DNA of 64,000 nt from Acutalibacter sp. Its GTDB lineage: Bacteria; Bacillota; Clostridia; Oscillospirales; Acutalibacteraceae. Each line of letters begins with the position of its first letter. Within the stretch, counting starts at the first letter, position 1. This document shows positions 1 to 64,000 of the stretch, one piece after another. A program made the translations under genes and the position numbers. The notes under the pieces are model-generated. The model saw only the letters and a list, made by a program, of their open reading frames with translations. It did not search any database and had not been told where the DNA came from. The stretch is taken from contig JAFLRP010000107.1 of the NCBI GenBank assembly GCA_022511515.1, positions 1 through 64,000 of the forward strand, written 5' to 3'.

Positions 1-31
1 TGCCGCAGAAGGGGGAGAGGAGCAAAAAAAT

Positions 32-1189
32 ATGGAAAACAAATATCTTGGCATGACTCCGCCCTTGGGGTGGAATTCCTGGAACACCTTCACCTGGAAC
101 ATCAACGACGCCCTCATTCGGGAGACCGCCGACGCCATGGTCAGCTCCGGTCTGAAGGATGCGGGCTACGAGTACGTGGTCATCGACGACTGCTGGAGCC
201 TGAAACAGCGGGACGAAAACGGTAATCTTGTCCCCGATCCGGAGAAATTCCCCAACGGCATGAAGGCCGTGGCGGATTACGTCCACAGCAAGGGACTGAA
301 ATTCGGCATGTATTCTTGCAACGGCACCCACACCTGCGCGGGGTATCCCGGCAGCTTCGAGCACGAATTCCAGGACGCCGCCACCTTTGCCTCCTGGGGT
401 GTGGACTACCTGAAATACGACAACTGCTACAAGCCCGCCCACATGGACGGCGAGACATTGTACCGCCGGATGTCCCTTGCCCTGCGGAACTGCGGGCGGG
501 ATATCCTGTTCTCCGCCTGCAACTGGGGCCACGATGGCGTCCACAACTGGATCCAGAGCACGGGAGCTCAGTTGTTTCGCTCCACCGGCGACATTCAGGA
601 CAACTGGGAATCCATCAAGACGCTGGCGCTGTCCCAACTGGACAAGACCCAGTATTCCGGCCCCTTCTGCCACAACGACATCGATATGCTGGTGGTGGGT
701 ATGCACGGCGGCAGCAACAACGAGTACATCGGCAGCCTGGGCGGCTGTACCGACGAGGAGTACCGCACCCATTTCTCCCTGTGGGCGCTGATGAATTCCC
801 CGCTGATGATCGGCTGTGACATCCGCTCCATGAGCGATGTGACAAGGGAGACCCTGACAAACCCCGATATTCTGGCCATCAATCAGGATATCGAGTGCAG
901 AGGGCCCTATGTGCTGGGCCAATGGAACAACCCCGAAGCGGTGTTTGCCCTGGTAAAGCCCCTGTCCGACGGCTCTCTGGCCATTGGCCTGTTCAATCTG
1001 AGCGATAGAAGAAGCGAAATGTCCCTGCAGTTCTGGGATATGGGCATCACCTCCGCCGCCGGGATGGGACTGGAGCTGTACAACTGCTGGACTCACGAGA
1101 AGGAGGGCGTGTTCACCGAGCGCTGCGCCCGAGTCATCGAGCCCCACGGCTGTCAGGTGTTCCTCGGTAAGCTGGTGAAGGTGCGGTGA
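32..1189 (+). CDS. alpha-galactosidase, GH27-like
   Basis: N-terminus MTPPLGWNSWNTF, YVVIDDCW, LKYDNC motifs typical of GH27. Confidence 0.93.
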   Translation: MENKYLGMTPPLGWNSWNTFTWNINDALIRETADAMVSSGLKDAGYEYVVIDDCWSLKQRDENGNLVPDPEKFPNGMKAVADYVHSKGLKFGMYSCNGTHTCAGYPGSFEHEFQDAATFASWGVDYLKYDNCYKPAHMDGETLYRRMSLALRNCGRDILFSACNWGHDGVHNWIQSTGAQLFRSTGDIQDNWESIKTLALSQLDKTQYSGPFCHNDIDMLVVGMHGGSNNEYIGSLGGCTDEEYRTHFSLWALMNSPLMIGCDIRSMSDVTRETLTNPDILAINQDIECRGPYVLGQWNNPEAVFALVKPLSDGSLAIGLFNLSDRRSEMSLQFWDMGITSAAGMGLELYNCWTHEKEGVFTERCARVIEPHGCQVFLGKLVKVR

Positions 1190-1389
1190 GCAACTACAAG
1201 ACCTGCCGCCAGTGCGCAGCACCACTGGGTGCGGACGATATCGCCATTTACCGCAAGCTGGTATACCGGGGTGCCGAGGATTTCCTCTGTATCGACTGTC
1301 TGGCGGCGTATTTCAAATGTCCCAGAGAAGAAATCGAAAAGCGCATTCGTTACTACCGGGAAAGCGGTGAATGCACCTTGTTCCGCTAG
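1186..1389 (+). CDS. small protein with two CxxC pairs (putative zinc-binding)
   Basis: GTG start overlapping the upstream TGA (GTGA); CRQC and CIDC pairs. Confidence 0.6.
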   Translation: MSNYKTCRQCAAPLGADDIAIYRKLVYRGAEDFLCIDCLAAYFKCPREEIEKRIRYYRESGECTLFR

Positions 1390-1582
1390 AAAAACTGTAA
1401 AGCGGGAAAAGTGAAAAAATGTAACACTTTTTTAACGCTTTTCAGTTTGGAAAAAGTTGTGCTGTTTCGCCGAGTTTTTCAATATCTTCCCCCATATCTG
1501 GTGGCGCTTTTGCAATTGAAATGGAAATATGATGTGAATTATTTCGGATTTAGGTTGCAATTTCTTCCATACCGTGTTAAAC

Positions 1583-1610
1583 TGTAACCAAGATGTAACC
1601 AATTTGTAAC
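1583..1610 (+). promoter_or_regulatory. three direct repeats TGTAAC-N5-TGTAAC-N5-TGTAAC (WalR/PhoP-type response-regulator box)
   Basis: tgtaac caaga tgtaac caatt tgtaac, 11-bp period. Confidence 0.55.
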
Positions 1611-1684
1611 CGATCCGCCAAAAGGCAGCAAACAAGCGGGTTCGGAGGAACAAATCGAAAACAACTTGGGAAAGGGGCGAGACG

Positions 1685-2089
1685 ATGCGGCACGGCGTAT
1701 GGAAAGGTATTTTGACCTTTGTGCTGGTATTGGTCCTCACAGTGGGTACTGTGGCGACGCTGAGCACTGCTACTGCGGCCAAGGCGGAGACCGCAACGGC
1801 CCGGTATTCCCAAAAGGTCCGGGAAGCCCAGACTTCCACTGCTACGGAGCTTTCTGCCCCCGTTCATGAGGAGTCTCATCCTTGGATCAGCATCGGCGCG
1901 TTTGTCCTTGTGTTGGCGGTCACGGGGCTTGGCTGCACCGCCTATTTCCGTTCTCGGCGGAAGGAGCAGGAACGCAGGGCGCAGGCGGAAAAGCGCCGTG
2001 CAGAACGGCAGCGCAGAGCGGCGCAGCGCGCTGCGGAACGGCAGTACGCCTACAGGGTCACAGCGACCCCTTCTATCAGACGAATTTGA
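1685..2089 (+). CDS. membrane protein with two hydrophobic segments and a basic Arg/Ala-rich C-terminus
   Basis: ORF with signal-like N-terminus, internal TM (WISIGAFVLVLAVTGLGC), followed by a terminator. Confidence 0.6.
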   Translation: MRHGVWKGILTFVLVLVLTVGTVATLSTATAAKAETATARYSQKVREAQTSTATELSAPVHEESHPWISIGAFVLVLAVTGLGCTAYFRSRRKEQERRAQAEKRRAERQRRAAQRAAERQYAYRVTATPSIRRI

Positions 2090-2120
2090 GGAATCTTTTT
2101 CATTAGAATATCTCCTTAGC

Positions 2121-2155
2121 TGAGACCGGGTCGGGGGCAACCGACCCGGTTTCGG
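2121..2155 (+). terminator. intrinsic terminator-like hairpin
   Basis: accgggtcgg-gggcaa-ccgacccggt followed by ttt. Confidence 0.6.
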
Positions 2156-2355
2156 CTTTCTGGAAATAAATTGGCAAATATTCCCTGAAAAGCGGAAAAA
2201 TTCCCGTTTTTCCCGGTGCTAAGGCGTTCTTTTCCCGGCTTTCGCCGCGAAAATCACTTGAATACGCTGAATTCACAAGAAAATCCTTGAAATTTTCCCG
2301 GTTTCAGGGTATTATGATATTCATGGAAATTTCCCTCGAAACAGGAGGTTATCTT

Positions 2356-3939
2356 ATGAAACGGGATCGAAACAGAAAGGCGCTCCGGCTCTTGTCCCTG
2401 CTGCTGGCTTTTCTGCTGGCAGCAACCGCCCTGCCCATCCACGCCTTTGCGGCGGACACCGTAGTCTATCAGACGCCGGAAGGGGGCTTTTTGGCTCTGA
2501 ACCGGCTGAACGGCGCACTGGTAAGCGCTGTCAATATCACGGGGGATCTGGTGATTCCCAGTTCCATACAAGGCATTACGGTCATCTCCATTGCGGACGC
2601 CGCATTTTACGGCTGTGATCAGATGACCTCCGTTACCGTGCCGGCCACGGTGAAAACCATCGGCGACAGGGCCTTCGGCGCCTGTACTTCTCTGCGTACC
2701 GCCCGGCTGGGAGAAGGTCTGACCTATCTGGGAAAGGATTCTTTCCGGTACTGCTATGCGCTGGCCGATATCACCCTGCCATCCACACTGACCTCTATCG
2801 AAAGCTACACCTTCGCCTCTTGTCTGGCGCTTCATTCCATCACCATTCCCACCAGCGTCACCAGCTTGGGGAGCTATAGTTTCTATGGCTGTGTCAATCT
2901 TTCTTCCATTGTTTTGCCCGACTACATTCGGGAAATCGGAGAGTATGCTTTCGGAAATTGCACTTCTCTGAGATCCATTACCCTGCCGTCTTACCTCACA
3001 TATTTGCCCACCGCCCTGTTTTACGGCTGTACGGCTCTGTCTCAGGTAAAGCTTTCCGGCAACGTGAAGTACATCGGGAAATCCGCCTTTGGCGGCTGCG
3101 CCTCTCTGACCCAACTGGTCCTGCCGAACGGTGTGGAGAAAATCTATGAGGGCGCTTTTGACGGCTGTAAGAATCTCGTTGCCATCTCCATGCCCAGTTC
3201 CATCGACGGCATCGCCTACGACGCCTTTGACGACTGTGAAAATGTGACCTTCTATGTGGACAGAAATGGCTCCTATTCTCAGGTGTTTGCCGCCGCCAAT
3301 GGGATCCCCTTTGTGGTGGGCACGCTGGAAAATCCTGACAATCAGGGCCAGGGCGGCAACGGAAACGGCGGCGGAGGAGGGATCGGAAATTACCCGGCCA
3401 CCCCCTTTACGGACGCGCAGAATCACTGGGCCAGGGCCTACATTGAGTGGGCCTATGCCATGGGATATTTTTCGGGCACCACTGCCACCACCTTCTCGCC
3501 TGATCAGGCGGTGACAAGAGGTATGCTGGTGGCTCTGCTGTACCGCATTGAGGGCAGCCCCACAGCGGGGACCTGCAGCTTTACCGATGTGCCCTCCAAT
3601 CAATACTACGCCAAGGCCGTGGCCTGGGCGGAAAGCACCAGAGTGGTCAGCGGCACCAGTGCTACGACTTTCTCGCCGTCCCTGAGCATTACCCGGGAGC
3701 AACTGGCTGCCATGCTGTACCGCTACGCACAGCACAAGGGCAAAGACGTGTCCGCCCGGGGAGATATGAGCCAGTTTAAAGACACCTCCAGTATCAGCAG
3801 CTACGCCGGTACGGCCATTTCCTGGGCTGTGGGCGCAGGCATCATCAACGGCAAGGGCGGCGGCACGCTGGACCCCAAGGGCCGTGCCACTCGGGCCGAA
3901 ACTGCCGTGATGCTGCAGAAGTTTACGAATCTGAAATAA
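2356..3939 (+). CDS. BspA-type leucine-rich-repeat surface protein with C-terminal SLH domains
   Basis: signal peptide, repeated I..AF.GC.SL.. BspA LRR units, Gly-rich linker, SLH motifs (FTDAQNHWARAYIEWAY, ITREQLAAMLYRYA); start set at SD aggagg. Confidence 0.9.
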   Translation: MKRDRNRKALRLLSLLLAFLLAATALPIHAFAADTVVYQTPEGGFLALNRLNGALVSAVNITGDLVIPSSIQGITVISIADAAFYGCDQMTSVTVPATVKTIGDRAFGACTSLRTARLGEGLTYLGKDSFRYCYALADITLPSTLTSIESYTFASCLALHSITIPTSVTSLGSYSFYGCVNLSSIVLPDYIREIGEYAFGNCTSLRSITLPSYLTYLPTALFYGCTALSQVKLSGNVKYIGKSAFGGCASLTQLVLPNGVEKIYEGAFDGCKNLVAISMPSSIDGIAYDAFDDCENVTFYVDRNGSYSQVFAAANGIPFVVGTLENPDNQGQGGNGNGGGGGIGNYPATPFTDAQNHWARAYIEWAYAMGYFSGTTATTFSPDQAVTRGMLVALLYRIEGSPTAGTCSFTDVPSNQYYAKAVAWAESTRVVSGTSATTFSPSLSITREQLAAMLYRYAQHKGKDVSARGDMSQFKDTSSISSYAGTAISWAVGAGIINGKGGGTLDPKGRATRAETAVMLQKFTNLK

Positions 3940-4054
3940 AAAGGGCCGTTGTAAGCAGCATGGCTGCCATGCGGCCATGCTGTTCTTGCTGTTTTGATAA
4001 AAAACCAAAGCACTGTAGAAAGCCGTGGATGGACCACCGGGTTTCGTTGTGCAA

Positions 4055-4141
4055 AGACCGGCCTTACTGCAAAAAGGATGTGGCCGGGTTGCTTAGCATT
4101 ACTCCCGTGAAAACTATCTTCACGGGTAAGAAATAGGAGGT
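4055..4141 (+). promoter_or_regulatory. structured 5' leader of pot operon
   Basis: hairpins accggcc/ggccgggt and cccgtgaa/ttcacggg immediately upstream of SD aggagg. Confidence 0.4.
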
Positions 4142-4147
4142 AGAGAG

Positions 4148-5296
4148 TTGGAAAAAAGCATCATTTCGTTAAAAGACATCGCTGTTTCTTACGATGGGGA
4201 GCAGGTGCTGAAGAACTTCCATCTGGACATTCGGGATGGAGAATTTGTCACACTGCTGGGTCCCTCCGGGTGCGGAAAAACCACTGTGCTCAGGACGATC
4301 GGGGGATTCCTCACGCCGGATTCTGGCGAGGTCTTTTTTAACGGAACAAACATCACCGCGCTGCCGCCCTACAAGCGGGAGGTCAACACGATTTTTCAGA
4401 AGTATGCCTTGTTCCCCCATCTGAACGTGTACGACAATATCGCTTTCGGGATGCGGCTCAAGAAGAAAAGCGAAAAAGAGGTCAAAGAGACTGTCCACAG
4501 GATGCTCGCCATGGTGAATCTCAGCGGATATGCCCACCGGGGTATCGGCCAGCTTTCCGGCGGCCAGCAGCAGCGTGTGGCCATTGCCCGGGCGCTGGCA
4601 GTAGAACCGAAAATCCTGTTGCTGGATGAACCTCTGGGCGCACTGGACCTGAAACTCCGGAAGGACATGCAGGTGGAGCTGAAAAAGCTCCAGCAGCGGA
4701 CGGGCATTACCTTCATTTTCGTCACTCACGATCAGGAAGAAGCCCTCTCCATGTCCGATACGGTGGTGGTGATGGACGGCGGCGTGATCCAACAGATCGG
4801 CACGCCTACCGATATTTACAACGAGCCGAAAAACGCCTTTGTGGCTGATTTTATCGGAGAATCCAATATTCTGGACGGCGTTATGCTGGAGGACTATAAA
4901 GTCAAATTCGCCGGGCATGAATTCGCCTGTCTCGACAGCGGCTTCGGCACAAAGACCCCGGTAGACGTGGTCATCCGGCCGGAGGACATCGATGTGGTGG
5001 AGCCCGCCTCCACCCACATCACCGGCGAAGTGACGGCGGTGACCTTCAAGGGCGTCCACTATGAGATCATCGTGGACGTGGAGGGCTTCAAGTGGATGAT
5101 CCAGTCCACGGACTGCCGGCAGGTGGGGGACAGGATCGGTTTGTCCCTGACCCCCGACGATATCCACGTCATGGCGAAGTCGGAATATTCCGGCATGTTC
5201 GGCGATTACAGCACCTTCAGCGATGAGATGGACGAGGATATCGCCGCTACGGAAGAAGCCGCAGAGGGAGCCGAGGAGGGAGGATACAATCAATGA
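4148..5296 (+). CDS. potA: spermidine/putrescine ABC transporter ATP-binding protein
   Basis: Walker [29 protein letters not shown]-like C-terminus; operon with potBCD; TTG start. Confidence 0.92.
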
Positions 5297-6120
5297 AGCG
5301 TACCCGTACCCGGCTGCTTTCCGCCCCTTACACCGTCTGGGTGACGGTGTTTATCGTGGTCCCCATGCTGCTGGTGGTGTGGTTTGCTTTCACCGACAGG
5401 GCCGGGCAGTTCACGATGGAAAATATTCTCAGCGTGGGGCAGTATTCCAATGTATTTCTTCGTTCCATCTGGCTGGGAGCAGTGGCGACGGCGGTTTCCC
5501 TGCTGTTTGGCTATCCCCTTGCCTACATCATTTCCAGAACAAGCGTGAAGCGGCAAAGCGTCATGGTCATGCTTGTCATGCTGCCCATGTGGATGAATTT
5601 TTTGCTGCGCACCTACGCGTGGATGAGTCTGCTGGAAGATAACGGCCTAATCAACGCCTTTTTCGTCAATTTGGGCTTGCCCCGGTTTCACATGATCAAC
5701 ACGGCGGGGGCCGTGGTGCTGGGCATGGTGTACAATTACATTCCCTACATGATCTTGCCGCTGTATTCCGTTTTGACGAAGATCGACCCCAGTGTCATCG
5801 AGGCGGCTCAGGACTTGGGCGCCAGCGACCGCAAGGTGTTTTTGAAGGTCATTTTTCCCATGAGCATGCCCGGGGTGATTTCCGGCGTGACCATGGTGTT
5901 CGTGCCGGCGGTCAGTACCTTTATCATCTCCAAAATGCTGGGCGGCGGGGCAAACCTTCTGATCGGCGACCTGATCGATATGCAATTTCTGGGCAGCGCC
6001 TATAACCCCAATCTGGGCTCTGCCATTTCTCTGGTGCTGATGGTGATCATCCTGATCTGCATGGGCATCATGGATCAGTTTGACGACGGGGAAGCTGCGG
6101 GGGGAGGTGTGATGCCGTGA
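5293..6120 (+). CDS. potB: spermidine/putrescine ABC transporter permease
   Basis: EAAQDLGAS permease loop, multi-TM, 4-nt overlap with potA. Confidence 0.92.
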
Positions 6121-6947
6121 AAAAAGTGGTTACCAGAGCATACACGTTTCTCATGTTCCTATTTTTGTATGCGCCCATTTTGGTGCTGATCGTCTTCTCC
6201 TTCAACGACACGGACACCTCCAGCCGCACAGTGTGGAGCGGTTTTTCTCTGCGTTGGTATCAAAAGCTGTTTGAGGACAGGCTGATTCTGGAGGCGCTGC
6301 GGAATTCTCTCTTGATCGCCATCATCGCCGCCGTGGCTGCCACGGTTTTGGGTACGGTGGCGGCAGTGGGGATCAATTCCATGAAAAAGCTGCCCCGGCG
6401 TATCATGATGAATCTGACCAATTTCCCCATGGTGAACCCGGACATCGTCACCGGCGTTTCCCTGATGCTGCTGTTTGTTTTTGCCGTAGGAGTGTTCGGC
6501 GGCAGGTCTCTGGGTATGGGCTCGCTGATCGCCGCCCATATCACGTTCTGCTTACCCTATGTGATTTTGTCCGTACTGCCGAAGCTGCGGCAGATGGATT
6601 CCAATCTCTTTGAAGCGGCTCAGGACCTGGGCTGTCCGCCGGTAAAGGCCTTTTTCAAGGTGGTGCTGCCGGAGATCGCTCCCGGTATCGTCACCGGCAT
6701 GATTATGGCCTTTACCCTGTCCATCGATGATTTCGTCATCAGCTATTTCACCAGCGGCACTACTCAGACTCTGCCCATCTACATCTATTCCATGACGCGA
6801 AAGCGGGTCAGCCCGGAGATCAATGCCCTTTCTACGGTGCTGTTTGCCGTGGTGATGGTGCTGCTCGTTGTGGTGAATGTCCGGCAGGCCAAGGATAACA
6901 AAGATCCTGCCAGCCATCAGCGAAAGGAGGAGACCCCGAACTTATGA
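6117..6947 (+). CDS. potC: spermidine/putrescine ABC transporter permease
   Basis: FEAAQDLGCPPVKAFFKVVLPEIAPGI loop, multi-TM. Confidence 0.92.
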   Translation: MKKVVTRAYTFLMFLFLYAPILVLIVFSFNDTDTSSRTVWSGFSLRWYQKLFEDRLILEALRNSLLIAIIAAVAATVLGTVAAVGINSMKKLPRRIMMNLTNFPMVNPDIVTGVSLMLLFVFAVGVFGGRSLGMGSLIAAHITFCLPYVILSVLPKLRQMDSNLFEAAQDLGCPPVKAFFKVVLPEIAPGIVTGMIMAFTLSIDDFVISYFTSGTTQTLPIYIYSMTRKRVSPEINALSTVLFAVVMVLLVVVNVRQAKDNKDPASHQRKEETPNL

Positions 6948-8116
6948 AACACCTTCTTTCGCTATTGCTGGTCCTTGTTCTGGTGTTCTGCTGCAGCTCT
7001 GCCGCCTTCGCGGAAGAGCCGGATACCAGCGTGGTGCTAAACGTGTACAACTGGGGCGAATATATCGCCAACGGTACCGACGGCTCTATGGACGTGAACG
7101 CCGAATTCACCCGCCGGACAGGTATTCAGGTGAATTACACTACCTTTGACAGCAACGAATCCATGTATTCCAAGCTGGCGGGAGGCGGGGCGGACTACGA
7201 CGTCATTATCCCCTCCGACTACATGGTATCCCGGCTCTTACAGGAAAATATGCTGGCAGAGCTGAATTTCGACAACATCCCCAATTTGCAGTATATTGAC
7301 GAGCAATTCCTCGATCCGGACTACGACCCCGGCGGGAAGCATTCCGTTCCTTACACTTGGGGCGTGGTGGGGCTGTTCTACAACACGGACTACATTGAGG
7401 AGGAAATCACCGGCTGGGACGCCCTCTGGAACGTGGACTACGCCGGAAAGATCCTGATGTTTGACAATCCCCGGGATGCCTTTGCCATTGCCCAGTTCCG
7501 GTTGGGGCAGGATCTGAATACCACGGATCTGAAGGACTGGGAGGAAGCGGCGGAGCTTTTGAAGGTTCAAAAACCTCTGCTGCAGGCCTATGTCATGGAC
7601 CAGATCTTTGACAAGATGGAAAGCGGCGAAGCGTGGATCGCCCCTTATTATGCCGGTGACGCCGCTATTCTGGTGGAAAACAGCGATTCTATCGAGTTCG
7701 TTGTGCCGGAGGAGGGGACCAATTTCTTCGTGGACGCCATCTGCATTCCCATCACTTCCAGCCACAAGCGGGAGGCGGAGGAATATATCAATTTCCTGTG
7801 CGATCCGGAGATCGCCGGAGCGAACATGGACTATGTGGGCTATTCCACCCCGGAGACTGCCGCCAAGGATTACATGGACGAGGAAATCGTTGAGAGTCCC
7901 ATCCATTATCCCAGTGAGGAAGTGCTCCAAAACACCCAGGTCTTTGTGAACCTGCCGGAGGACGTGAGCAAGCACATCGACACCCTCTGGGCGGAAGTGA
8001 AGATGGGCGGCCCGGGAGAATCCGCCGTGCTGGTGGCCATCATTGTAGGCTTCTTAGCGGTTTACATTGCTATCATCCTCTATAAGCGGCACAAACGTAA
8101 GCGGGAGCTGGCGTAA
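6944..8116 (+). CDS. potD: spermidine/putrescine ABC transporter substrate-binding protein with C-terminal TM anchor
   Basis: LNVYNWGEYI, DVIIPSDYMVSRL, operon position; C-terminal VLVAIIVGFLAVYIAIILYKRHKRKRELA. Confidence 0.9.
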   Translation: MKHLLSLLLVLVLVFCCSSAAFAEEPDTSVVLNVYNWGEYIANGTDGSMDVNAEFTRRTGIQVNYTTFDSNESMYSKLAGGGADYDVIIPSDYMVSRLLQENMLAELNFDNIPNLQYIDEQFLDPDYDPGGKHSVPYTWGVVGLFYNTDYIEEEITGWDALWNVDYAGKILMFDNPRDAFAIAQFRLGQDLNTTDLKDWEEAAELLKVQKPLLQAYVMDQIFDKMESGEAWIAPYYAGDAAILVENSDSIEFVVPEEGTNFFVDAICIPITSSHKREAEEYINFLCDPEIAGANMDYVGYSTPETAAKDYMDEEIVESPIHYPSEEVLQNTQVFVNLPEDVSKHIDTLWAEVKMGGPGESAVLVAIIVGFLAVYIAIILYKRHKRKRELA

Positions 8117-8142
8117 ACTGTAAAGGCAAATAGCTTTATGGC

Positions 8143-8168
8143 AAAACCTCGGAATTTCCGGGGTTTTT
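8143..8168 (+). terminator. intrinsic terminator of pot operon
   Basis: aaaacctcggaatttccggggttttt. Confidence 0.6.
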
Positions 8169-8208
8169 CTTTTTCCCTTAGTCTCTGCTTTCGCACAGGC
8201 CAGTCTCT

Positions 8209-8243
8209 GCGCGGAAGATAGTCTTTTGGGCTATCTTCCGCGC
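8209..8243. repeat. 13-bp perfect inverted repeat (GATAGC-type hairpin module)
   Basis: gcgcggaagatag-tcttttggg-ctatcttccgcgc. Confidence 0.6.
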
Positions 8244-8585
8244 AACTATGGCACCGAAGATAGGCACACACCAGAATGCGTAGCGGGTATCACTGGAGAA
8301 AAAATCGATAAGCTGCAAAAATGCGAGAGGAACCCCTTTATTTTGAAAACTGATGGGGTGAAGAGCCACACTGGTTTTTGCATTTCTCTTACCCACTGAC
8401 ATATCTTCTAAATTCTCTCAAAATCCATAGAAAACTTCGGCGTTTCGCCCAGTGAAATTTTCGGAAAAAGTCTTGCCTTTTTCGGTGACTGTGCTAAAAT
8501 TTCCAGTGTTTTGAGGCGGTTCGGGTCCGACTTCCGTTGCCTAAAACAATTTTTGGAGTTCCTTTTTTGATAAAGGAGGAGTTTT

Positions 8586-10367
8586 ATGTTTCAAATCAAG
8601 TGGCTTTGGGCGAGAATGAAGGGCTTTCGCAAGCGCTATATTTTTGCCCTCTGCTCCACCGTGGCGCTGTCGATCCTGTCATTGGGAAACTCGGTGATCA
8701 CGGCGAACATCATGGACACGGTCTTTTCTCCCCTGCAGGCAGGCGGAGCGGTGACGGAACAGATCGTGGCCCATCTCATCACGCTGGTGGCGATCCTGAT
8801 CGGTTTTACGCTGTTCCGAACGGGATTCGGCTACCTGTCCATCATGACCTACGAGGGCTGCTCCCAAAAGCTGATCTACCAGCTCCGCCGGGACCTGTAC
8901 AAGAACATGCAGGAGCAGGATCAGGCCTTTTACAGCAGCTACCGCACCGGCGACCTGATGACCCGCCTTACCGGCGATATGGACATGATCCGTTTCATGG
9001 TGTCCTGGGTCATCCGCCAGCTCATCGACTGCGCCGTCATGTTTCTGACGGCCTCCATCACCTTCCTGGTGACGGACTGGCTGTTCGCCTTGAGCATGTT
9101 GGCAGTGACGCCCATCATTTTCGGACTGACTTATCTGTTCTCGAAAAAGGTACATCCCCTGTATGTGCAGCTCCGGGAAAAGCTTTCCCAACTGAACACC
9201 GCCGCCCAGGAGAACATTGCCGGCAACCGTGTGGTCAAGGCCTTCGCCCGGGAAGATTATGAGATCGCCCGGTTCGACGAAAAGAACAAGGACTACAAGG
9301 AGGCCAACAAAAAAGCTTCCCTCATGTGGCTGAAATTCAGCCCCTACATCGACACCCTGTCCCAGTCCCTGTCCATTGCGGTGCTGTTGGTAGGCGGCGG
9401 ATTCCTCATCAGCGGGCGTATCAGTATCGGCACCTTTACGCTCTTTAACTCCCTGACCTGGACGCTGACCGCACCCATGCGGATGCTGGGTATGCACCTG
9501 AACGACTTGCAGCGATTCTTTGCCAGCTCCGGCAAAATTATCGAGCTGTACTACGCCAAGTCCACCATTGCCAGCCGGGAGGACGCTTACCGCCCGGAGG
9601 ACAGGATCAAGGGAGAGCTGAGCTTCAAGGGCGTGGGGCTGACCCTTCACGGCTCGAAAGTGCTGAAAAACATCGACCTGGACATTCACCCCGGCGAGAC
9701 AGTGGCCATCATGGGTCCCACCGGCGCGGGAAAGACTTCTCTCATCAACCTGATTCCCCGCTTTGGCGATCCCACGGAGGGGGAAGTCACTCTGGACGGC
9801 GTGCCCATCCGCAAGTACGATTTGCAGTCGCTGCGCTCCGCCATCGGCATTGCCACTCAAGACGTGTTCCTGTTCTCCGATACGGTGGACGGCAACATCG
9901 CCTACGGCGATACCACCCTTTCCGAGGAGGAGGTCCAGCGCTACGCCAAGATGGCGGATGTGGATTTCGCCGACAAACTGCCTGAGGGCTTTGATACCAT
10001 CATCGGCGAGCGGGGCACGGGCCTTTCCGGCGGGCAGAAGCAGCGTATCGCTTTGGCCAGAGCGCTGGCAGTCCGTCCCTCGGTGCTGATTTTGGACGAC
10101 ACCACCAGCGCCGTGGATCTGGAAACGGAAAAGTACATACAGGAACAGCTTGCCAATCTGGATTTCCCCTGCACTAAGGTCATCGTGGCCCAGCGTATCT
10201 CCACCACCAAACGGGCGGATAAAGTTGTGGTTATCGAAAACGGCGAGATCACCGAAATCGGCACTCACACGGAGCTTTCTCAAAAGCCCGGTTACTATCG
10301 GGAAGTGTTCCTGCTGCAAAACGGCGATACCGAAGAATCTTTCGTGAAAGATAGGGAGGTGGAATAA
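8586..10367 (+). CDS. ABC exporter half-transporter, degenerate Walker-B catalytic residue
   Basis: GPTGAGKTS, LSGGQKQRIALARAL, LILDDTTSAVD; TM domain N-terminal. Confidence 0.92.
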   Translation: MFQIKWLWARMKGFRKRYIFALCSTVALSILSLGNSVITANIMDTVFSPLQAGGAVTEQIVAHLITLVAILIGFTLFRTGFGYLSIMTYEGCSQKLIYQLRRDLYKNMQEQDQAFYSSYRTGDLMTRLTGDMDMIRFMVSWVIRQLIDCAVMFLTASITFLVTDWLFALSMLAVTPIIFGLTYLFSKKVHPLYVQLREKLSQLNTAAQENIAGNRVVKAFAREDYEIARFDEKNKDYKEANKKASLMWLKFSPYIDTLSQSLSIAVLLVGGGFLISGRISIGTFTLFNSLTWTLTAPMRMLGMHLNDLQRFFASSGKIIELYYAKSTIASREDAYRPEDRIKGELSFKGVGLTLHGSKVLKNIDLDIHPGETVAIMGPTGAGKTSLINLIPRFGDPTEGEVTLDGVPIRKYDLQSLRSAIGIATQDVFLFSDTVDGNIAYGDTTLSEEEVQRYAKMADVDFADKLPEGFDTIIGERGTGLSGGQKQRIALARALAVRPSVLILDDTTSAVDLETEKYIQEQLANLDFPCTKVIVAQRISTTKRADKVVVIENGEITEIGTHTELSQKPGYYREVFLLQNGDTEESFVKDREVE

Positions 10368-10370
10368 GGA

Positions 10371-12140
10371 ATGGCAAGAAACAGATTTGACGTAGACGAA
10401 AATCTGGAAACACCGTTTAATATCAAACACCTGCTGCGGGCCGGACAGTATATTGGACGGCACAAGAAAAAGATGATTTTGGCCCTGCTGTATTCCGCCA
10501 TTTCCGCAGCGGCAGGTCTGGTAGGCCCGCTGCTGATCCAGCGCAGCGTGAACGTTTCCATTCCCAACAAGGACTACGGGGAGCTCATACTTCTTTCCAT
10601 TGTGATGCTCGCGGCCATTCTGGTGTCCGTGCTGTTTTCCAAAGTTCGTTCGCAGTACATGATCACAGTGGGGCAGGAGATCATCTATGACATTCGGAAG
10701 GACCTGTTTGAGCATTTGCAGAAGCTGCCTTTCCAGTTCTACGATGACCGTCCCCACGGCAAAATTTTGACTCGTGTCATCAACTATATCAACAGCGTTT
10801 CCGACGCGCTTTCCAACGGCATTATCAACTTTGTGCTGGAAATTTTCAACTTGATTTTGATTGCCGTGTTCATGTTGGTCTGCGACGTGCGGCTGTCTCT
10901 GGTAGTCATGGCCGGCGTGCCCCTCCTCCTGGTGGTGGTGCTGCTGGTCAAGCCCGCCCAGCGCAGAGCGTGGCAGGATGTTTCCAACAAGAGCTCCAAC
11001 CTGAACGCCTACCTCCACGAAAGTCTGGACGGCATGAAGATCACCCAGGCTTTTACCAGAGAAGAGGAAAACGCCGGCATTTACGACAAGCTGAACCAAA
11101 ATTGCAAACGCACCTGGATGAAGGCCCAGTACACTTCCAACCTGATCTGGCTTTCCGTGGACAACATCTCCACCTGGGTGGTGGGGGCCATGTATTTGAC
11201 GGGCTTAATGCTTTTGGGCCCGGCGGTGCAGATCGGCACGTTGATTGCTCTGGCATCCTATGCCTGGCGGTTCTGGCAGCCCATTTTGAGCCTTTCTAAT
11301 CTATACAACACCTTTATCAACGCCGTGGCCTATCTGGAGCGCATCTTTGAGATGATGGACGAACCCGTCACTGTGGACGATGCCCCCGATGCCACAGAGT
11401 TGCCGCCCATCACCGGCGCTGTCAAGTTTGAGGATGTCACTTTCACCTATGACGGCTCGGTGAACGTGCTGGAGCATTTCAATTTGGAAGTCACCCCCGG
11501 CGAATCCATTGCATTAGTCGGTCCCACCGGCGCGGGCAAGACCACCATCGTGAATTTGCTTTCCCGGTTCTACAACATCACCGACGGCAAGCTGCTGCTG
11601 GACGATCACGACATCTCTCAGGTGACCCTGCACTCTCTCCGTTCCCAGATGGGCATCATGCTCCAGGACAGCTTCATCTTCTCCGGCACGATCATGGACA
11701 ATATCCGATACGGCAGGCTGGACGCCACCGACGAAGAGGTCATTGCCGCCGCCAAGACGGTGTGCGCCCACGAGTTCATCAGCCAGATGGAGGACGGTTA
11801 CTACACCCAGGTGAACGAGCGGGGCTCTCGCCTTTCTCAGGGGCAGAAGCAATTGGTGGCCTTTGCCAGAACGCTGCTTTCCGACCCGAAGATTTTGGTG
11901 CTGGACGAGGCCACTTCCTCCATCGACGCCAAAACGGAGCGGATGCTGCAGGAGGGCTTGCAGGCGCTGCTCAAGGGGCGTACCTCCTTCATCATCGCCC
12001 ACCGGCTTTCCACCATCAAGAACTGTGACCGCATCCTGTACATTTCCGATAAGGGCATTGTGGAAGCGGGCACTCACGAGACGCTTTTGGAGCAGCACGG
12101 CAAGTATTATCAGCTCTACACCGCTCAGGTAGAAGACTGA
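10371..12140 (+). CDS. ABC exporter half-transporter, canonical site
   Basis: GPTGAGKTT, LSQGQKQLVAFARTL, LVLDEATSSID. Confidence 0.92.
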   Translation: MARNRFDVDENLETPFNIKHLLRAGQYIGRHKKKMILALLYSAISAAAGLVGPLLIQRSVNVSIPNKDYGELILLSIVMLAAILVSVLFSKVRSQYMITVGQEIIYDIRKDLFEHLQKLPFQFYDDRPHGKILTRVINYINSVSDALSNGIINFVLEIFNLILIAVFMLVCDVRLSLVVMAGVPLLLVVVLLVKPAQRRAWQDVSNKSSNLNAYLHESLDGMKITQAFTREEENAGIYDKLNQNCKRTWMKAQYTSNLIWLSVDNISTWVVGAMYLTGLMLLGPAVQIGTLIALASYAWRFWQPILSLSNLYNTFINAVAYLERIFEMMDEPVTVDDAPDATELPPITGAVKFEDVTFTYDGSVNVLEHFNLEVTPGESIALVGPTGAGKTTIVNLLSRFYNITDGKLLLDDHDISQVTLHSLRSQMGIMLQDSFIFSGTIMDNIRYGRLDATDEEVIAAAKTVCAHEFISQMEDGYYTQVNERGSRLSQGQKQLVAFARTLLSDPKILVLDEATSSIDAKTERMLQEGLQALLKGRTSFIIAHRLSTIKNCDRILYISDKGIVEAGTHETLLEQHGKYYQLYTAQVED

Positions 12141-12147
12141 TTAAGGC

Positions 12148-12275
12148 GGAAGTTTCCCCGTAGGGAAACTTTGGGAGATAGCCGTTAGGCTATCTCCTGC
12201 ACAATGTAGAAGATTGATGAAAACGGAAGTTCGTTTCTGACGAACTTCGGGAGATAGCCCCCGAGCTATCTTCCG
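12148..12275. repeat. array of four hairpin modules (types A, D, B, D)
   Basis: agtttccc-cgta-gggaaact; ggagatagcc-gtta-ggctatctcc; gaagttcgt-ttctg-acgaacttc; ggagatagc..gctatcttcc. Confidence 0.65.
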
Positions 12276-12321
12276 TATAACGTGGAAGCTGATTCATACC
12301 GCAAATTGTTGCAAAGAAAAG

Positions 12322-12352
12322 GGAACCGAAGCGGCTGCTTCGGTTCCTTTCT
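12322..12352. terminator. bidirectional terminator between ABC exporter and spo0A
   Basis: ggaaccgaagc-ggct-gcttcggttcctttctttg. Confidence 0.65.
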
Positions 12353-12466
12353 TTGCCATATTTTGTAGAGAAATGAAAAATTTTTTCAAGAAACTGTGTT
12401 TCCTCCCACATTTCGACAAAATACTCTGTTGAACTGTGATAGACTTAAACTGTTGCGGGCCGACGG

Positions 12467-13231
12467 TTATGAGGCGCTGGCCATTTGCAGGCAAAGCTTG
12501 TCAGCGATCATGGCAATAAATTCACTGTTGGTGGGCTTTCCGCGGGTGTTGTGGATGGTATAGCCGAAGTAGGAGTTCAGCACGTCCACATCGCCCCGGT
12601 CCCACGCCACCTCGATGGCGTGGCGGATGGCACGCTCTACCCGGGAGCTGGTGGTGCTGTACTGCTTGGCCACGCTGGGGTAAAGCTGCTTGGTGACGGC
12701 GTTGATGATTTCAGGCGTTTCGATGGCCATCATGATGGAATCCCGCAGGTAGTGATAGCCCTTGATGTGGGCGGGCACGCCGATTTGATGCAAAATTTCC
12801 GTGACCTGCATCCGCAGTCCGGGACTGACCGGCTCAGCGCTGAAATGCTTCCCCCGCACGGAGTACAGGGAGAAGATGCGGTCGATCATCTGTCCTTTGT
12901 CATAGGGAGAAATGGCAAAGTATGCCGCGCCGGCGGCGGCGACCTCGTGCTCCCATAGTGGGTTTCCGCTGGTGGCGGTCACTATGTACATAGGCTTGGG
13001 AATGGAAGAATCCTGGGCTGCGGCATTCATGACGCCAATGGCGTCCATCTCCGGCATGAATAGTTCCATGATGACGATATGGGGATGCTCTTTTGTGATC
13101 CTCGTGAGCAGCTCGCGGCCGTTTCGATTGACGAAAATGGGTTTCAATCCCTGCTGGGAAAGCTTTTGCAGGTGATCTCGATCCCATTCGCCCTCTTCCG
13201 AACTGATCATGATTTTTGTTTCCTTTTCCAT
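12467..13231 (-). CDS. spo0A: Spo0A sporulation master regulator with degenerate receiver
   Basis: C-terminal [14 protein letters not shown]...[18 protein letters not shown]...[15 protein letters not shown]; adjacent to spoIVB. Confidence 0.93.
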
Positions 13232-13380
13232 GAGGTACCTCCTGTAAGTATTGTAGTGAATAAAGTTTACCTTAAAAAACGAAAACTTGCAAGGGGTTTC
13301 CCCAAAAAAAGTAGAAAAACATCCTGCCGAATTTCAGCGAAAAATTGAAGAACAAGCGGGAATATTGTGTTCTGATATTT

Positions 13381-13387
13381 TTCGACA
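13381..13387 (-). promoter_or_regulatory. 0A-box (TGTCGAA on minus strand) upstream of spo0A
   Basis: ttcgaca in context tttttcgacacac = GTGTGTCGAAAAA. Confidence 0.5.
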
Positions 13388-13539
13388 CACTATATATTGG
13401 AGTTTTTGGGAGGATTCTTTCCTTCTAACTGTTTTTTAAATGAAATTGAAATTATTTTTCAAGATAAAAATGCGAAAGTTTATAACAAAAATATAAGTCA
13501 TACATCATGGAATGTTTAAGTGATAAATATAGGAATATC

Positions 13540-13568
13540 GAGCAGGGCGGAAAAGTTCCGCCCTGCTC
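13540..13568. terminator. strong hairpin downstream of spoIVB
   Basis: gagcagggcggaa-aag-ttccgccctgctc. Confidence 0.55.
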
Positions 13569-13585
13569 TGTGTCGTTCCGTTGGA

Positions 13586-14674
13586 TCAGGAAGCCAGCTT
13601 CTCTTCTTCCGATTCCCCCGCAGCCATGCGGGTCTGCTCCAGCATGGTTTCCGCGAAAATGCCGTACCCCGCAGTGGGGTCATCGGTGAACACATGGGTC
13701 ACGGCCCCGGCCAGTTTGCCATTCTGGAAAATGGGTGAGCCACTCATTCCCTGAATGATGCCGCCGGTCAGCTCCAGGAGCCTGGGGTCAGTCACCTTGA
13801 CCACCAGATTCTTGGTGAGCTGATTTTTCGCGCTGATGCGCTCGATCTCTGCGTCGTAGTACCGGGGACCTCTTTCATCCAGAGAGACCAGGATCTGCAC
13901 CGGACCGCAGACCACGTCCTCTCTGGATAAAACCTCCACTTCCCGTCCTGTGGGGATCTCACGGAGCGTACCGTACACGCCGGTCTCGTTGTTCACAAGG
14001 AGCTGCCCCAGCGCTTCCTCCGAGGAAAAGTACCCCTTGAGCTGACCGGGATGATCCCTCTCGCCCTTCAAAATGCCGCAGAGCTGAATGGGTGCAGGCT
14101 CGCCCCGTTTCAGGGACATCAATCCGCTGGTGTCCATATCGCAGATGCCGTGGCCCAATCCGGCAAAGCTGCCGGATTGCGGGTCGTAGAAGGTCAGCGT
14201 GCCGATGCCTGCGGCGCTGTCCCGTACCCACATGCCCGTTTTGAAAGAACCGTCCCCCAGAACGGGCGTCACTGTAGTTTCAAAAACCTTCTCACCTCGG
14301 CGGATCTGCAGTCCAATGGGCTCTCCTTCGCTCCTGCCAATGAGGTTGGCCAGTACGCCGTTGCCGGTGATGGCGGTTCCATTGGCCGTGAGCAGATAGT
14401 CGCCGGGCTTGATCCCGGCGTCAGCGGCAGGACAGCAAATGCCGTTTTCCGTATAAATATCGGAAAGAGAGGCAACAATAACACCGTCCGTAAACAGTTT
14501 GATGCCGAAGGCACTGCCCAGAGGGATCACGGCGTTTTCAGAAGAAATGGACGTTTCCGCCGCTCCTGCGGTTTCAAACGTTTGTAGCTGAGGGACTTGC
14601 TTCCCGCCTAAGAGAGAAGCTTCCATGACGTTCGGATCGGTCTCCGGCGGCTTTAGAAAGCTCAGGGCGGCCAC
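13586..14674 (-). CDS. spoIVB: SpoIVB serine peptidase (PDZ + SpoIVB protease)
   Basis: PDZ region, GLGHGICDMDTSG, GMSGSPIFQNGKLAGAVTHVFTDDPTAGYGIF; next to spo0A; GTG start in track, true start uncertain. Confidence 0.92.
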   Translation of the reverse strand: MAALSFLKPPETDPNVMEASLLGGKQVPQLQTFETAGAAETSISSENAVIPLGSAFGIKLFTDGVIVASLSDIYTENGICCPAADAGIKPGDYLLTANGTAITGNGVLANLIGRSEGEPIGLQIRRGEKVFETTVTPVLGDGSFKTGMWVRDSAAGIGTLTFYDPQSGSFAGLGHGICDMDTSGLMSLKRGEPAPIQLCGILKGERDHPGQLKGYFSSEEALGQLLVNNETGVYGTLREIPTGREVEVLSREDVVCGPVQILVSLDERGPRYYDAEIERISAKNQLTKNLVVKVTDPRLLELTGGIIQGMSGSPIFQNGKLAGAVTHVFTDDPTAGYGIFAETMLEQTRMAAGESEEEKLAS

Positions 14675-14857
14675 AATACAAAGGGTGCAGCCAACGCTCA
14701 GAGAAAATGTCCGAATGCCATTGCAAAAAGAATTTTTATTCTGTTTGATATGGTTTCATCTCTTTTCAGGGCGCAGATTGAAAACAGCCTTTTTGCCGTT
14801 TTCTGTCCCGCTACTTACTTTGCCACCCGGTCTGAAAAATATTTTGGCAACTAATTA

Positions 14858-14946
14858 CGCCCCTGCACAAAGGATGCAGGGGCGAGAATTTTTGGTCTGC
14901 CCGGCTATTGGATGTTGGCCGCGCGCCTATGGACGCCATTCAATAG
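14858..14946. repeat. two consecutive inverted repeats in a divergent intergenic region
   Basis: cgcccctgca-caaagga-tgcaggggcg and ctattgga...ttcaatag. Confidence 0.4.
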
Positions 14947-15249
14947 AGGGACAGTATGTGAGGGGAGTGATGAAAGAGAAATGCTGAGAAATTTCCAATA
15001 TTTTCAAGGCGATATCCCTTTCTATGACATTAGTATACCCCGGAATTGTGAAGGAAGCATCAGCAGATTTTTAAGTTTTCATCAGGAAATTGTGAACAGA
15101 AAGGGAAGGAATTGTAAAAAATCGGGACATCATTCGGCCCTTGCTTGATTTTGCCAGAGGAAAGCGAGGTTTTTTATTGAAATAGATCGCGCTTTGTGTT
15201 AAAATAATTAAGTTGTATTTTTTGAAGATATCCGCAAAAGGACCTGAAT

Positions 15250-15930
15250 ATGGAAGTAAAAGACAACAAAATCACCGTGATCTGCGGACATTACGGCTGC
15301 GGCAAAACCAATCTGACCTTGAATCTTGCCCTGCGGGCGGCGGAGACCGGCAAAAAAGTCACCGTGGTGGATATGGACATCGTCAATCCCTATTTTCGTT
15401 CCTCCGAGTATAGGGAACTGTTGGAAAAAAGGGGCATTCGGCTGATCGCCCCGGTGTTTGCCGGCACCACACTGGACACGCCCACCCTGCCGCCGGACAT
15501 CGCTTCCATTTTTGAAGAAGATCGCGGAACGGTACTCATTGACGCCGGGGGAGACGACGCGGGCGTCACTGCTTTGGGCGGACTTCATGAGCGGTTGGAA
15601 GCGGCGGGGTACGACATGCTGTACGTGATTAACCGCTGCCGGGTGCTGTCCCAAACCCCTGAGGAAGCAGCGGGACTACTGAAAGAAATTGAAAGCGCTT
15701 CCCGGTTAAAGGCCTGCGGCATTGTGAACAATTCTCATTTGGGCGTGGAGACCACGTTAGAGACGCTTTTGGAGGCCCTGCCCTTTGCTGAAAAGACCGC
15801 AGAGCTCACGGGGCTGCCTCTGCTTTGCTCCACCGCCCCGGATTTTTCCATTGAAAAAGGTGAACCTTTGCCGGAGGGATTTTTCACGATCAAACGGCTG
15901 GTGAAATTTTTCTGGGAAGAGGAACATTGA
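15250..15930 (+). CDS. MinD/ParA-like P-loop ATPase
   Basis: GHYGCGKTNLTLNLA, VVDMDIVNPYFRS, VLIDAGGDD. Confidence 0.75.
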   Translation: MEVKDNKITVICGHYGCGKTNLTLNLALRAAETGKKVTVVDMDIVNPYFRSSEYRELLEKRGIRLIAPVFAGTTLDTPTLPPDIASIFEEDRGTVLIDAGGDDAGVTALGGLHERLEAAGYDMLYVINRCRVLSQTPEEAAGLLKEIESASRLKACGIVNNSHLGVETTLETLLEALPFAEKTAELTGLPLLCSTAPDFSIEKGEPLPEGFFTIKRLVKFFWEEEH

Positions 15931-16045
15931 TTTTACTGATTAGAAGCCGGCGGAAGTGAGACAAAAACTTGCTGTTATCAGAAAGCTGATCACTGGAAGT
16001 CAGTGAAGAGGAGATTACTAACTATAAAGATAGGAGGCAAAAAAT

Positions 16046-16252
16046 ATGGCAAAGATTACGGTAGATGAAACGGTCTGCAAGGGCTGCTCCATGTGCGTGA
16101 ATGCCTGTCCCTTGAAAATCATTGCGCTTTGCAAGGATGTGCTGAACGCCAAGGGTTACCACCCGGCAAGGCTGATGGAGCCCGACAAGTGCGTGGGCTG
16201 TGCGGCCTGCGCCACCATGTGCCCGGACACGGCTATCACAGTTGAGAAATGA
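16046..16252 (+). CDS. 4Fe-4S ferredoxin subunit of 2-oxoacid:ferredoxin oxidoreductase
   Basis: CKGCSMCVNACP and CVGCAACATMCP motifs; operon context. Confidence 0.92.
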   Translation: MAKITVDETVCKGCSMCVNACPLKIIALCKDVLNAKGYHPARLMEPDKCVGCAACATMCPDTAITVEK

Positions 16253-16282
16253 AAAAATCTTTTCAGTAAGGAAGTGGAAACT

Positions 16283-17335
16283 ATGTCTGAGAAAGTCCTA
16301 ATGAAAGGCAACGAGGCCCTGGCGGAGGCTGCTATCCGGGCGGGATGCCACCATTTCTTCGGCTATCCCATCACCCCCCAGACGGAGCTTGCCGCGTACA
16401 TGGCAAAGCGTATGCCCAAGGTAGGCGGTACATATTTGCAGGCGGAATCGGAGATTGCCGCTATCAACATGGTGCTGGGCGCTTCCGCCGCCGGTATTCG
16501 TGCCATGACCTCCTCCTCCTCTCCCGGCGTGAGCCTGAAAAGCGAGGGCATTTCCTATATGGCGGGGTCTGACCTGCCGGCGTTGATCATCAATGTTCAG
16601 CGGGGCGGCCCGGGTTTGGGCGGCATCCAGCCCTCTCAGGCGGATTACTGGCAGGCCACAAAAGCCGGCGGCCACGGCGATTATCAGATTTTGGTGTTCG
16701 CCCCCTCCACCGTTCAGGAAATGGTGGATTTGGTCTCCGACGCCTTTGACCTGGCAGACAAGTACCGGATGCCCTCCATGATTTTGGCAGACGGCATGCT
16801 GGGCCAGATGATGGAGCCGGTGGTTTTGCCGGAGGAAGGGGCGAAAGCCCCCGTGGAAAAACCCTGGGCGGCCTGCGGGCACGAAAACAAGAGGGAGCAC
16901 AATGTCATCAACTCCCTGTACCTGACCCCGGAAAAGCTGGAAACGCTGGTACTGGAGCGGTATGAGCGGTATGAGATCATCCGAAAGAACGAGCAGCGGG
17001 CAGAGGAATATCTGACCGACGACGCCGACCTCATCGTGGTGGCCTACGGCGCGTCTGCCCGTGTGGCGAGAAGCGCTGTCAACAGCCTGAGGGAGCAGGG
17101 AAAGAAAGTGGGCTTGATCCGTCCCATCACCCTGTGGCCCTTCCCGGTGGATACGTTAAAGAAAGCCGCTGCCCACACCAAGCAGATGCTGGTGGTGGAA
17201 ATGAGCATGGGACAGATGGTGGACGACGTGAAGCTCAGCGTGGATTGCAAAATCCCCGTCAGCTTCTACGGGCGCACCGGCGGCATGATCCCCACCCCGG
17301 CCGCGGTCCGGGCGGAGATCGAAAAGCTGCTGTAA
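16283..17335 (+). CDS. 2-oxoacid:ferredoxin oxidoreductase alpha subunit (VorB/KorA type)
   Basis: KGNEALAEAAIRAGCHHFFGYPITPQTE; operon. Confidence 0.92.
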   Translation: MSEKVLMKGNEALAEAAIRAGCHHFFGYPITPQTELAAYMAKRMPKVGGTYLQAESEIAAINMVLGASAAGIRAMTSSSSPGVSLKSEGISYMAGSDLPALIINVQRGGPGLGGIQPSQADYWQATKAGGHGDYQILVFAPSTVQEMVDLVSDAFDLADKYRMPSMILADGMLGQMMEPVVLPEEGAKAPVEKPWAACGHENKREHNVINSLYLTPEKLETLVLERYERYEIIRKNEQRAEEYLTDDADLIVVAYGASARVARSAVNSLREQGKKVGLIRPITLWPFPVDTLKKAAAHTKQMLVVEMSMGQMVDDVKLSVDCKIPVSFYGRTGGMIPTPAAVRAEIEKLL

Positions 17336-17370
17336 AACTGCTTGAAAACAGAGAGAAGGGAAGTTATCCT

Positions 17371-18144
17371 ATGGCTATCGTATTTCAGAAACCTCATGCC
17401 CTGACAGACGCGCCTTTGCACTACTGCCCCGGCTGTACCCACGGCATCGTTCACCGGCTGGTGGCACAGGCCTTGGATGAGTTGGGCGTAGAGGGGAAGA
17501 CCGTAGGTGTGGCCTCGGTGGGCTGCTCCGTCATGAGCTATGACTATTTCGCCTGCGATATGGTGGAGGCCCCCCACGGCAGAGCGCAGGCGGTTGCCAC
17601 CGGCATCAAGCGGGCAAGACCGGAAAATGTGGTGTTCACCTATCAGGGGGACGGCGACCTGGCAGCTATCGGCACGGCGGAGACGGTCCACGCTGCCACC
17701 AGAGGGGAAAATATCACCGTCATCTTTATCAATAACGCCATTTACGGCATGACCGGCGGGCAGATGGCTCCCACCTCTCTGCCGGGACAGATTACCCAGA
17801 CCACGCCTTACGGCAGAGACACCAACACTGCCGGCTACCCCGTGCGGGTCTGCGAGCTGCTGTCCACTCTGGACGGCGTAGCCTTTGCCCAGCGGGTGAC
17901 GGTCAGCGACGTGAAAAACGTGAACATCGCCCGGCAGGCCATTAAGAAAGCATTCCAGAATCAGATTGACGGAAAGGGCTACTCCATCGTGGAAGTCCTC
18001 TCCACCTGTCCCACCAACTGGGGACTGTCCCCGGTGGAAGCGGTCAAATGGATGAACGAGAACATGATCCCCTACTATCCTTTGGGCGTGTATAAGGATG
18101 TGGCAGAAGGCGTGAAAGTCGTTCAGAAAGGGGGCAAGAGTTAA
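17371..18144 (+). CDS. 2-oxoacid:ferredoxin oxidoreductase beta subunit (TPP-binding)
   Basis: HYCPGCTHGI, TPP motif GDGDLAAIG...NNAIYGMTGGQMAPT. Confidence 0.92.
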   Translation: MAIVFQKPHALTDAPLHYCPGCTHGIVHRLVAQALDELGVEGKTVGVASVGCSVMSYDYFACDMVEAPHGRAQAVATGIKRARPENVVFTYQGDGDLAAIGTAETVHAATRGENITVIFINNAIYGMTGGQMAPTSLPGQITQTTPYGRDTNTAGYPVRVCELLSTLDGVAFAQRVTVSDVKNVNIARQAIKKAFQNQIDGKGYSIVEVLSTCPTNWGLSPVEAVKWMNENMIPYYPLGVYKDVAEGVKVVQKGGKS

Positions 18145-18319
18145 AATAAATTTTAACTCTCGGTTTTGTGGCCTTTGCACATCACAAAAGTTCGTCCGAA
18201 GACGAACTTCGTGAAGTTTCCCGTGGGGAAACTTTTGGAGACTGATGACGGCAATTTTGCTCCGCAAAACCGGCCCCAATTCCCGAAGAAAGGAGGCTTT
18301 CGCTAAAGCGAAAGCAATG
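18138..18319 (+). repeat. hairpin cassette 1 (modules E-F-B-A-G-C)
   Basis: gagttaaaa-taaa-ttttaactc; ttttgtg..cacaaaa; aagttcgtc-cgaa-gacgaactt; aagtttccc-gtg-gggaaactt; aattcccgaagaaagg; gctttcgc-taaa-gcgaaagc-aATG. Confidence 0.75.
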
Positions 18320-18889
18320 ATTATAAGCATGAAAAATCTCAACATGATTTTCGCGGGCTTCGGCGGACAGGGCGTGCTGTTTGCCGGAAAGGTGGCCGCC
18401 TATGCCGGGCTCATCCAGAACCGGGAAATCTCCTGGCTGCCCTCCTATGGCCCGGAAATGCGGGGCGGCACGGCAAATTGCAGCGTTTGTATCTCCGACG
18501 AGCCCATCGGCTCCCCGCTGGTGACGAACCCCAACGTGCTGGTGGCCATGAACCTGCCCTCGCTGGATAAATTCATCGACGCGGTAGAGCCCGGCGGCAC
18601 GGTGCTGGTGGACAGCGCCCTCATCGACAAAAAGGTGGAGCGCACGGATGTGAACGTCCACTATATCCCGGCTTCCGCCATGGCGGAGGAGCAGGGTCTC
18701 AAGGGCCTTGCCAATATGATCTTGATCGGCAAGCTGTTCCGCACAGTGTGCTGCGCTGAAGGCGACTACGGCTTCTGCACCGAGGAAGTGCTGGATCAGG
18801 CCATTCAGAAATGCGTCCCCGCCCGAAAAGCGGAAATGCTGGACTTCAACCGCAAGGCGGTACAGCTTGGCGCGGAGTATAACGGCTGA
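18317..18889 (+). CDS. 2-oxoacid:ferredoxin oxidoreductase gamma subunit
   Basis: [11 protein letters not shown]-like [26 protein letters not shown]; start 18317 or 18329. Confidence 0.9.
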
Positions 18890-18904
18890 TCTCCGAACAA
18901 AAAG

Positions 18905-18938
18905 AAAACGGACGAAGCAACATGCCTCGTCCGTTTTT
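18905..18938 (+). terminator. intrinsic terminator
   Basis: aaaacggacga-agcaacatgcc-tcgtccgtttttat. Confidence 0.7.
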
Positions 18939-18949
18939 ATGTTGTCTGA

Positions 18950-19372
18950 TCACTTCTGCTTCTTGGGACCGGGCTTTTTTCCCTGGGCAGCGTCTGCCAA
19001 TAGCCGCTCCAGCTTTTCGATCAATTCCGGAGCATGAGCCTTGTTTTCCCGGAGGGCCATAGCGACGGCCAACTCGGCAAAGGTGTTCTTATCCAGATGG
19101 GACTTTCCCGCCGCCAATGTCACGTAGTATTCTTCCTTCGTCATGGCGCAGGCAAATTGCCTGGAATACTGGGCGCCGTACTTCAAAGGCTCGACCTGTT
19201 TCAAGAGCCCTTTCTTCTCCAGCGAGCGGAGCATCACGTACAGATAACTCTCGCTCCAATAGGAGGTATCATAGGATTCCAAAATGTTGTTGCTGGTGAT
19301 GGGCTGTTCATACTCCCACAAAAAGTCCATCAATTCTTCTTCCCTGCGGGTCAGCCCGATATTTCTTGCCAT
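18950..19372 (-). CDS. BlaI/MecI/CopY-family transcriptional repressor
   Basis: winged-helix pattern LTRREEELMDFLWEYEQPITSNNILE...SYLYVMLRSLEKKGLL. Confidence 0.8.
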   Translation of the reverse strand: MARNIGLTRREEELMDFLWEYEQPITSNNILESYDTSYWSESYLYVMLRSLEKKGLLKQVEPLKYGAQYSRQFACAMTKEEYYVTLAAGKSHLDKNTFAELAVAMALRENKAHAPELIEKLERLLADAAQGKKPGPKKQK

Positions 19373-19618
19373 TTTCCATTTCTCCCCTTTGAATGAAATT
19401 CACGGTCTGAACCCTCTCAATTTCCCCATGGGAACATTGTACGGTACGGTCTTATCCTTGTCAAGAAATAAGTGGTCCCGCTCTACATATTTCACAATTC
19501 CCGGCAGGCGGGAGAAACCGTCCAGAAAAATCTGGAAATGCCGTCTTGCAAATTTGCCGGACTTATAGTAGAATAAAACCAAGAGAACGAGCCGGACAAA
19601 AAAGGAGTGTTTTTTAAC

Positions 19619-20959
19619 ATGCCATTGAAATTGAACGACGGTTATTTGAAGGGCTTTGTTTCCAGCCATGAAGTGGAACATATCGCGCCCCAGGTGGGGA
19701 CAGCCCACGAGCTGCTCCATTCCGGGAAAGGCCCGGGTGGGGAATTTACCGGCTGGGTAAATCTGCCCACCGAGTACGACAAAGAGGAATTCGCACGGAT
19801 CAAGGCGGCGGCAAAGCGCATTCAGGAAAATTCCGATGTGTTTGTCGTCATCGGTATCGGCGGCTCTTATCTGGGCGCCCGGGCTGCCATCGAATTCTTG
19901 AAGTCCGACTACTACAACGATCTCTCGAAGGACACCCCCAACATCTACTATACCGGCAACAGCATCAGCTCCACCGCTTTGGCTGAGCTGGTTTCCATCT
20001 GCGAGGGGAAGGACGTTTCCATCAATATGATCTCCAAATCCGGCACCACCACGGAGCCCGCCATCGCGTTCCGGGTGTTCCGGGAGCTGTTGGAGAAGAA
20101 GTACGGCAAAGAGGGCGCGAAGGAGCGTATCTACTGCACTACCGACCGGCAGAAGGGCACCTTGAAGCAACTGGCCGACAAGGAAGGTTATGAGACTTTC
20201 GTGGTGCCGGATGACGTGGGCGGACGTTTCTCCGTGCTGACCGCCGTGGGCCTTTTGCCCATCGCCGTTTCCGGCGCGGACATCGACGCTCTAATGGCCG
20301 GCGCTGCCAAGGCGGCCCAGCTTTACAGCGAGCCCGACCTCGCGAAAAACGACTGCTACCGCTATGCGGCGATCCGCAATATTCTGTACCGCAAGGGACT
20401 GTCCACCGAGGTGTTGGTCAGCTATGAGCCCCGCTACACCATGATGAACGAGTGGTGGAAGCAGCTCTTCGGCGAAAGCGAGGGCAAGGACCACAAGGGA
20501 CTGTTCCCGGCTTCCGTGGTGTTCTCCACCGACCTGCACTCCATGGGACAGTATCTCCAGGACGGCAGGCGCAATCTGTTTGAGACGGTGGTTTTGATTG
20601 ACGAGCCGAAGCACCAGATCACGCTTGGTAAGGATCCCACAGACGTGGACGGCCTGAATTATCTGGAGGGCCGCACCATGGCCTTTGTCAACGAAAAGGC
20701 CTTCCAGGGCACAGTGCTGGCCCACAACGACGGCGGCGTTCCCAATGTGGTGCTCCATGCTCCCGATTTCACCGAGGACACTCTGGGGCAGATCATTTAC
20801 TTCTTTGAAAAGGCCTGCGCCATTTCCGGCTATCTGCTGGGGGTCAACCCCTTCGATCAGCCGGGCGTGGAAAGTTATAAGAAGAACATGTTCGCCCTGC
20901 TGGGCAAGCCCGGCTATGAGGAGGCCAAGGCAAAGCTGGAGGCCAGATTGACGAAGTAA
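19619..20959 (+). CDS. pgi: glucose-6-phosphate isomerase
   Basis: [45 protein letters not shown]. Confidence 0.95.
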
Positions 20960-21054
20960 AGCGTATATGCTTTACAGAAAAACATGGAAATCCCCGCTCC
21001 TTTGGGCGGTTTCCCGTCCGTTGAGACGGAATTAAAAAGTAAGGAGTGTTGAAT

Positions 21055-21468
21055 ATGATTACTCTTTTGACAGGAAAGAAAGGCTCCGGCAAGACGAAGA
21101 GACTGATCGCGCATGCCAATGAGGCGCTGGAGAAGTCTCAGGGCAATGTGGTGCTGGTGGAAAAGGGTCAGAAACTGACCTATGACATTCCCTATGCCGT
21201 GCGCCTGATCGATTCCGATGCCTATGATATCAAGAGCAAAGAGGCGCTGTGCGGCTTTTTGAGCGGCATTTGCGCCGGCAACTACGACGTGACCGACATT
21301 CTGGTGGATTCCACTCTGAAAATTACCGGCACCGGTGCGGAAGCGCTGGAGTTTATCGTTCCCGAGCTGGAAAAGCTGAGCAAGGCGGCGGGCACCGATT
21401 TCTGGCTGTCCGTTTCCGCGGCCGACGAGGAGATCCCCGCTGTGGCAGCCCAGTATATTGCGAAGTAA
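21055..21468 (+). CDS. P-loop ATP-binding protein of unknown function
   Basis: TGKKGSGKTKRLI Walker A; SD aaggagt. Confidence 0.65.
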   Translation: MITLLTGKKGSGKTKRLIAHANEALEKSQGNVVLVEKGQKLTYDIPYAVRLIDSDAYDIKSKEALCGFLSGICAGNYDVTDILVDSTLKITGTGAEALEFIVPELEKLSKAAGTDFWLSVSAADEEIPAVAAQYIAK

Positions 21469-21612
21469 GTTTGCTTGTTCGGAAAAGGCGGCTTCAGGGT
21501 CGCCTTTTTCTGTTCTGCATCGAAAAGATTTGGAGCGTTGAAATGCCCGGAGCAGCCCTTTGGGCCGCTTGGCGGCCGGCTGAGAAAACTCACTTCACGG
21601 CTAGAAAAAGGG

Positions 21613-21641
21613 TTGACAACTGTATTTCTACTCTGTATAAT
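21613..21641 (+). promoter_or_regulatory. sigma-A-type promoter for DUF177/rpmF
   Basis: TTGACA-17-TATAAT. Confidence 0.75.
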
Positions 21642-21665
21642 ATATCAGCACGGCATGAGGTGGCT

Positions 21666-22154
21666 ATGATAGTCGATTTGAAAAGGTTTTTTCAGGGGCA
21701 ATCGGATACCCTAACGCTTGAGATGGACCTGTCCGGGTTGGAATTGGGCGGTGTCAAGCCGTTTTGTGCGCCCGTTAAGGCAGCGGTTCAACTCAGGGGG
21801 TTTGCGGATTCCGTGCTGCTGGAAGCCCATTTGGACTATGCCACTGTGATGCCTTGTGACCGCTGCGGGGAAAGCACCCGGAAAGACTGGGTCAAAGATT
21901 TTTCCCATGTGCTCGTCCGGGAGCTCCATGAAGAGCAGGACGATGACACCTATGTAGTGGTCGCTGACGAACGGCTGGACTTGGAGGAGCTGCTGCGGGA
22001 GGATATTCTGCTGGATTTACCCAGCAAATACCTGTGCTCGCCGGACTGTAAGGGGTTGTGTCCCAAATGCGGGAAGAACCTGAACGAAGGTAGCTGCGGC
22101 TGTGAGGCTGAGGAAATCGACCCCCGGCTGGAAATTCTGAAAAGCCTGCTGTGA
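21666..22154 (+). CDS. DUF177 (YceD-like) protein
   Basis: CDRCGE, CSPDCKGLCPKCGKNLNEGSCGC; immediately upstream of rpmF. Confidence 0.88.
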   Translation: MIVDLKRFFQGQSDTLTLEMDLSGLELGGVKPFCAPVKAAVQLRGFADSVLLEAHLDYATVMPCDRCGESTRKDWVKDFSHVLVRELHEEQDDDTYVVVADERLDLEELLREDILLDLPSKYLCSPDCKGLCPKCGKNLNEGSCGCEAEEIDPRLEILKSLL

Positions 22155-22219
22155 GATTTTTAGGACAACACCGTTCTAAGACGGTATCAAAAAAACGGAA
22201 AAGTTAAGGAGGTGCTATC

Positions 22220-22402
22220 ATGGCAGTACCCAAGAGGAAAGTGTCAAGCGCCAGACAGAATAAGAGACGTTCTAACGTGTGGAAGCTTCAGGCTCCCGCT
22301 CTGATGAAGTGCCCCCAGTGCGGCGAGTACAAGGCGCCTCACCGCGTCTGCGGAAGCTGCGGCTATTACAACGGCAGACAGGTCATCAAGAAGGAAGCGT
22401 AA
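22220..22402 (+). CDS. rpmF: 50S ribosomal protein L32
   Basis: MAVPKRKVSSARQNKRR, CPQCGEYKAPHRVCGSCGYYNGR. Confidence 0.96.
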   Translation: MAVPKRKVSSARQNKRRSNVWKLQAPALMKCPQCGEYKAPHRVCGSCGYYNGRQVIKKEA

Positions 22403-22505
22403 TTTTATTCTGACATCGGATTGATTCTGACATCAAAAGGGAACGCGGAGAAATGCGTTCCCTTTTCTTGTATGTACGCTGCTGCAGCACAGGGAGTGAG
22501 AAAAA

Positions 22506-23864
22506 ATGGCAGTAAAAATCGAGGGAATTCAGTCGGGCAGTCAGGCGGAAGCGCTGGGGATTTTGCCCGGCGACATGTTGCTGTCTATCAACGGACAGGA
22601 AATCACCGACGTGCTGGATTACCGGTTTTTGGAAACGGAGCGTGTCTTAAAGCTGGTCCTGTCCCGGGACGGGGAGTCTTACACGGTAGACTTGACAAAG
22701 CCCCAGTACCGCGAGATCGGGCTGGAATTTGAAACCTACCTGATGGACCGGGAACACTCCTGCCGAAATCAGTGCATTTTCTGCTTCATCGACCAGCTTC
22801 CCCGGGGCATGCGGGAGACGCTGTATTTCAAGGATGACGACGATCGGCTTTCCTTCCTGTTCGGCAACTACATCACCCTGACAAACATTGACGACCGGGA
22901 AGTGGAGCGCATTTTGAAGATGCATATCAGTCCTATCAACGTGTCTGTCCACACCATGAACCCGGAACTCAGGTGCACCATGATGCACAATCGCTTTGCC
23001 GGAGAAGCCTTGCGCCATCTATACCGGATGGCGGAGGGTGGGTGTAAGCTCAACTGCCAAATCGTTCTCTGTCCCGGCATCAACGACGGGGCGGAGCTGG
23101 AATTCACACTGGAAAAGCTCTACGGTTTGGGAGAAAATCTTCTGAGCGTGGCCTGCGTTCCTGTAGGCTTGACCCGTTATCGGGAGGGTCTGTATCCGCT
23201 GAAACCCTACACCAGGGAAAGCGCCGGAGAAGTGCTGGATATCTTAGAGCGATACGGGGAAAAATTTTTGCGGGAGCGGGGCAGCAGGACGGTCTACGGT
23301 TCGGACGAATTGTATCTGTTAGCGGGGAAAAAATTACCGCCTGTGGAGTTTTACGAGGATTTCCCTCAAATTGAAAACGGCGTGGGAATGCTCCGGAATC
23401 TGGAGGACGAATTTCTGTGGGCGCTGGAGGATATGGAACTGCCTGAGGGACCCAGGACGGTCACCGTCCCCACCGGGGAGTGCGGCGCTGCGTTTCTCGA
23501 TTCCATGCTTGACGAATTGCGCGGAAAATGCCATAATCTAACTGTGAATTTAGTGCCTGTCAAGAATGATTTCTTCGGCGGTTCGGTGAACGTCACCGGG
23601 CTCCTTACCGGGCAGGACATTGTGAAACAGTTGAAAAGCCGGGCGCTGGGGGACGAAGTTTTGATCGCCTCCAATATGCTCCGGGCGAATGAGGACGTTT
23701 TTTTAGACGATATGACCCTCACTGAGCTGGGGAAAACGCTGGGTGTTCCTGTGAGAAAATTTAGCTGTACCGGGGAAGCCATGCTCTGTGCTCTGCTGGG
23801 CGCGGAAGCGCCGACGGCTATTGGTCACAATCCCTATGAACAGAGCAGTTGGGAAAGAGTTTGA
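22506..23864 (+). CDS. DUF512 protein (PDZ + radical-SAM-like)
   Basis: PDZ N-terminus, CRNQCIFCFIDQLPRGMRETLYFKDDDDRLSFL. Confidence 0.88.
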   Translation: MAVKIEGIQSGSQAEALGILPGDMLLSINGQEITDVLDYRFLETERVLKLVLSRDGESYTVDLTKPQYREIGLEFETYLMDREHSCRNQCIFCFIDQLPRGMRETLYFKDDDDRLSFLFGNYITLTNIDDREVERILKMHISPINVSVHTMNPELRCTMMHNRFAGEALRHLYRMAEGGCKLNCQIVLCPGINDGAELEFTLEKLYGLGENLLSVACVPVGLTRYREGLYPLKPYTRESAGEVLDILERYGEKFLRERGSRTVYGSDELYLLAGKKLPPVEFYEDFPQIENGVGMLRNLEDEFLWALEDMELPEGPRTVTVPTGECGAAFLDSMLDELRGKCHNLTVNLVPVKNDFFGGSVNVTGLLTGQDIVKQLKSRALGDEVLIASNMLRANEDVFLDDMTLTELGKTLGVPVRKFSCTGEAMLCALLGAEAPTAIGHNPYEQSSWERV

Positions 23865-23967
23865 CTAACGTCAAACTCCTGAAAGTTTCCCTGCGGGAAA
23901 CTTAATCATGAATGAAATGTGTAACTCCCGAAGAAAGGAGGGCTTTCGCTAACGCGAAAGTAAGATG
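23857..23967 (+). repeat. hairpin cassette 2 (modules E-A-G-C)
   Basis: gagtttga-ctaacg-tcaaactc; aagtttccc-tgc-gggaaactt; aactcccgaagaaaggagg; ctttcgc-taac-gcgaaag. Confidence 0.75.
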
Positions 23968-25299
23968 ATAGCCATGTCAAAACCGATCGTAGCCATTGTG
24001 GGCAGGCCCAATGTGGGAAAGTCCACTTTGTTCAATAAAATCGTGGGAAAGCGGCTGTCCATCGTGGACGACACCCCCGGCGTGACAAGAGATAGGATCT
24101 TCGGGGACGCGGAATGGTGCGGCAAGCACTTTTCGCTGGTGGATACCGGGGGCATTGAGCCCGCTTCCAAAGATGTGATTTTGAGCCAAATGCGGGAGCA
24201 GGCCCAGATCGCCATCGATTCCGCTCAGGCGATCATTCTGGTGACGGATATCCGCGCCGGCATTACCGCCAACGATTCCGACGTGGCGGATATGCTCCTG
24301 AAAAGCGGCGTTCCCGTGGTGCTCTGCGTCAACAAATGCGACAGCTTGGGCGAGCCGCCGCCAGAGTTTTACGAATTCTACAATCTGGGACTGGGCGACC
24401 CGGTGATGGTCTCCTCCGTCCACGGCCACGGCACCGGAGACCTGTTGGACAGAGTCTGTGAATTGCTGCCGGAAGACAGTTCGGAGGAGGACGAGGGGGA
24501 TATCATCAAGGTGGCCGTCATCGGCAAGCCCAATGTGGGCAAATCCTCACTTGTCAACAAGGTGGCGGGGGAGAACCGCTGCATCGTCTCCGACATTGCG
24601 GGCACGACCCGGGATGCGGTGGACACCACTATCGAGAATCAGCACGGCATTTTCACCTTTATCGACACCGCCGGACTGCGCCGGAAAAGCAAGGTGGAAG
24701 ACGCCATCGAGCACTACAGTAACCTCCGGGCGGAAATGGCGGTGGATCGTGCGGACGTGTGTGTGATTTTGATCGACGCCCAAGTGGGATTCACCGAGCA
24801 GGATTCCAAGGTTGCGGGCATCGCCCATGAAGCGGGGAAGGGCTGCGTAATCTGCGTCAACAAGTGGGACGCGGTGGAAAAGGACGACAAGACCATGCAG
24901 GAAATGACGGAAAAACTGGAAAATGATTTTTCCTTTATGTCCTACGCTCCCATTCTGTTCATTTCGGCCAAGACGGGACAGCGGCTTGACAAGATGTTCG
25001 AGCTCATTAAACTGGCGGCGGCCAGCAACGCCATGCGGGTGACCACCGGCGTGATCAACGACATTCTGGCCCAGGCCACCGCCCGGGTGCAGCCGCCCAC
25101 GGATAAAGGAAAGCGGCTGAAAATATACTATATGACACAGGCCTCCACCCGTCCGCCCACCTTTGTGTGTTTTTGCAACGACGCGGAATTGTTTCACTAT
25201 TCCTACCAGCGGTATCTGATCAATCGTATCCGGGACACCTTCGGGCTGGAGGGCACGCCGGTGCGGCTTATTATCCGGGAACGCTCTGATAAAGATTAG
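23965..25299 (+). CDS. der: ribosome-associated GTPase Der (EngA)
   Basis: two G domains GRPNVGKSTLFNK and GKPNVGKSSLVNK; start 23965 or 23974. Confidence 0.96.
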   Translation: MIAMSKPIVAIVGRPNVGKSTLFNKIVGKRLSIVDDTPGVTRDRIFGDAEWCGKHFSLVDTGGIEPASKDVILSQMREQAQIAIDSAQAIILVTDIRAGITANDSDVADMLLKSGVPVVLCVNKCDSLGEPPPEFYEFYNLGLGDPVMVSSVHGHGTGDLLDRVCELLPEDSSEEDEGDIIKVAVIGKPNVGKSSLVNKVAGENRCIVSDIAGTTRDAVDTTIENQHGIFTFIDTAGLRRKSKVEDAIEHYSNLRAEMAVDRADVCVILIDAQVGFTEQDSKVAGIAHEAGKGCVICVNKWDAVEKDDKTMQEMTEKLENDFSFMSYAPILFISAKTGQRLDKMFELIKLAAASNAMRVTTGVINDILAQATARVQPPTDKGKRLKIYYMTQASTRPPTFVCFCNDAELFHYSYQRYLINRIRDTFGLEGTPVRLIIRERSDKD

Positions 25300-25317
25300 T
25301 TGAAAGGAGCAACAAAA

Positions 25318-26034
25318 ATGACTCTTTCCATCACCCCATTTAGCTGGTTTTTCATCTTCTACGGTCTACTGCTGATTCTTTGCGCAGCCGTGGGGTATCT
25401 TTTGGGCAGTATCAATTCCTCCATCATTTTGACAAAGCTCTATAAAAAAGGGGATATCCGGGAGCAGGGCAGCGGCAATGCGGGCATGACAAACGTCCTG
25501 CGCTCGGTGGGAAAGCTCCCTGCCTTCCTGACTTTTGTGGGAGATTTTCTGAAATGCGTGATTGCCATTCTTTTGGCATCTCTCGTGATGCGCCTGCTCG
25601 GAGTGGAGAGTGGCTCTGAAGTGGTGAAAATCGCCCAGTACACGGCAGGGGTGTTCTGTGTGATGGGTCACGCCTTTCCCCTGTATTACGGCTTCCGGGG
25701 CGGAAAGTGCATCGTCACCGCCGCCGCCATGATTGCCCTGACGGACTGGCGGGTGTTCCTGCTCATTATCTCCACCTTTTTGATCCTGTTTATCTGGAAG
25801 AGGATCATCTCTCTGGCGTCTATCACCTGCGCCGCCCTCTATCCCGTGTATACCTTTCTCATCACGTTCTTTTTGGATTATCAAAAGGGCCTTCATTCTC
25901 TCGGCTACCTGATTTTCGTCACGGCGGTGACACTGTGCGTGGGCGTTTTCGTCCTCTACCGCCACCGTTCTAATATCGCACGTCTCCGCCGGGGAGAGGA
26001 AAAGCCCATCACCATCGGGAAAAAGACAGGCTGA
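25318..26034 (+). CDS. plsY: acyl-phosphate glycerol-3-phosphate acyltransferase
   Basis: GYLLGSINSSIIL, GSGNAGMTNVLR, FRGGKCIVT. Confidence 0.93.
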   Translation: MTLSITPFSWFFIFYGLLLILCAAVGYLLGSINSSIILTKLYKKGDIREQGSGNAGMTNVLRSVGKLPAFLTFVGDFLKCVIAILLASLVMRLLGVESGSEVVKIAQYTAGVFCVMGHAFPLYYGFRGGKCIVTAAAMIALTDWRVFLLIISTFLILFIWKRIISLASITCAALYPVYTFLITFFLDYQKGLHSLGYLIFVTAVTLCVGVFVLYRHRSNIARLRRGEEKPITIGKKTG

Positions 26035-26259
26035 AATTTGAAAACAGCAGGGAAATTATGATCACATTTGGAAGAAACTGCGGAAAGTTTCGGGCAAATT
26101 TCATAAAAAACGTATCATTTTCCCGTGCATATCGCTGTAACTGTTGACTTTTTGGTTTGGATGTATTATGATAACCTATAGTCCCATACTACATATGAAA
26201 GTCAACAAATCAGACCTTCAGACTGGTTCCGCAGCGGAATCGTTAGGAAGTGAAAATTT

Positions 26260-27549
26260 TTGGATAAATATGTGATAAACGGCGGCTGCCGACTGACCGG
26301 AGAAGTGGAGATCAGCGGCGCGAAAAATGCCGCGGTGGCTATTCTGCCCGCGGCGATCCTGGCAGATTCTCCCTGCCTGATCGAAAATATCCCTGACATC
26401 TCCGACGTCAGATCCACTACTCGTATTTTGGAGGAAATGGGTGCGGAGGTCCGGTATTTGGACCGCCACACGCTGGAGATCGATCCCCGACCCATCGACA
26501 CGGATACCGTTTCGGCGGATTGTGCCCGGCGGATGCGGGGTTCCTACTATTTCCTCGGTGCGCTCTTGGGCCGCTGCCGCAGCGCGGTAGTCCCCATGCC
26601 CGGCGGTTGCAGCCTGGGCGTGCGCCCCATCGATCAGCACCTGAAGGGTTTTGCGGCACTGGGCTGCAAGTCCAGCCTCCATAACGGTATGATCGCTGTA
26701 AAAGCGGAGGATGACCTCCACGGCGCCAACATCTATCTGGATATCGTCACAGTGGGGGCGACCATGAATATCATTCTGGCCGCTGTCAAGGCCAGAGGGC
26801 TGACCGTCATCGAAAACGCCGCCAGAGAGCCGCACATCGTGGACCTGGCCAACTTCCTGAATACCATGGGCGCCGATGTTCGCGGCGCCGGAACAGATAC
26901 CATTAAGATCCACGGCGTCCAGAAACTGCGGGGCGCCACCTATTCCATCATTCCCGATCAGATCGAGGCGGGCACCTACATGGTGGCGGCCGCCGCCACG
27001 GGCGGAGATGTGACGGTGAAGAACGTGACTCCCAAGCATTTGGAATCCATTTCGGCGAAGCTGGTGGAAATGGGCGTGAAAGTCGAGGAGGGAGACGATT
27101 CTGTTCGGGTCGTCTGTGACCGTCCTCTGAAAAAATGCAATATCAAAACCATGCCCCATCCGGGTTTCCCCACGGATATGCAGCCCCAGATCACCGCGCT
27201 GCTGGCCATTGCCCACGGAACAAGCATGGTCAGCGAGGGTATTTACGAGGGCAATCGCTTCAAGTATGTGGACGAGCTGCTTCGTATGGGCGCGCAGATC
27301 ACGGTGGACGGCAAGGTGGCCATCGTGGAGGGCGTAGAGCATTTGAAGGGAGCTCCCATTCGGGCGCTGGATCTCCGTGCAGGCGCGGCAATGGTCATTG
27401 CCGGGCTGGCGGCAGAGGGGATCACTCAGGTGGAGGACATCCAGTATATCGAGCGCGGCTATGAGAACATCGTAGAAAAACTGGTGGGTCTTGGAGCGGA
27501 TATTTACCGCAGCCAGAAACCCGATCAGGTGTATGATAAAATCGGATAA
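26260..27549 (+). CDS. murA: UDP-N-acetylglucosamine 1-carboxyvinyltransferase
   Basis: GEVEISGAKNAAVAILPA, PGGCSLGVRPIDQHLKG; TTG start. Confidence 0.94.
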   Translation: MDKYVINGGCRLTGEVEISGAKNAAVAILPAAILADSPCLIENIPDISDVRSTTRILEEMGAEVRYLDRHTLEIDPRPIDTDTVSADCARRMRGSYYFLGALLGRCRSAVVPMPGGCSLGVRPIDQHLKGFAALGCKSSLHNGMIAVKAEDDLHGANIYLDIVTVGATMNIILAAVKARGLTVIENAAREPHIVDLANFLNTMGADVRGAGTDTIKIHGVQKLRGATYSIIPDQIEAGTYMVAAAATGGDVTVKNVTPKHLESISAKLVEMGVKVEEGDDSVRVVCDRPLKKCNIKTMPHPGFPTDMQPQITALLAIAHGTSMVSEGIYEGNRFKYVDELLRMGAQITVDGKVAIVEGVEHLKGAPIRALDLRAGAAMVIAGLAAEGITQVEDIQYIERGYENIVEKLVGLGADIYRSQKPDQVYDKIG

Positions 27550-27578
27550 AATTTTCGATATTTTGTTTATTGAATGAG

Positions 27579-27610
27579 AAAATCCCCTTATTTGATAAGG
27601 GGATTTTTTT
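27579..27610 (+). terminator. intrinsic terminator of murA
   Basis: aaaatccccttat-ttg-ataaggggattttttt. Confidence 0.8.
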
Positions 27611-27627
27611 GAGAGGAGAATGGGTTC

Positions 27628-28410
27628 ATGGCAAGGCTTTGTCCGCTGTTCAGCGGCAGCACGGGAAACAGCTATTACATAGGTTCCCGCAGTACGGGAC
27701 TTTTGATCGACGCAGGGCGCAGCGCCCGGCAGTTGGACCACATGCTGAAGCTTTGCGGCATCGATCCCCTGGCGATTCAGGGAATTTTGATCACCCACGA
27801 GCACACCGACCACATTTCGGGGCTCAGGGTGTTTGCCCGAAAATACCAGCTTCCCGTGTTCGCTTCTCAGGGCACGCTGGAGGCGATCGGATCTCAGTTG
27901 GAGGACATCGAAGCCCATGTGATTTCGGAGAAAACCGAACTTGCGGGAATGAACGTTACGCCCTTTTCCACCTCTCACGACTGTGCCGAGCCCTTGGGCT
28001 ACCGCATCCGCACCGAGGACGGGCGCGTTCTCGGCTTTTCCACCGATTTGGGCTATCTTTCCGACACGGTGAAAGAGCACCTGCTGGGGGCGGATTTCGT
28101 GGTGCTCGAATCCAATCACGACCCGGAAATGCTTCGGACCGGCGGCTATCCCTACCCCTTGAAGCAGCGCATTTTGTCCGACCGGGGTCATCTGTCCAAT
28201 CAGGTCTGCGCCGGATTCCTGCCGGAGCTGGCCAAAAGCGGGACAAAGCGCTTTCTGCTGGCCCATCTGAGCCGGGAAAACAACACGCCGTCGCTGGCAC
28301 GGGACACTGCGCTGTCTGCACTGGCGCAGGCGGGACTGACGCCGGAGGTGGATTTCCTGCTGGACACGGCGAAGCCCGAGAATTCTCAGGGCTACACATT
28401 TATTTTTTGA
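27628..28410 (+). CDS. metallo-beta-lactamase-fold hydrolase (YycJ/WalJ-like)
   Basis: LFSGSTGNSYYI, ITHEHTDHISGL, LESNHDPEML. Confidence 0.88.
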   Translation: MARLCPLFSGSTGNSYYIGSRSTGLLIDAGRSARQLDHMLKLCGIDPLAIQGILITHEHTDHISGLRVFARKYQLPVFASQGTLEAIGSQLEDIEAHVISEKTELAGMNVTPFSTSHDCAEPLGYRIRTEDGRVLGFSTDLGYLSDTVKEHLLGADFVVLESNHDPEMLRTGGYPYPLKQRILSDRGHLSNQVCAGFLPELAKSGTKRFLLAHLSRENNTPSLARDTALSALAQAGLTPEVDFLLDTAKPENSQGYTFIF

Positions 28411-28412
28411 CC

Positions 28413-28442
28413 GAGGAGGCTTTCACTGACGCGAAAGCAATG
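28413..28442 (+). repeat. hairpin cassette 3 (module C only, between SD and ATG)
   Basis: gaggagg-ctttc-actgacgc-gaaagc-aATG. Confidence 0.6.
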
Positions 28443-28447
28443 AAAAA

Positions 28448-28918
28448 ATGCTGGAAATACGTGTGATCTGCATCGGAAAACTGAAAGAAAAACACTGGCG
28501 GGACGCTGTGGCAGAATACGAAAAGCGGCTTTTTTCGCTTTGTAAATTCCAATTGATCGAGTTGCCGGAAGTCAGGCTGCCCAGTGATCCCTCTCCCGCT
28601 CAAATTGCTGCCGCCTTAGAGCAGGAGGGCAAGACCATTCTGGAGCGGGCGGCGGGGAAAATCTACCCTCTGTGCATCGAAGGGAAGGAAGTGGATTCCC
28701 CCGGACTTGCCAAAAAGCTGGAAAATGCCATGCAGTCGCCGGGAACGGTGACTTTTGTCATCGGCAGCTCCCACGGGCTGGCGGAGACGGTAAAAAAAGC
28801 GGGGGAGGGGCTTTCCATGTCTCCCATGACCTTTCCTCATCAGTTGGCCCGCGTTATGCTCTGCGAGCAAATCTACCGAAGTTTTCAAATCATAAGCGGT
28901 ACAAAGTATCATAAATAA
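28448..28918 (+). CDS. rlmH: 23S rRNA (pseudouridine1915-N3)-methyltransferase RlmH
   Basis: VTFVIGSSHGL, MTFPHQLARVMLCEQIYRSFQIISGTKYHK. Confidence 0.94.
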   Translation: MLEIRVICIGKLKEKHWRDAVAEYEKRLFSLCKFQLIELPEVRLPSDPSPAQIAAALEQEGKTILERAAGKIYPLCIEGKEVDSPGLAKKLENAMQSPGTVTFVIGSSHGLAETVKKAGEGLSMSPMTFPHQLARVMLCEQIYRSFQIISGTKYHK

Positions 28919-28937
28919 TAGGGAGGGGGAAGAGAAT

Positions 28938-29996
28938 ATGGAGAAAGAGAAAAAGAAAATCTGGCAAACAATCAAATCCTATGGCAGTCTGTATTTTGTG
29001 GACGCCATGAGCGCTATGGCCCAGGGACTTTTCGCTTCCCTGCTGATCGGCACGATTTTGTCCACCATCGGAACGCAGTGTAATTTTCCGGTGCTGACGG
29101 AGATCGGCGACTTTGCCAAAGCCATGGCTGGTCCGGCCATGGCCATCGCCATCGGCTATGCCTTGAAAGCCCCGGCGCTGGTGCTGTTTTCGCTGGCGGC
29201 AGTGGGCAGCGCCGCCAACAAGCTGGGCGGCGAGGGCGGCCCCTTAGCGGTGCTGCTGATTGCCATTGTGGCGGCGGAATTGGGAAAACTGGTGAGCAAA
29301 AAGACGAAAGTGGACATTCTGGTGACGCCCCTTGTGACGATTTTGTCCGGCGCGGTCCTTTCGTATCTCTGCGCCCCCGCCATCGGCAGCGCTGCTTCCG
29401 GTGTGGGAAGTCTCATCATGTGGGCAACGGAATTGCAGCCTTTCTTTATGGGCATTTTCGTGTCCGTTCTGGTGGGCATGGCGCTGACATTGCCCATCAG
29501 CAGCGCGGCTATCTGTGCGGCGCTGGGACTGACCGGCCTTGCCGGCGGTGCGGCGGTGGCAGGCTGCTGTGCCCAGATGGTGGGCTTCGCCGTTATCAGC
29601 TTCCGGGAAAACAAGTGGGGGGGCTTAGCGGCCCAGGGCATCGGCACGTCCATGCTGCAGGTCCCCAATATCGTGAAAAACCCCCGGATCTGGATCGCTC
29701 CCACGCTGGCGTCCGCTATTACAGGACCTCTTGCCACCTGCGTGTTCCGGCTGCAAATGAACGGCGCGCCCATTTCCAGCGGTATGGGAACCTGCGGACT
29801 GGTAGGCCAGATCGGCGTATACTCCGGCTGGGTGAATGATATCGCCGCCGGGACAAAGGCCGCCATTACCGCCATGGATTGGGTTGGGCTGATTCTCATT
29901 TCCTTTGTGCTGCCCGCCATTCTCGCTTGGCTCATCAATCTGGGCCTGCGGAAGCTCCAATGGGTCAAGGATGGCGACATGAAATTGGAGGTATAA
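28938..29996 (+). CDS. PTS IIC-like membrane transporter
   Basis: multi-TM Gly/Ala-rich protein with PISSAAICAALGLTG...AGCCAQMVGFAVISFREN. Confidence 0.65.
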   Translation: MEKEKKKIWQTIKSYGSLYFVDAMSAMAQGLFASLLIGTILSTIGTQCNFPVLTEIGDFAKAMAGPAMAIAIGYALKAPALVLFSLAAVGSAANKLGGEGGPLAVLLIAIVAAELGKLVSKKTKVDILVTPLVTILSGAVLSYLCAPAIGSAASGVGSLIMWATELQPFFMGIFVSVLVGMALTLPISSAAICAALGLTGLAGGAAVAGCCAQMVGFAVISFRENKWGGLAAQGIGTSMLQVPNIVKNPRIWIAPTLASAITGPLATCVFRLQMNGAPISSGMGTCGLVGQIGVYSGWVNDIAAGTKAAITAMDWVGLILISFVLPAILAWLINLGLRKLQWVKDGDMKLEV

Positions 29997-30028
29997 CGAT
30001 CGGCAAAGCCCTGCGCTTTCCCGATTTC

Positions 30029-30067
30029 CGGCAGGGGCACTTCACAAGGAAGTGCCCCTGCCGTTTC
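30029..30067 (+). terminator. intrinsic terminator
   Basis: cggcaggggcactt...aagtgcccctgccgtttctttt. Confidence 0.7.
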
Positions 30068-30210
30068 TTTTCGGCGCTGCGCCGGGATAACAGAACGGTC
30101 ACGCGGGATACTTCTAGTACGAAACAAAAATTTCTGCAATCGAAATCAAGATAATCTTTTAGCTGTCCTGTATGATGATCATAGGGCAATCAAAAATTGG
30201 AGTGATAAAG

Positions 30211-31179
30211 ATGGGAGAATGGGAAAGATTGGTACAAATCATGGTGGAGGAGATCGACGAATGCATCAAAAAGCGAAACGATGAAACGTTGACGCTTTCC
30301 TGCCTTGCGGACAAGCTGGGGTATTCTGAATTTTACGTTTCCCGTAAATTTAGGGAGATTTCGGGAATGCATTTCCGAGACTATCTGCGCCGGCGCACAC
30401 TTGCCTTTGCGTTGAAGGAAGTTCGCGATACCTCAAGGGGACTTCTGGATATCGCGCTGGATTACGGCTTTTCCAGTCATGAAGCCTTTTCCCGGTCTTT
30501 TAAGGAAGCCTACGGCATCACACCGGTCGAGTACCGCAATCATCCCGTTCCCGTTGTCTTGCGCACTGTCATCAAGCCTTTTGATTGCTATTTAGTCAGT
30601 ATCGGAGGAACTAGCATGGCAAAAACCGAAAACGATGTGAAGGTGTATTTTGTGACGATACCCGCTCACAAGTATCTGCACATCAGAAACTACGAAAGCA
30701 CCAGTTACTGGGATTTTTGGGAAAGGCAGAGCAAAATCCCGGGACAGGACTGCGCTACGATCTGCGGGCTGCTGGACAGCATAAAAGGAAAGCTGGACGA
30801 TGAGGGCGGCAGCGACGCAAACAGCGGAAGCGGTCAGATCATGGCATTTATCAACGAACCCGCCGGCAGGATCAACGATTGGGGTATTCCCCAGGCGGAA
30901 AGCTACGGGGTGCGTCTTCCCGCCGATTACAGCGGAGAAGTTCCGGAGCAAATGCAGATCATGGACGTTCCCGAAGGGGAGTATATCGTGTTTGAGCACG
31001 GTCCGTTCAGCTATCAGACGCAGAATTGCAATGTCGAGGAAAAAATCGAGGAAGCGATGAAGAATTACGATTACGCTTCGTCCGGCTGCCAGCTTGACAC
31101 GACACAGGGCAGGGTGTTCTATTTTTACCATGACCCCGAACGGTTCTGGAAGTATGTAAGACCTGTCAAAAAGCTGTAA
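30211..31179 (+). CDS. AraC-family regulator with GyrI-like effector-binding domain
   Basis: LADKLGYSEFYVSRKFREISGMHFRDYLRRRTL, DYGFSSHEAFSRSFKEAYGITPVEYR; start approximate. Confidence 0.88.
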   Translation: MGEWERLVQIMVEEIDECIKKRNDETLTLSCLADKLGYSEFYVSRKFREISGMHFRDYLRRRTLAFALKEVRDTSRGLLDIALDYGFSSHEAFSRSFKEAYGITPVEYRNHPVPVVLRTVIKPFDCYLVSIGGTSMAKTENDVKVYFVTIPAHKYLHIRNYESTSYWDFWERQSKIPGQDCATICGLLDSIKGKLDDEGGSDANSGSGQIMAFINEPAGRINDWGIPQAESYGVRLPADYSGEVPEQMQIMDVPEGEYIVFEHGPFSYQTQNCNVEEKIEEAMKNYDYASSGCQLDTTQGRVFYFYHDPERFWKYVRPVKKL

Positions 31180-31182
31180 GAA

Positions 31183-31226
31183 AGACCGGACTGTTTTCCC
31201 GCCTGGGAGAGCAGTCCGGTCTCTTA
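31183..31226 (+). terminator. intrinsic terminator
   Basis: agaccggactg...cagtccggtctcttattg. Confidence 0.6.
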
Positions 31227-31253
31227 TTGTATTGAAATGAAGAAGAGTTCTAT

Positions 31254-32681
<1,428 letters not shown>

Positions 32682-32966
32682 TCAAGTTGCAATCTTGCAA
32701 AATGCTCAAGTAGATACTAACACAAGGAGCCGTGTTTGGCAAGTGGAATTTTTGAAAATTCACCATCTGCCCGAAAAAGTTTTCCTCTTTTGCCCCGTTC
32801 TGTGGAATATGCAGAAAATTCCCGGAATATGCAAGTCCCTCCCCTTGCAGACCTTGACAGAAAGCGGCAATTCAGGTAAAATATTTCTGTTTGTGGAAGC
32901 GGGGCAGGTGTTTGCCCTTTTCCAAAAAGGATCGCGAAGTGAATTTGGCAGACGGAGGTTTTATCC

Positions 32967-33677
32967 ATGCAGAAAAAGGAAATGCTCTATGAAGGAAAAG
33001 CAAAGAAGGTTTTCGCCACCGAGGAGCCGGAGATCTACATCGTCTCTTACAAAGATGACGCCACGGCCTTTAACGGGCAGAAGAAGGGCACGATTGTGGG
33101 CAAGGGCGTGGTGAATAACCGCATGTCCAATTTCATGTTCCGCCTGCTGGAGCAGCAGGGCATTCCCACCCATTATATCGAGGAATTGAATGACCGGGAG
33201 ACTGCCGTGAAAAAGGTAAGCATCGTGCCGCTGGAAGTCATCGTGCGGAACACCGCCGCCGGAAGTCTCTCAAAGCGGCTGGGTCTGCCCGAAGGCACGC
33301 CCATGAAGACCCCGGTTTTGGAATACAGCTATAAAAACGACGAGCTGGGCGACCCCATGGTCAACGATTATCACATTCTTGCCATGGACCTTGCCACCCG
33401 GGAAGAACTGGACAAAATCGCCGCGATGAGCTTCAAGATCAACGAGCTGATGGTGGAATTCTTCCGCAGCGTCGGCGTGGACCTCATCGATTTCAAAATC
33501 GAATTCGGCAAGACCACGGCTGGAGAAATCATTTTGGCGGATGAAATTTCCCCCGACACCTGCCGTTTCTGGGACGTCAATACCCACGAAAAACTGGACA
33601 AGGATCGTTTCCGCCGGGATATGGGCGGGGTAGAGGAAGCCTACGATGAGATGATGAAGCGCATCGGCCTGCGGTAA
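32967..33677 (+). CDS. purC: SAICAR synthetase
   Basis: [38 protein letters not shown]. Confidence 0.96.
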
Positions 33678-33726
33678 GCAGACAGTTTGAGAAACGAATT
33701 ATCTTCCGGTTAAAGAGGCAAAAAAT

Positions 33727-35160
33727 ATGTCGAGAAATGTGTACGAATCTCCGCTGTCTGCCCGGTATGCGGACGATGATATGAAATATCTCTTTTCTCC
33801 CGATATGAAATTCCGCACCTGGCGCAAGCTGTGGATTGCCTTGGCGGAGACGGAGATGGAACTGGGCCTGCCTGTGACGAGCGAGCAGGTGGACGAATTA
33901 AAGGCATTTGCCGACAATATCAATTATGAAGTGGCGGAGCAGAGAGAAAAAGTGGTGCGCCACGATGTGATGAGCCACGTGTACGCCTACGGACAGCAAT
34001 GCCCCAAGGCGGCGGGCATCATCCACTTGGGAGCGACCTCTTGCTACGTGGGCGACAACACCGATATCATTGTGATGACCGAGGCTTTGAAGCTCATTCG
34101 GGATAAGCTCATCACGGTCCTGCGGGTGCTGGCAAAGTTCGCGGAGCAGTACAAGGACCTGCCTACGCTGGCCTTTACCCATTTCCAGCCTGCCCAGCCC
34201 ACCACTGTGGGAAAGCGGGCCACATTGTGGATGCAGGACCTGCTGATGGATTTGGAAGACGTAGAGTACCAGCTCAGCAAGGCAAAGCTCTTAGGCTGCA
34301 AGGGCACCACTGGTACCCAGGCAAGCTTTTTGGAGCTCTTTGCCGGTGATCACGAGAAGTGCAGAGAGCTGGACAGGCGAATTGCAAAGAAGATGGGCTA
34401 TGAGGACTGCTTTGCCGTGTCCGGGCAAACCTATTCCCGGAAGCTGGACAGTCAGATGTTGTCCCTGCTCTCCGGCATTGCCCAGAGCGCAGCGAAATTC
34501 TCCAACGATATCCGGCTCTTGCAGCATTTGAAGGAAGTGGAGGAGCCCTTTGAAAAGAATCAAATCGGCTCCAGCGCCATGGCTTATAAGAGAAATCCCA
34601 TGCGCAGCGAGCGCATCGCCTCTCTTGCAAGATATGTGATGGTGGATGCACTGAACCCCGCCATGACCGAAGCCACCCAGTGGTTCGAGCGGACGCTGGA
34701 CGATTCCGCCAACAAGCGCATCAGCGTGCCGGAGGCGTTCCTGGCCGTGGACGGCATCTTGAATCTCTACGCCAACGTGGCGGACGGGCTGGTGGTGTAC
34801 CCCAAGGTCATCGAGCAGCACATGCTCCGGGAACTGCCCTTTATGGCAACGGAAAACATCATGATGGACGCGGTGAAGCGCGGGGGAGACCGGCAGGAGC
34901 TCCACGAGCGCATCAGGGTCCACTCCATGGAAGCTGCCAAAGTTGTCAAGGAGCAGGGAGGAGAAAACGACCTGCTGTCCCGCATTGCCGGCGACCCCGT
35001 CTTCGGCGTGACCTTAGGGGAACTGCTGGAACTTGTGAAGCCCGAAAAATATGTGGGCAGAGCGCCAAAACAGACCGCTGAATTTTTGGAGGAGGTCGTC
35101 CGTCCCGTGCTGGCAAAATACAGCTTTGTGGCGGAGGACGCTCCTGAGATCAATGTTTAA
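33727..35160 (+). CDS. purB: adenylosuccinate lyase
   Basis: GSSAMAYKRNPMRSERI, LGATSCYVGDNTD. Confidence 0.96.
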   Translation: MSRNVYESPLSARYADDDMKYLFSPDMKFRTWRKLWIALAETEMELGLPVTSEQVDELKAFADNINYEVAEQREKVVRHDVMSHVYAYGQQCPKAAGIIHLGATSCYVGDNTDIIVMTEALKLIRDKLITVLRVLAKFAEQYKDLPTLAFTHFQPAQPTTVGKRATLWMQDLLMDLEDVEYQLSKAKLLGCKGTTGTQASFLELFAGDHEKCRELDRRIAKKMGYEDCFAVSGQTYSRKLDSQMLSLLSGIAQSAAKFSNDIRLLQHLKEVEEPFEKNQIGSSAMAYKRNPMRSERIASLARYVMVDALNPAMTEATQWFERTLDDSANKRISVPEAFLAVDGILNLYANVADGLVVYPKVIEQHMLRELPFMATENIMMDAVKRGGDRQELHERIRVHSMEAAKVVKEQGGENDLLSRIAGDPVFGVTLGELLELVKPEKYVGRAPKQTAEFLEEVVRPVLAKYSFVAEDAPEINV

Positions 35161-35168
35161 CTAATGAA

Positions 35169-35368
35169 AAACCGAAAGGCAGAAAAAGTTTGAAAACAAG
35201 TTTTCAAACTTTCGGTTTTGCGGCTTTTGTCGCCGTAGGCGATGGCGACAATTTTGTCTTCGCAAAAGTTCGTCTAATGACGAACTTCTCAAAGTTTCCT
35301 ATGGGAAACTTTTGAATGAAATGCACAATTCCCGAAGAAAGGTGGCTTTCACTCACGTGAAAGCAATG
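35169..35368 (+). repeat. hairpin cassette 4 (modules E-F-B-A-G-C)
   Basis: aaagtttgaaaa-caag-ttttcaaacttt; ttttgcg..gtcgcc..ggcgac..cgcaaaa; aagttcgtc-taat-gacgaactt; aaagtttcc..ggaaacttt; aattcccgaagaaagg; gctttcac-tcac-gtgaaagc-aATG. Confidence 0.75.
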
Positions 35369-35378
35369 GTAAAAAAGT

Positions 35379-36659
35379 ATGGTAAAAGCAATCGTAGGCG
35401 CGTGCTGGGGTGACGAAGGAAAAGGAAAAATTACCGACGTGCTGGCGGAAGATTCCGACATTGTTGTGCGTTTTCAGGGCGGCTCTAACGCGGGGCACAC
35501 CATTATCAACGACTACGGAAAATTCGCGCTGCACCAGCTTCCCTCCGGCGTGTTCCGGCAGAATATCACGAACGTCATCGGAAACGGCGTGGCGCTGTCG
35601 GTGGAGAATTTCCTACAGGAGATAAATTCCGTCATTGAGCGGGGCGTACCTGCCCCCAAGCTGGCGGTCTCCGACCGCGCCCAGATCGTCATGCCCTACC
35701 ACAAGGAGCTGGACGGCTTGGAGGAAGCCCGGCTGGCGGCGAAATCCTTCGGCTCTACCAAGTCCGGCATCGCGCCTTTCTATTCCGACAAATACGCCAA
35801 GATCGGCTTTCAGGTCAGCGACCTGTTTGACGACAGGGATTCCCTCTATGAGCGGATCAATCACGTGTTGGACCTGAAGACCGCACTGTATAAAGAACTG
35901 TACCACCAAGCGCCTCCCACCCGGGACGAGGTATATGAAAAACTCATGGAGTATCGGGAGGCCCTTGCTCCTTATGTGCAAGACACCACCACCCTGCTTT
36001 ACAATGCCGTGAAGGAGGGCAAAAATATTCTCTTAGAGGGGCAGTTGGGCTCTCTCAAGGACCCGGACATGGGTATTTACCCCATGGTCACCTCTTCCTC
36101 GCCCTTGGCCGGATACGCTTCCGTGGGCGCAGGCGGCATTCCGCCCTACGCCATCGAGAAGATCGTCACCGTGGTGAAGGCCTATTCCAGTGCCGTGGGC
36201 GCAGGAGAATTCGTATCTGAGATCTTCGGCGAGGAGGCCGAGGAGCTCCGGCGCAGAGGGGGAGACGGCGGCGAGTACGGTGCCACCACCGGCCGCCCCA
36301 GAAGAATGGGCTGGCTGGACCTGGTGGCCGCCCGGTACGGCTGCATGGTGCAGGGTGCGACGGATGTCGCCTTTACTGTCCTGGACGCTTTGGGCTATCT
36401 GGATGAGATTCCCGTCTGCGTGGCCTATGAGCTGAACGGCAAGCGGATCGACCATTTCCCGCCCACCGCCCAACTGAAAAACTGCAAGCCCATCTTGGAG
36501 GTCTTGCCCGGCTGGAAATGCGATATCAGCGGCATCAAGCGGTATGAGGATCTGCCGGAAAACGCCAGAAACTATGTGGAGTTTGCCGAGCACCACATCG
36601 GTGTGCCCATCACCATGGTGTCCAACGGCCCTTCCAGAAGCGACATCATGTACCGTTGA
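35379..36659 (+). CDS. purA: adenylosuccinate synthetase
   Basis: VGACWGDEGKGKITDVLA, FQGGSNAGHTI. Confidence 0.96.
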   Translation: MVKAIVGACWGDEGKGKITDVLAEDSDIVVRFQGGSNAGHTIINDYGKFALHQLPSGVFRQNITNVIGNGVALSVENFLQEINSVIERGVPAPKLAVSDRAQIVMPYHKELDGLEEARLAAKSFGSTKSGIAPFYSDKYAKIGFQVSDLFDDRDSLYERINHVLDLKTALYKELYHQAPPTRDEVYEKLMEYREALAPYVQDTTTLLYNAVKEGKNILLEGQLGSLKDPDMGIYPMVTSSSPLAGYASVGAGGIPPYAIEKIVTVVKAYSSAVGAGEFVSEIFGEEAEELRRRGGDGGEYGATTGRPRRMGWLDLVAARYGCMVQGATDVAFTVLDALGYLDEIPVCVAYELNGKRIDHFPPTAQLKNCKPILEVLPGWKCDISGIKRYEDLPENARNYVEFAEHHIGVPITMVSNGPSRSDIMYR

Positions 36660-36672
36660 ACGAATCAGAATC

Positions 36673-36698
36673 TGCCGCCGTTTTGGCGGCAGTTTTCT
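36673..36698 (+). terminator. intrinsic terminator-like hairpin downstream of purA
   Basis: ctgccgcc-gttt-tggcggcagtttt. Confidence 0.6.
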
Positions 36699-36766
36699 CA
36701 AGTAAACATGATGTGGGAACATCATGTGTATACTGGTATGTAAGAGAGGTAGAAAGGAGAAAAACT

Positions 36767-38593
36767 ATGTGCGGAATTGTAGGCTATATCGGAGAGGAAC
36801 AGGCGGCGCCGTTTTTGTTAAACGGGCTGTCCAAGCTAGAATATCGAGGGTATGACTCGGCAGGCGTGGCCGTGTATGACAACGAACTCCATGTGGTGAA
36901 GTCCAAGGGGCGGCTCAGCGTTTTGGACGGCATTTTGCAGGGCGGAAAGGCCTTGCCGGGCACCGTGGGCATCGGCCACACCCGGTGGGCCACCCACGGC
37001 GCGCCGTCTGATGTAAATTCTCACCCTCAGGTCAGCGACGGCGGAAAGTTCGCCGTGGTGCACAACGGTATCATCGAAAATTATCTGGAGCTGAAAAATC
37101 ACCTGATCCGCAGAGGCGTGGAATTCGTCTCCGACACGGACACTGAAGTGGTGGCCCAGCTTTTGGAGTACTACTACCGGAATGATGTGCTGGACGCCGT
37201 GCAGAAGGTGATCCGCCGGGTGGAGGGCAGCTATGCCCTGGGCATCATCTGCGCCGACTGCCCGGAGAAGATCTTCGCTGTCCGCAAGGACAGTCCCCTG
37301 ATCGTGGGCGCGGGGCAGGGAGAAAATTTCATTGCCTCCGACATTCCGGCGATCCTTTCTAAAACCCGGGATATCTACCGCCTGCAAGATAAGGAAATTG
37401 CCGTGCTGGAGCGGGACAATATCGCTTTCTTCAACGAGGAACGAGAGCCCATCGAAAAGCAATTGGAGCGGGTAGAATGGGATGTGGACGCTGCAGAAAA
37501 GGGCGGCTTTGAACATTTCATGATGAAGGAGATCTGCGAGCAGCCGGAAGCGCTGCGAAAAACCATTTCTCCCCGGATCAAGGAAAACAAAGTGGTACTG
37601 GACGACATTTCCCTCACGGCCGAGCAGCTCCGAGACGTAAGCCGGGTGTTCATCGTGGCCTGCGGCACGTCCTATCACGTGGGTGTGGTGGCAAAGTACG
37701 CCTTTGAGAAACTTTTGAAGATCCCGCTGGAAGTTGACGTGGCGTCGGAATTCCGCTACCGCGACCCCATTCTGGACGAACACACGCTGGTCATCATCAT
37801 CAGCCAATCCGGCGAGACCGCCGACACTCTGGCGGCGCTGCGCATGGCGAAAAAAAGCGGCGCGCGGGTGCTTTCCATCGTCAATGTGGTGGGCAGCACG
37901 ATCGCCAATGAATCCGACGATGTGCTGTACACTTGGGCGGGCCCGGAAATCGCCGTAGCCTCCACCAAGGCCTACAGCACCCAGTTGGCGGTGATCTATC
38001 TCATCGTCCTCTATATGGCCCAGGAGCTGGGCGTGCTTTCCGATAAGGAACGCAAGGAATATCTTGACGATTTGCAGCGCCTGCCCGATTTGGCGGAGAG
38101 CTGCCTTGCCGACAAGGAAAAGATCCAGTATTTCGCGTCCCGGTACTTCAATGCGGGGGATATGTACTTTATCGGCAGAAATGTGGACTACGCTGCCTCG
38201 CTGGAAGCTTCTCTGAAGCTGAAGGAAATTTCCTATATTCACTCCGAGGCCTACACCGGCGGCGAATTGAAGCACGGCCCCATCTCTCTCATCGAGGACG
38301 GCACGCTGGTCATCGCCATCTGCACCTATGACAGGCTGTTTGACAAGATGATGAGCAACGTGAAAGAGGTCAAGGCCCGGGGCGCGGTGGTGCTGGGCAT
38401 CACCACCCATGATCGGGAGGAGGCTTTCCGGCAGGAGGGTGATTTCCGCTTTTGCATTCCAAAGATCACGGATTTCATGCTGCCCTCGCTGTCCATTTTG
38501 CCGCTGCAGTTGTTCGCCTATTACTGCGCGTCCATGAAGGGCTGCGATATCGATAAGCCCAGAAATCTTGCAAAATCTGTTACGGTCGAATAA
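36767..38593 (+). CDS. glmS: glutamine--fructose-6-phosphate aminotransferase
   Basis: MCGIVGYIG, two SIS domains, terminal [12 protein letters not shown]. Confidence 0.96.
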
Positions 38594-38627
38594 GAGCGAT
38601 ACAATCTTGACAAAGAAGGTTAGGAAC

Positions 38628-40178
38628 ATGAAAGAAATGGGTCATCAGTTTGTACTGGTTCTGGATTTCGGCGGGCAGTACAATCAGCTCATTGCCCGGC
38701 GTGTTCGGGAATGCAGCGTCTATTGCGAGGTGAAGCCCTACACCACACCGCTCCGTGAAATCAAGGCCATGGACCCCATCGGCATCATTTTTACCGGCGG
38801 GCCCAATTCCGTTTATCTGGAAGATTCTCCCCAGGTGGACCCGGAAATTTTCCGGCTGGGCATCCCGATTCTCGGCATCTGCTACGGCTGCCAACTGATG
38901 GCCCACCATCTGGGCGGACAGGTCACTGAGGCCCAGGAGGATTCCGCCCGGGAATACGGCAAGACCAAAACCTATTTCGATACGGAATGCAAGCTGTTCC
39001 GGGGGCTTCCCGAGGAGGGCTTCTCCTGGATGAGCCACGGGGATTACATGGCAAAGGTGCCGGAGGGATTTTCTCTCACGGCCCACTCCGCCGCCTGCCC
39101 CAACGTGGCCATCGCCGACGAAAGCCGGGGCTTTTACGGCGTGCAGTTCCACCCCGAGGTGAATCACACCGAAAACGGCACGAAAATGCTCCGCAATTTC
39201 CTCTATGAGGTCTGCGGCGCTGTGGGCGACTGGACCATGGAGGACTACTGCAAAACCGCCGTCCGGGAACTGCGGGAAAAAATCGGCGCGGGAAAAGTGC
39301 TGCTGGCGCTGTCCGGTGGGGTGGATTCCTCTGTGGCGGCGGCGCTCTTGGCGGAAGCCATCGGGAAGCAGTTGACCTGTGTGTTCGTGGATCACGGCCT
39401 CATGCGGAAAAACGAGGGTGACGAAGTGGAAGCCGCCTTCTCCAAATGGGATTTTTCTTTCGTGCGGGTGGACGCTGAGGAGCGGTTCTTACAGAAACTC
39501 AAAGGCGTGTCCGAGCCTGAGCACAAGCGGAAGATCATCGGCGAGGAATTTATCCGGGTGTTTGAGGAAGAAGCGAAAAAGATCGGCGCGGTGGAATATC
39601 TGGCCCAGGGGACGATCTACCCAGACGTGATCGAATCCGGTTTCGGCGACGCCGCCACCATCAAGAGCCACCACAATGTGGGCGGATTACCGGATGCGGT
39701 GGATTTCAAGGAGATCGTCGAGCCTCTGCGGCTGCTGTTCAAGGACGAGGTCCGGGAGCTGGGCAGAGAGCTGGGCCTGCCGGAATATCTGGTCATGCGC
39801 CAACCCTTCCCCGGGCCGGGACTGGCTATCCGCATCATTGGGGACATCACCAAGGAAAAGGCCGATACCCTCAGAGAAGCGGACGCCATCTTCCGGGAGG
39901 AAATCGCCGCCGCCGACTGGGACAAGCAGATCAACCAGTATTTTGCGGTGCTGACCAATATGCGTTCCGTTGGCGTCATGGGGGACGGCAGAACCTACGA
40001 CTATACCTTAGCCCTTCGGGGCGTGACCACAACCGACTTCATGACCGCCGATTGGGCGCGGATCCCCTACGATCTGCTGGACAAGATCTCCGTCCGCATC
40101 GTCAACGAGGTGCAGGGCATCAACCGCGTGGTCTACGACATCACCAGCAAACCTCCGGCCACGGTGGAGTGGGAATAA
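38628..40178 (+). CDS. guaA: GMP synthase (glutamine-hydrolysing), full length
   Basis: GATase ([15 protein letters not shown]) + ATP-PPase ([13 protein letters not shown]) domains. Confidence 0.95.
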
Positions 40179-40191
40179 CAGGAAATTTTAC

Positions 40192-40225
40192 CGCCCGTAG
40201 GAGTGATCCTGCGGGCGTTTTTTTG
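40192..40225 (+). terminator. intrinsic terminator of guaA
   Basis: cgcccgtagga-gtga-tcctgcgggcgttttttt. Confidence 0.8.
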
Positions 40226-40276
40226 GAAAAAGGCAGGGCGGGGGCCTCGCCTTTTTTGCGCTCTTTTCAAAAATAC

Positions 40277-40328
40277 TTGACAAGCTTATTCTACAAGTGT
40301 AGAATAAGCTTAAATTCTACATTTGTAG
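40277..40328 (+). promoter_or_regulatory. blaI promoter with two Bla-box operators
   Basis: TTGACA-17-TAGAAT; TACAAGTGTA inside perfect 30-bp palindrome aagcttattctaca-ag-tgtagaataagctt (40282-40311); second TCTACA-TT-TGTAGA. Confidence 0.85.
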
Positions 40329-40331
40329 AGG

Positions 40332-40718
40332 ATGGCTCTTATGAAATCTACTACTCGCAGACTGCCCGACGCGGAGTTGGAAGTGATGCAGGCGGTTTGG
40401 GCCTGCACGCCGCCGGTACAAAGGGCGGAAATAGAGGAACTGTTAAAGGACACCCATCCCATGGCGCAGACCACCCTGCTGACTTTGCTGACCCGCCTGT
40501 CGGAACGGGGATTCCTCAAAATTGAGAAAGTGGGGAGGAGCGCCAGATACATTCCCCTTGTGACGAAGGAGGAGTATCTTGCGGAACAGAGCAGGCGCTT
40601 TTTTGATAAGCTTTGCGGCGGCAGCTTGTCCACCTTTGCGGCGGCGTTGTGCAGCAGCGGCCTGACGAAAGAGGAGATCGCCGAGCTCCGGGCGTTGATG
40701 GACGAGGGCAAGCTATGA
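40332..40718 (+). CDS. BlaI/MecI-family repressor
   Basis: LPDAELEVMQAVWACTPPVQRAEIEELL...TTLLTLLTRLSERGFL. Confidence 0.9.
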   Translation: MALMKSTTRRLPDAELEVMQAVWACTPPVQRAEIEELLKDTHPMAQTTLLTLLTRLSERGFLKIEKVGRSARYIPLVTKEEYLAEQSRRFFDKLCGGSLSTFAAALCSSGLTKEEIAELRALMDEGKL

Positions 40719-42580
40719 GTATAGATCTTGTTCTGAAAGGCTTTTTCGTGATGCTGTACAGCTCCGTATTTGCCTGGCTCGTGTTCTCCCGGAGCGACAA
40801 AGAAGTGGGCACGGAAAATTTTATGGGCGAGAAGCGGCGCTACATGCCCTATGTCTTTGGAGCGGTGCTGCCCTTGTTTCTCCTTGTTTTGGTGATCTTC
40901 GGTTTTGCCCTTTACGGGGCGGCCTTCACGGCGCAGCTTGCCCTTTCCATGTGCTTCAGCATCTTTCTGCATATCAGCCTGTACTATGCCGTGCTGATGC
41001 TCCTGCTTCCGCTGCTGAGGAGGCGGATCAGTGCCAGAGCCTGTGCCGTTCTCTGGCTGCTTCCCAATTATCTGTATCTTACAACGCTGAGCTCCATGAA
41101 AGTGTCGGAACCGCTTTGGGTGATCCGCGTGGCCGGCAATTGGGTTTGGGTTCTGTTTGGGATCTGGTTCATCGGCTTTGTGACCGTGCTGTTGTGGAAC
41201 ATTGTCTCCCACTTGCAGTTCCGGAGAAAAGTTTTGAAAGGCGCCTATCCCGTCACCGTCGATGAGCCCTGTTGGGATTTGTGGGTGCAGGAGATTATGG
41301 ACGGCGGGATCAGGAAACCGGATTTCAAACTAATGATTTCCCCCAACATTTCCTCCCCCTTGACCGTCGGCCTTTTCCGCCGGACCACAAAGGTGCTGCT
41401 GCCGGAGCGCCCCTATTCCATGGAAGAACTGCAGTTGATCTTCCGCCATGAGGTCATTCACATCGGCAGGGAGGACTGTTGGTCAAAATTCTTCCTGCTG
41501 TTCTGCGCCGCCATGTGCTGGTTCAATCCTCTGATGTGGATCGCCATGCGGAAAAGCGCGGAAGATTTGGAGCTCTCCTGCGACGAAACCGCGCTGTTGG
41601 GCGCTGACGGAGAAAAGCGCCGGCAATATGCCGACCTGATCTTGACCACCGCCGGAGAGGGGCGGGGCTTCACCTCCTGCCTGTCCGCCGCCGCATCGTC
41701 CATGCGGTATCGGCTGAAATCCATTGTGAAGCCCGGTCAACGCCGGTCCGGTGCCATCATCGTGGGGTTGACCTTTTTCGTGCTCTGCATGACCTGCGGC
41801 TATACTGCTCTGGCCTACGGCGGCAGCACCGGCGAAGAAGTGCTGTTCAAAAATCGAGATCACAGCGAGATTCATGTGCGCTCTATCTCCCTGCGGGGGG
41901 ATGAATTTCAAAGGATTTATACCTGTACGGATGAAGCCGCTTTTTTGGACTATCTTGCCGGGCTGGAACTGGACCATCTGACGGGCAACTATTCTTTTTC
42001 CGAAGCCGGAAAGCGATTTTGCTACGTTTTGGACGCCCCTCACTACGACATGGTGATCGATCTGTTTGACCGAGCCATCAAGGTGGTACCTCTGGCGCCG
42101 AACTTAGAAGCGACATACTACTACCTGCCGGAGGGCGTGGACTGGGACTATTTGGACACCATCATTGTGGAGTACCCGGCGTTAAATCTTCATTTGACAG
42201 CGTCTGAAAAGTCTCACAACAGGAATCTTGACATCTCCGCAACGCTGGAACAGGTGGCCGTGGAAGAAAACGGCGGGGAAAGGATTTTGTATGAATCCGG
42301 CCGCCCGAAAAACGAGAGCCCGTCCGGCGTCATCGGCTATAAGTCGTCTGAAGCCGTATTCTCCTTTTCCCAGCCTTTGGCCGGGCCGTTTACGGTGGAA
42401 ATGGAAAACTGGAACCGCACTTCCCGCAAGGTGGTCTCCCAGGACGAGTTGGACGATCCCTACGTTCTTCCCCTGCCGTCCATTCCTGTGCACTGCAAGG
42501 TTTCCGGGGATTTTTTAGGCAACGACGGAAGAATTTACAAGGCGGAGTTCCTGTTTGAGATCGGGGAAATGGATAGTTAA
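40715..42580 (+). CDS. BlaR1/MecR1-like M56 membrane metallopeptidase with unrecognised C-terminal extracellular domain
   Basis: FRHEVIHIGREDCWSK (HExxH), LSCDETALL, multiple TM; ATG overlaps blaI stop. Confidence 0.88.
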   Translation: MSIDLVLKGFFVMLYSSVFAWLVFSRSDKEVGTENFMGEKRRYMPYVFGAVLPLFLLVLVIFGFALYGAAFTAQLALSMCFSIFLHISLYYAVLMLLLPLLRRRISARACAVLWLLPNYLYLTTLSSMKVSEPLWVIRVAGNWVWVLFGIWFIGFVTVLLWNIVSHLQFRRKVLKGAYPVTVDEPCWDLWVQEIMDGGIRKPDFKLMISPNISSPLTVGLFRRTTKVLLPERPYSMEELQLIFRHEVIHIGREDCWSKFFLLFCAAMCWFNPLMWIAMRKSAEDLELSCDETALLGADGEKRRQYADLILTTAGEGRGFTSCLSAAASSMRYRLKSIVKPGQRRSGAIIVGLTFFVLCMTCGYTALAYGGSTGEEVLFKNRDHSEIHVRSISLRGDEFQRIYTCTDEAAFLDYLAGLELDHLTGNYSFSEAGKRFCYVLDAPHYDMVIDLFDRAIKVVPLAPNLEATYYYLPEGVDWDYLDTIIVEYPALNLHLTASEKSHNRNLDISATLEQVAVEENGGERILYESGRPKNESPSGVIGYKSSEAVFSFSQPLAGPFTVEMENWNRTSRKVVSQDELDDPYVLPLPSIPVHCKVSGDFLGNDGRIYKAEFLFEIGEMDS

Positions 42581-42683
42581 AGCGAATTTACAAACCTATT
42601 GTAATTGCGATGGTTATCCTGTATAATAACCTCACGAAACAGTAGCAAAATCAAAGATTTGGATTGTTTCGGAGAACATTGTA

Positions 42684-42815
42684 CCATGTTAAGGCGCTCA
42701 GAAGAAAGACGTCAACGTCTTTCTTCGGGAGATTCCCGCAGGGAATCTCCTTCTCATAAGGAAAAAGCGCATCGGTGGCGTTGCAAAGCAACGCAATCAT
42801 GGTATAATTGTGCCA
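42684..42815 (+). promoter_or_regulatory. multi-hairpin leader and extended -10 promoter of second guaA
   Basis: taccatg/catggta outer, gcgct/agcgc, agaaagacg-tcaa-cgtctttct, ggagattccc-gca-gggaatctcc, gcgttgc-aaa-gcaacgc; TTGCAA-16-TATAAT with TG extended -10. Confidence 0.45.
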
Positions 42816-42848
42816 TATTACGAAGTCAAAAAAACGGAGGGAAAACAT

Positions 42849-43832
42849 ATGGCAATTCTGGTACGGCCCGAAAACATGGAGCGCATCACCACAACCGCCT
42901 TGGCGGAAGCTTTTATCGCGGAACAGATCGAGGACATCCGCGGGCAGGTGGGGGACAAAAAAGTGCTGCTGGCGCTGTCCGGCGGCGTGGATTCGTCGGT
43001 GGTGGCGGCGCTGCTCATTCGCGCCATCGGCAAGCAGCTCGTCTGCGTCCACGTCAATCATGGACTGCTCCGCAAAGGTGAGCCCGAGCAGGTGATCAAG
43101 GTGTTCCGGGACGAGATGGACGCGAACCTGATCTATGTGGACGCGGTGGACCGTTTCCTCGACAAGCTCAAAGGCGTTTCCGACCCGGAGACAAAGCGGA
43201 AGATCATCGGCGGCGAGTTTATTGAAGTGTTCGCCGAGGAAGCCAGAAAATTGGAGGGCGTGACGCTGCTGGCTCAGGGTACCATCTGGCCGGATATTTT
43301 GGAGAGCGAGGGCGGCATCAAGGCCCACCACAACGCCGGCGGTCTGCCGGAGGATTTGAATTTCGAGCTGGTGGAGCCAGTCCGCATTCTGTTCAAGGAC
43401 GAGGTCCGCGTGGTGGGCAAGACCTTGGGCCTGCCGGACAACATGGTGTACCGTCAGCCTTTCCCCGGACCGGGACTGGGCGTGCGCTGCTTGGGCGCTA
43501 TCACCCGCGATCGGCTGGAGGCCCTGCGGGAATCCGACGCCATTTTGCGGGAGGAATTCGACAAAAACGGCCTGGCAGGAAAAGTCTGGCAGTATTTCAC
43601 CATCGTGCCGGACTTTAAGTCCGTGGGCATCAAGGACGGCAAGCGCAGCGATGAATGGCCGGTGATTATCCGGGCCGTCAACACCCGGGATGCCATGACC
43701 GCCACGGTGGAGGACATTCCCTTCGCCCTGCTGCAGCATATCACCCAGCGCATCACTCACGAAGTCCCCGGCGTCAACCGTGTCCTGTACGACCTGACTC
43801 CCAAGCCCACCGGCACTATTGAATGGGAATGA
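42849..43832 (+). CDS. GMP synthase ATP-pyrophosphatase subunit-like protein (no GATase domain)
   Basis: [31 protein letters not shown], terminal GTIEWE; SD ggaggg. Confidence 0.9.
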   Translation: MAILVRPENMERITTTALAEAFIAEQIEDIRGQVGDKKVLLALSGGVDSSVVAALLIRAIGKQLVCVHVNHGLLRKGEPEQVIKVFRDEMDANLIYVDAVDRFLDKLKGVSDPETKRKIIGGEFIEVFAEEARKLEGVTLLAQGTIWPDILESEGGIKAHHNAGGLPEDLNFELVEPVRILFKDEVRVVGKTLGLPDNMVYRQPFPGPGLGVRCLGAITRDRLEALRESDAILREEFDKNGLAGKVWQYFTIVPDFKSVGIKDGKRSDEWPVIIRAVNTRDAMTATVEDIPFALLQHITQRITHEVPGVNRVLYDLTPKPTGTIEWE

Positions 43833-43856
43833 GTTTTTTATCTCGGTGCGAAAACC

Positions 43857-43957
43857 GAATATGCACTTGGGGTAAAAATCACTTTGCATGATATAGACCT
43901 TGAGGGAGTAATCCCTTGGGGTCTATTTTTGTGCCGAGAAATCGTGGAAAGCCTTGT
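43857..43957 (+). repeat. 101-bp direct repeat copy 1 containing GNRA-tetraloop hairpin
   Basis: tagaccttgaggga-gtaa-tcccttggggtctatttttg; ungapped alignment to copy 2. Confidence 0.75.
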
Positions 43958-44208
43958 AACACCTAACCCGAAGCAGTATCCCGCAACGACCCACCCGAGG
44001 GGTGAGGGGGGTGCAGGGGGGAGAGGGGAGAAAAATGTTTTTGCTCCTAGTAGAAAGATGGGGGTTACCCCGTGACAGCCAGAGGTTTGTACACAAAAAG
44101 GATTTTTGTGAACAATTTGTGAAAAGAGCCTTGAAAATTTAGACAAAACTGATTATACTTCCTCTTGTGGTCTATCCACACCCATATCAATTTGAGGGAG
44201 GTGGTAAC

Positions 44209-44397
44209 ATGATGATTTGCACCTGTCCACACTGTGGAGCTCATTTGGAAATCGAGGAAAATGATTCTACGCCTGGTTGCAGAGAATTGGAAGAAGTGGT
44301 ATGTCCGGTTTGCCGGGAGGAAGTAATAAAGGTGTTCACCAGCGGTATTCCACGGGCATATGAAGTCGAAATATCTTCTGCACCGGAGAACAAATAA
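44209..44397 (+). CDS. small zinc-ribbon-like protein (two CxxC)
   Basis: CTCPHCGAHLEIEEN...VVCPVCREEVIKV; SD gggaggtgg. Confidence 0.7.
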   Translation: MMICTCPHCGAHLEIEENDSTPGCRELEEVVCPVCREEVIKVFTSGIPRAYEVEISSAPENK

Positions 44398-44577
44398 GAT
44401 GTACTCAAACGAAATGCTTATGGTAATACAGTGCTCGCAAAGGGATTTTGTGGGCCAAACTATCTGGATCATGAGAACGATCGAAATGATTTGAGCTAAT
44501 TCTTATTGACAAAACTGTTTAGAAAAATTCTAGCAGGAGCAAGTGGAAGAAATTTCAGATATTTCAATGCTCCACTC

Positions 44578-44678
44578 GGATATGCGAGTGAGGCAAAAAC
44601 TACTTTGCAGCAGATAGGCCTTGAGGGAGCAATCCCTTGGGGTCTATTTTTGTTCCGAAAAAGCGTGGAAAGCCTTGT
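44578..44678 (+). repeat. 101-bp direct repeat copy 2 containing GNRA-tetraloop hairpin
   Basis: taggccttgaggga-gcaa-tcccttggggtctatttttg. Confidence 0.75.
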
Positions 44679-44855
44679 GAATTCTAGGATAGGATTGGTA
44701 TCTCGAAGCGACTATTTCTCGAGAGCTCTCTTTTCATATCTTCACATGGGCAAGGCGCTATATTTATCGATTTTGCAATCTGCGCTAATTATCAGCGAAA
44801 CGTTGACTATATCTATCGAAATGTGGTATAACAGATACATATTTGGCGGGAAAGG

Positions 44856-46985
44856 GTGAACGAATTGGATAATAGGTTTTATAAAGTTGACTTACATGTG
44901 CATACCCCTGCTTCAAAGTGCTTTGAAGGGGATAAATCTGATAATGGATATTGGGAAATATTGAGAGGTGCGGTTAAGAATGAAGTCCGCGTTATTGCTA
45001 TTACGGATCATAATACGTTGAAAGGCTATGAAAATTTGGTCAATTTGAGGGAGCAGACTAAAAATGAGTATGAGATTATTCAGAAGTATACTGTGACCGA
45101 AGAGGAAAAAAGAGAATTAAGGGAAAAAGTCGAGTTATTCGAAAAGATATACATATTATTGGGTGTTGAGATTACTCTTAACCCAGGGGTTCACATTATA
45201 GTTCTTTGCTCAGAAAATGAAAAAGCGGAATTGAATGAGTTGTTAGAGGAAATCGGTTATACATCTGAGCAGCGTGGCTCTGATTCGGATTTTTCTCCCA
45301 ATGTGGATGTGAAAACATTTTTAGCTAATCCAAAATTGAATGGAAAAATTGTGTATGCGCCTCATGTGGATTCTAATAAAGGTATTTGGAATGATTTGAA
45401 AGGCAAATATAGAGAAGAAATCTTCAGTACGAATTGTATTAATGCCATAAGTTGCAATAATTCTTCACAATTGCTTAATATTAAGCAGTTAGTTGCATCG
45501 CAACCTGGTTATGTTCGCAAAAAGCCTTTCGCTTATATAAATGCTTCAGATGCACATCTTGGATCTAATGTAGGTTCTAAGTATTCGTTTTTTTCTTTAG
45601 CCGAGTTTTCGTTTGAGGAAGTAAAAAGAGCATTTGAGTCTCCAGAAGAGAAAATTAGCGATATAGAACGACCAGATTTTAAGAATTTTGTAGACAGATG
45701 TGTAGAAAATAATAAATCAGTTTTTGTGAATGATGTCGAAGAATTGCCAAAATCAATTTGCGCTATATTGAATAGTGGGTATGGTTATGTGTTTTTGGGC
45801 ATCACAGAAAACAAGTTGTATAGCGGAGTGAGCATTACAGAAGACGGCCTGAGAAATGATATAAACAGTTCAATGGACCGACTCTCTACAGCTAGTCAAA
45901 GACCCGCAATGATTGATTGTGGTATAGTTACTGAAAAGTTGGGGAATGGGAAATTTGCTTTTGCAATTTCAGTTAAAGTTAATAGCCGCGAGTTATGGGT
46001 GTTAGATGATAAAGAAACATATATTTTGAGTGGCAATGGCGTTGTTAAATCCGCAACGATTAAGGATATAGAAGTAATAGTAAAAGAGAATGTTTTGAAT
46101 GAATTGCGAGCTTTTAATAAAAGGAACGATGTAATTATAAAGAGTGCGATGAACAAGATGGCTCAAGTGGCTTCTCCAATTTCTAAGTATTATCTATTTG
46201 ACAAATTAGCTTTAAGATCTATCCCGCTTGGAGAACTTTTTAGTATTCAATATGTATATAAAAATAGTTCGGACAGCATTAGCATGGATACGTTTAAAAA
46301 AATTAATGGGCAGGCTGTGGGAAATGTTTTTTACATCACCGGAAATAATCCAAGGTTAGACTATGCGTGTTTAAGGTATTCTTGCCCCAGATATGATAGC
46401 GCAGATGAAGATTATATTTCAAAATTGCAAAAGTTTCAGGGACCAGCAATAATTGTTTCTTCTAAGGGAGGATGTCATTTAGTTGATACACCAGACGAAT
46501 TCTTTCTTGATGTACGAGATAACGCGCTAATTTTGATGCCTAAAGAAGACTTAAGAAAACGGCAAGTGTCGTTGTACCATGCTATTGCTTGGTTAAAGTC
46601 CAGCTTTTTCATTTGGGCATGTCTCGAAAAGTTAGAAAACATCAATTTCTATAAAGCGGATATCTTTATGAAATCATTTTTTGCTGCTGACCGTGGATTT
46701 ATTGAGAATAAAGACATTGAGTTGTTGGTATTGGATATTTTTGATAAAGAGAAGCAGTTTCTTATCGATACCAGCAATTTAGGTGAGGGCGATGCTGAAA
46801 ATTATGCTGTGTTATGCGACCAACATAATCAGAGAATTGCAGAAATATCCCATCATATAGAGGATATTATTCGGAGCATCTATCAAATTTCAGATGAAGA
46901 AATGAAATTGATCAATGATGATTTGCGTGCAGAAAGCATATATACCATTTCACCGTGCAATGAACAATCAGGTGAATCAGTATAA
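44856..46985 (+). CDS. PHP-domain protein fused to AlbA_2/Schlafen-like and restriction-methylase-TRD-like domains
   Basis: PHP motifs KVDLHVHT, AITDHNT, GVEIT, YAPHVDS, INASDAHLG; NSGYGYVFLGITENKLYSGVS...YILSGNGVVKSATIKDI; C-terminal IPLGELFSI...HAIAWLKSSFFIWAC...IEDIIRSIYQISDEEMKLI. Confidence 0.75.
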   Translation: MNELDNRFYKVDLHVHTPASKCFEGDKSDNGYWEILRGAVKNEVRVIAITDHNTLKGYENLVNLREQTKNEYEIIQKYTVTEEEKRELREKVELFEKIYILLGVEITLNPGVHIIVLCSENEKAELNELLEEIGYTSEQRGSDSDFSPNVDVKTFLANPKLNGKIVYAPHVDSNKGIWNDLKGKYREEIFSTNCINAISCNNSSQLLNIKQLVASQPGYVRKKPFAYINASDAHLGSNVGSKYSFFSLAEFSFEEVKRAFESPEEKISDIERPDFKNFVDRCVENNKSVFVNDVEELPKSICAILNSGYGYVFLGITENKLYSGVSITEDGLRNDINSSMDRLSTASQRPAMIDCGIVTEKLGNGKFAFAISVKVNSRELWVLDDKETYILSGNGVVKSATIKDIEVIVKENVLNELRAFNKRNDVIIKSAMNKMAQVASPISKYYLFDKLALRSIPLGELFSIQYVYKNSSDSISMDTFKKINGQAVGNVFYITGNNPRLDYACLRYSCPRYDSADEDYISKLQKFQGPAIIVSSKGGCHLVDTPDEFFLDVRDNALILMPKEDLRKRQVSLYHAIAWLKSSFFIWACLEKLENINFYKADIFMKSFFAADRGFIENKDIELLVLDIFDKEKQFLIDTSNLGEGDAENYAVLCDQHNQRIAEISHHIEDIIRSIYQISDEEMKLINDDLRAESIYTISPCNEQSGESV

Positions 46986-47051
46986 AAACATTTTAGGACT
47001 ATCTGAAATCAAACGGAAATTAAGATTGTCGTGTTGTCCAGGAGGGATAGT

Positions 47052-47429
47052 ATGAAAAAGAGAGACTTTAAAAACGCGCTGTATGATTTATTAGACCAAG
47101 ATGTCGATATGCAGGACATATCTGATAAAATCAGTTTTGCAAAAGCATTGCTCATTGAATATCAAAAAAGTAATGAGAACCTTTTTGATACGTCGAATAA
47201 GGGACAACCGTGGACGGATGAGGAACTTGAGATTATCCTATCTGAGGCACCCACAAAAGAAAACTGCGCCCGCTTTGCGAGGTTGTTCAAGCGTGGCTAT
47301 GGGAGCATAGAACAGATATATCGTTGGGCGGCAACTTCTTCAAATGAAATTGAGGACAAGGGGCGTACGCAGGATGCTTTTATTCAGCAAATAAAGCGTG
47401 CTGTTAAAAAGATAGGTTTCCGCGCATAG
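47052..47429 (+). CDS. small protein with SANT/Myb-like motif
   Basis: QPWTDEELEIILSEAPTKENCARFARLFKRGYGSIEQIYRWA; SD aggaggga. Confidence 0.6.
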   Translation: MKKRDFKNALYDLLDQDVDMQDISDKISFAKALLIEYQKSNENLFDTSNKGQPWTDEELEIILSEAPTKENCARFARLFKRGYGSIEQIYRWAATSSNEIEDKGRTQDAFIQQIKRAVKKIGFRA

Positions 47430-47619
47430 CGCAACGACTCTTGTGATCAACGGCGATAACAATATGATAACAAGAGGGCATATGGGCTGTATAATATGGA
47501 TAATTCAAATAATCAAAAGACACACAGATACGGCAGATAATAATTCCTAAACGGAATTGTTTAATCTTTGTCGAGTGGGAATAACGCCCCAAATATCAGT
47601 GGTTTTGGGGGATGATTCT

Positions 47620-48141
47620 GTGATTAACAGGATACTCAACCGGATTGTAGTTGCTCTGTTGTTTGCGGCATTGTTATTGCTGAGTGGGTGCAATTCACAA
47701 GATTATTCAAAGGATTTTTCTGATATTATTCCTTTGAACTTCAGCGCTACTGCAGACGTTGTTGAGCAATTTGAAAATGCGGCTTTTGGAAATTCTGATT
47801 GCCGAATCATATCGGGAGAAATTGGCGGCGAGTGCCGCGTGGGATATGAGCAATGTGAATCATCTGATGAAAAGGTGTACTCCAGACATTACTACTCTTT
47901 TGACGAATCAGGGACACTTGTGTCGATCGACTTTCGTTCGCTTGTGGGAACAAAAGATTCCAGCACAAAATGTGTACACTGGGAACAGTATGTTGATGTG
48001 ATAGAAAAGGCTTTTGGAAAATGGGACTACGTTGACAAGTCAGGGCGTTGTGAACTATATGGCAGTATTGACGGCATCCCGTGCAAAATTCTGTATTACC
48101 CGCATTTAAGTGTCAGTTTCTACAATGTAACAAACGAATGA
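47620..48141 (+). CDS. lipoprotein of unknown function
   Basis: lipobox LLLLSGCNS; probable GTG start. Confidence 0.6.
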   Translation: MINRILNRIVVALLFAALLLLSGCNSQDYSKDFSDIIPLNFSATADVVEQFENAAFGNSDCRIISGEIGGECRVGYEQCESSDEKVYSRHYYSFDESGTLVSIDFRSLVGTKDSSTKCVHWEQYVDVIEKAFGKWDYVDKSGRCELYGSIDGIPCKILYYPHLSVSFYNVTNE

Positions 48142-48170
48142 AGTTCTTGTGTACACCCCCCATAACATTA

Positions 48171-48203
48171 AACCCCGGCGCTTTCGCACCGGGGTCTTTT
48201 GCT
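48171..48203 (-). terminator. terminator of cotJ operon
   Basis: ccccgg-cgctttcgca-ccgggg with T tract on minus strand. Confidence 0.6.
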
Positions 48204-48222
48204 TTGCGTGGGGTTGGCCCGA

Positions 48223-48822
48223 TTACTTCTTGTCAAAAGACGGATTGAACGCGTAAAAATTCTTGGAGTCCAGCTTGTCGGTGAGGATGCGCAGACCCTC
48301 GCCGAAGCGCTGGAAGTGCACGATTTCTCTGGCGCGCAGGAATTTGATGGGCTCCCGCACGTCGGGGTCGTCGGCAAAGCGCAGAATGTTGTCGTAGCTC
48401 ATTCTGGCCTTTTGCTCGGCGCTCAAATCCTCGTGGAGGTCGGCGATGGTGTCGCCGGTGACGGCGAAGGTGGACGCGGAGAAGGGCACGCCGGAGGCCG
48501 CGATGGGGTACACGCCGGTGGTGTGATCCACGAAATAGGTGTCAAATCCGGCTTCCTTGATCTGCTCGGGGGTCAGGTTCCGGGTGAGCTGATACACGAT
48601 GGTGCCCACCATTTCCAAATGACCAAGTTCCTCGGTGCCGATGTCGGTCAAAATGGCCCGCAGCTCGGGGTAGGGCATGGCGTACCGCTGGCTCAAATAC
48701 CGCAGAGACGCGCCAATTTCCCCATGAGGACCGCCGTATTGGGTGATGATCATTTTCGCCAGTTGGGGATTGGAATTTTTGATTTTTACAGGGTGCTGCA
48801 AACGCTTTTCATATACAAACAT
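48223..48822 (-). CDS. cotJC: spore coat protein CotJC (manganese catalase-like)
   Basis: MFVYEKRLQHPVKIKNSNPQLAKMIITQYGGPHGE, TDIGTEELGHLEMVG. Confidence 0.94.
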   Translation of the reverse strand: MFVYEKRLQHPVKIKNSNPQLAKMIITQYGGPHGEIGASLRYLSQRYAMPYPELRAILTDIGTEELGHLEMVGTIVYQLTRNLTPEQIKEAGFDTYFVDHTTGVYPIAASGVPFSASTFAVTGDTIADLHEDLSAEQKARMSYDNILRFADDPDVREPIKFLRAREIVHFQRFGEGLRILTDKLDSKNFYAFNPSFDKK

Positions 48823-49074
48823 TTAATTTGCCTCCTTTTCCCAGGGCCAGGGATCGCTGATCCATGCCCAGCGGCTGGTGTTTTGGGTGGTCTCGCCGAT
48901 GGGGCCGTACTTTTCCTCAAACTCCTTGCGAAGCTTTTCCGCGCGCATGCGGTACTCCTCCAGCTTTGCGGCAGCCTCGTTGTTGTTGGGGTGGGTGTCC
49001 AAAAACAGATGGAGCTCCCAGGCGGCGAATTCTACCGCGTAAATTCTGCGGCGCAGTGCGTCTTTTTCACTCAT
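48823..49074 (-). CDS. cotJB: spore coat protein CotJB
   Basis: YAVEFAAWELHLFLDTHPNN; operon order. Confidence 0.9.
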   Translation of the reverse strand: MSEKDALRRRIYAVEFAAWELHLFLDTHPNNNEAAAKLEEYRMRAEKLRKEFEEKYGPIGETTQNTSRWAWISDPWPWEKEAN

Positions 49075-49274
49075 CTGGGCTCCCTCCTTCCGCCGTAAAA
49101 GGGCTTATCCAATACGGGGAACAGCGTTCCCGCTTCCAGCGCCCGCTCCGCGCTGTGAAGCTCCCGGCTCCATTGCTGGAAGGGCACATAAGCCATGGCG
49201 GGAACCGGATCGGGCGGCAGGGGACTGAGATCGTTTTGCAGATCGCAGCTCATGCCGGTGATTTCTTCAAACAA
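49071..49274 (-). CDS. cotJA: spore coat associated protein CotJA
   Basis: AMAYVPFQQWSRELHSAERALEAGTLFPVLDKPF; start (TTG 49274 or ATG 49253) uncertain. Confidence 0.85.
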   Translation of the reverse strand: MFEEITGMSCDLQNDLSPLPPDPVPAMAYVPFQQWSRELHSAERALEAGTLFPVLDKPFYGGRREPR

Positions 49275-49448
49275 GGGGATTCCCTCTTTCCTTACTGTAA
49301 ATTTTTGGGGAGCTTGCCCGAGGGCAAGTCTTGTCCTGATAACAGGGTATGCCTGAAGAAAAAAGTTGTGCAGGCTGTCCGTTTTGCCGCAAAAAAACGC
49401 CGATCCGAAGATCGGCGGCCTTTTGACAGTTATTTTTGCGGAGAACAA

Positions 49449-50348
49449 CTATAAAAGCAGGTCAAATTTTTTGGTATCAGCCCACATTCCGTTTTCAAAG
49501 ACAACGCAATATAAATAAGCGTCCGAAGAAAGATATGCAGATACGGAAATCTGTTTTCCAAAGTCAAATTGATAAAAGGGCTTTATAAAATCAGATCTCT
49601 TTGAACCGGGGTGGGAGGGGAAAAGAATTTTACTTTCTTCCGCTATGTCAAGATTTTTTGTCCAGATACAATGACGTGCGGAATCAAATTCCGCTCCGGC
49701 GCTCTGGCTGACATCGCGCTGATCTGTTGGCAGCACAACCACAAATCTGCCCTCTACTTGATAGACTGCGAGCTTTCCGAAAGTCTGGGTCGGCTCTTGC
49801 GGATGCCGGCCGCTTGCGGCCACCCGTATGACGAACTCCTCGCGGTATTGCTCATAAAAAGAGTTCACTTCTTTCTCGGTGCGGCCAAAGGCGTAAAGCA
49901 GTTCCCGGGGGGAATTTGCCTCGCAAGCGGGATTGCAGGAAATGTAGTCCTCTATCCGATGCACTGTAGTGATAGGGGAATAGTGGGGGTCATCGGGGTC
50001 GTTATTCAACACATTTTGAAACAGCTCCAACGTGTCTTTGAGAAAATAGGAAAGGATTTTCTCAAAGGCAGAACCTTGCGGTAAATTCACGTATTCCTCA
50101 GTGCCCTGACTTGCTTCATATCTCTGGAAAAAGAAATCGATCTCTTCCGGATCATAGCCGCCCCTTACTAAAAAATTCCGCACACTACTGTCTTTTTCAC
50201 CGCGATAAGCCAAATACGTTTGGAACCGGTCGCAGACTTCCCAATAGGGGCAGAGGGCGCTGCCGGTTTCCCGGTCGTCGCTGACAAGGTCAAACAGCCA
50301 TGTGGTTTGATCGAAAAAACGCGATACGATCCGTTCTTTTTCATTCAT
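49449..50348 (-). CDS. hypothetical protein
   Basis: long ORF, GC3-like composition of neighbours, no recognised family. Confidence 0.6.
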   Translation of the reverse strand: MNEKERIVSRFFDQTTWLFDLVSDDRETGSALCPYWEVCDRFQTYLAYRGEKDSSVRNFLVRGGYDPEEIDFFFQRYEASQGTEEYVNLPQGSAFEKILSYFLKDTLELFQNVLNNDPDDPHYSPITTVHRIEDYISCNPACEANSPRELLYAFGRTEKEVNSFYEQYREEFVIRVAASGRHPQEPTQTFGKLAVYQVEGRFVVVLPTDQRDVSQSAGAEFDSARHCIWTKNLDIAEESKILFPSHPGSKRSDFIKPFYQFDFGKQISVSAYLSSDAYLYCVVFENGMWADTKKFDLLL

Positions 50349-50519
50349 ACTACTTCTTTTCTCCTGCTGATTTCCTCCTCATTTTACCACCCTTTCCGAC
50401 CCTTGTCCACATTTCCGGATTTCCTTTACAAATCAGGAAAGAAGTGCTAAAATATATGGGCATTCCGATTCAAAGGTTAAAAAACTGCCAATCTTTTTGG
50501 AGAGGGAAGGTGTTTCGCC

Positions 50520-50627
50520 ATGAAGGGCTACAATCCCAATCGTAGGGCATTGGTCATTCGCATTGTCGCCGGGCTTCTGGCGCTTTTGATGATCGCCAGC
50601 GTGTTTTCTGCGTTGATTTTTAAGTGA
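50520..50627 (+). CDS. 35-aa single-TM small protein MKGYNPNRRALVIRIVAGLLALLMIASVFSALIFK
   Basis: ATG preceded by ggagagggaagg; absent from ORF track because of its size. Confidence 0.6.
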   Translation: MKGYNPNRRALVIRIVAGLLALLMIASVFSALIFK

Positions 50628-50662
50628 TTTGATTATTGATAAAGGAGAGTAAAATTGATACT

Positions 50663-52621
50663 ATGAACAACAAAGGAAAATATTATTTGACTACAGCCAT
50701 TGCCTACACCTCGGGCAAACCCCATATCGGCAATGTGTACGAGATCGTGCTGGCAGACGCCATCGCCCGGTTTAAGCGGATGGAGGGCTTTGAGGTGTGG
50801 CTCCAGACCGGCACCGACGAGCATGGGCAGAAAAACGAATTGAAAGCGGAAGCCGAGGGCATCACGCCCAAGGAATTTGTGGACCGCATTGCCGGGATCA
50901 TCAAGGGACAGTTCGACCTGATGAACGTGTCCTACGATCACTTTATCCGCACCACTGACGACTATCACGAAAAGGAAGTCCAGAAGATTTTCAAGAAGCT
51001 CTACGATCAGGGCGACATCTACAAGAGTGCCTACGAAGGACTTTACTGCACCGACTGCGAATCTTTCTTCACGGAGAGCCAGCTCATTGACGGCAAGTGC
51101 CCGGACTGCGGCAGAGAGGTACACCCCGCCAAGGAAGAAGCCTACTTCTTCAAAATGAGCAAGTACGCTCAGCGGCTCATCGACCACATCAACGAGCACC
51201 CGGAGTTCATCCAGCCTGTATCGAGAAAAAATGAGATGATGAACAATTTCCTGCTGCCCGGCTTGCAGGATCTGTGCGTGTCCCGTTCTTCTTTCAAGTG
51301 GGGCATTCCGGTGGAATTCGACCCCAAGCACGTGGTGTACGTTTGGCTGGACGCTTTGACCAACTACATCACCGGCATCGGCTACCACTGCGACGGGGAC
51401 AGCACCGAGCAGTTCCACAAGGAATGGCCTGCTGATCTGCATTTGATCGGCAAGGACATCGTGCGTTTCCACACCATCTATTGGCCCATCTTCCTGATGG
51501 CGCTGGATTTGCCGTTGCCCAAGCAGGTGTTCGGCCATCCGTGGCTTCTGATGAACGGCGGCAAGATGAGCAAGTCCAAGGGCAATACCATCTATGCCGA
51601 CGATTTGGTGGACATTTTCGGCGTGGATTCCGTGCGGTATTTCGTGCTCCACGAAATGCCCTACGAAAATGACGGCAATCTCACCTGGGAGCTGGTGACC
51701 GAGCGGAACAATTCCGATCTGGCCAACATTTTGGGCAATCTGGTGAACCGCACCATTTCCATGAGCAACAAGTATTTCGGCGGCACCGTAAAAAATTCCG
51801 GCGTGACCGAGCCCGTGGATGACGACCTGAAAGCCGTTGTCGCCGCCTGTCGGGACAAGGTCGCCGCTAAAATGGCGGACCTGCGGGTGGCGGACGCCAT
51901 GACGGAGATCATGAATCTCTTCAAGCGCTGCAACAAGTATATCGACGAGACCATGCCCTGGACGCTGGCAAAGAGTGAAGAAAGCCTGCCCCGGCTGGAG
52001 ACCGTGCTCTATAATCTGGTGGATTCCATCTGCGTGGGCGCTTCCCTGATGCAGCCGTTCCTGCCCGGCACCTGCGACAATATTTTCCGCCAGTTGAACA
52101 CCCAGCCCAGAGAGTGGGACGAGCTCTCTAAGACCGGCCTGTACCCCAGTGGGAACAAGGTGACGGAGCAGCCGGAGATCCTGTTCGCCAGACTGGACGA
52201 GGACGAGGTCATCGCAAAGGCCGAAGAAAAGCGGCTGGCTGCCATGCCCGTACCGGAGCTGGAGGTAGAGCCCCAGCTCGAGGAAAAAGTGGATTTCGAC
52301 ACCTTCTGCAAGTCCGATTTCCGAGTGGTGAAGGTCAAGGCCTGTGAAGCTGTGAAAAAGAGTGACAAGCTGCTTCGCTTTACACTAGATGACGGTACCG
52401 GCACGGACCGGCAGATTTTATCCGGCATCCACAAGTGGTACGAGCCGGAGGATCTGGTGGGCAAGACGCTGGTGGCCATCGTCAATCTTCCGCCCCGGAA
52501 GATGATGGGGCTGGAAAGCTGCGGCATGCTGATCTCCGCCGTCCACAAGGAAAAGGGCGAGGAAGTTCTGCATTTGATCATGGTGGACGACAACATCCCC
52601 GCAGGAGCAAAACTCTGCTAG
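50663..52621 (+). CDS. metG: methionyl-tRNA synthetase
   Basis: TAIAYTSGKPHIGNVYE, GGKMSKSKGNTIY, C-terminal tRNA-binding domain. Confidence 0.96.
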   Translation: MNNKGKYYLTTAIAYTSGKPHIGNVYEIVLADAIARFKRMEGFEVWLQTGTDEHGQKNELKAEAEGITPKEFVDRIAGIIKGQFDLMNVSYDHFIRTTDDYHEKEVQKIFKKLYDQGDIYKSAYEGLYCTDCESFFTESQLIDGKCPDCGREVHPAKEEAYFFKMSKYAQRLIDHINEHPEFIQPVSRKNEMMNNFLLPGLQDLCVSRSSFKWGIPVEFDPKHVVYVWLDALTNYITGIGYHCDGDSTEQFHKEWPADLHLIGKDIVRFHTIYWPIFLMALDLPLPKQVFGHPWLLMNGGKMSKSKGNTIYADDLVDIFGVDSVRYFVLHEMPYENDGNLTWELVTERNNSDLANILGNLVNRTISMSNKYFGGTVKNSGVTEPVDDDLKAVVAACRDKVAAKMADLRVADAMTEIMNLFKRCNKYIDETMPWTLAKSEESLPRLETVLYNLVDSICVGASLMQPFLPGTCDNIFRQLNTQPREWDELSKTGLYPSGNKVTEQPEILFARLDEDEVIAKAEEKRLAAMPVPELEVEPQLEEKVDFDTFCKSDFRVVKVKACEAVKKSDKLLRFTLDDGTGTDRQILSGIHKWYEPEDLVGKTLVAIVNLPPRKMMGLESCGMLISAVHKEKGEEVLHLIMVDDNIPAGAKLC

Positions 52622-52753
52622 AGTTTGAAAATGAATTTTCAAACTCCCGGTTTTGCGGCTTTTGCCGCCGTATATGATGGCGGCAATTTTGCTTCGCAAA
52701 ACCAGCCGCAATTCCCGAAGAAGAGGACGGCTTTCACTGACATGAAAGCCATG
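52619..52753 (+). repeat. hairpin cassette 5 (modules E-F-G-C)
   Basis: gagtttgaaaa-tgaa-ttttcaaactc; ggttttgcg..gccgcc..ggcggc..cgcaaaacc; aattcccgaagaagagga; ggctttca-ctgaca-tgaaagcc-ATG. Confidence 0.75.
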
Positions 52754-52761
52754 GATTAAAA

Positions 52762-53601
52762 ATGAAATCAATGATTTTCGATTCCCATGCACATTACAAC
52801 GACGGGCGGTTCGACAGTGACCGGGAGGAGCTTTTGGGAAAGACCTTGCCGGAAGCGGGGGTCTGCGGCATTTTGAACATGGGCGCGGATCTGCAGGGCT
52901 GTCTGGACACCGTGGCGCTGACAAAACAGTATCCCTATGTGTATGGAGCGGTGGGCATTCACCCGGAGGACGCGGCGCAGGAGATGCTGTCGCATCTCCC
53001 GGAATTGCCGCCCGAGCTGGCCGAAAAGAAGCCGAAAGACTGGCTTTCCCTGCTGCGGGAGCTGTTGAAACTTCCCAAGATCGTAGCGGTGGGGGAGATC
53101 GGGTTGGATTACCATTGGCTGGACGCCTGCCCCAAGGAGCGGCAGCAGGAGGTGTTTGCCATTCAGTTGGAGCTGGCAAACGAGCTGTCCCTGCCGGTGG
53201 CCGTTCACGACAGGGAGGCCCACGGCGACACGCTGGAATTTTTGAAGCGCTACCGCCCCCAAGGGGTGCTGCACTGCTTTTCGGGCAGTTGGGAAATGGC
53301 CAAAGAAGTGCTGTCTCTGGGTATGTACCTGGGCTTGGGCGGCGTAGTGACCTTCCAAAACGCCAAACATGTCATAGAGGTGGCGGAGAAGATGCCGCTG
53401 GACAGACTGCTGCTGGAAACAGACGCTCCTTACATGGCGCCCGTCCCGTACCGGGGCAGGCGGAACGATTCTTCCCTGATCCGCTATGTGGTGGAGAAGA
53501 TCGGCGAGCTGCGGGGCTTGCCGCAAGAAGCTGTTTTGGAAGCGGCAGAGGAGAATACCAGGCGGCTGTTTCATCTGCCGCCGAGAGGGGAAACGCTATG
53601 A
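52762..53601 (+). CDS. tatD: TatD-family hydrolase
   Basis: IFDSHAHYND, GVLHCFSGSWEMA, LLLETDAPYMAP. Confidence 0.94.
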   Translation: MKSMIFDSHAHYNDGRFDSDREELLGKTLPEAGVCGILNMGADLQGCLDTVALTKQYPYVYGAVGIHPEDAAQEMLSHLPELPPELAEKKPKDWLSLLRELLKLPKIVAVGEIGLDYHWLDACPKERQQEVFAIQLELANELSLPVAVHDREAHGDTLEFLKRYRPQGVLHCFSGSWEMAKEVLSLGMYLGLGGVVTFQNAKHVIEVAEKMPLDRLLLETDAPYMAPVPYRGRRNDSSLIRYVVEKIGELRGLPQEAVLEAAEENTRRLFHLPPRGETL

Positions 53602-54224
53602 GGGAAAAAGAAAAACCCGCCAGTATCGTTTACGAATACGGGGCCGGTCTTTATATCAATCTGACCAATCAATGTCCCAACAACTGCGATTTTTGTCTGC
53701 GGAAAAACAGCGACGGCAGTCTGTATGCGGAAAATCTCTGGTATCAGGGCAAAGAGCCCACAAAAGAGGAGATTTGGGCGGAACTCACGGGCCGTGACTT
53801 AAATCAGTACGCTGAAATCGTATTCTGCGGGTACGGCGAGCCTGCTTGCCGCTGGGATGACATGATGTGGCTCTGCGACAAGCTGAGAGCCCATGGCTCC
53901 CACTTCATCCGCATCAACACCAACGGTCTGGCGGATCTGATCGTGGGCAGACAGGTGGCCTCCGAGCTGGACGGCAGAGCGGATGCGGTGTCCGTCAGTT
54001 TGAACGCCTCTACGGCAGAAAAGTACGACGGGCTGTGCCACAGCAAATTCGGGCTGGATGCGTTTCCTGCCATTTTGCGCTTTACCGCAGTGGCGGTGCT
54101 GAACGTGCCCCACGTCCGCATGACAGTGGTCAGCACGATGAAGAAAGAAGAAATCGAAACGTGTAAAAAAGTGTGTGAAAGCGTGGGTGCAGATTTCCAC
54201 GTGCGGGACTATATCAGCGAGTGA
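53598..54224 (+). CDS. TatD-linked radical SAM protein
   Basis: NLTNQCPNNCDFCLRKN (CxxxCxxC), CGYGEP; ATG overlaps tatD stop. Confidence 0.88.
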   Translation: MREKEKPASIVYEYGAGLYINLTNQCPNNCDFCLRKNSDGSLYAENLWYQGKEPTKEEIWAELTGRDLNQYAEIVFCGYGEPACRWDDMMWLCDKLRAHGSHFIRINTNGLADLIVGRQVASELDGRADAVSVSLNASTAEKYDGLCHSKFGLDAFPAILRFTAVAVLNVPHVRMTVVSTMKKEEIETCKKVCESVGADFHVRDYISE

Positions 54225-54288
54225 TCGCACGGAAACGGCTGCGTCTATGTTTCTCATAATCAAATCAAAAAGAAAAGAGGGTATTTCT

Positions 54289-54762
54289 ATGAAAAAGGTG
54301 TTTGCTTTTGTACTGGTTCTTTCCCTGCTGCTGTGTTGTGCCGCCTGTGGGGAATCAAACAGCACTGCCGGCGACGGCAACATTGAAGGCAGCTTGACGG
54401 ACCTGCTGGCCAAGGTGACCGACGGAGCTACAGATCCGGAGATGTCCCTGATCGAGACAGAGGTCACAGAGGACATGTTCTCCTGGTATTTGTTCATCGA
54501 TCCCATCGACGGTGCGGAAGCCGTGGTGTCCGAGCCCATGATCGGTTCTATCCCCCACAGTGTGGTGCTGTTGCGCGTGCCGGATTCCGCGGATGCTGAG
54601 CAGGTGCGGAGTGAGATCGAAGAAAAGCTGGATCCCCGGAAATGGGTCTGCGTAGAAGCGGAAAAGACTGCTGTGCTGCGCCGGGGTAACTTGATCCTGA
54701 TGGTTATGTCCGACACGGAAACCACAGATAAGGTCATTTCCAATTTCAGCGCGTTGAGCTGA
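54289..54762 (+). CDS. putative lipoprotein
   Basis: MKKVFAFVLVLSLLLCCAACGES lipobox. Confidence 0.7.
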   Translation: MKKVFAFVLVLSLLLCCAACGESNSTAGDGNIEGSLTDLLAKVTDGATDPEMSLIETEVTEDMFSWYLFIDPIDGAEAVVSEPMIGSIPHSVVLLRVPDSADAEQVRSEIEEKLDPRKWVCVEAEKTAVLRRGNLILMVMSDTETTDKVISNFSALS

Positions 54763-54780
54763 CCGTTTGAAAGGGCAAAC

Positions 54781-54820
54781 AAAAATTCCTCTTGGAGACA
54801 TTCTCCAAGAGGAATTTTTT
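54781..54820. terminator. bidirectional terminator
   Basis: aaaaattcctcttggaga-cat-tctccaagaggaatttttt. Confidence 0.85.
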
Positions 54821-54833
54821 CATCTGTCATTCC

Positions 54834-57563
54834 TTAAAAGAGGATCCGCAAATATTTGCACCGCAGCCATTCGCCTTTGGGCAGGCCTGCCTTCAGCTTT
54901 TTCTCCATCGCGGCCGCCTGTTCGATCAGTGTGCCCAGCTCCTCTTCAGTCACCGTGTGGTGGCTGAATCGGGCTTTCAGGGCAATCTCCTCCAGCTCCT
55001 CCGGCGGGGTGCTGCTGCCGCCGGGCAGCAGGCGGTTTTCCCAGTACAGACGGAGCAGATGGGCGTAGACGCACAGCGCCGCTTTATTCCTTTTTCGCTG
55101 CCGGAACAATCGCTTCCGGTGTAACAGCCGGATCAGCCGCTGCGCCCAAATCAGCAGGATGGCAGCGAGGATCAGCGAGATCAGCAGGAATAGGAGCCCA
55201 AAGAAGGTCAGACGTCCGGAGACCAGGAGCTTCAAGCCGAAGATGGACGGCCCTGCAGAGGAGGAATTGCCCTTGTGAGGACCTGTTCCGGGTGAGGGCG
55301 AAGGCGAGGGAGACGGAGAAGGCGAAGGTGAAGGGGAAGGAGAGGGGGATGGGGATGGGGAAGTTCTGTCCGGGGCCTCGGAGAAAGCGGGGTCGATGGG
55401 CGTGGGCGTAGGCGCGAGGTTCCCCGAGAGATCGGGAGAAATCGACGGAGCAGGGTTCGTATCGAGAGACTCCGGCAGATCGAGCGGATCGTCATTTTCA
55501 CTGGGACTTCTGGCGTTGACATAGGCCGCCGGTACGGATTCTCCGGCAGGAGTCATCTCCACCGGGATCCAGCCGATCCCGCCCCAGTACACCTCCACCC
55601 AGGCGTGGGCGTTGTAGTCCGGCACGCTGATCCAGTTGGAAAATGCTGGGTCGGAAGATTCGGTGGGCACGGCGAAACCTTCCGCGTACCGGGCGGGAAT
55701 TCCCGCAGCCCGCAGCAGCATGGTGGCGGCGGTGGCGAAATGTACGCAGTATCCGGTGCGGCTTTCCGTCAGGAAATAGGTGACGAAGTCCTTGCCGCCG
55801 GGCAGGGTGGGGGGCGTCCAAGAGTAGGTACATTCCTCTGCCAAGAGCCGCTTTATCTGCCGCAGATAGGAAACCCTGTCTTCCTGCGCCAGATTCGGAG
55901 ACAGCCCGTGCTCCTTGGCATAATTCGTCAAAATATGGCGGAGATCGTCGGGGATTTGGGTATAACGGGAATATACAAATTCATCGTACTGCTCCAGAGG
56001 TTCAATGATGTTTGAAACGATTTCGACGGGCAGAAGTTCCTTCATCCAGCCGGACACCCGCCACTGATCCCCCAGAGGCACTCTGTCTGATTCCAGAGAA
56101 TCCGCAATCCATTGGGAAAGCGTGTCGAGTGTCTCCTCGTTGTAGGGAATGCCCTGTGCCAAAAGATCCTCCCAATAGGCGGAAAACCGTGCGTCATAAG
56201 TGGGCAGGTTTTCCAGAGAGGGAATGGCCACGGCGGACAGGGCGTATTCGTCCATATCGGAAAGAGCGCGAGGCGCCGCCAAAAAGCCGTCGTCCTCGTA
56301 TTCCATATTGTTAGGCGGGCCCAGCGGGGAATAAAGCCCGTACGGGGAATAGATGCTTTGGAAATCGCTTCCCAGCTTGCGAACGGTCACAAAATAGGAA
56401 AAATGAGGATCGGAATCCATGGGCATGGATTGCATCAGGTCGGCGGGAAGGGTCTGGGAGCTCCGACCTCCCCAAATTTCGTTGACGATTTCCGAATCTT
56501 CTGAGGAAAGCCGCTCCCAGCTCGTGCCGGTGTAAACGCTGCCCACAAAGCCCTTGAGGTAATCCTTCTGACTTACAGGGGATTCTTCAAAAGTGGGGAC
56601 GCCGTTCTGCCATTCGTACCGCACCTGCAATGCGATCTTTCCGGAGTAGAATCGGTTGCCCAGAGCGGAGAAATCCACACGGTTACTGTGCCCTGTACCG
56701 CCCCGAAACACGGTCTGAAGATTCAGGCCGTTATTCAGTTGGGTGCGGAGGTCAACAGCAAACTGGGGACGTTTATAGGTTTCCGGAGGGAACACGGTAT
56801 AGATCAGAATGAGAGACAGCGCCAGAATGGGAAGCAACGTGAGGGAAACGGGATGCAGAAACATGTTTCCGGCAGAGTGGAAGGAACTGCCGTGCTCTAC
56901 CAGTTGACTGCGCTGCCGCAAAGAGGGCGCCGCCAGCAGCAAGAAGGCCCAGAATACCAGCAAGATCCCAAAAGCCCAACGGTTCGGCTGGATGGAAAAG
57001 CCCAGATGGGAGAGCAGAAAGAGTCCGGTAAGGCCGAATGTCCCCAAAAGGCTTTGATGGCGGACGAACATCCAGGAAAGCAGCCAGAAAAAGAAAAACG
57101 CCAGAAAGATGAGAAAGAGCGTCACCACTTGTTTCTCCGGCCCGGGACGGAGCTCCTTCACCGGAAACTGAGGCAGTACTTTTCGCACATTGAGCCGCTC
57201 GGAATAGGAAGAAAGCATGGTGTTGGCAGTGCGGAGGGCGCCTTGCGCCACATCTTCAAAGTTGCGCCACAATGCAAGCCCCCACACCGAAAGCGTGCAC
57301 AGGGGAAGGATCCATCTCCGGCGCTCGGGCAGATATTGTCCTGCGCAAATCAGGGAGAAAAACACGCTCCAAAGGGCAAATTGATTCCAATGTACGGAAA
57401 TGCCGAAGGCGGTGAGGAAACAGCCGAATGCCCCTGCCCATGCCAGCAAAAACAGGACGGTATGAAAGCAGAAGGAGGAAAATTTCCCGGGCCTGGGCAC
57501 AATGATACCGGGTCTATTCAGCAGGTTGGTTTCGGGCTCGGAAACTTGCTTTCGCCGGGACAT
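54834..57563 (-). CDS. transglutaminase-like membrane protein (TgpA-type) with Pro-Ser repeat linker
   Basis: multi-TM N-terminus, SRTGYCVHFATAATMLLRAAGIPARYAEGF, PSPSPSPSPSPS linker, DUF4129-like end. Confidence 0.9.
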   Translation of the reverse strand: MSRRKQVSEPETNLLNRPGIIVPRPGKFSSFCFHTVLFLLAWAGAFGCFLTAFGISVHWNQFALWSVFFSLICAGQYLPERRRWILPLCTLSVWGLALWRNFEDVAQGALRTANTMLSSYSERLNVRKVLPQFPVKELRPGPEKQVVTLFLIFLAFFFFWLLSWMFVRHQSLLGTFGLTGLFLLSHLGFSIQPNRWAFGILLVFWAFLLLAAPSLRQRSQLVEHGSSFHSAGNMFLHPVSLTLLPILALSLILIYTVFPPETYKRPQFAVDLRTQLNNGLNLQTVFRGGTGHSNRVDFSALGNRFYSGKIALQVRYEWQNGVPTFEESPVSQKDYLKGFVGSVYTGTSWERLSSEDSEIVNEIWGGRSSQTLPADLMQSMPMDSDPHFSYFVTVRKLGSDFQSIYSPYGLYSPLGPPNNMEYEDDGFLAAPRALSDMDEYALSAVAIPSLENLPTYDARFSAYWEDLLAQGIPYNEETLDTLSQWIADSLESDRVPLGDQWRVSGWMKELLPVEIVSNIIEPLEQYDEFVYSRYTQIPDDLRHILTNYAKEHGLSPNLAQEDRVSYLRQIKRLLAEECTYSWTPPTLPGGKDFVTYFLTESRTGYCVHFATAATMLLRAAGIPARYAEGFAVPTESSDPAFSNWISVPDYNAHAWVEVYWGGIGWIPVEMTPAGESVPAAYVNARSPSENDDPLDLPESLDTNPAPSISPDLSGNLAPTPTPIDPAFSEAPDRTSPSPSPSPSPSPSPSPSPSPSPSPGTGPHKGNSSSAGPSIFGLKLLVSGRLTFFGLLFLLISLILAAILLIWAQRLIRLLHRKRLFRQRKRNKAALCVYAHLLRLYWENRLLPGGSSTPPEELEEIALKARFSHHTVTEEELGTLIEQAAAMEKKLKAGLPKGEWLRCKYLRILF

Positions 57564-57600
57564 AGGGCTCCTCCTTTCGTTTTTTTATGCGGTGATACGA

Positions 57601-58761
57601 TTATAGCCGGAATCCGTTCAGCGATTCCGTGACAGTGCCGGGCTGTACTGCGGTCAGCTCGACATTTGCGGGCAGGCTCTTCTCAGCGGGAAGGGGCTGC
57701 TCTGACGCCGCCAGGATGCTGAAACGGCAAGCGGGGAATTGCTGCCGCAGGGAAGCGGCAATGCCGGTGTCCGGCGTGCAGCACAGGTACAGAACATGGG
57801 CGACTCCGGCAGGCAGTCCCTGCCGGGGGATGGCCTTGGGCTCCGGGTCTCTGGGATTTTTGAGCAACGCTTCCAGCACCGGCAGCGCGGTGCCTCTGTC
57901 AGTGACCTTTTGCAGGATAAATTGCTGCTCTTTCCCTTTCCAAAAAGCCACGTGATGGGCAAGTTCCCGGGAAAGAAGATAGTGGGACAGGGTGGCGAAC
58001 AGATCCAGCAGCAGATCCACTTCTTTGCCGGAACCGTTGGGGTCCAGCACAAAGAGAACGCGATCGGAGATGGGCAGGCCGAATTCCCTGACCAGCAGAT
58101 CGCCGGTTTTCTGGGACAGCTTCCAGTGAATGCGGGAGATCTTGTCGCCCTCCCGGTATTCCCGGAGATCGAACAGCTCCGAGGGGTCGTCTCCCGGCTT
58201 TGTCTGAGAGTAGGAGTCACCGTCCCCATCGGGCAGGAACACCTGCTCTATCAAGAGCTCCGGATAATGTACGGCGGGATAGACCGTCACCCGGCAGACG
58301 GGGCAGCGGGAAAGGGGGATGGGAAAGGAAAAAATTCCCATGTAGTCACAGACTCGTCCCTTGCGAAGCTGACAGGTGATTTGCCCGCAATGGGAAGAAA
58401 CGAGACGATGCACCACCCGAAGGGGTTTTCGGCTGGCGGTAAACGTGAAATACTCCTCCTGAGTTTCTCCGGTCAGGCTGTTGTAGGTGTGCAACTGCAC
58501 TCTGGCACGCCCGCTGACAAGGGGCAGCCGGTTGTCGATGACGAACTGTAGGGGGACGGATTGTCCCTTGGTCACCTGATCCGTCTCCGCCAGAAATTTA
58601 AGGCGCAAGCCAAAAACGCCGGGCAGGGAGACCAAAAGAGAGATCCACGGTAGCGCCAGCGTCACCAGTAAAACATAATAGGAAATATATCCGTTATAGA
58701 AGACAAAAAATAGGAGCGCCCCTATGAGGACGACAAGATAGGAAAATCTGTTCTTCAGCAT
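57601..58761 (-). CDS. DUF58 protein
   Basis: GDDPSELFDLREYREGDKISRIHWKLSQKTGDLLVREF. Confidence 0.9.
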   Translation of the reverse strand: MLKNRFSYLVVLIGALLFFVFYNGYISYYVLLVTLALPWISLLVSLPGVFGLRLKFLAETDQVTKGQSVPLQFVIDNRLPLVSGRARVQLHTYNSLTGETQEEYFTFTASRKPLRVVHRLVSSHCGQITCQLRKGRVCDYMGIFSFPIPLSRCPVCRVTVYPAVHYPELLIEQVFLPDGDGDSYSQTKPGDDPSELFDLREYREGDKISRIHWKLSQKTGDLLVREFGLPISDRVLFVLDPNGSGKEVDLLLDLFATLSHYLLSRELAHHVAFWKGKEQQFILQKVTDRGTALPVLEALLKNPRDPEPKAIPRQGLPAGVAHVLYLCCTPDTGIAASLRQQFPACRFSILAASEQPLPAEKSLPANVELTAVQPGTVTESLNGFRL

Positions 58762-58764
58762 AGC

Positions 58765-59712
58765 CTATTTCACCAGCTTGGGAGCGGGAACGGACCGGAG
58801 AATCTTGGACAGAACGCTGGGAAGGTCCGAGCCGCTGACAGCGGCCTGAGGAGAGGGGATCATGCGGTGCTCCATGACGTTCAAAAACAGCAGATGGATG
58901 TCGCTGGGGATCATGTAATCCCTGCCCGCCATCCAGGCGGACGCCCTGCATGCCCGGATCAGCGCCCCGCCTGCTCTGGGGCTGGCGCCGATGCGCAGCA
59001 TGGGTTCTTCCCGGGTGGCAGTGCAGAGATTCGCCACGTATTCATACAGCTCGTCCGACACGTGAACGGCGGCCGCCTCTTTCTGCATATTCATCAAATC
59101 CTGCGCGGTGCAGACCGGCTCCACCAGATCGATGGGCCTGGCTCCCTCAGTCTGCTTCAGTATCTTGATTTCCTGAGCCAAATCGGGATAGCCGATGGAA
59201 AGCCGCATCATAAAGCGGTCCAGTTGGGATTCCGGCAGGGGCTGCGTTCCCGCAGAGCCGAAAGGGTTTTGGGTGGCAATGACGGTGTAGGGCCGGGGCA
59301 GGGGATGGCTTACGCCGTCCACGGTGACCTGTCCCTCCTCCATGGCTTCCAGCAGGGCGCTTTGGGTCTTGGCGCTGGTGCGGTTGATCTCATCTGCCAA
59401 AAACAGATTGCACAACGCCGCGCCGGAACGGTATTCAAACTCGCCCGTCGCCTGATTGTACATGGAAAAGCCGGTTACGTCGGCGGGCATAGTTTCCGGT
59501 GTGAACTGCACCCGGTTAAATTGCAGGCTCATGGCTTTGGCCAACGCCAGCGCCAGAGTGGTCTTGCCCATGCCGGGGTTATCCTCCAAAAGAATATGGC
59601 CCTCCGACAGGATCGCCATCAGCACCTTGCAGATGATGGTGTCCTTGCCGATGATGACCTTGCGTACCTCGTTGATCACGCTCAATGCCAGGGGTTGGAT
59701 CATAGGAATCAC
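58765..59712 (-). CDS. MoxR-family AAA ATPase
   Basis: LEDNPGMGKTTLALALAKA, DEINRTSAKTQSALLEAMEEGQVTVDG. Confidence 0.93.
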   Translation of the reverse strand: MIPMIQPLALSVINEVRKVIIGKDTIICKVLMAILSEGHILLEDNPGMGKTTLALALAKAMSLQFNRVQFTPETMPADVTGFSMYNQATGEFEYRSGAALCNLFLADEINRTSAKTQSALLEAMEEGQVTVDGVSHPLPRPYTVIATQNPFGSAGTQPLPESQLDRFMMRLSIGYPDLAQEIKILKQTEGARPIDLVEPVCTAQDLMNMQKEAAAVHVSDELYEYVANLCTATREEPMLRIGASPRAGGALIRACRASAWMAGRDYMIPSDIHLLFLNVMEHRMIPSPQAAVSGSDLPSVLSKILRSVPAPKLVK

Positions 59713-59872
59713 CTCGTGTCGGTTTTTCTATATATAGAAAGCTTGAATTTCACTTTTCGTCACAAGTGCCTCTATCTTACCACATTTCTCTGAAAAAGGC
59801 CATAGCTGACCGGAGGAATTTACAAAAGTCCTGTAAAAAGGCGGCTGCGAAAAGAAATTTTGAAAAAAGCTG

Positions 59873-59901
59873 TTGACAACGAGTACCGGGAATGGTATAG
59901 T
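59873..59901 (+). promoter_or_regulatory. sigma-A-type promoter of csp
   Basis: TTGACA-17-TATAGT. Confidence 0.8.
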
Positions 59902-59907
59902 AATCCT

Positions 59908-60112
59908 GTATTCTGATAGCACGAAAGATGTACTCACAGTTTTTGTAAGTCATTGAACGTCTGATGATTTACACAAGCTGTGAGCTTTTTTAACCGGGAT
60001 TTTTCCCGGGGCGGTCAGAGAATCCCCTCTATGGGGCCATTCTTCGGCGAGAGAGCTCTCTCAGCGGGACGGCGCGGCTAGCCGGATACAATTTTTTATG
60101 GAGGTGCCGAAC
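59908..60112 (+). promoter_or_regulatory. long structured 5' leader of cold-shock gene
   Basis: ctcacag/ctgtgag hairpin followed by cttttttaa, ccggga/tcccgg and gagagagctctctc hairpins. Confidence 0.55.
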
Positions 60113-60322
60113 ATGAACGGTACAGTCAAATGGTTCAACGCAGAAAAAGGTTACGGATTCATCTCTAACGATGAAGGCGGCGAGGATGTTTTTGTACATT
60201 TCTCCGCGATCCAGTGCGAAGGCTTCAAGACCCTGAACGAAGGCGATAAAGTGACCTTCGAGACTGAGCCCGATCCCAAGAACAGCGAAAAGCTGCGGGC
60301 AGTCAACGTTCAGAAGATCTGA
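60113..60322 (+). CDS. cold-shock protein
   Basis: [34 protein letters not shown]. Confidence 0.96.
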
Positions 60323-60420
60323 TTCTCAGCAGTTTGGAACCGCACAGCCGGGACTTTTTTCGGAAAGCCCCGGCTTTTTGCTGTCTTTTGGCAAAATTTG
60401 GAAAAAGGAAAAAATTTTCA

Positions 60421-60449
60421 TTGACAAATCGACTTTCCTTCGATATAAT
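60421..60449 (+). promoter_or_regulatory. promoter of tRNA-Gly
   Basis: TTGACA-17-TATAAT. Confidence 0.8.
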
Positions 60450-60466
60450 AGATAGCGTTCCGATAT

Positions 60467-60542
60467 GCGGACGTAGCTCATCTGGTAGAGCGCCACCTTG
60501 CCAAGGTGGAGGTAGCGAGTTCGAGCCTCGTCGTCCGCTCCA
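60467..60542 (+). tRNA. tRNA-Gly (GCC), CCA encoded
   Basis: gcggacg...cgtccgc acceptor, anticodon arm ccacc-ttgccaa-ggtgg, gttcgag T-loop, 3' tcca. Confidence 0.96.
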
Positions 60543-60604
60543 TCTTTCGACAAGGCTTTTCAGAGCCTTGTCGATTTTATTTTGTGTTTTTGGGAGAAGA
60601 GAAA

Positions 60605-61666
60605 ATGAACAGAGATTTTTTAAAAGATTTACTGGCCACGCCATCTATCAGCGGGCATGAGGAAAAAATACAAAAGAAAGCGCTGACCTTTGGAAAACAA
60701 TTTGCGGAGAAGCAGCTCGTCGACCCGGCGGGCAATGCCATTTCCGTGGTGAACCCGCAGTCGGAGTGCAAGGTGCTGCTCTGCGGCCACGCAGACGAGA
60801 TCGGCTTTGTGGTCACCCATATCGACGGGCAGGGCAGACTGCATCTGGCCAAGGTCGGCGGCGTTGCCTGCAAGTTGTATATCGGCAGTCAGGTACAGAT
60901 CTGGCACGGCGACAGCGCGGTCAGCGGCGTGATCGCCACAAGCCACGACCTGTTGGGGAAAGAGAAGCTGGACGTTTCCGACCTGTTGGTGGATATTGGC
61001 GCCCGCAGCGAGGAGGAAGCGAAAAAGATCGTGTCCGTGGGCGATCCGGTGTGCGCGGACGTGCAGGTCAAGGAGCTTTTGAACGATCAATTCACCTGCC
61101 GCGCTCTGGACGACCGTACCGGCGCTTTCGTGGTGCTGGAGGCCGCTAAGCTGGCGGCGGAGAAGGGCGCAAAGGCGGGCATTTACGCCGCCACCACTGT
61201 CGGCGAAGAAACCACCGGACGGGGCGCGTACTACGCTTCCGCCAGAATCAACCCCACCTGCGCGTTGGCGGTGGACGTCACCTGGGCAAGCGATGCCCCC
61301 GGTACGGATCCCAGCGACACCGGTGAAGTGAAGCTGGGCGGCGGTCCCGTGCTCTGCATGGGCTCTGCGGTGAATAAGCCAATGAACGCCCTTCTGAAAA
61401 AAACCGCCGAAGAATTGGGCATGGCGGTGCAGTGGGAGATCGCCGCCGGACGCACCGGCACTGACGGCGACACGGTGAATATGACGCTGGAGGGCGTTCC
61501 CATGGCGCTGGTATCCATTCCCCTGCGGTATATGCACAGTTCCGTGGAGGTGGGAAGCTGGAAGGATTTGGAGGACTGCATCCGGCTGATCGCCGAATTT
61601 TTGGTGCGTTTCTCCGCAGAGTGGGAGAAAGGCTTCGATTTTTCGCCTCTTGCCGAAGCGCTTTGA
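60605..61666 (+). CDS. M42-family metallopeptidase
   Basis: LCGHADEIGFVVTHID, CRALDDRTGAFVVLEA, VGEETTGRGA. Confidence 0.93.
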   Translation: MNRDFLKDLLATPSISGHEEKIQKKALTFGKQFAEKQLVDPAGNAISVVNPQSECKVLLCGHADEIGFVVTHIDGQGRLHLAKVGGVACKLYIGSQVQIWHGDSAVSGVIATSHDLLGKEKLDVSDLLVDIGARSEEEAKKIVSVGDPVCADVQVKELLNDQFTCRALDDRTGAFVVLEAAKLAAEKGAKAGIYAATTVGEETTGRGAYYASARINPTCALAVDVTWASDAPGTDPSDTGEVKLGGGPVLCMGSAVNKPMNALLKKTAEELGMAVQWEIAAGRTGTDGDTVNMTLEGVPMALVSIPLRYMHSSVEVGSWKDLEDCIRLIAEFLVRFSAEWEKGFDFSPLAEAL

Positions 61667-61773
61667 TTGGCCTTCGATGCTGAACTCAAATAGCAATTCC
61701 TTGACCCGGTACTTTGTGCCGGGTCCTTTTTTGCAAAAATTGCCCGAAAAAGAAAAAATTTTGCGGGAAAGGG

Positions 61774-61820
61774 TTGACAGGTGCAAGCATTTCCTGTATT
61801 ATATGAACATACAATCATAT
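61774..61820 (+). promoter_or_regulatory. promoter and metal-sensor operator
   Basis: TTGACA-17-TATTAT; operator atatga-acatacaa-tcatat 61801-61820. Confidence 0.7.
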
Positions 61821-61836
61821 GAAAGGATATCGGAAT

Positions 61837-62199
61837 ATGGCAGAACGAAAGGAAGCGCCCAGATGCGAATACCTCTGCGTCCACGAGGATGTGGTGGAAA
61901 AGGTTCTGGGGGAAATGCCGGAGGACGAGGTCCTGTTTGACCTCTCCGAGCTGTTCAAGATCTTCGGGGATTCCACCCGGATCAAAATTCTGTTCCTGCT
62001 GTTTGAATCGGAAATGTGCGTGTGTGACATTGCCCAGCTCTTAGGCATGACCCAGTCCGCCATTTCCCACCAACTGCAGGTGCTGAAAAAGAGCAAGCTG
62101 GTGAAATACCGGCGGGAGGGGAAAACCGTGTTCTATGCGCTGGCGGACAGCCATGTGCGGACCATCTTCGAGCAGGGCATGGAGCACATTACCGAGTGA
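61837..62199 (+). CDS. ArsR/CadC-type metal-responsive repressor
   Basis: LFKIFGDSTRIKILFLLFESEMCVCDIAQLLGMTQSAISHQLQVLKKSKLV; N-terminal CEYLC. Confidence 0.93.
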   Translation: MAERKEAPRCEYLCVHEDVVEKVLGEMPEDEVLFDLSELFKIFGDSTRIKILFLLFESEMCVCDIAQLLGMTQSAISHQLQVLKKSKLVKYRREGKTVFYALADSHVRTIFEQGMEHITE

Positions 62200-62238
62200 C
62201 CTACAATATTATGTAAACTATAAAAGGAGGAAGCACGT

Positions 62239-62457
62239 ATGAAAAAGAAATTTGCTTTAGAGGAACTGGATTGCGCCAACTGCGCGGCCAAAATGGAGGC
62301 GGCCATCAAAAAGCTCCCCGGCGTGCAGGATGCAACGGTCAGCTTTCTGACCCAGAAGCTGACGGTGGAGGCGGACGACGACAAATTTGACGAAATCATG
62401 AAGGAAGCCGCCAAGGTCATCAAAAAGATCGAACCCGATTGCAGGATCGTCATGTGA
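62239..62457 (+). CDS. heavy-metal-associated (HMA) domain protein
   Basis: LDCANCAAKMEAAIKKLPGV. Confidence 0.93.
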   Translation: MKKKFALEELDCANCAAKMEAAIKKLPGVQDATVSFLTQKLTVEADDDKFDEIMKEAAKVIKKIEPDCRIVM

Positions 62458-62540
62458 TTTCGGAAAGGGTGCGGGCTTATCTATAAGGCAAAGCAACGTT
62501 ACATAGGCGGCTTTGCCTTGTTGTTTGGAGGGGTTGAAAG

Positions 62541-64000
62541 ATGACAAGAAAACAAAAGAAAATGCTGCTTCGTATCGGGATCAGCGCGGTGCTGCTGCTC
62601 CTTGCGGTGTTGATTCCCTATGAGGGAGGCTGGCGGTTTCTGCTGTTTCTCCCCGCCTATTTTGTGATCGGCTGGGATGTGCTGTGGAAGGCGGTAAAGA
62701 ATATCGCTCACGGGCAGGTCTTTGACGAAAATTTCCTGATGGCGCTGGCAACGCTGGGCGCTTTCTGCACCGGCTTTTTCGGGGAAGGCGAATATCCCGA
62801 AGCTGTGTTCGTTATGCTGTTTTATCAGGTGGGAGAGCTGTTCCAAAGTTACGCCGTGGGGAAATCCCGGAAATCCATTTCCCAGTTGATGGATATCCGC
62901 CCGGACTACGCCAATATCCGGCAAGACGGCCAACTGGTGCAGGTAGACCCGGAGGATGTACAGGTGGGAGATTCCATCTTTGTGAAGGCCGGAGAACGCA
63001 TTCCTCTTGACGGCGTGGTGCTGGAGGGCGCGTCCAGCCTAGACACCGCCGCCTTGACCGGGGAATCTCTGCCCAGAGATGTGAAGCCCGGAGATGAGGT
63101 CATCAGCGGCTGCGTCAATCAGACGGGACTTTTGCAGGTTCGTGTGACGAAACCGTTTGGAGAGTCCACCGTGGCGAAAATCCTCGATCTGGTGGAAAAT
63201 TCCAGCACCAAAAAGGCGAAGGCGGAGAATTTTATCACGAAATTTGCCCGGTATTACACCCCCGTGGTGGTGATCGGCGCGGTACTCTTGGCGTTGCTGC
63301 CGCCCCTCTTTACCGGCGGGCACTGGGCGGATTGGCTGAACCGAGCCTTGATTTTCCTGGTGGTGTCCTGTCCTTGTGCGCTGGTGGTGTCCGTTCCCCT
63401 CAGCTTTTTCGGGGGCATCGGCGGAGCGTCCCGGAACGGTATCTTGATTAAAGGCGCAAACTACTTAGAGCTCCTTTCCAAAGCGGAAACCGTGGTGTTC
63501 GACAAGACCGGCACACTGACTCAGGGCGTGTTCAAGGTGACCGCCATTCACCCCGAAAACTGTTCGGAGCGGGAGCTGCTGGAACTTGCCGCTCTGGCGG
63601 AGAGCTATTCCGATCACCCCATTTCCCGTTCCCTGAAAGAAGCTTGGGGCGGGGAGCCGGATCCCGCCCGGGTCAGCGAGCCGGAGGAGCTTTCCGGCAG
63701 AGGCGTAAAAGCCCTGGTGGACGGCAAAACCGTCTATGCGGGCAACGACAAGCTGATGGCGGAAATGGGAATCGTCTGCCCTTCCTGTGAAAAAACCGGC
63801 ACGGTGGTCCATGTGGCGGCGGATGGGCAGTATTTGGGACATATCATCATTTCCGACGAGTTGAAGAGCGATGCCAAAGAAACGGTTTCCGCCTTGCGGG
63901 AGCAGGGTGCCAGAAAAATAGTTATGTTAACCGGAGACGCCAAAGAGGTAGGCGAGTCCGTGGCAAAAGAGCTGGGGCTGGACGAGGCTTATACGGAGCT
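62541..64000 (+). CDS. heavy-metal translocating P1B-type ATPase (truncated by window end)
   Basis: SCPCALVVSVP, FDKTGTLTQG, LTGESLPRD; frame open to window end so absent from ORF track. Confidence 0.93.
   Translation, partial: MTRKQKKMLLRIGISAVLLLLAVLIPYEGGWRFLLFLPAYFVIGWDVLWKAVKNIAHGQVFDENFLMALATLGAFCTGFFGEGEYPEAVFVMLFYQVGELFQSYAVGKSRKSISQLMDIRPDYANIRQDGQLVQVDPEDVQVGDSIFVKAGERIPLDGVVLEGASSLDTAALTGESLPRDVKPGDEVISGCVNQTGLLQVRVTKPFGESTVAKILDLVENSSTKKAKAENFITKFARYYTPVVVIGAVLLALLPPLFTGGHWADWLNRALIFLVVSCPCALVVSVPLSFFGGIGGASRNGILIKGANYLELLSKAETVVFDKTGTLTQGVFKVTAIHPENCSERELLELAALAESYSDHPISRSLKEAWGGEPDPARVSEPEELSGRGVKALVDGKTVYAGNDKLMAEMGIVCPSCEKTGTVVHVAADGQYLGHIIISDELKSDAKETVSALREQGARKIVMLTGDAKEVGESVAKELGLDEAYTE

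What the first reader, a model, noticed from the sequence alone, without database searches (positions are those of the whole stretch)
44856..46985. Candidate defence protein: PHP phosphoesterase + AlbA_2/Schlafen-like + restriction/methylase TRD-like fusion
The N-terminus has the full PHP metal-ligand set (HVHT, TDHN, GVEIT, VHIIVL, APHVDS, SDAH). The middle (NSGYGYVFLGITENKLYSGVS...ILSGNGVVKSATIKDI) reads like an AlbA_2/Schlafen fold. The C-terminus (IPLGELFSI..., GPAIIVSSKGG, HAIAWLKSSFFIWAC, IEDIIRSIYQISDEEMKLINDDL) resembles the target-recognition tail of Eco57I/TaqI-like N6-methylases. A nuclease or phosphoesterase coupled to a DNA-recognition module, without a methyltransferase domain, in a visibly AT-rich island suggests an undescribed or little-described defence effector.
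Basis: partly seen in the sequence, partly recalled or inferred. Interest (0 to 1): 0.82.

Follow-up and report, generated by a model that had tools for sequence, protein, structure and literature searches.

The report
PHP–Schlafen–TRD fusion, likely defence effector
A rare, patchily distributed bacterial gene joins a metal-dependent PHP nuclease-type domain, a Schlafen-like domain and the DNA-recognition end of a restriction-modification enzyme in one protein, often beside known anti-phage genes, so it looks like an undescribed single-gene variant of PHP-based phage defence.

Summary
In detail: 44856-46985 (+) is one 709-aa ORF (true start probably TTG 44865). The three-domain reading is supported. 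PHP (~7-268) keeps nine metal ligands in 22 homologues and is closest to the PHP parts of TrlF, Spaf_1101 and anti-phage Ppl. AlbA_2/Schlafen (~270-404) passes Pfam's cut-off. The C-terminus folds like a type I S subunit (Foldseek) and its tail matches TaqI_C-type tails by profile (P 9e-10). Eight full-length homologues, plus one broken by an IS element, occur in three phyla. Five of these loci have clear defence neighbours (Mrr, MmeI-type IIG, Hachiman, SIR2, Schlafen-HK); the window, L011 and L014 do not. TRD-less relatives sit behind lon, so architecture and context change together. The Schlafen catalytic triad and the Ppl/TrlF ATPase are both missing, so PHP is the likely effector and AlbA_2+TRD the sensor. 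The gene lies in a ~4 kb low-GC segment not seen in the congeners compared. Best reading: a single-gene anti-phage effector, a PHP nuclease steered to DNA by a restriction-type recognition domain. Defence activity and substrate are untested. New variant of a known kind.

The parts
44856..46985 (+). PHP–AlbA_2–TRD fusion gene (709 aa from GTG 44856; probable real start TTG 44865, 706 aa)
44856..45659 (+). PHP phosphoesterase/nuclease-type domain, residues 1-268; ligands H14 H16 D51 H52 E105 H113 H170 D232 H234
45660..46067 (+). AlbA_2 / Schlafen-like domain, residues 269-404; Glu-Glu-Asp RNase triad not conserved
46068..46217 (+). long helix linking AlbA_2 to the TRD-like part, residues about 402-454
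46218..46550 (+). TRD-like core, residues about 455-565 (type I S subunit / N6-methylase fold, by structure only)
   Evidence: not seen by sequence profile alone
46551..46925 (+). TaqI_C/Eco57I-type C-terminal tail, residues about 566-690 (IAWLKSS...IEDIIRSIY...)

Best explanation
The gene encodes a horizontally moving, single-gene anti-phage effector. Shown by sequence or structure prediction: an intact PHP metal site of the Ppl/TrlF/Spaf_1101 group; an AlbA_2 domain without the Schlafen RNase triad; and a C-terminus with the fold and tail of restriction-modification DNA-recognition domains. Inferred: the TRD binds a target in invading DNA (a particular sequence, or a modification state), the AlbA_2 domain and long helix hold nucleic acid or a nucleotide and relay the signal, and the PHP domain then hydrolyses phosphodiester bonds in nearby nucleic acid, most likely trimming 3' ends of DNA as reported for Ppl. 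The AlbA_2+TRD module stands where Ppl and TrlF have their ATPase sensor. How self DNA is spared is not known; candidates are a target missing from or masked in the host genome, or a nucleotide gate as in Ppl.
For: Nine metal ligands invariant across 22 proteins. PHP tree puts the family with Spaf_1101/TrlF-like PHP-ATPases, 97/87 support. [quoted passage not shown] TRD fold: top PDB match is a type I S subunit, E 1.2e-4, with M.TaqI at 9.8e-3; the top four BFVD matches are adenine DNA methyltransferases or a restriction endonuclease; tail profile P 9e-10 against TaqI_C proteins, controls 0.05 or worse. Neighbours: Mrr_cat, MmeI-type IIG RM, HamA+HamB, SIR2, Schlafen-HK. Found in 1 of 377 genomes of the order and 2 of 388 of the class, own genome counted in both, yet in three phyla. 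PHP is conserved (39.9% mean identity), the sensor side diverges (16.7-27.1%).
Against: No activity data. The window copy, L011 and L014 have no recognised defence neighbour. The TRD core is supported only by structure, with low whole-model TM-scores. Without a methyltransferase in the gene, classic restriction logic lacks its protection arm. Neighbour enrichment rests on few loci and had no random-locus control; the only contrast set was the TRD-less relatives.
Confidence: 0.5

Rival explanations
1. The TRD-like end does not read DNA sequence but serves as a protein-interaction or phage-protein sensor; activation releases the PHP domain to degrade nucleic acid or a nucleotide and stop growth (abortive infection).
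For: Fast-evolving C-terminus; only the helical tail is matched by sequence profile; Schlafen-linked prokaryotic systems are described as sensing phage signals and acting through abortive infection (PMC12839542).
Against: Structural matches are to the DNA-binding S subunit and M.TaqI rather than to sensor domains.
Confidence: 0.2
2. It is a satellite of restriction-modification systems: its TRD recognises the same sites as a host methyltransferase or pairs with it, and the PHP domain destroys unmodified or cut DNA after restriction.
For: In L009 it begins 36 nt after an MmeI-type IIG enzyme and in L008 about 97 nt after an Mrr-type nuclease; the own genome has a type I S gene on another contig.
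Against: No RM gene noticed beside it in the window, L010, L011, L014 or L038.
Confidence: 0.15
3. It is a housekeeping DNA-repair or RNA/nucleotide-processing enzyme, as PHP proteins often are, and the defence neighbours are incidental.
For: A related PHP–AlbA_2 family without the TRD follows lon in Chloroflexota and Rubrobacter, a core context.
Against: The TRD-bearing family is absent from nearly all relatives, is not near lon, lies in a low-GC segment and sits by defence genes.
Confidence: 0.15

Closest known systems
Ppl (PADLOC Ppl; NCBIfam NF042955), single-gene anti-phage PHP–NTPase
   Same: PHP domain homologous (E 2.9e-17 NCBIfam, 2.1e-9 PADLOC); single-gene architecture
   Different: No NTPase domain; AlbA_2+TRD stands in its place; score 61.9 against a cut-off of 1000
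TrlF and Spaf_1101 family PHP–AAA ATPases (NF045780, NF045781)
   Same: Closest PHP domains by profile and tree
   Different: No AAA-like ATPase; match limited to residues 7-281
Schlafen / bacterial AlbA_2 proteins
   Same: AlbA_2 fold, Pfam and PDB profile matches
   Different: Positions of the SLFN13 Glu-Glu-Asp triad not conserved; fused to PHP and TRD
Type I S subunits and TaqI/Eco57I-type N6-methylase specificity domains
   Same: Fold of the C-terminus and homologous tail
   Different: No methyltransferase domain, no second TRD in the chain
Chloroflexota/Rubrobacter PHP–AlbA_2 proteins (mostly about 570-620 aa, unnamed)
   Same: Same PHP and AlbA_2 order
   Different: No TRD; encoded behind lon

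Membership tests
PHP superfamily | full set of metal-binding His/Asp/Glu | tested here: met
   nine ligands invariant; Pfam PHP 3.9e-5, 24.5 bits against a cut-off of 26.4
PHP superfamily | metal-dependent phosphoester hydrolysis | not testable with these tools
   needs purified protein
Ppl | PHP plus NTPase over the whole protein, curated cut-off | tested here: not met
   61.9 bits against 1000, residues 7-267 only
TrlF / Spaf_1101 | PHP plus AAA-like ATPase, curated cut-off | tested here: not met
   102.8 against 350 and 99.6 against 475; ATPase part absent
Schlafen/AlbA_2 domain | AlbA_2 profile match | tested here: met
   30 bits over cut-off 25.3; all 10 members match
Schlafen RNase | catalytic triad (E205, E210, D248 of rat SLFN13) | tested here: not met
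   no conserved acidic residues at the corresponding segment, judged by alignment to one canonical AlbA_2 protein rather than by superposition
R-M specificity domain (type I S, TaqI_C) | TRD fold with C-terminal helical tail | tested here: met
   Foldseek 1yf2 1.2e-4; tail profile P 9e-10; the TRD core alone gave no profile match to TaqI_C or type I S
R-M specificity domain (type I S, TaqI_C) | sequence-specific DNA binding | not testable with these tools
   needs a binding assay
Restriction-modification system | cognate methyltransferase encoded with it | tested here: not met
   none in the gene or next to it in the window; one adjacent in L009 only
Anti-phage defence system | protects against phage | not testable with these tools
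   only guilt by association

The most novel reading that the evidence does not exclude
A restriction-like defence in which a classic R-M target-recognition domain steers a PHP exonuclease instead of an endonuclease or methyltransferase, through a catalytically dead Schlafen domain: a new effector–sensor combination acting as one polypeptide without a modification enzyme.
Probability: 0.4. Interest if true: 0.75.

Novelty: new variant of a known kind. Interest (0 to 1): 0.6.

Why it matters
PHP effectors (Ppl) and Schlafen domains are both emerging parts of bacterial immunity, and TRDs are well-understood DNA readers. A single protein joining all three would show that the PHP effector is portable between sensors and would give a compact, testable nuclease with a restriction-type recognition domain but no modification partner. 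No paper found in the library describes this fusion, though a preprint on bacterial Schlafens could not be read.

Tried and rejected
Single-sequence AlphaFold gave a useless model (pLDDT 34); the 9-sequence alignment of residues 270-709 gave 77. Searches with the window protein alone found no relative in genome, viral, phage or plasmid collections; the two-sequence alignment found the family. Viral-contig searches with alignments failed. Pfam hits in the C-terminus (TssO, IMS_C and so on) were one-member weak hits and were rejected as chance; PADLOC's weak Specificity_I hit on one member was kept only as a hint. Type I S and MmeI profiles do not match the C-terminus by sequence. Homologues L010 and L013 found no full-length member on plasmids, only Ppl/TrlF PHP parts. 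The downstream 125-aa ORF was considered as a partner and rejected: none was noticed beside the other full-length homologues, and its only relatives found lie in a his operon of Pasteurella multocida. Mobile-element boundaries of the island were not found; flank similarity to congeners stops at the GMP-synthase-type gene and cotJC.

Full report
Observation. The ORF at 44856-46985 (+) is real and uninterrupted. L008 and L009 start MDNEFYK and MDNKFYK, which matches the TTG at 44865 here and gives better spacing from GGGAAAGG, so the GTG at 44856 is probably not the start. The gene lies in a segment of GC 0.31-0.47 inside a 0.55 GC region, between a GMP-synthase-type gene and cotJC; both flanking genes are found in congeners but similarity stops at their ends, so the intervening segment is not shared in the eight regions compared.

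Domains. PHP: Pfam 3.9e-5 (just below the curated cut-off), NCBIfam TrlF 2.3e-29, Spaf_1101 1.7e-28 and Ppl 2.9e-17, all restricted to the first ~280 residues; nine metal ligands invariant. AlbA_2: Pfam 8.5e-7, and a profile of the family matches solved Schlafens. The Glu-Glu-Asp triad needed for SLFN13 RNase activity (PMC5862951) has no conserved counterpart. C-terminus: AlphaFold2 on nine homologues gave mean pLDDT 77. The best PDB match is a type I S subunit (1.2e-4), followed by Schlafens, with M.TaqI at 9.8e-3; BFVD gives giant-virus adenine methyltransferases and a restriction endonuclease. The search does not report which part of the model matched, and TM-scores are low because the model has several domains. 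Independently, the tail (566-690) lies in the stretch that matches a profile of TaqI_C proteins at P 9e-10, while reversed, block-shuffled, PHP and AlbA_2 controls give 0.05 or worse. The TRD core (455-565) rests on structure alone.

Family. Full-length homologues are L008, L009, L010, L011, L013, L014, L015 and L038 (= L002/L007), plus L012 which is broken by an IS21-type element; they come from Bacillota, Bacteroidota and Chloroflexota. The PHP tree groups them with Spaf_1101/TrlF-like PHP-ATPases (97/87); monophyly of the TRD group is favoured but weak (69/41). A separate, well-supported clade (99/98) holds PHP–AlbA_2 proteins without the TRD, mostly Chloroflexota. The full-length family is rare: only the own genome among 377 of the order, and the own genome plus G325 among 388 of the class.

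Context. L009: MmeI-type IIG enzyme 36 nt upstream. L008: Mrr_cat protein 97 nt upstream. L010: HamA and HamB adjacent, convergent. L012: SIR2 protein upstream. L013: AlbA_2–HATPase_c_4–wHTH protein 76 nt upstream, the architecture named as a BREX-associated Schlafen effector (PMC12839542). L038: NERD protein, weak evidence. Window, L011 and L014: none recognised; L015 contig too short. By contrast, lon was found in 11 of the 18 TRD-less loci examined beside L016 (several contigs end too soon to tell) and in none of the seven TRD-bearing loci tested.

Mechanism. With the Schlafen triad and the ATPase both missing, the PHP site is the only recognisable catalytic centre. Ppl, the closest studied defence protein with this PHP type, is described as a ssDNA 3'-5' exonuclease relieved by nucleotide depletion and 3' ends (PMC12904381). 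PHP is the best conserved part and the AlbA_2, helix and TRD parts diverge faster, as expected of effector and sensor. The steps from recognition to cleavage are inference.

Comparison. It fails the curated tests for Ppl, TrlF and Spaf_1101 and lacks a methyltransferase, so it is not a member of those; it works, on this evidence, like a PHP defence effector with a restriction-type reader. No named family in Pfam, NCBIfam or PADLOC covers the whole protein, and the papers searched do not describe the fusion.

Noticed in passing
43839-43957 and 44560-44678 (+): 119-nt direct repeat, 80% identical; the first copy carries a terminator-like stem-loop with a T-run; only these two copies in the genome.
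   Followed up: partly
44210-44398 (+): Small ORF of about 62 aa with CxxC pairs (zinc-ribbon-like) and a good Shine-Dalgarno, lying between the two repeat copies.
   Followed up: no
47052-47429 (+): 125-aa ORF with strong Shine-Dalgarno; about 50% identical to a hypothetical protein inside the his operon of Pasteurella multocida records labelled plasmids; no match in 193 other genomes of the class.
   Followed up: partly
47557-48141 (+): 194-aa lipoprotein-like ORF in the low-GC segment, no family match.
   Followed up: no
L016, L019, L020, L022, L023, L024, L026, L028, L032, L033, L035, L039: PHP–AlbA_2 proteins without a TRD follow lon protease in Chloroflexota and Rubrobacter, sometimes with a response-regulator-like gene between and a MoaB-like gene after.
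   Followed up: partly
40332-42580 (+): BlaI-like repressor and BlaR1-like membrane sensor pair upstream of the second GMP-synthase-type gene (read by eye).
   Followed up: no
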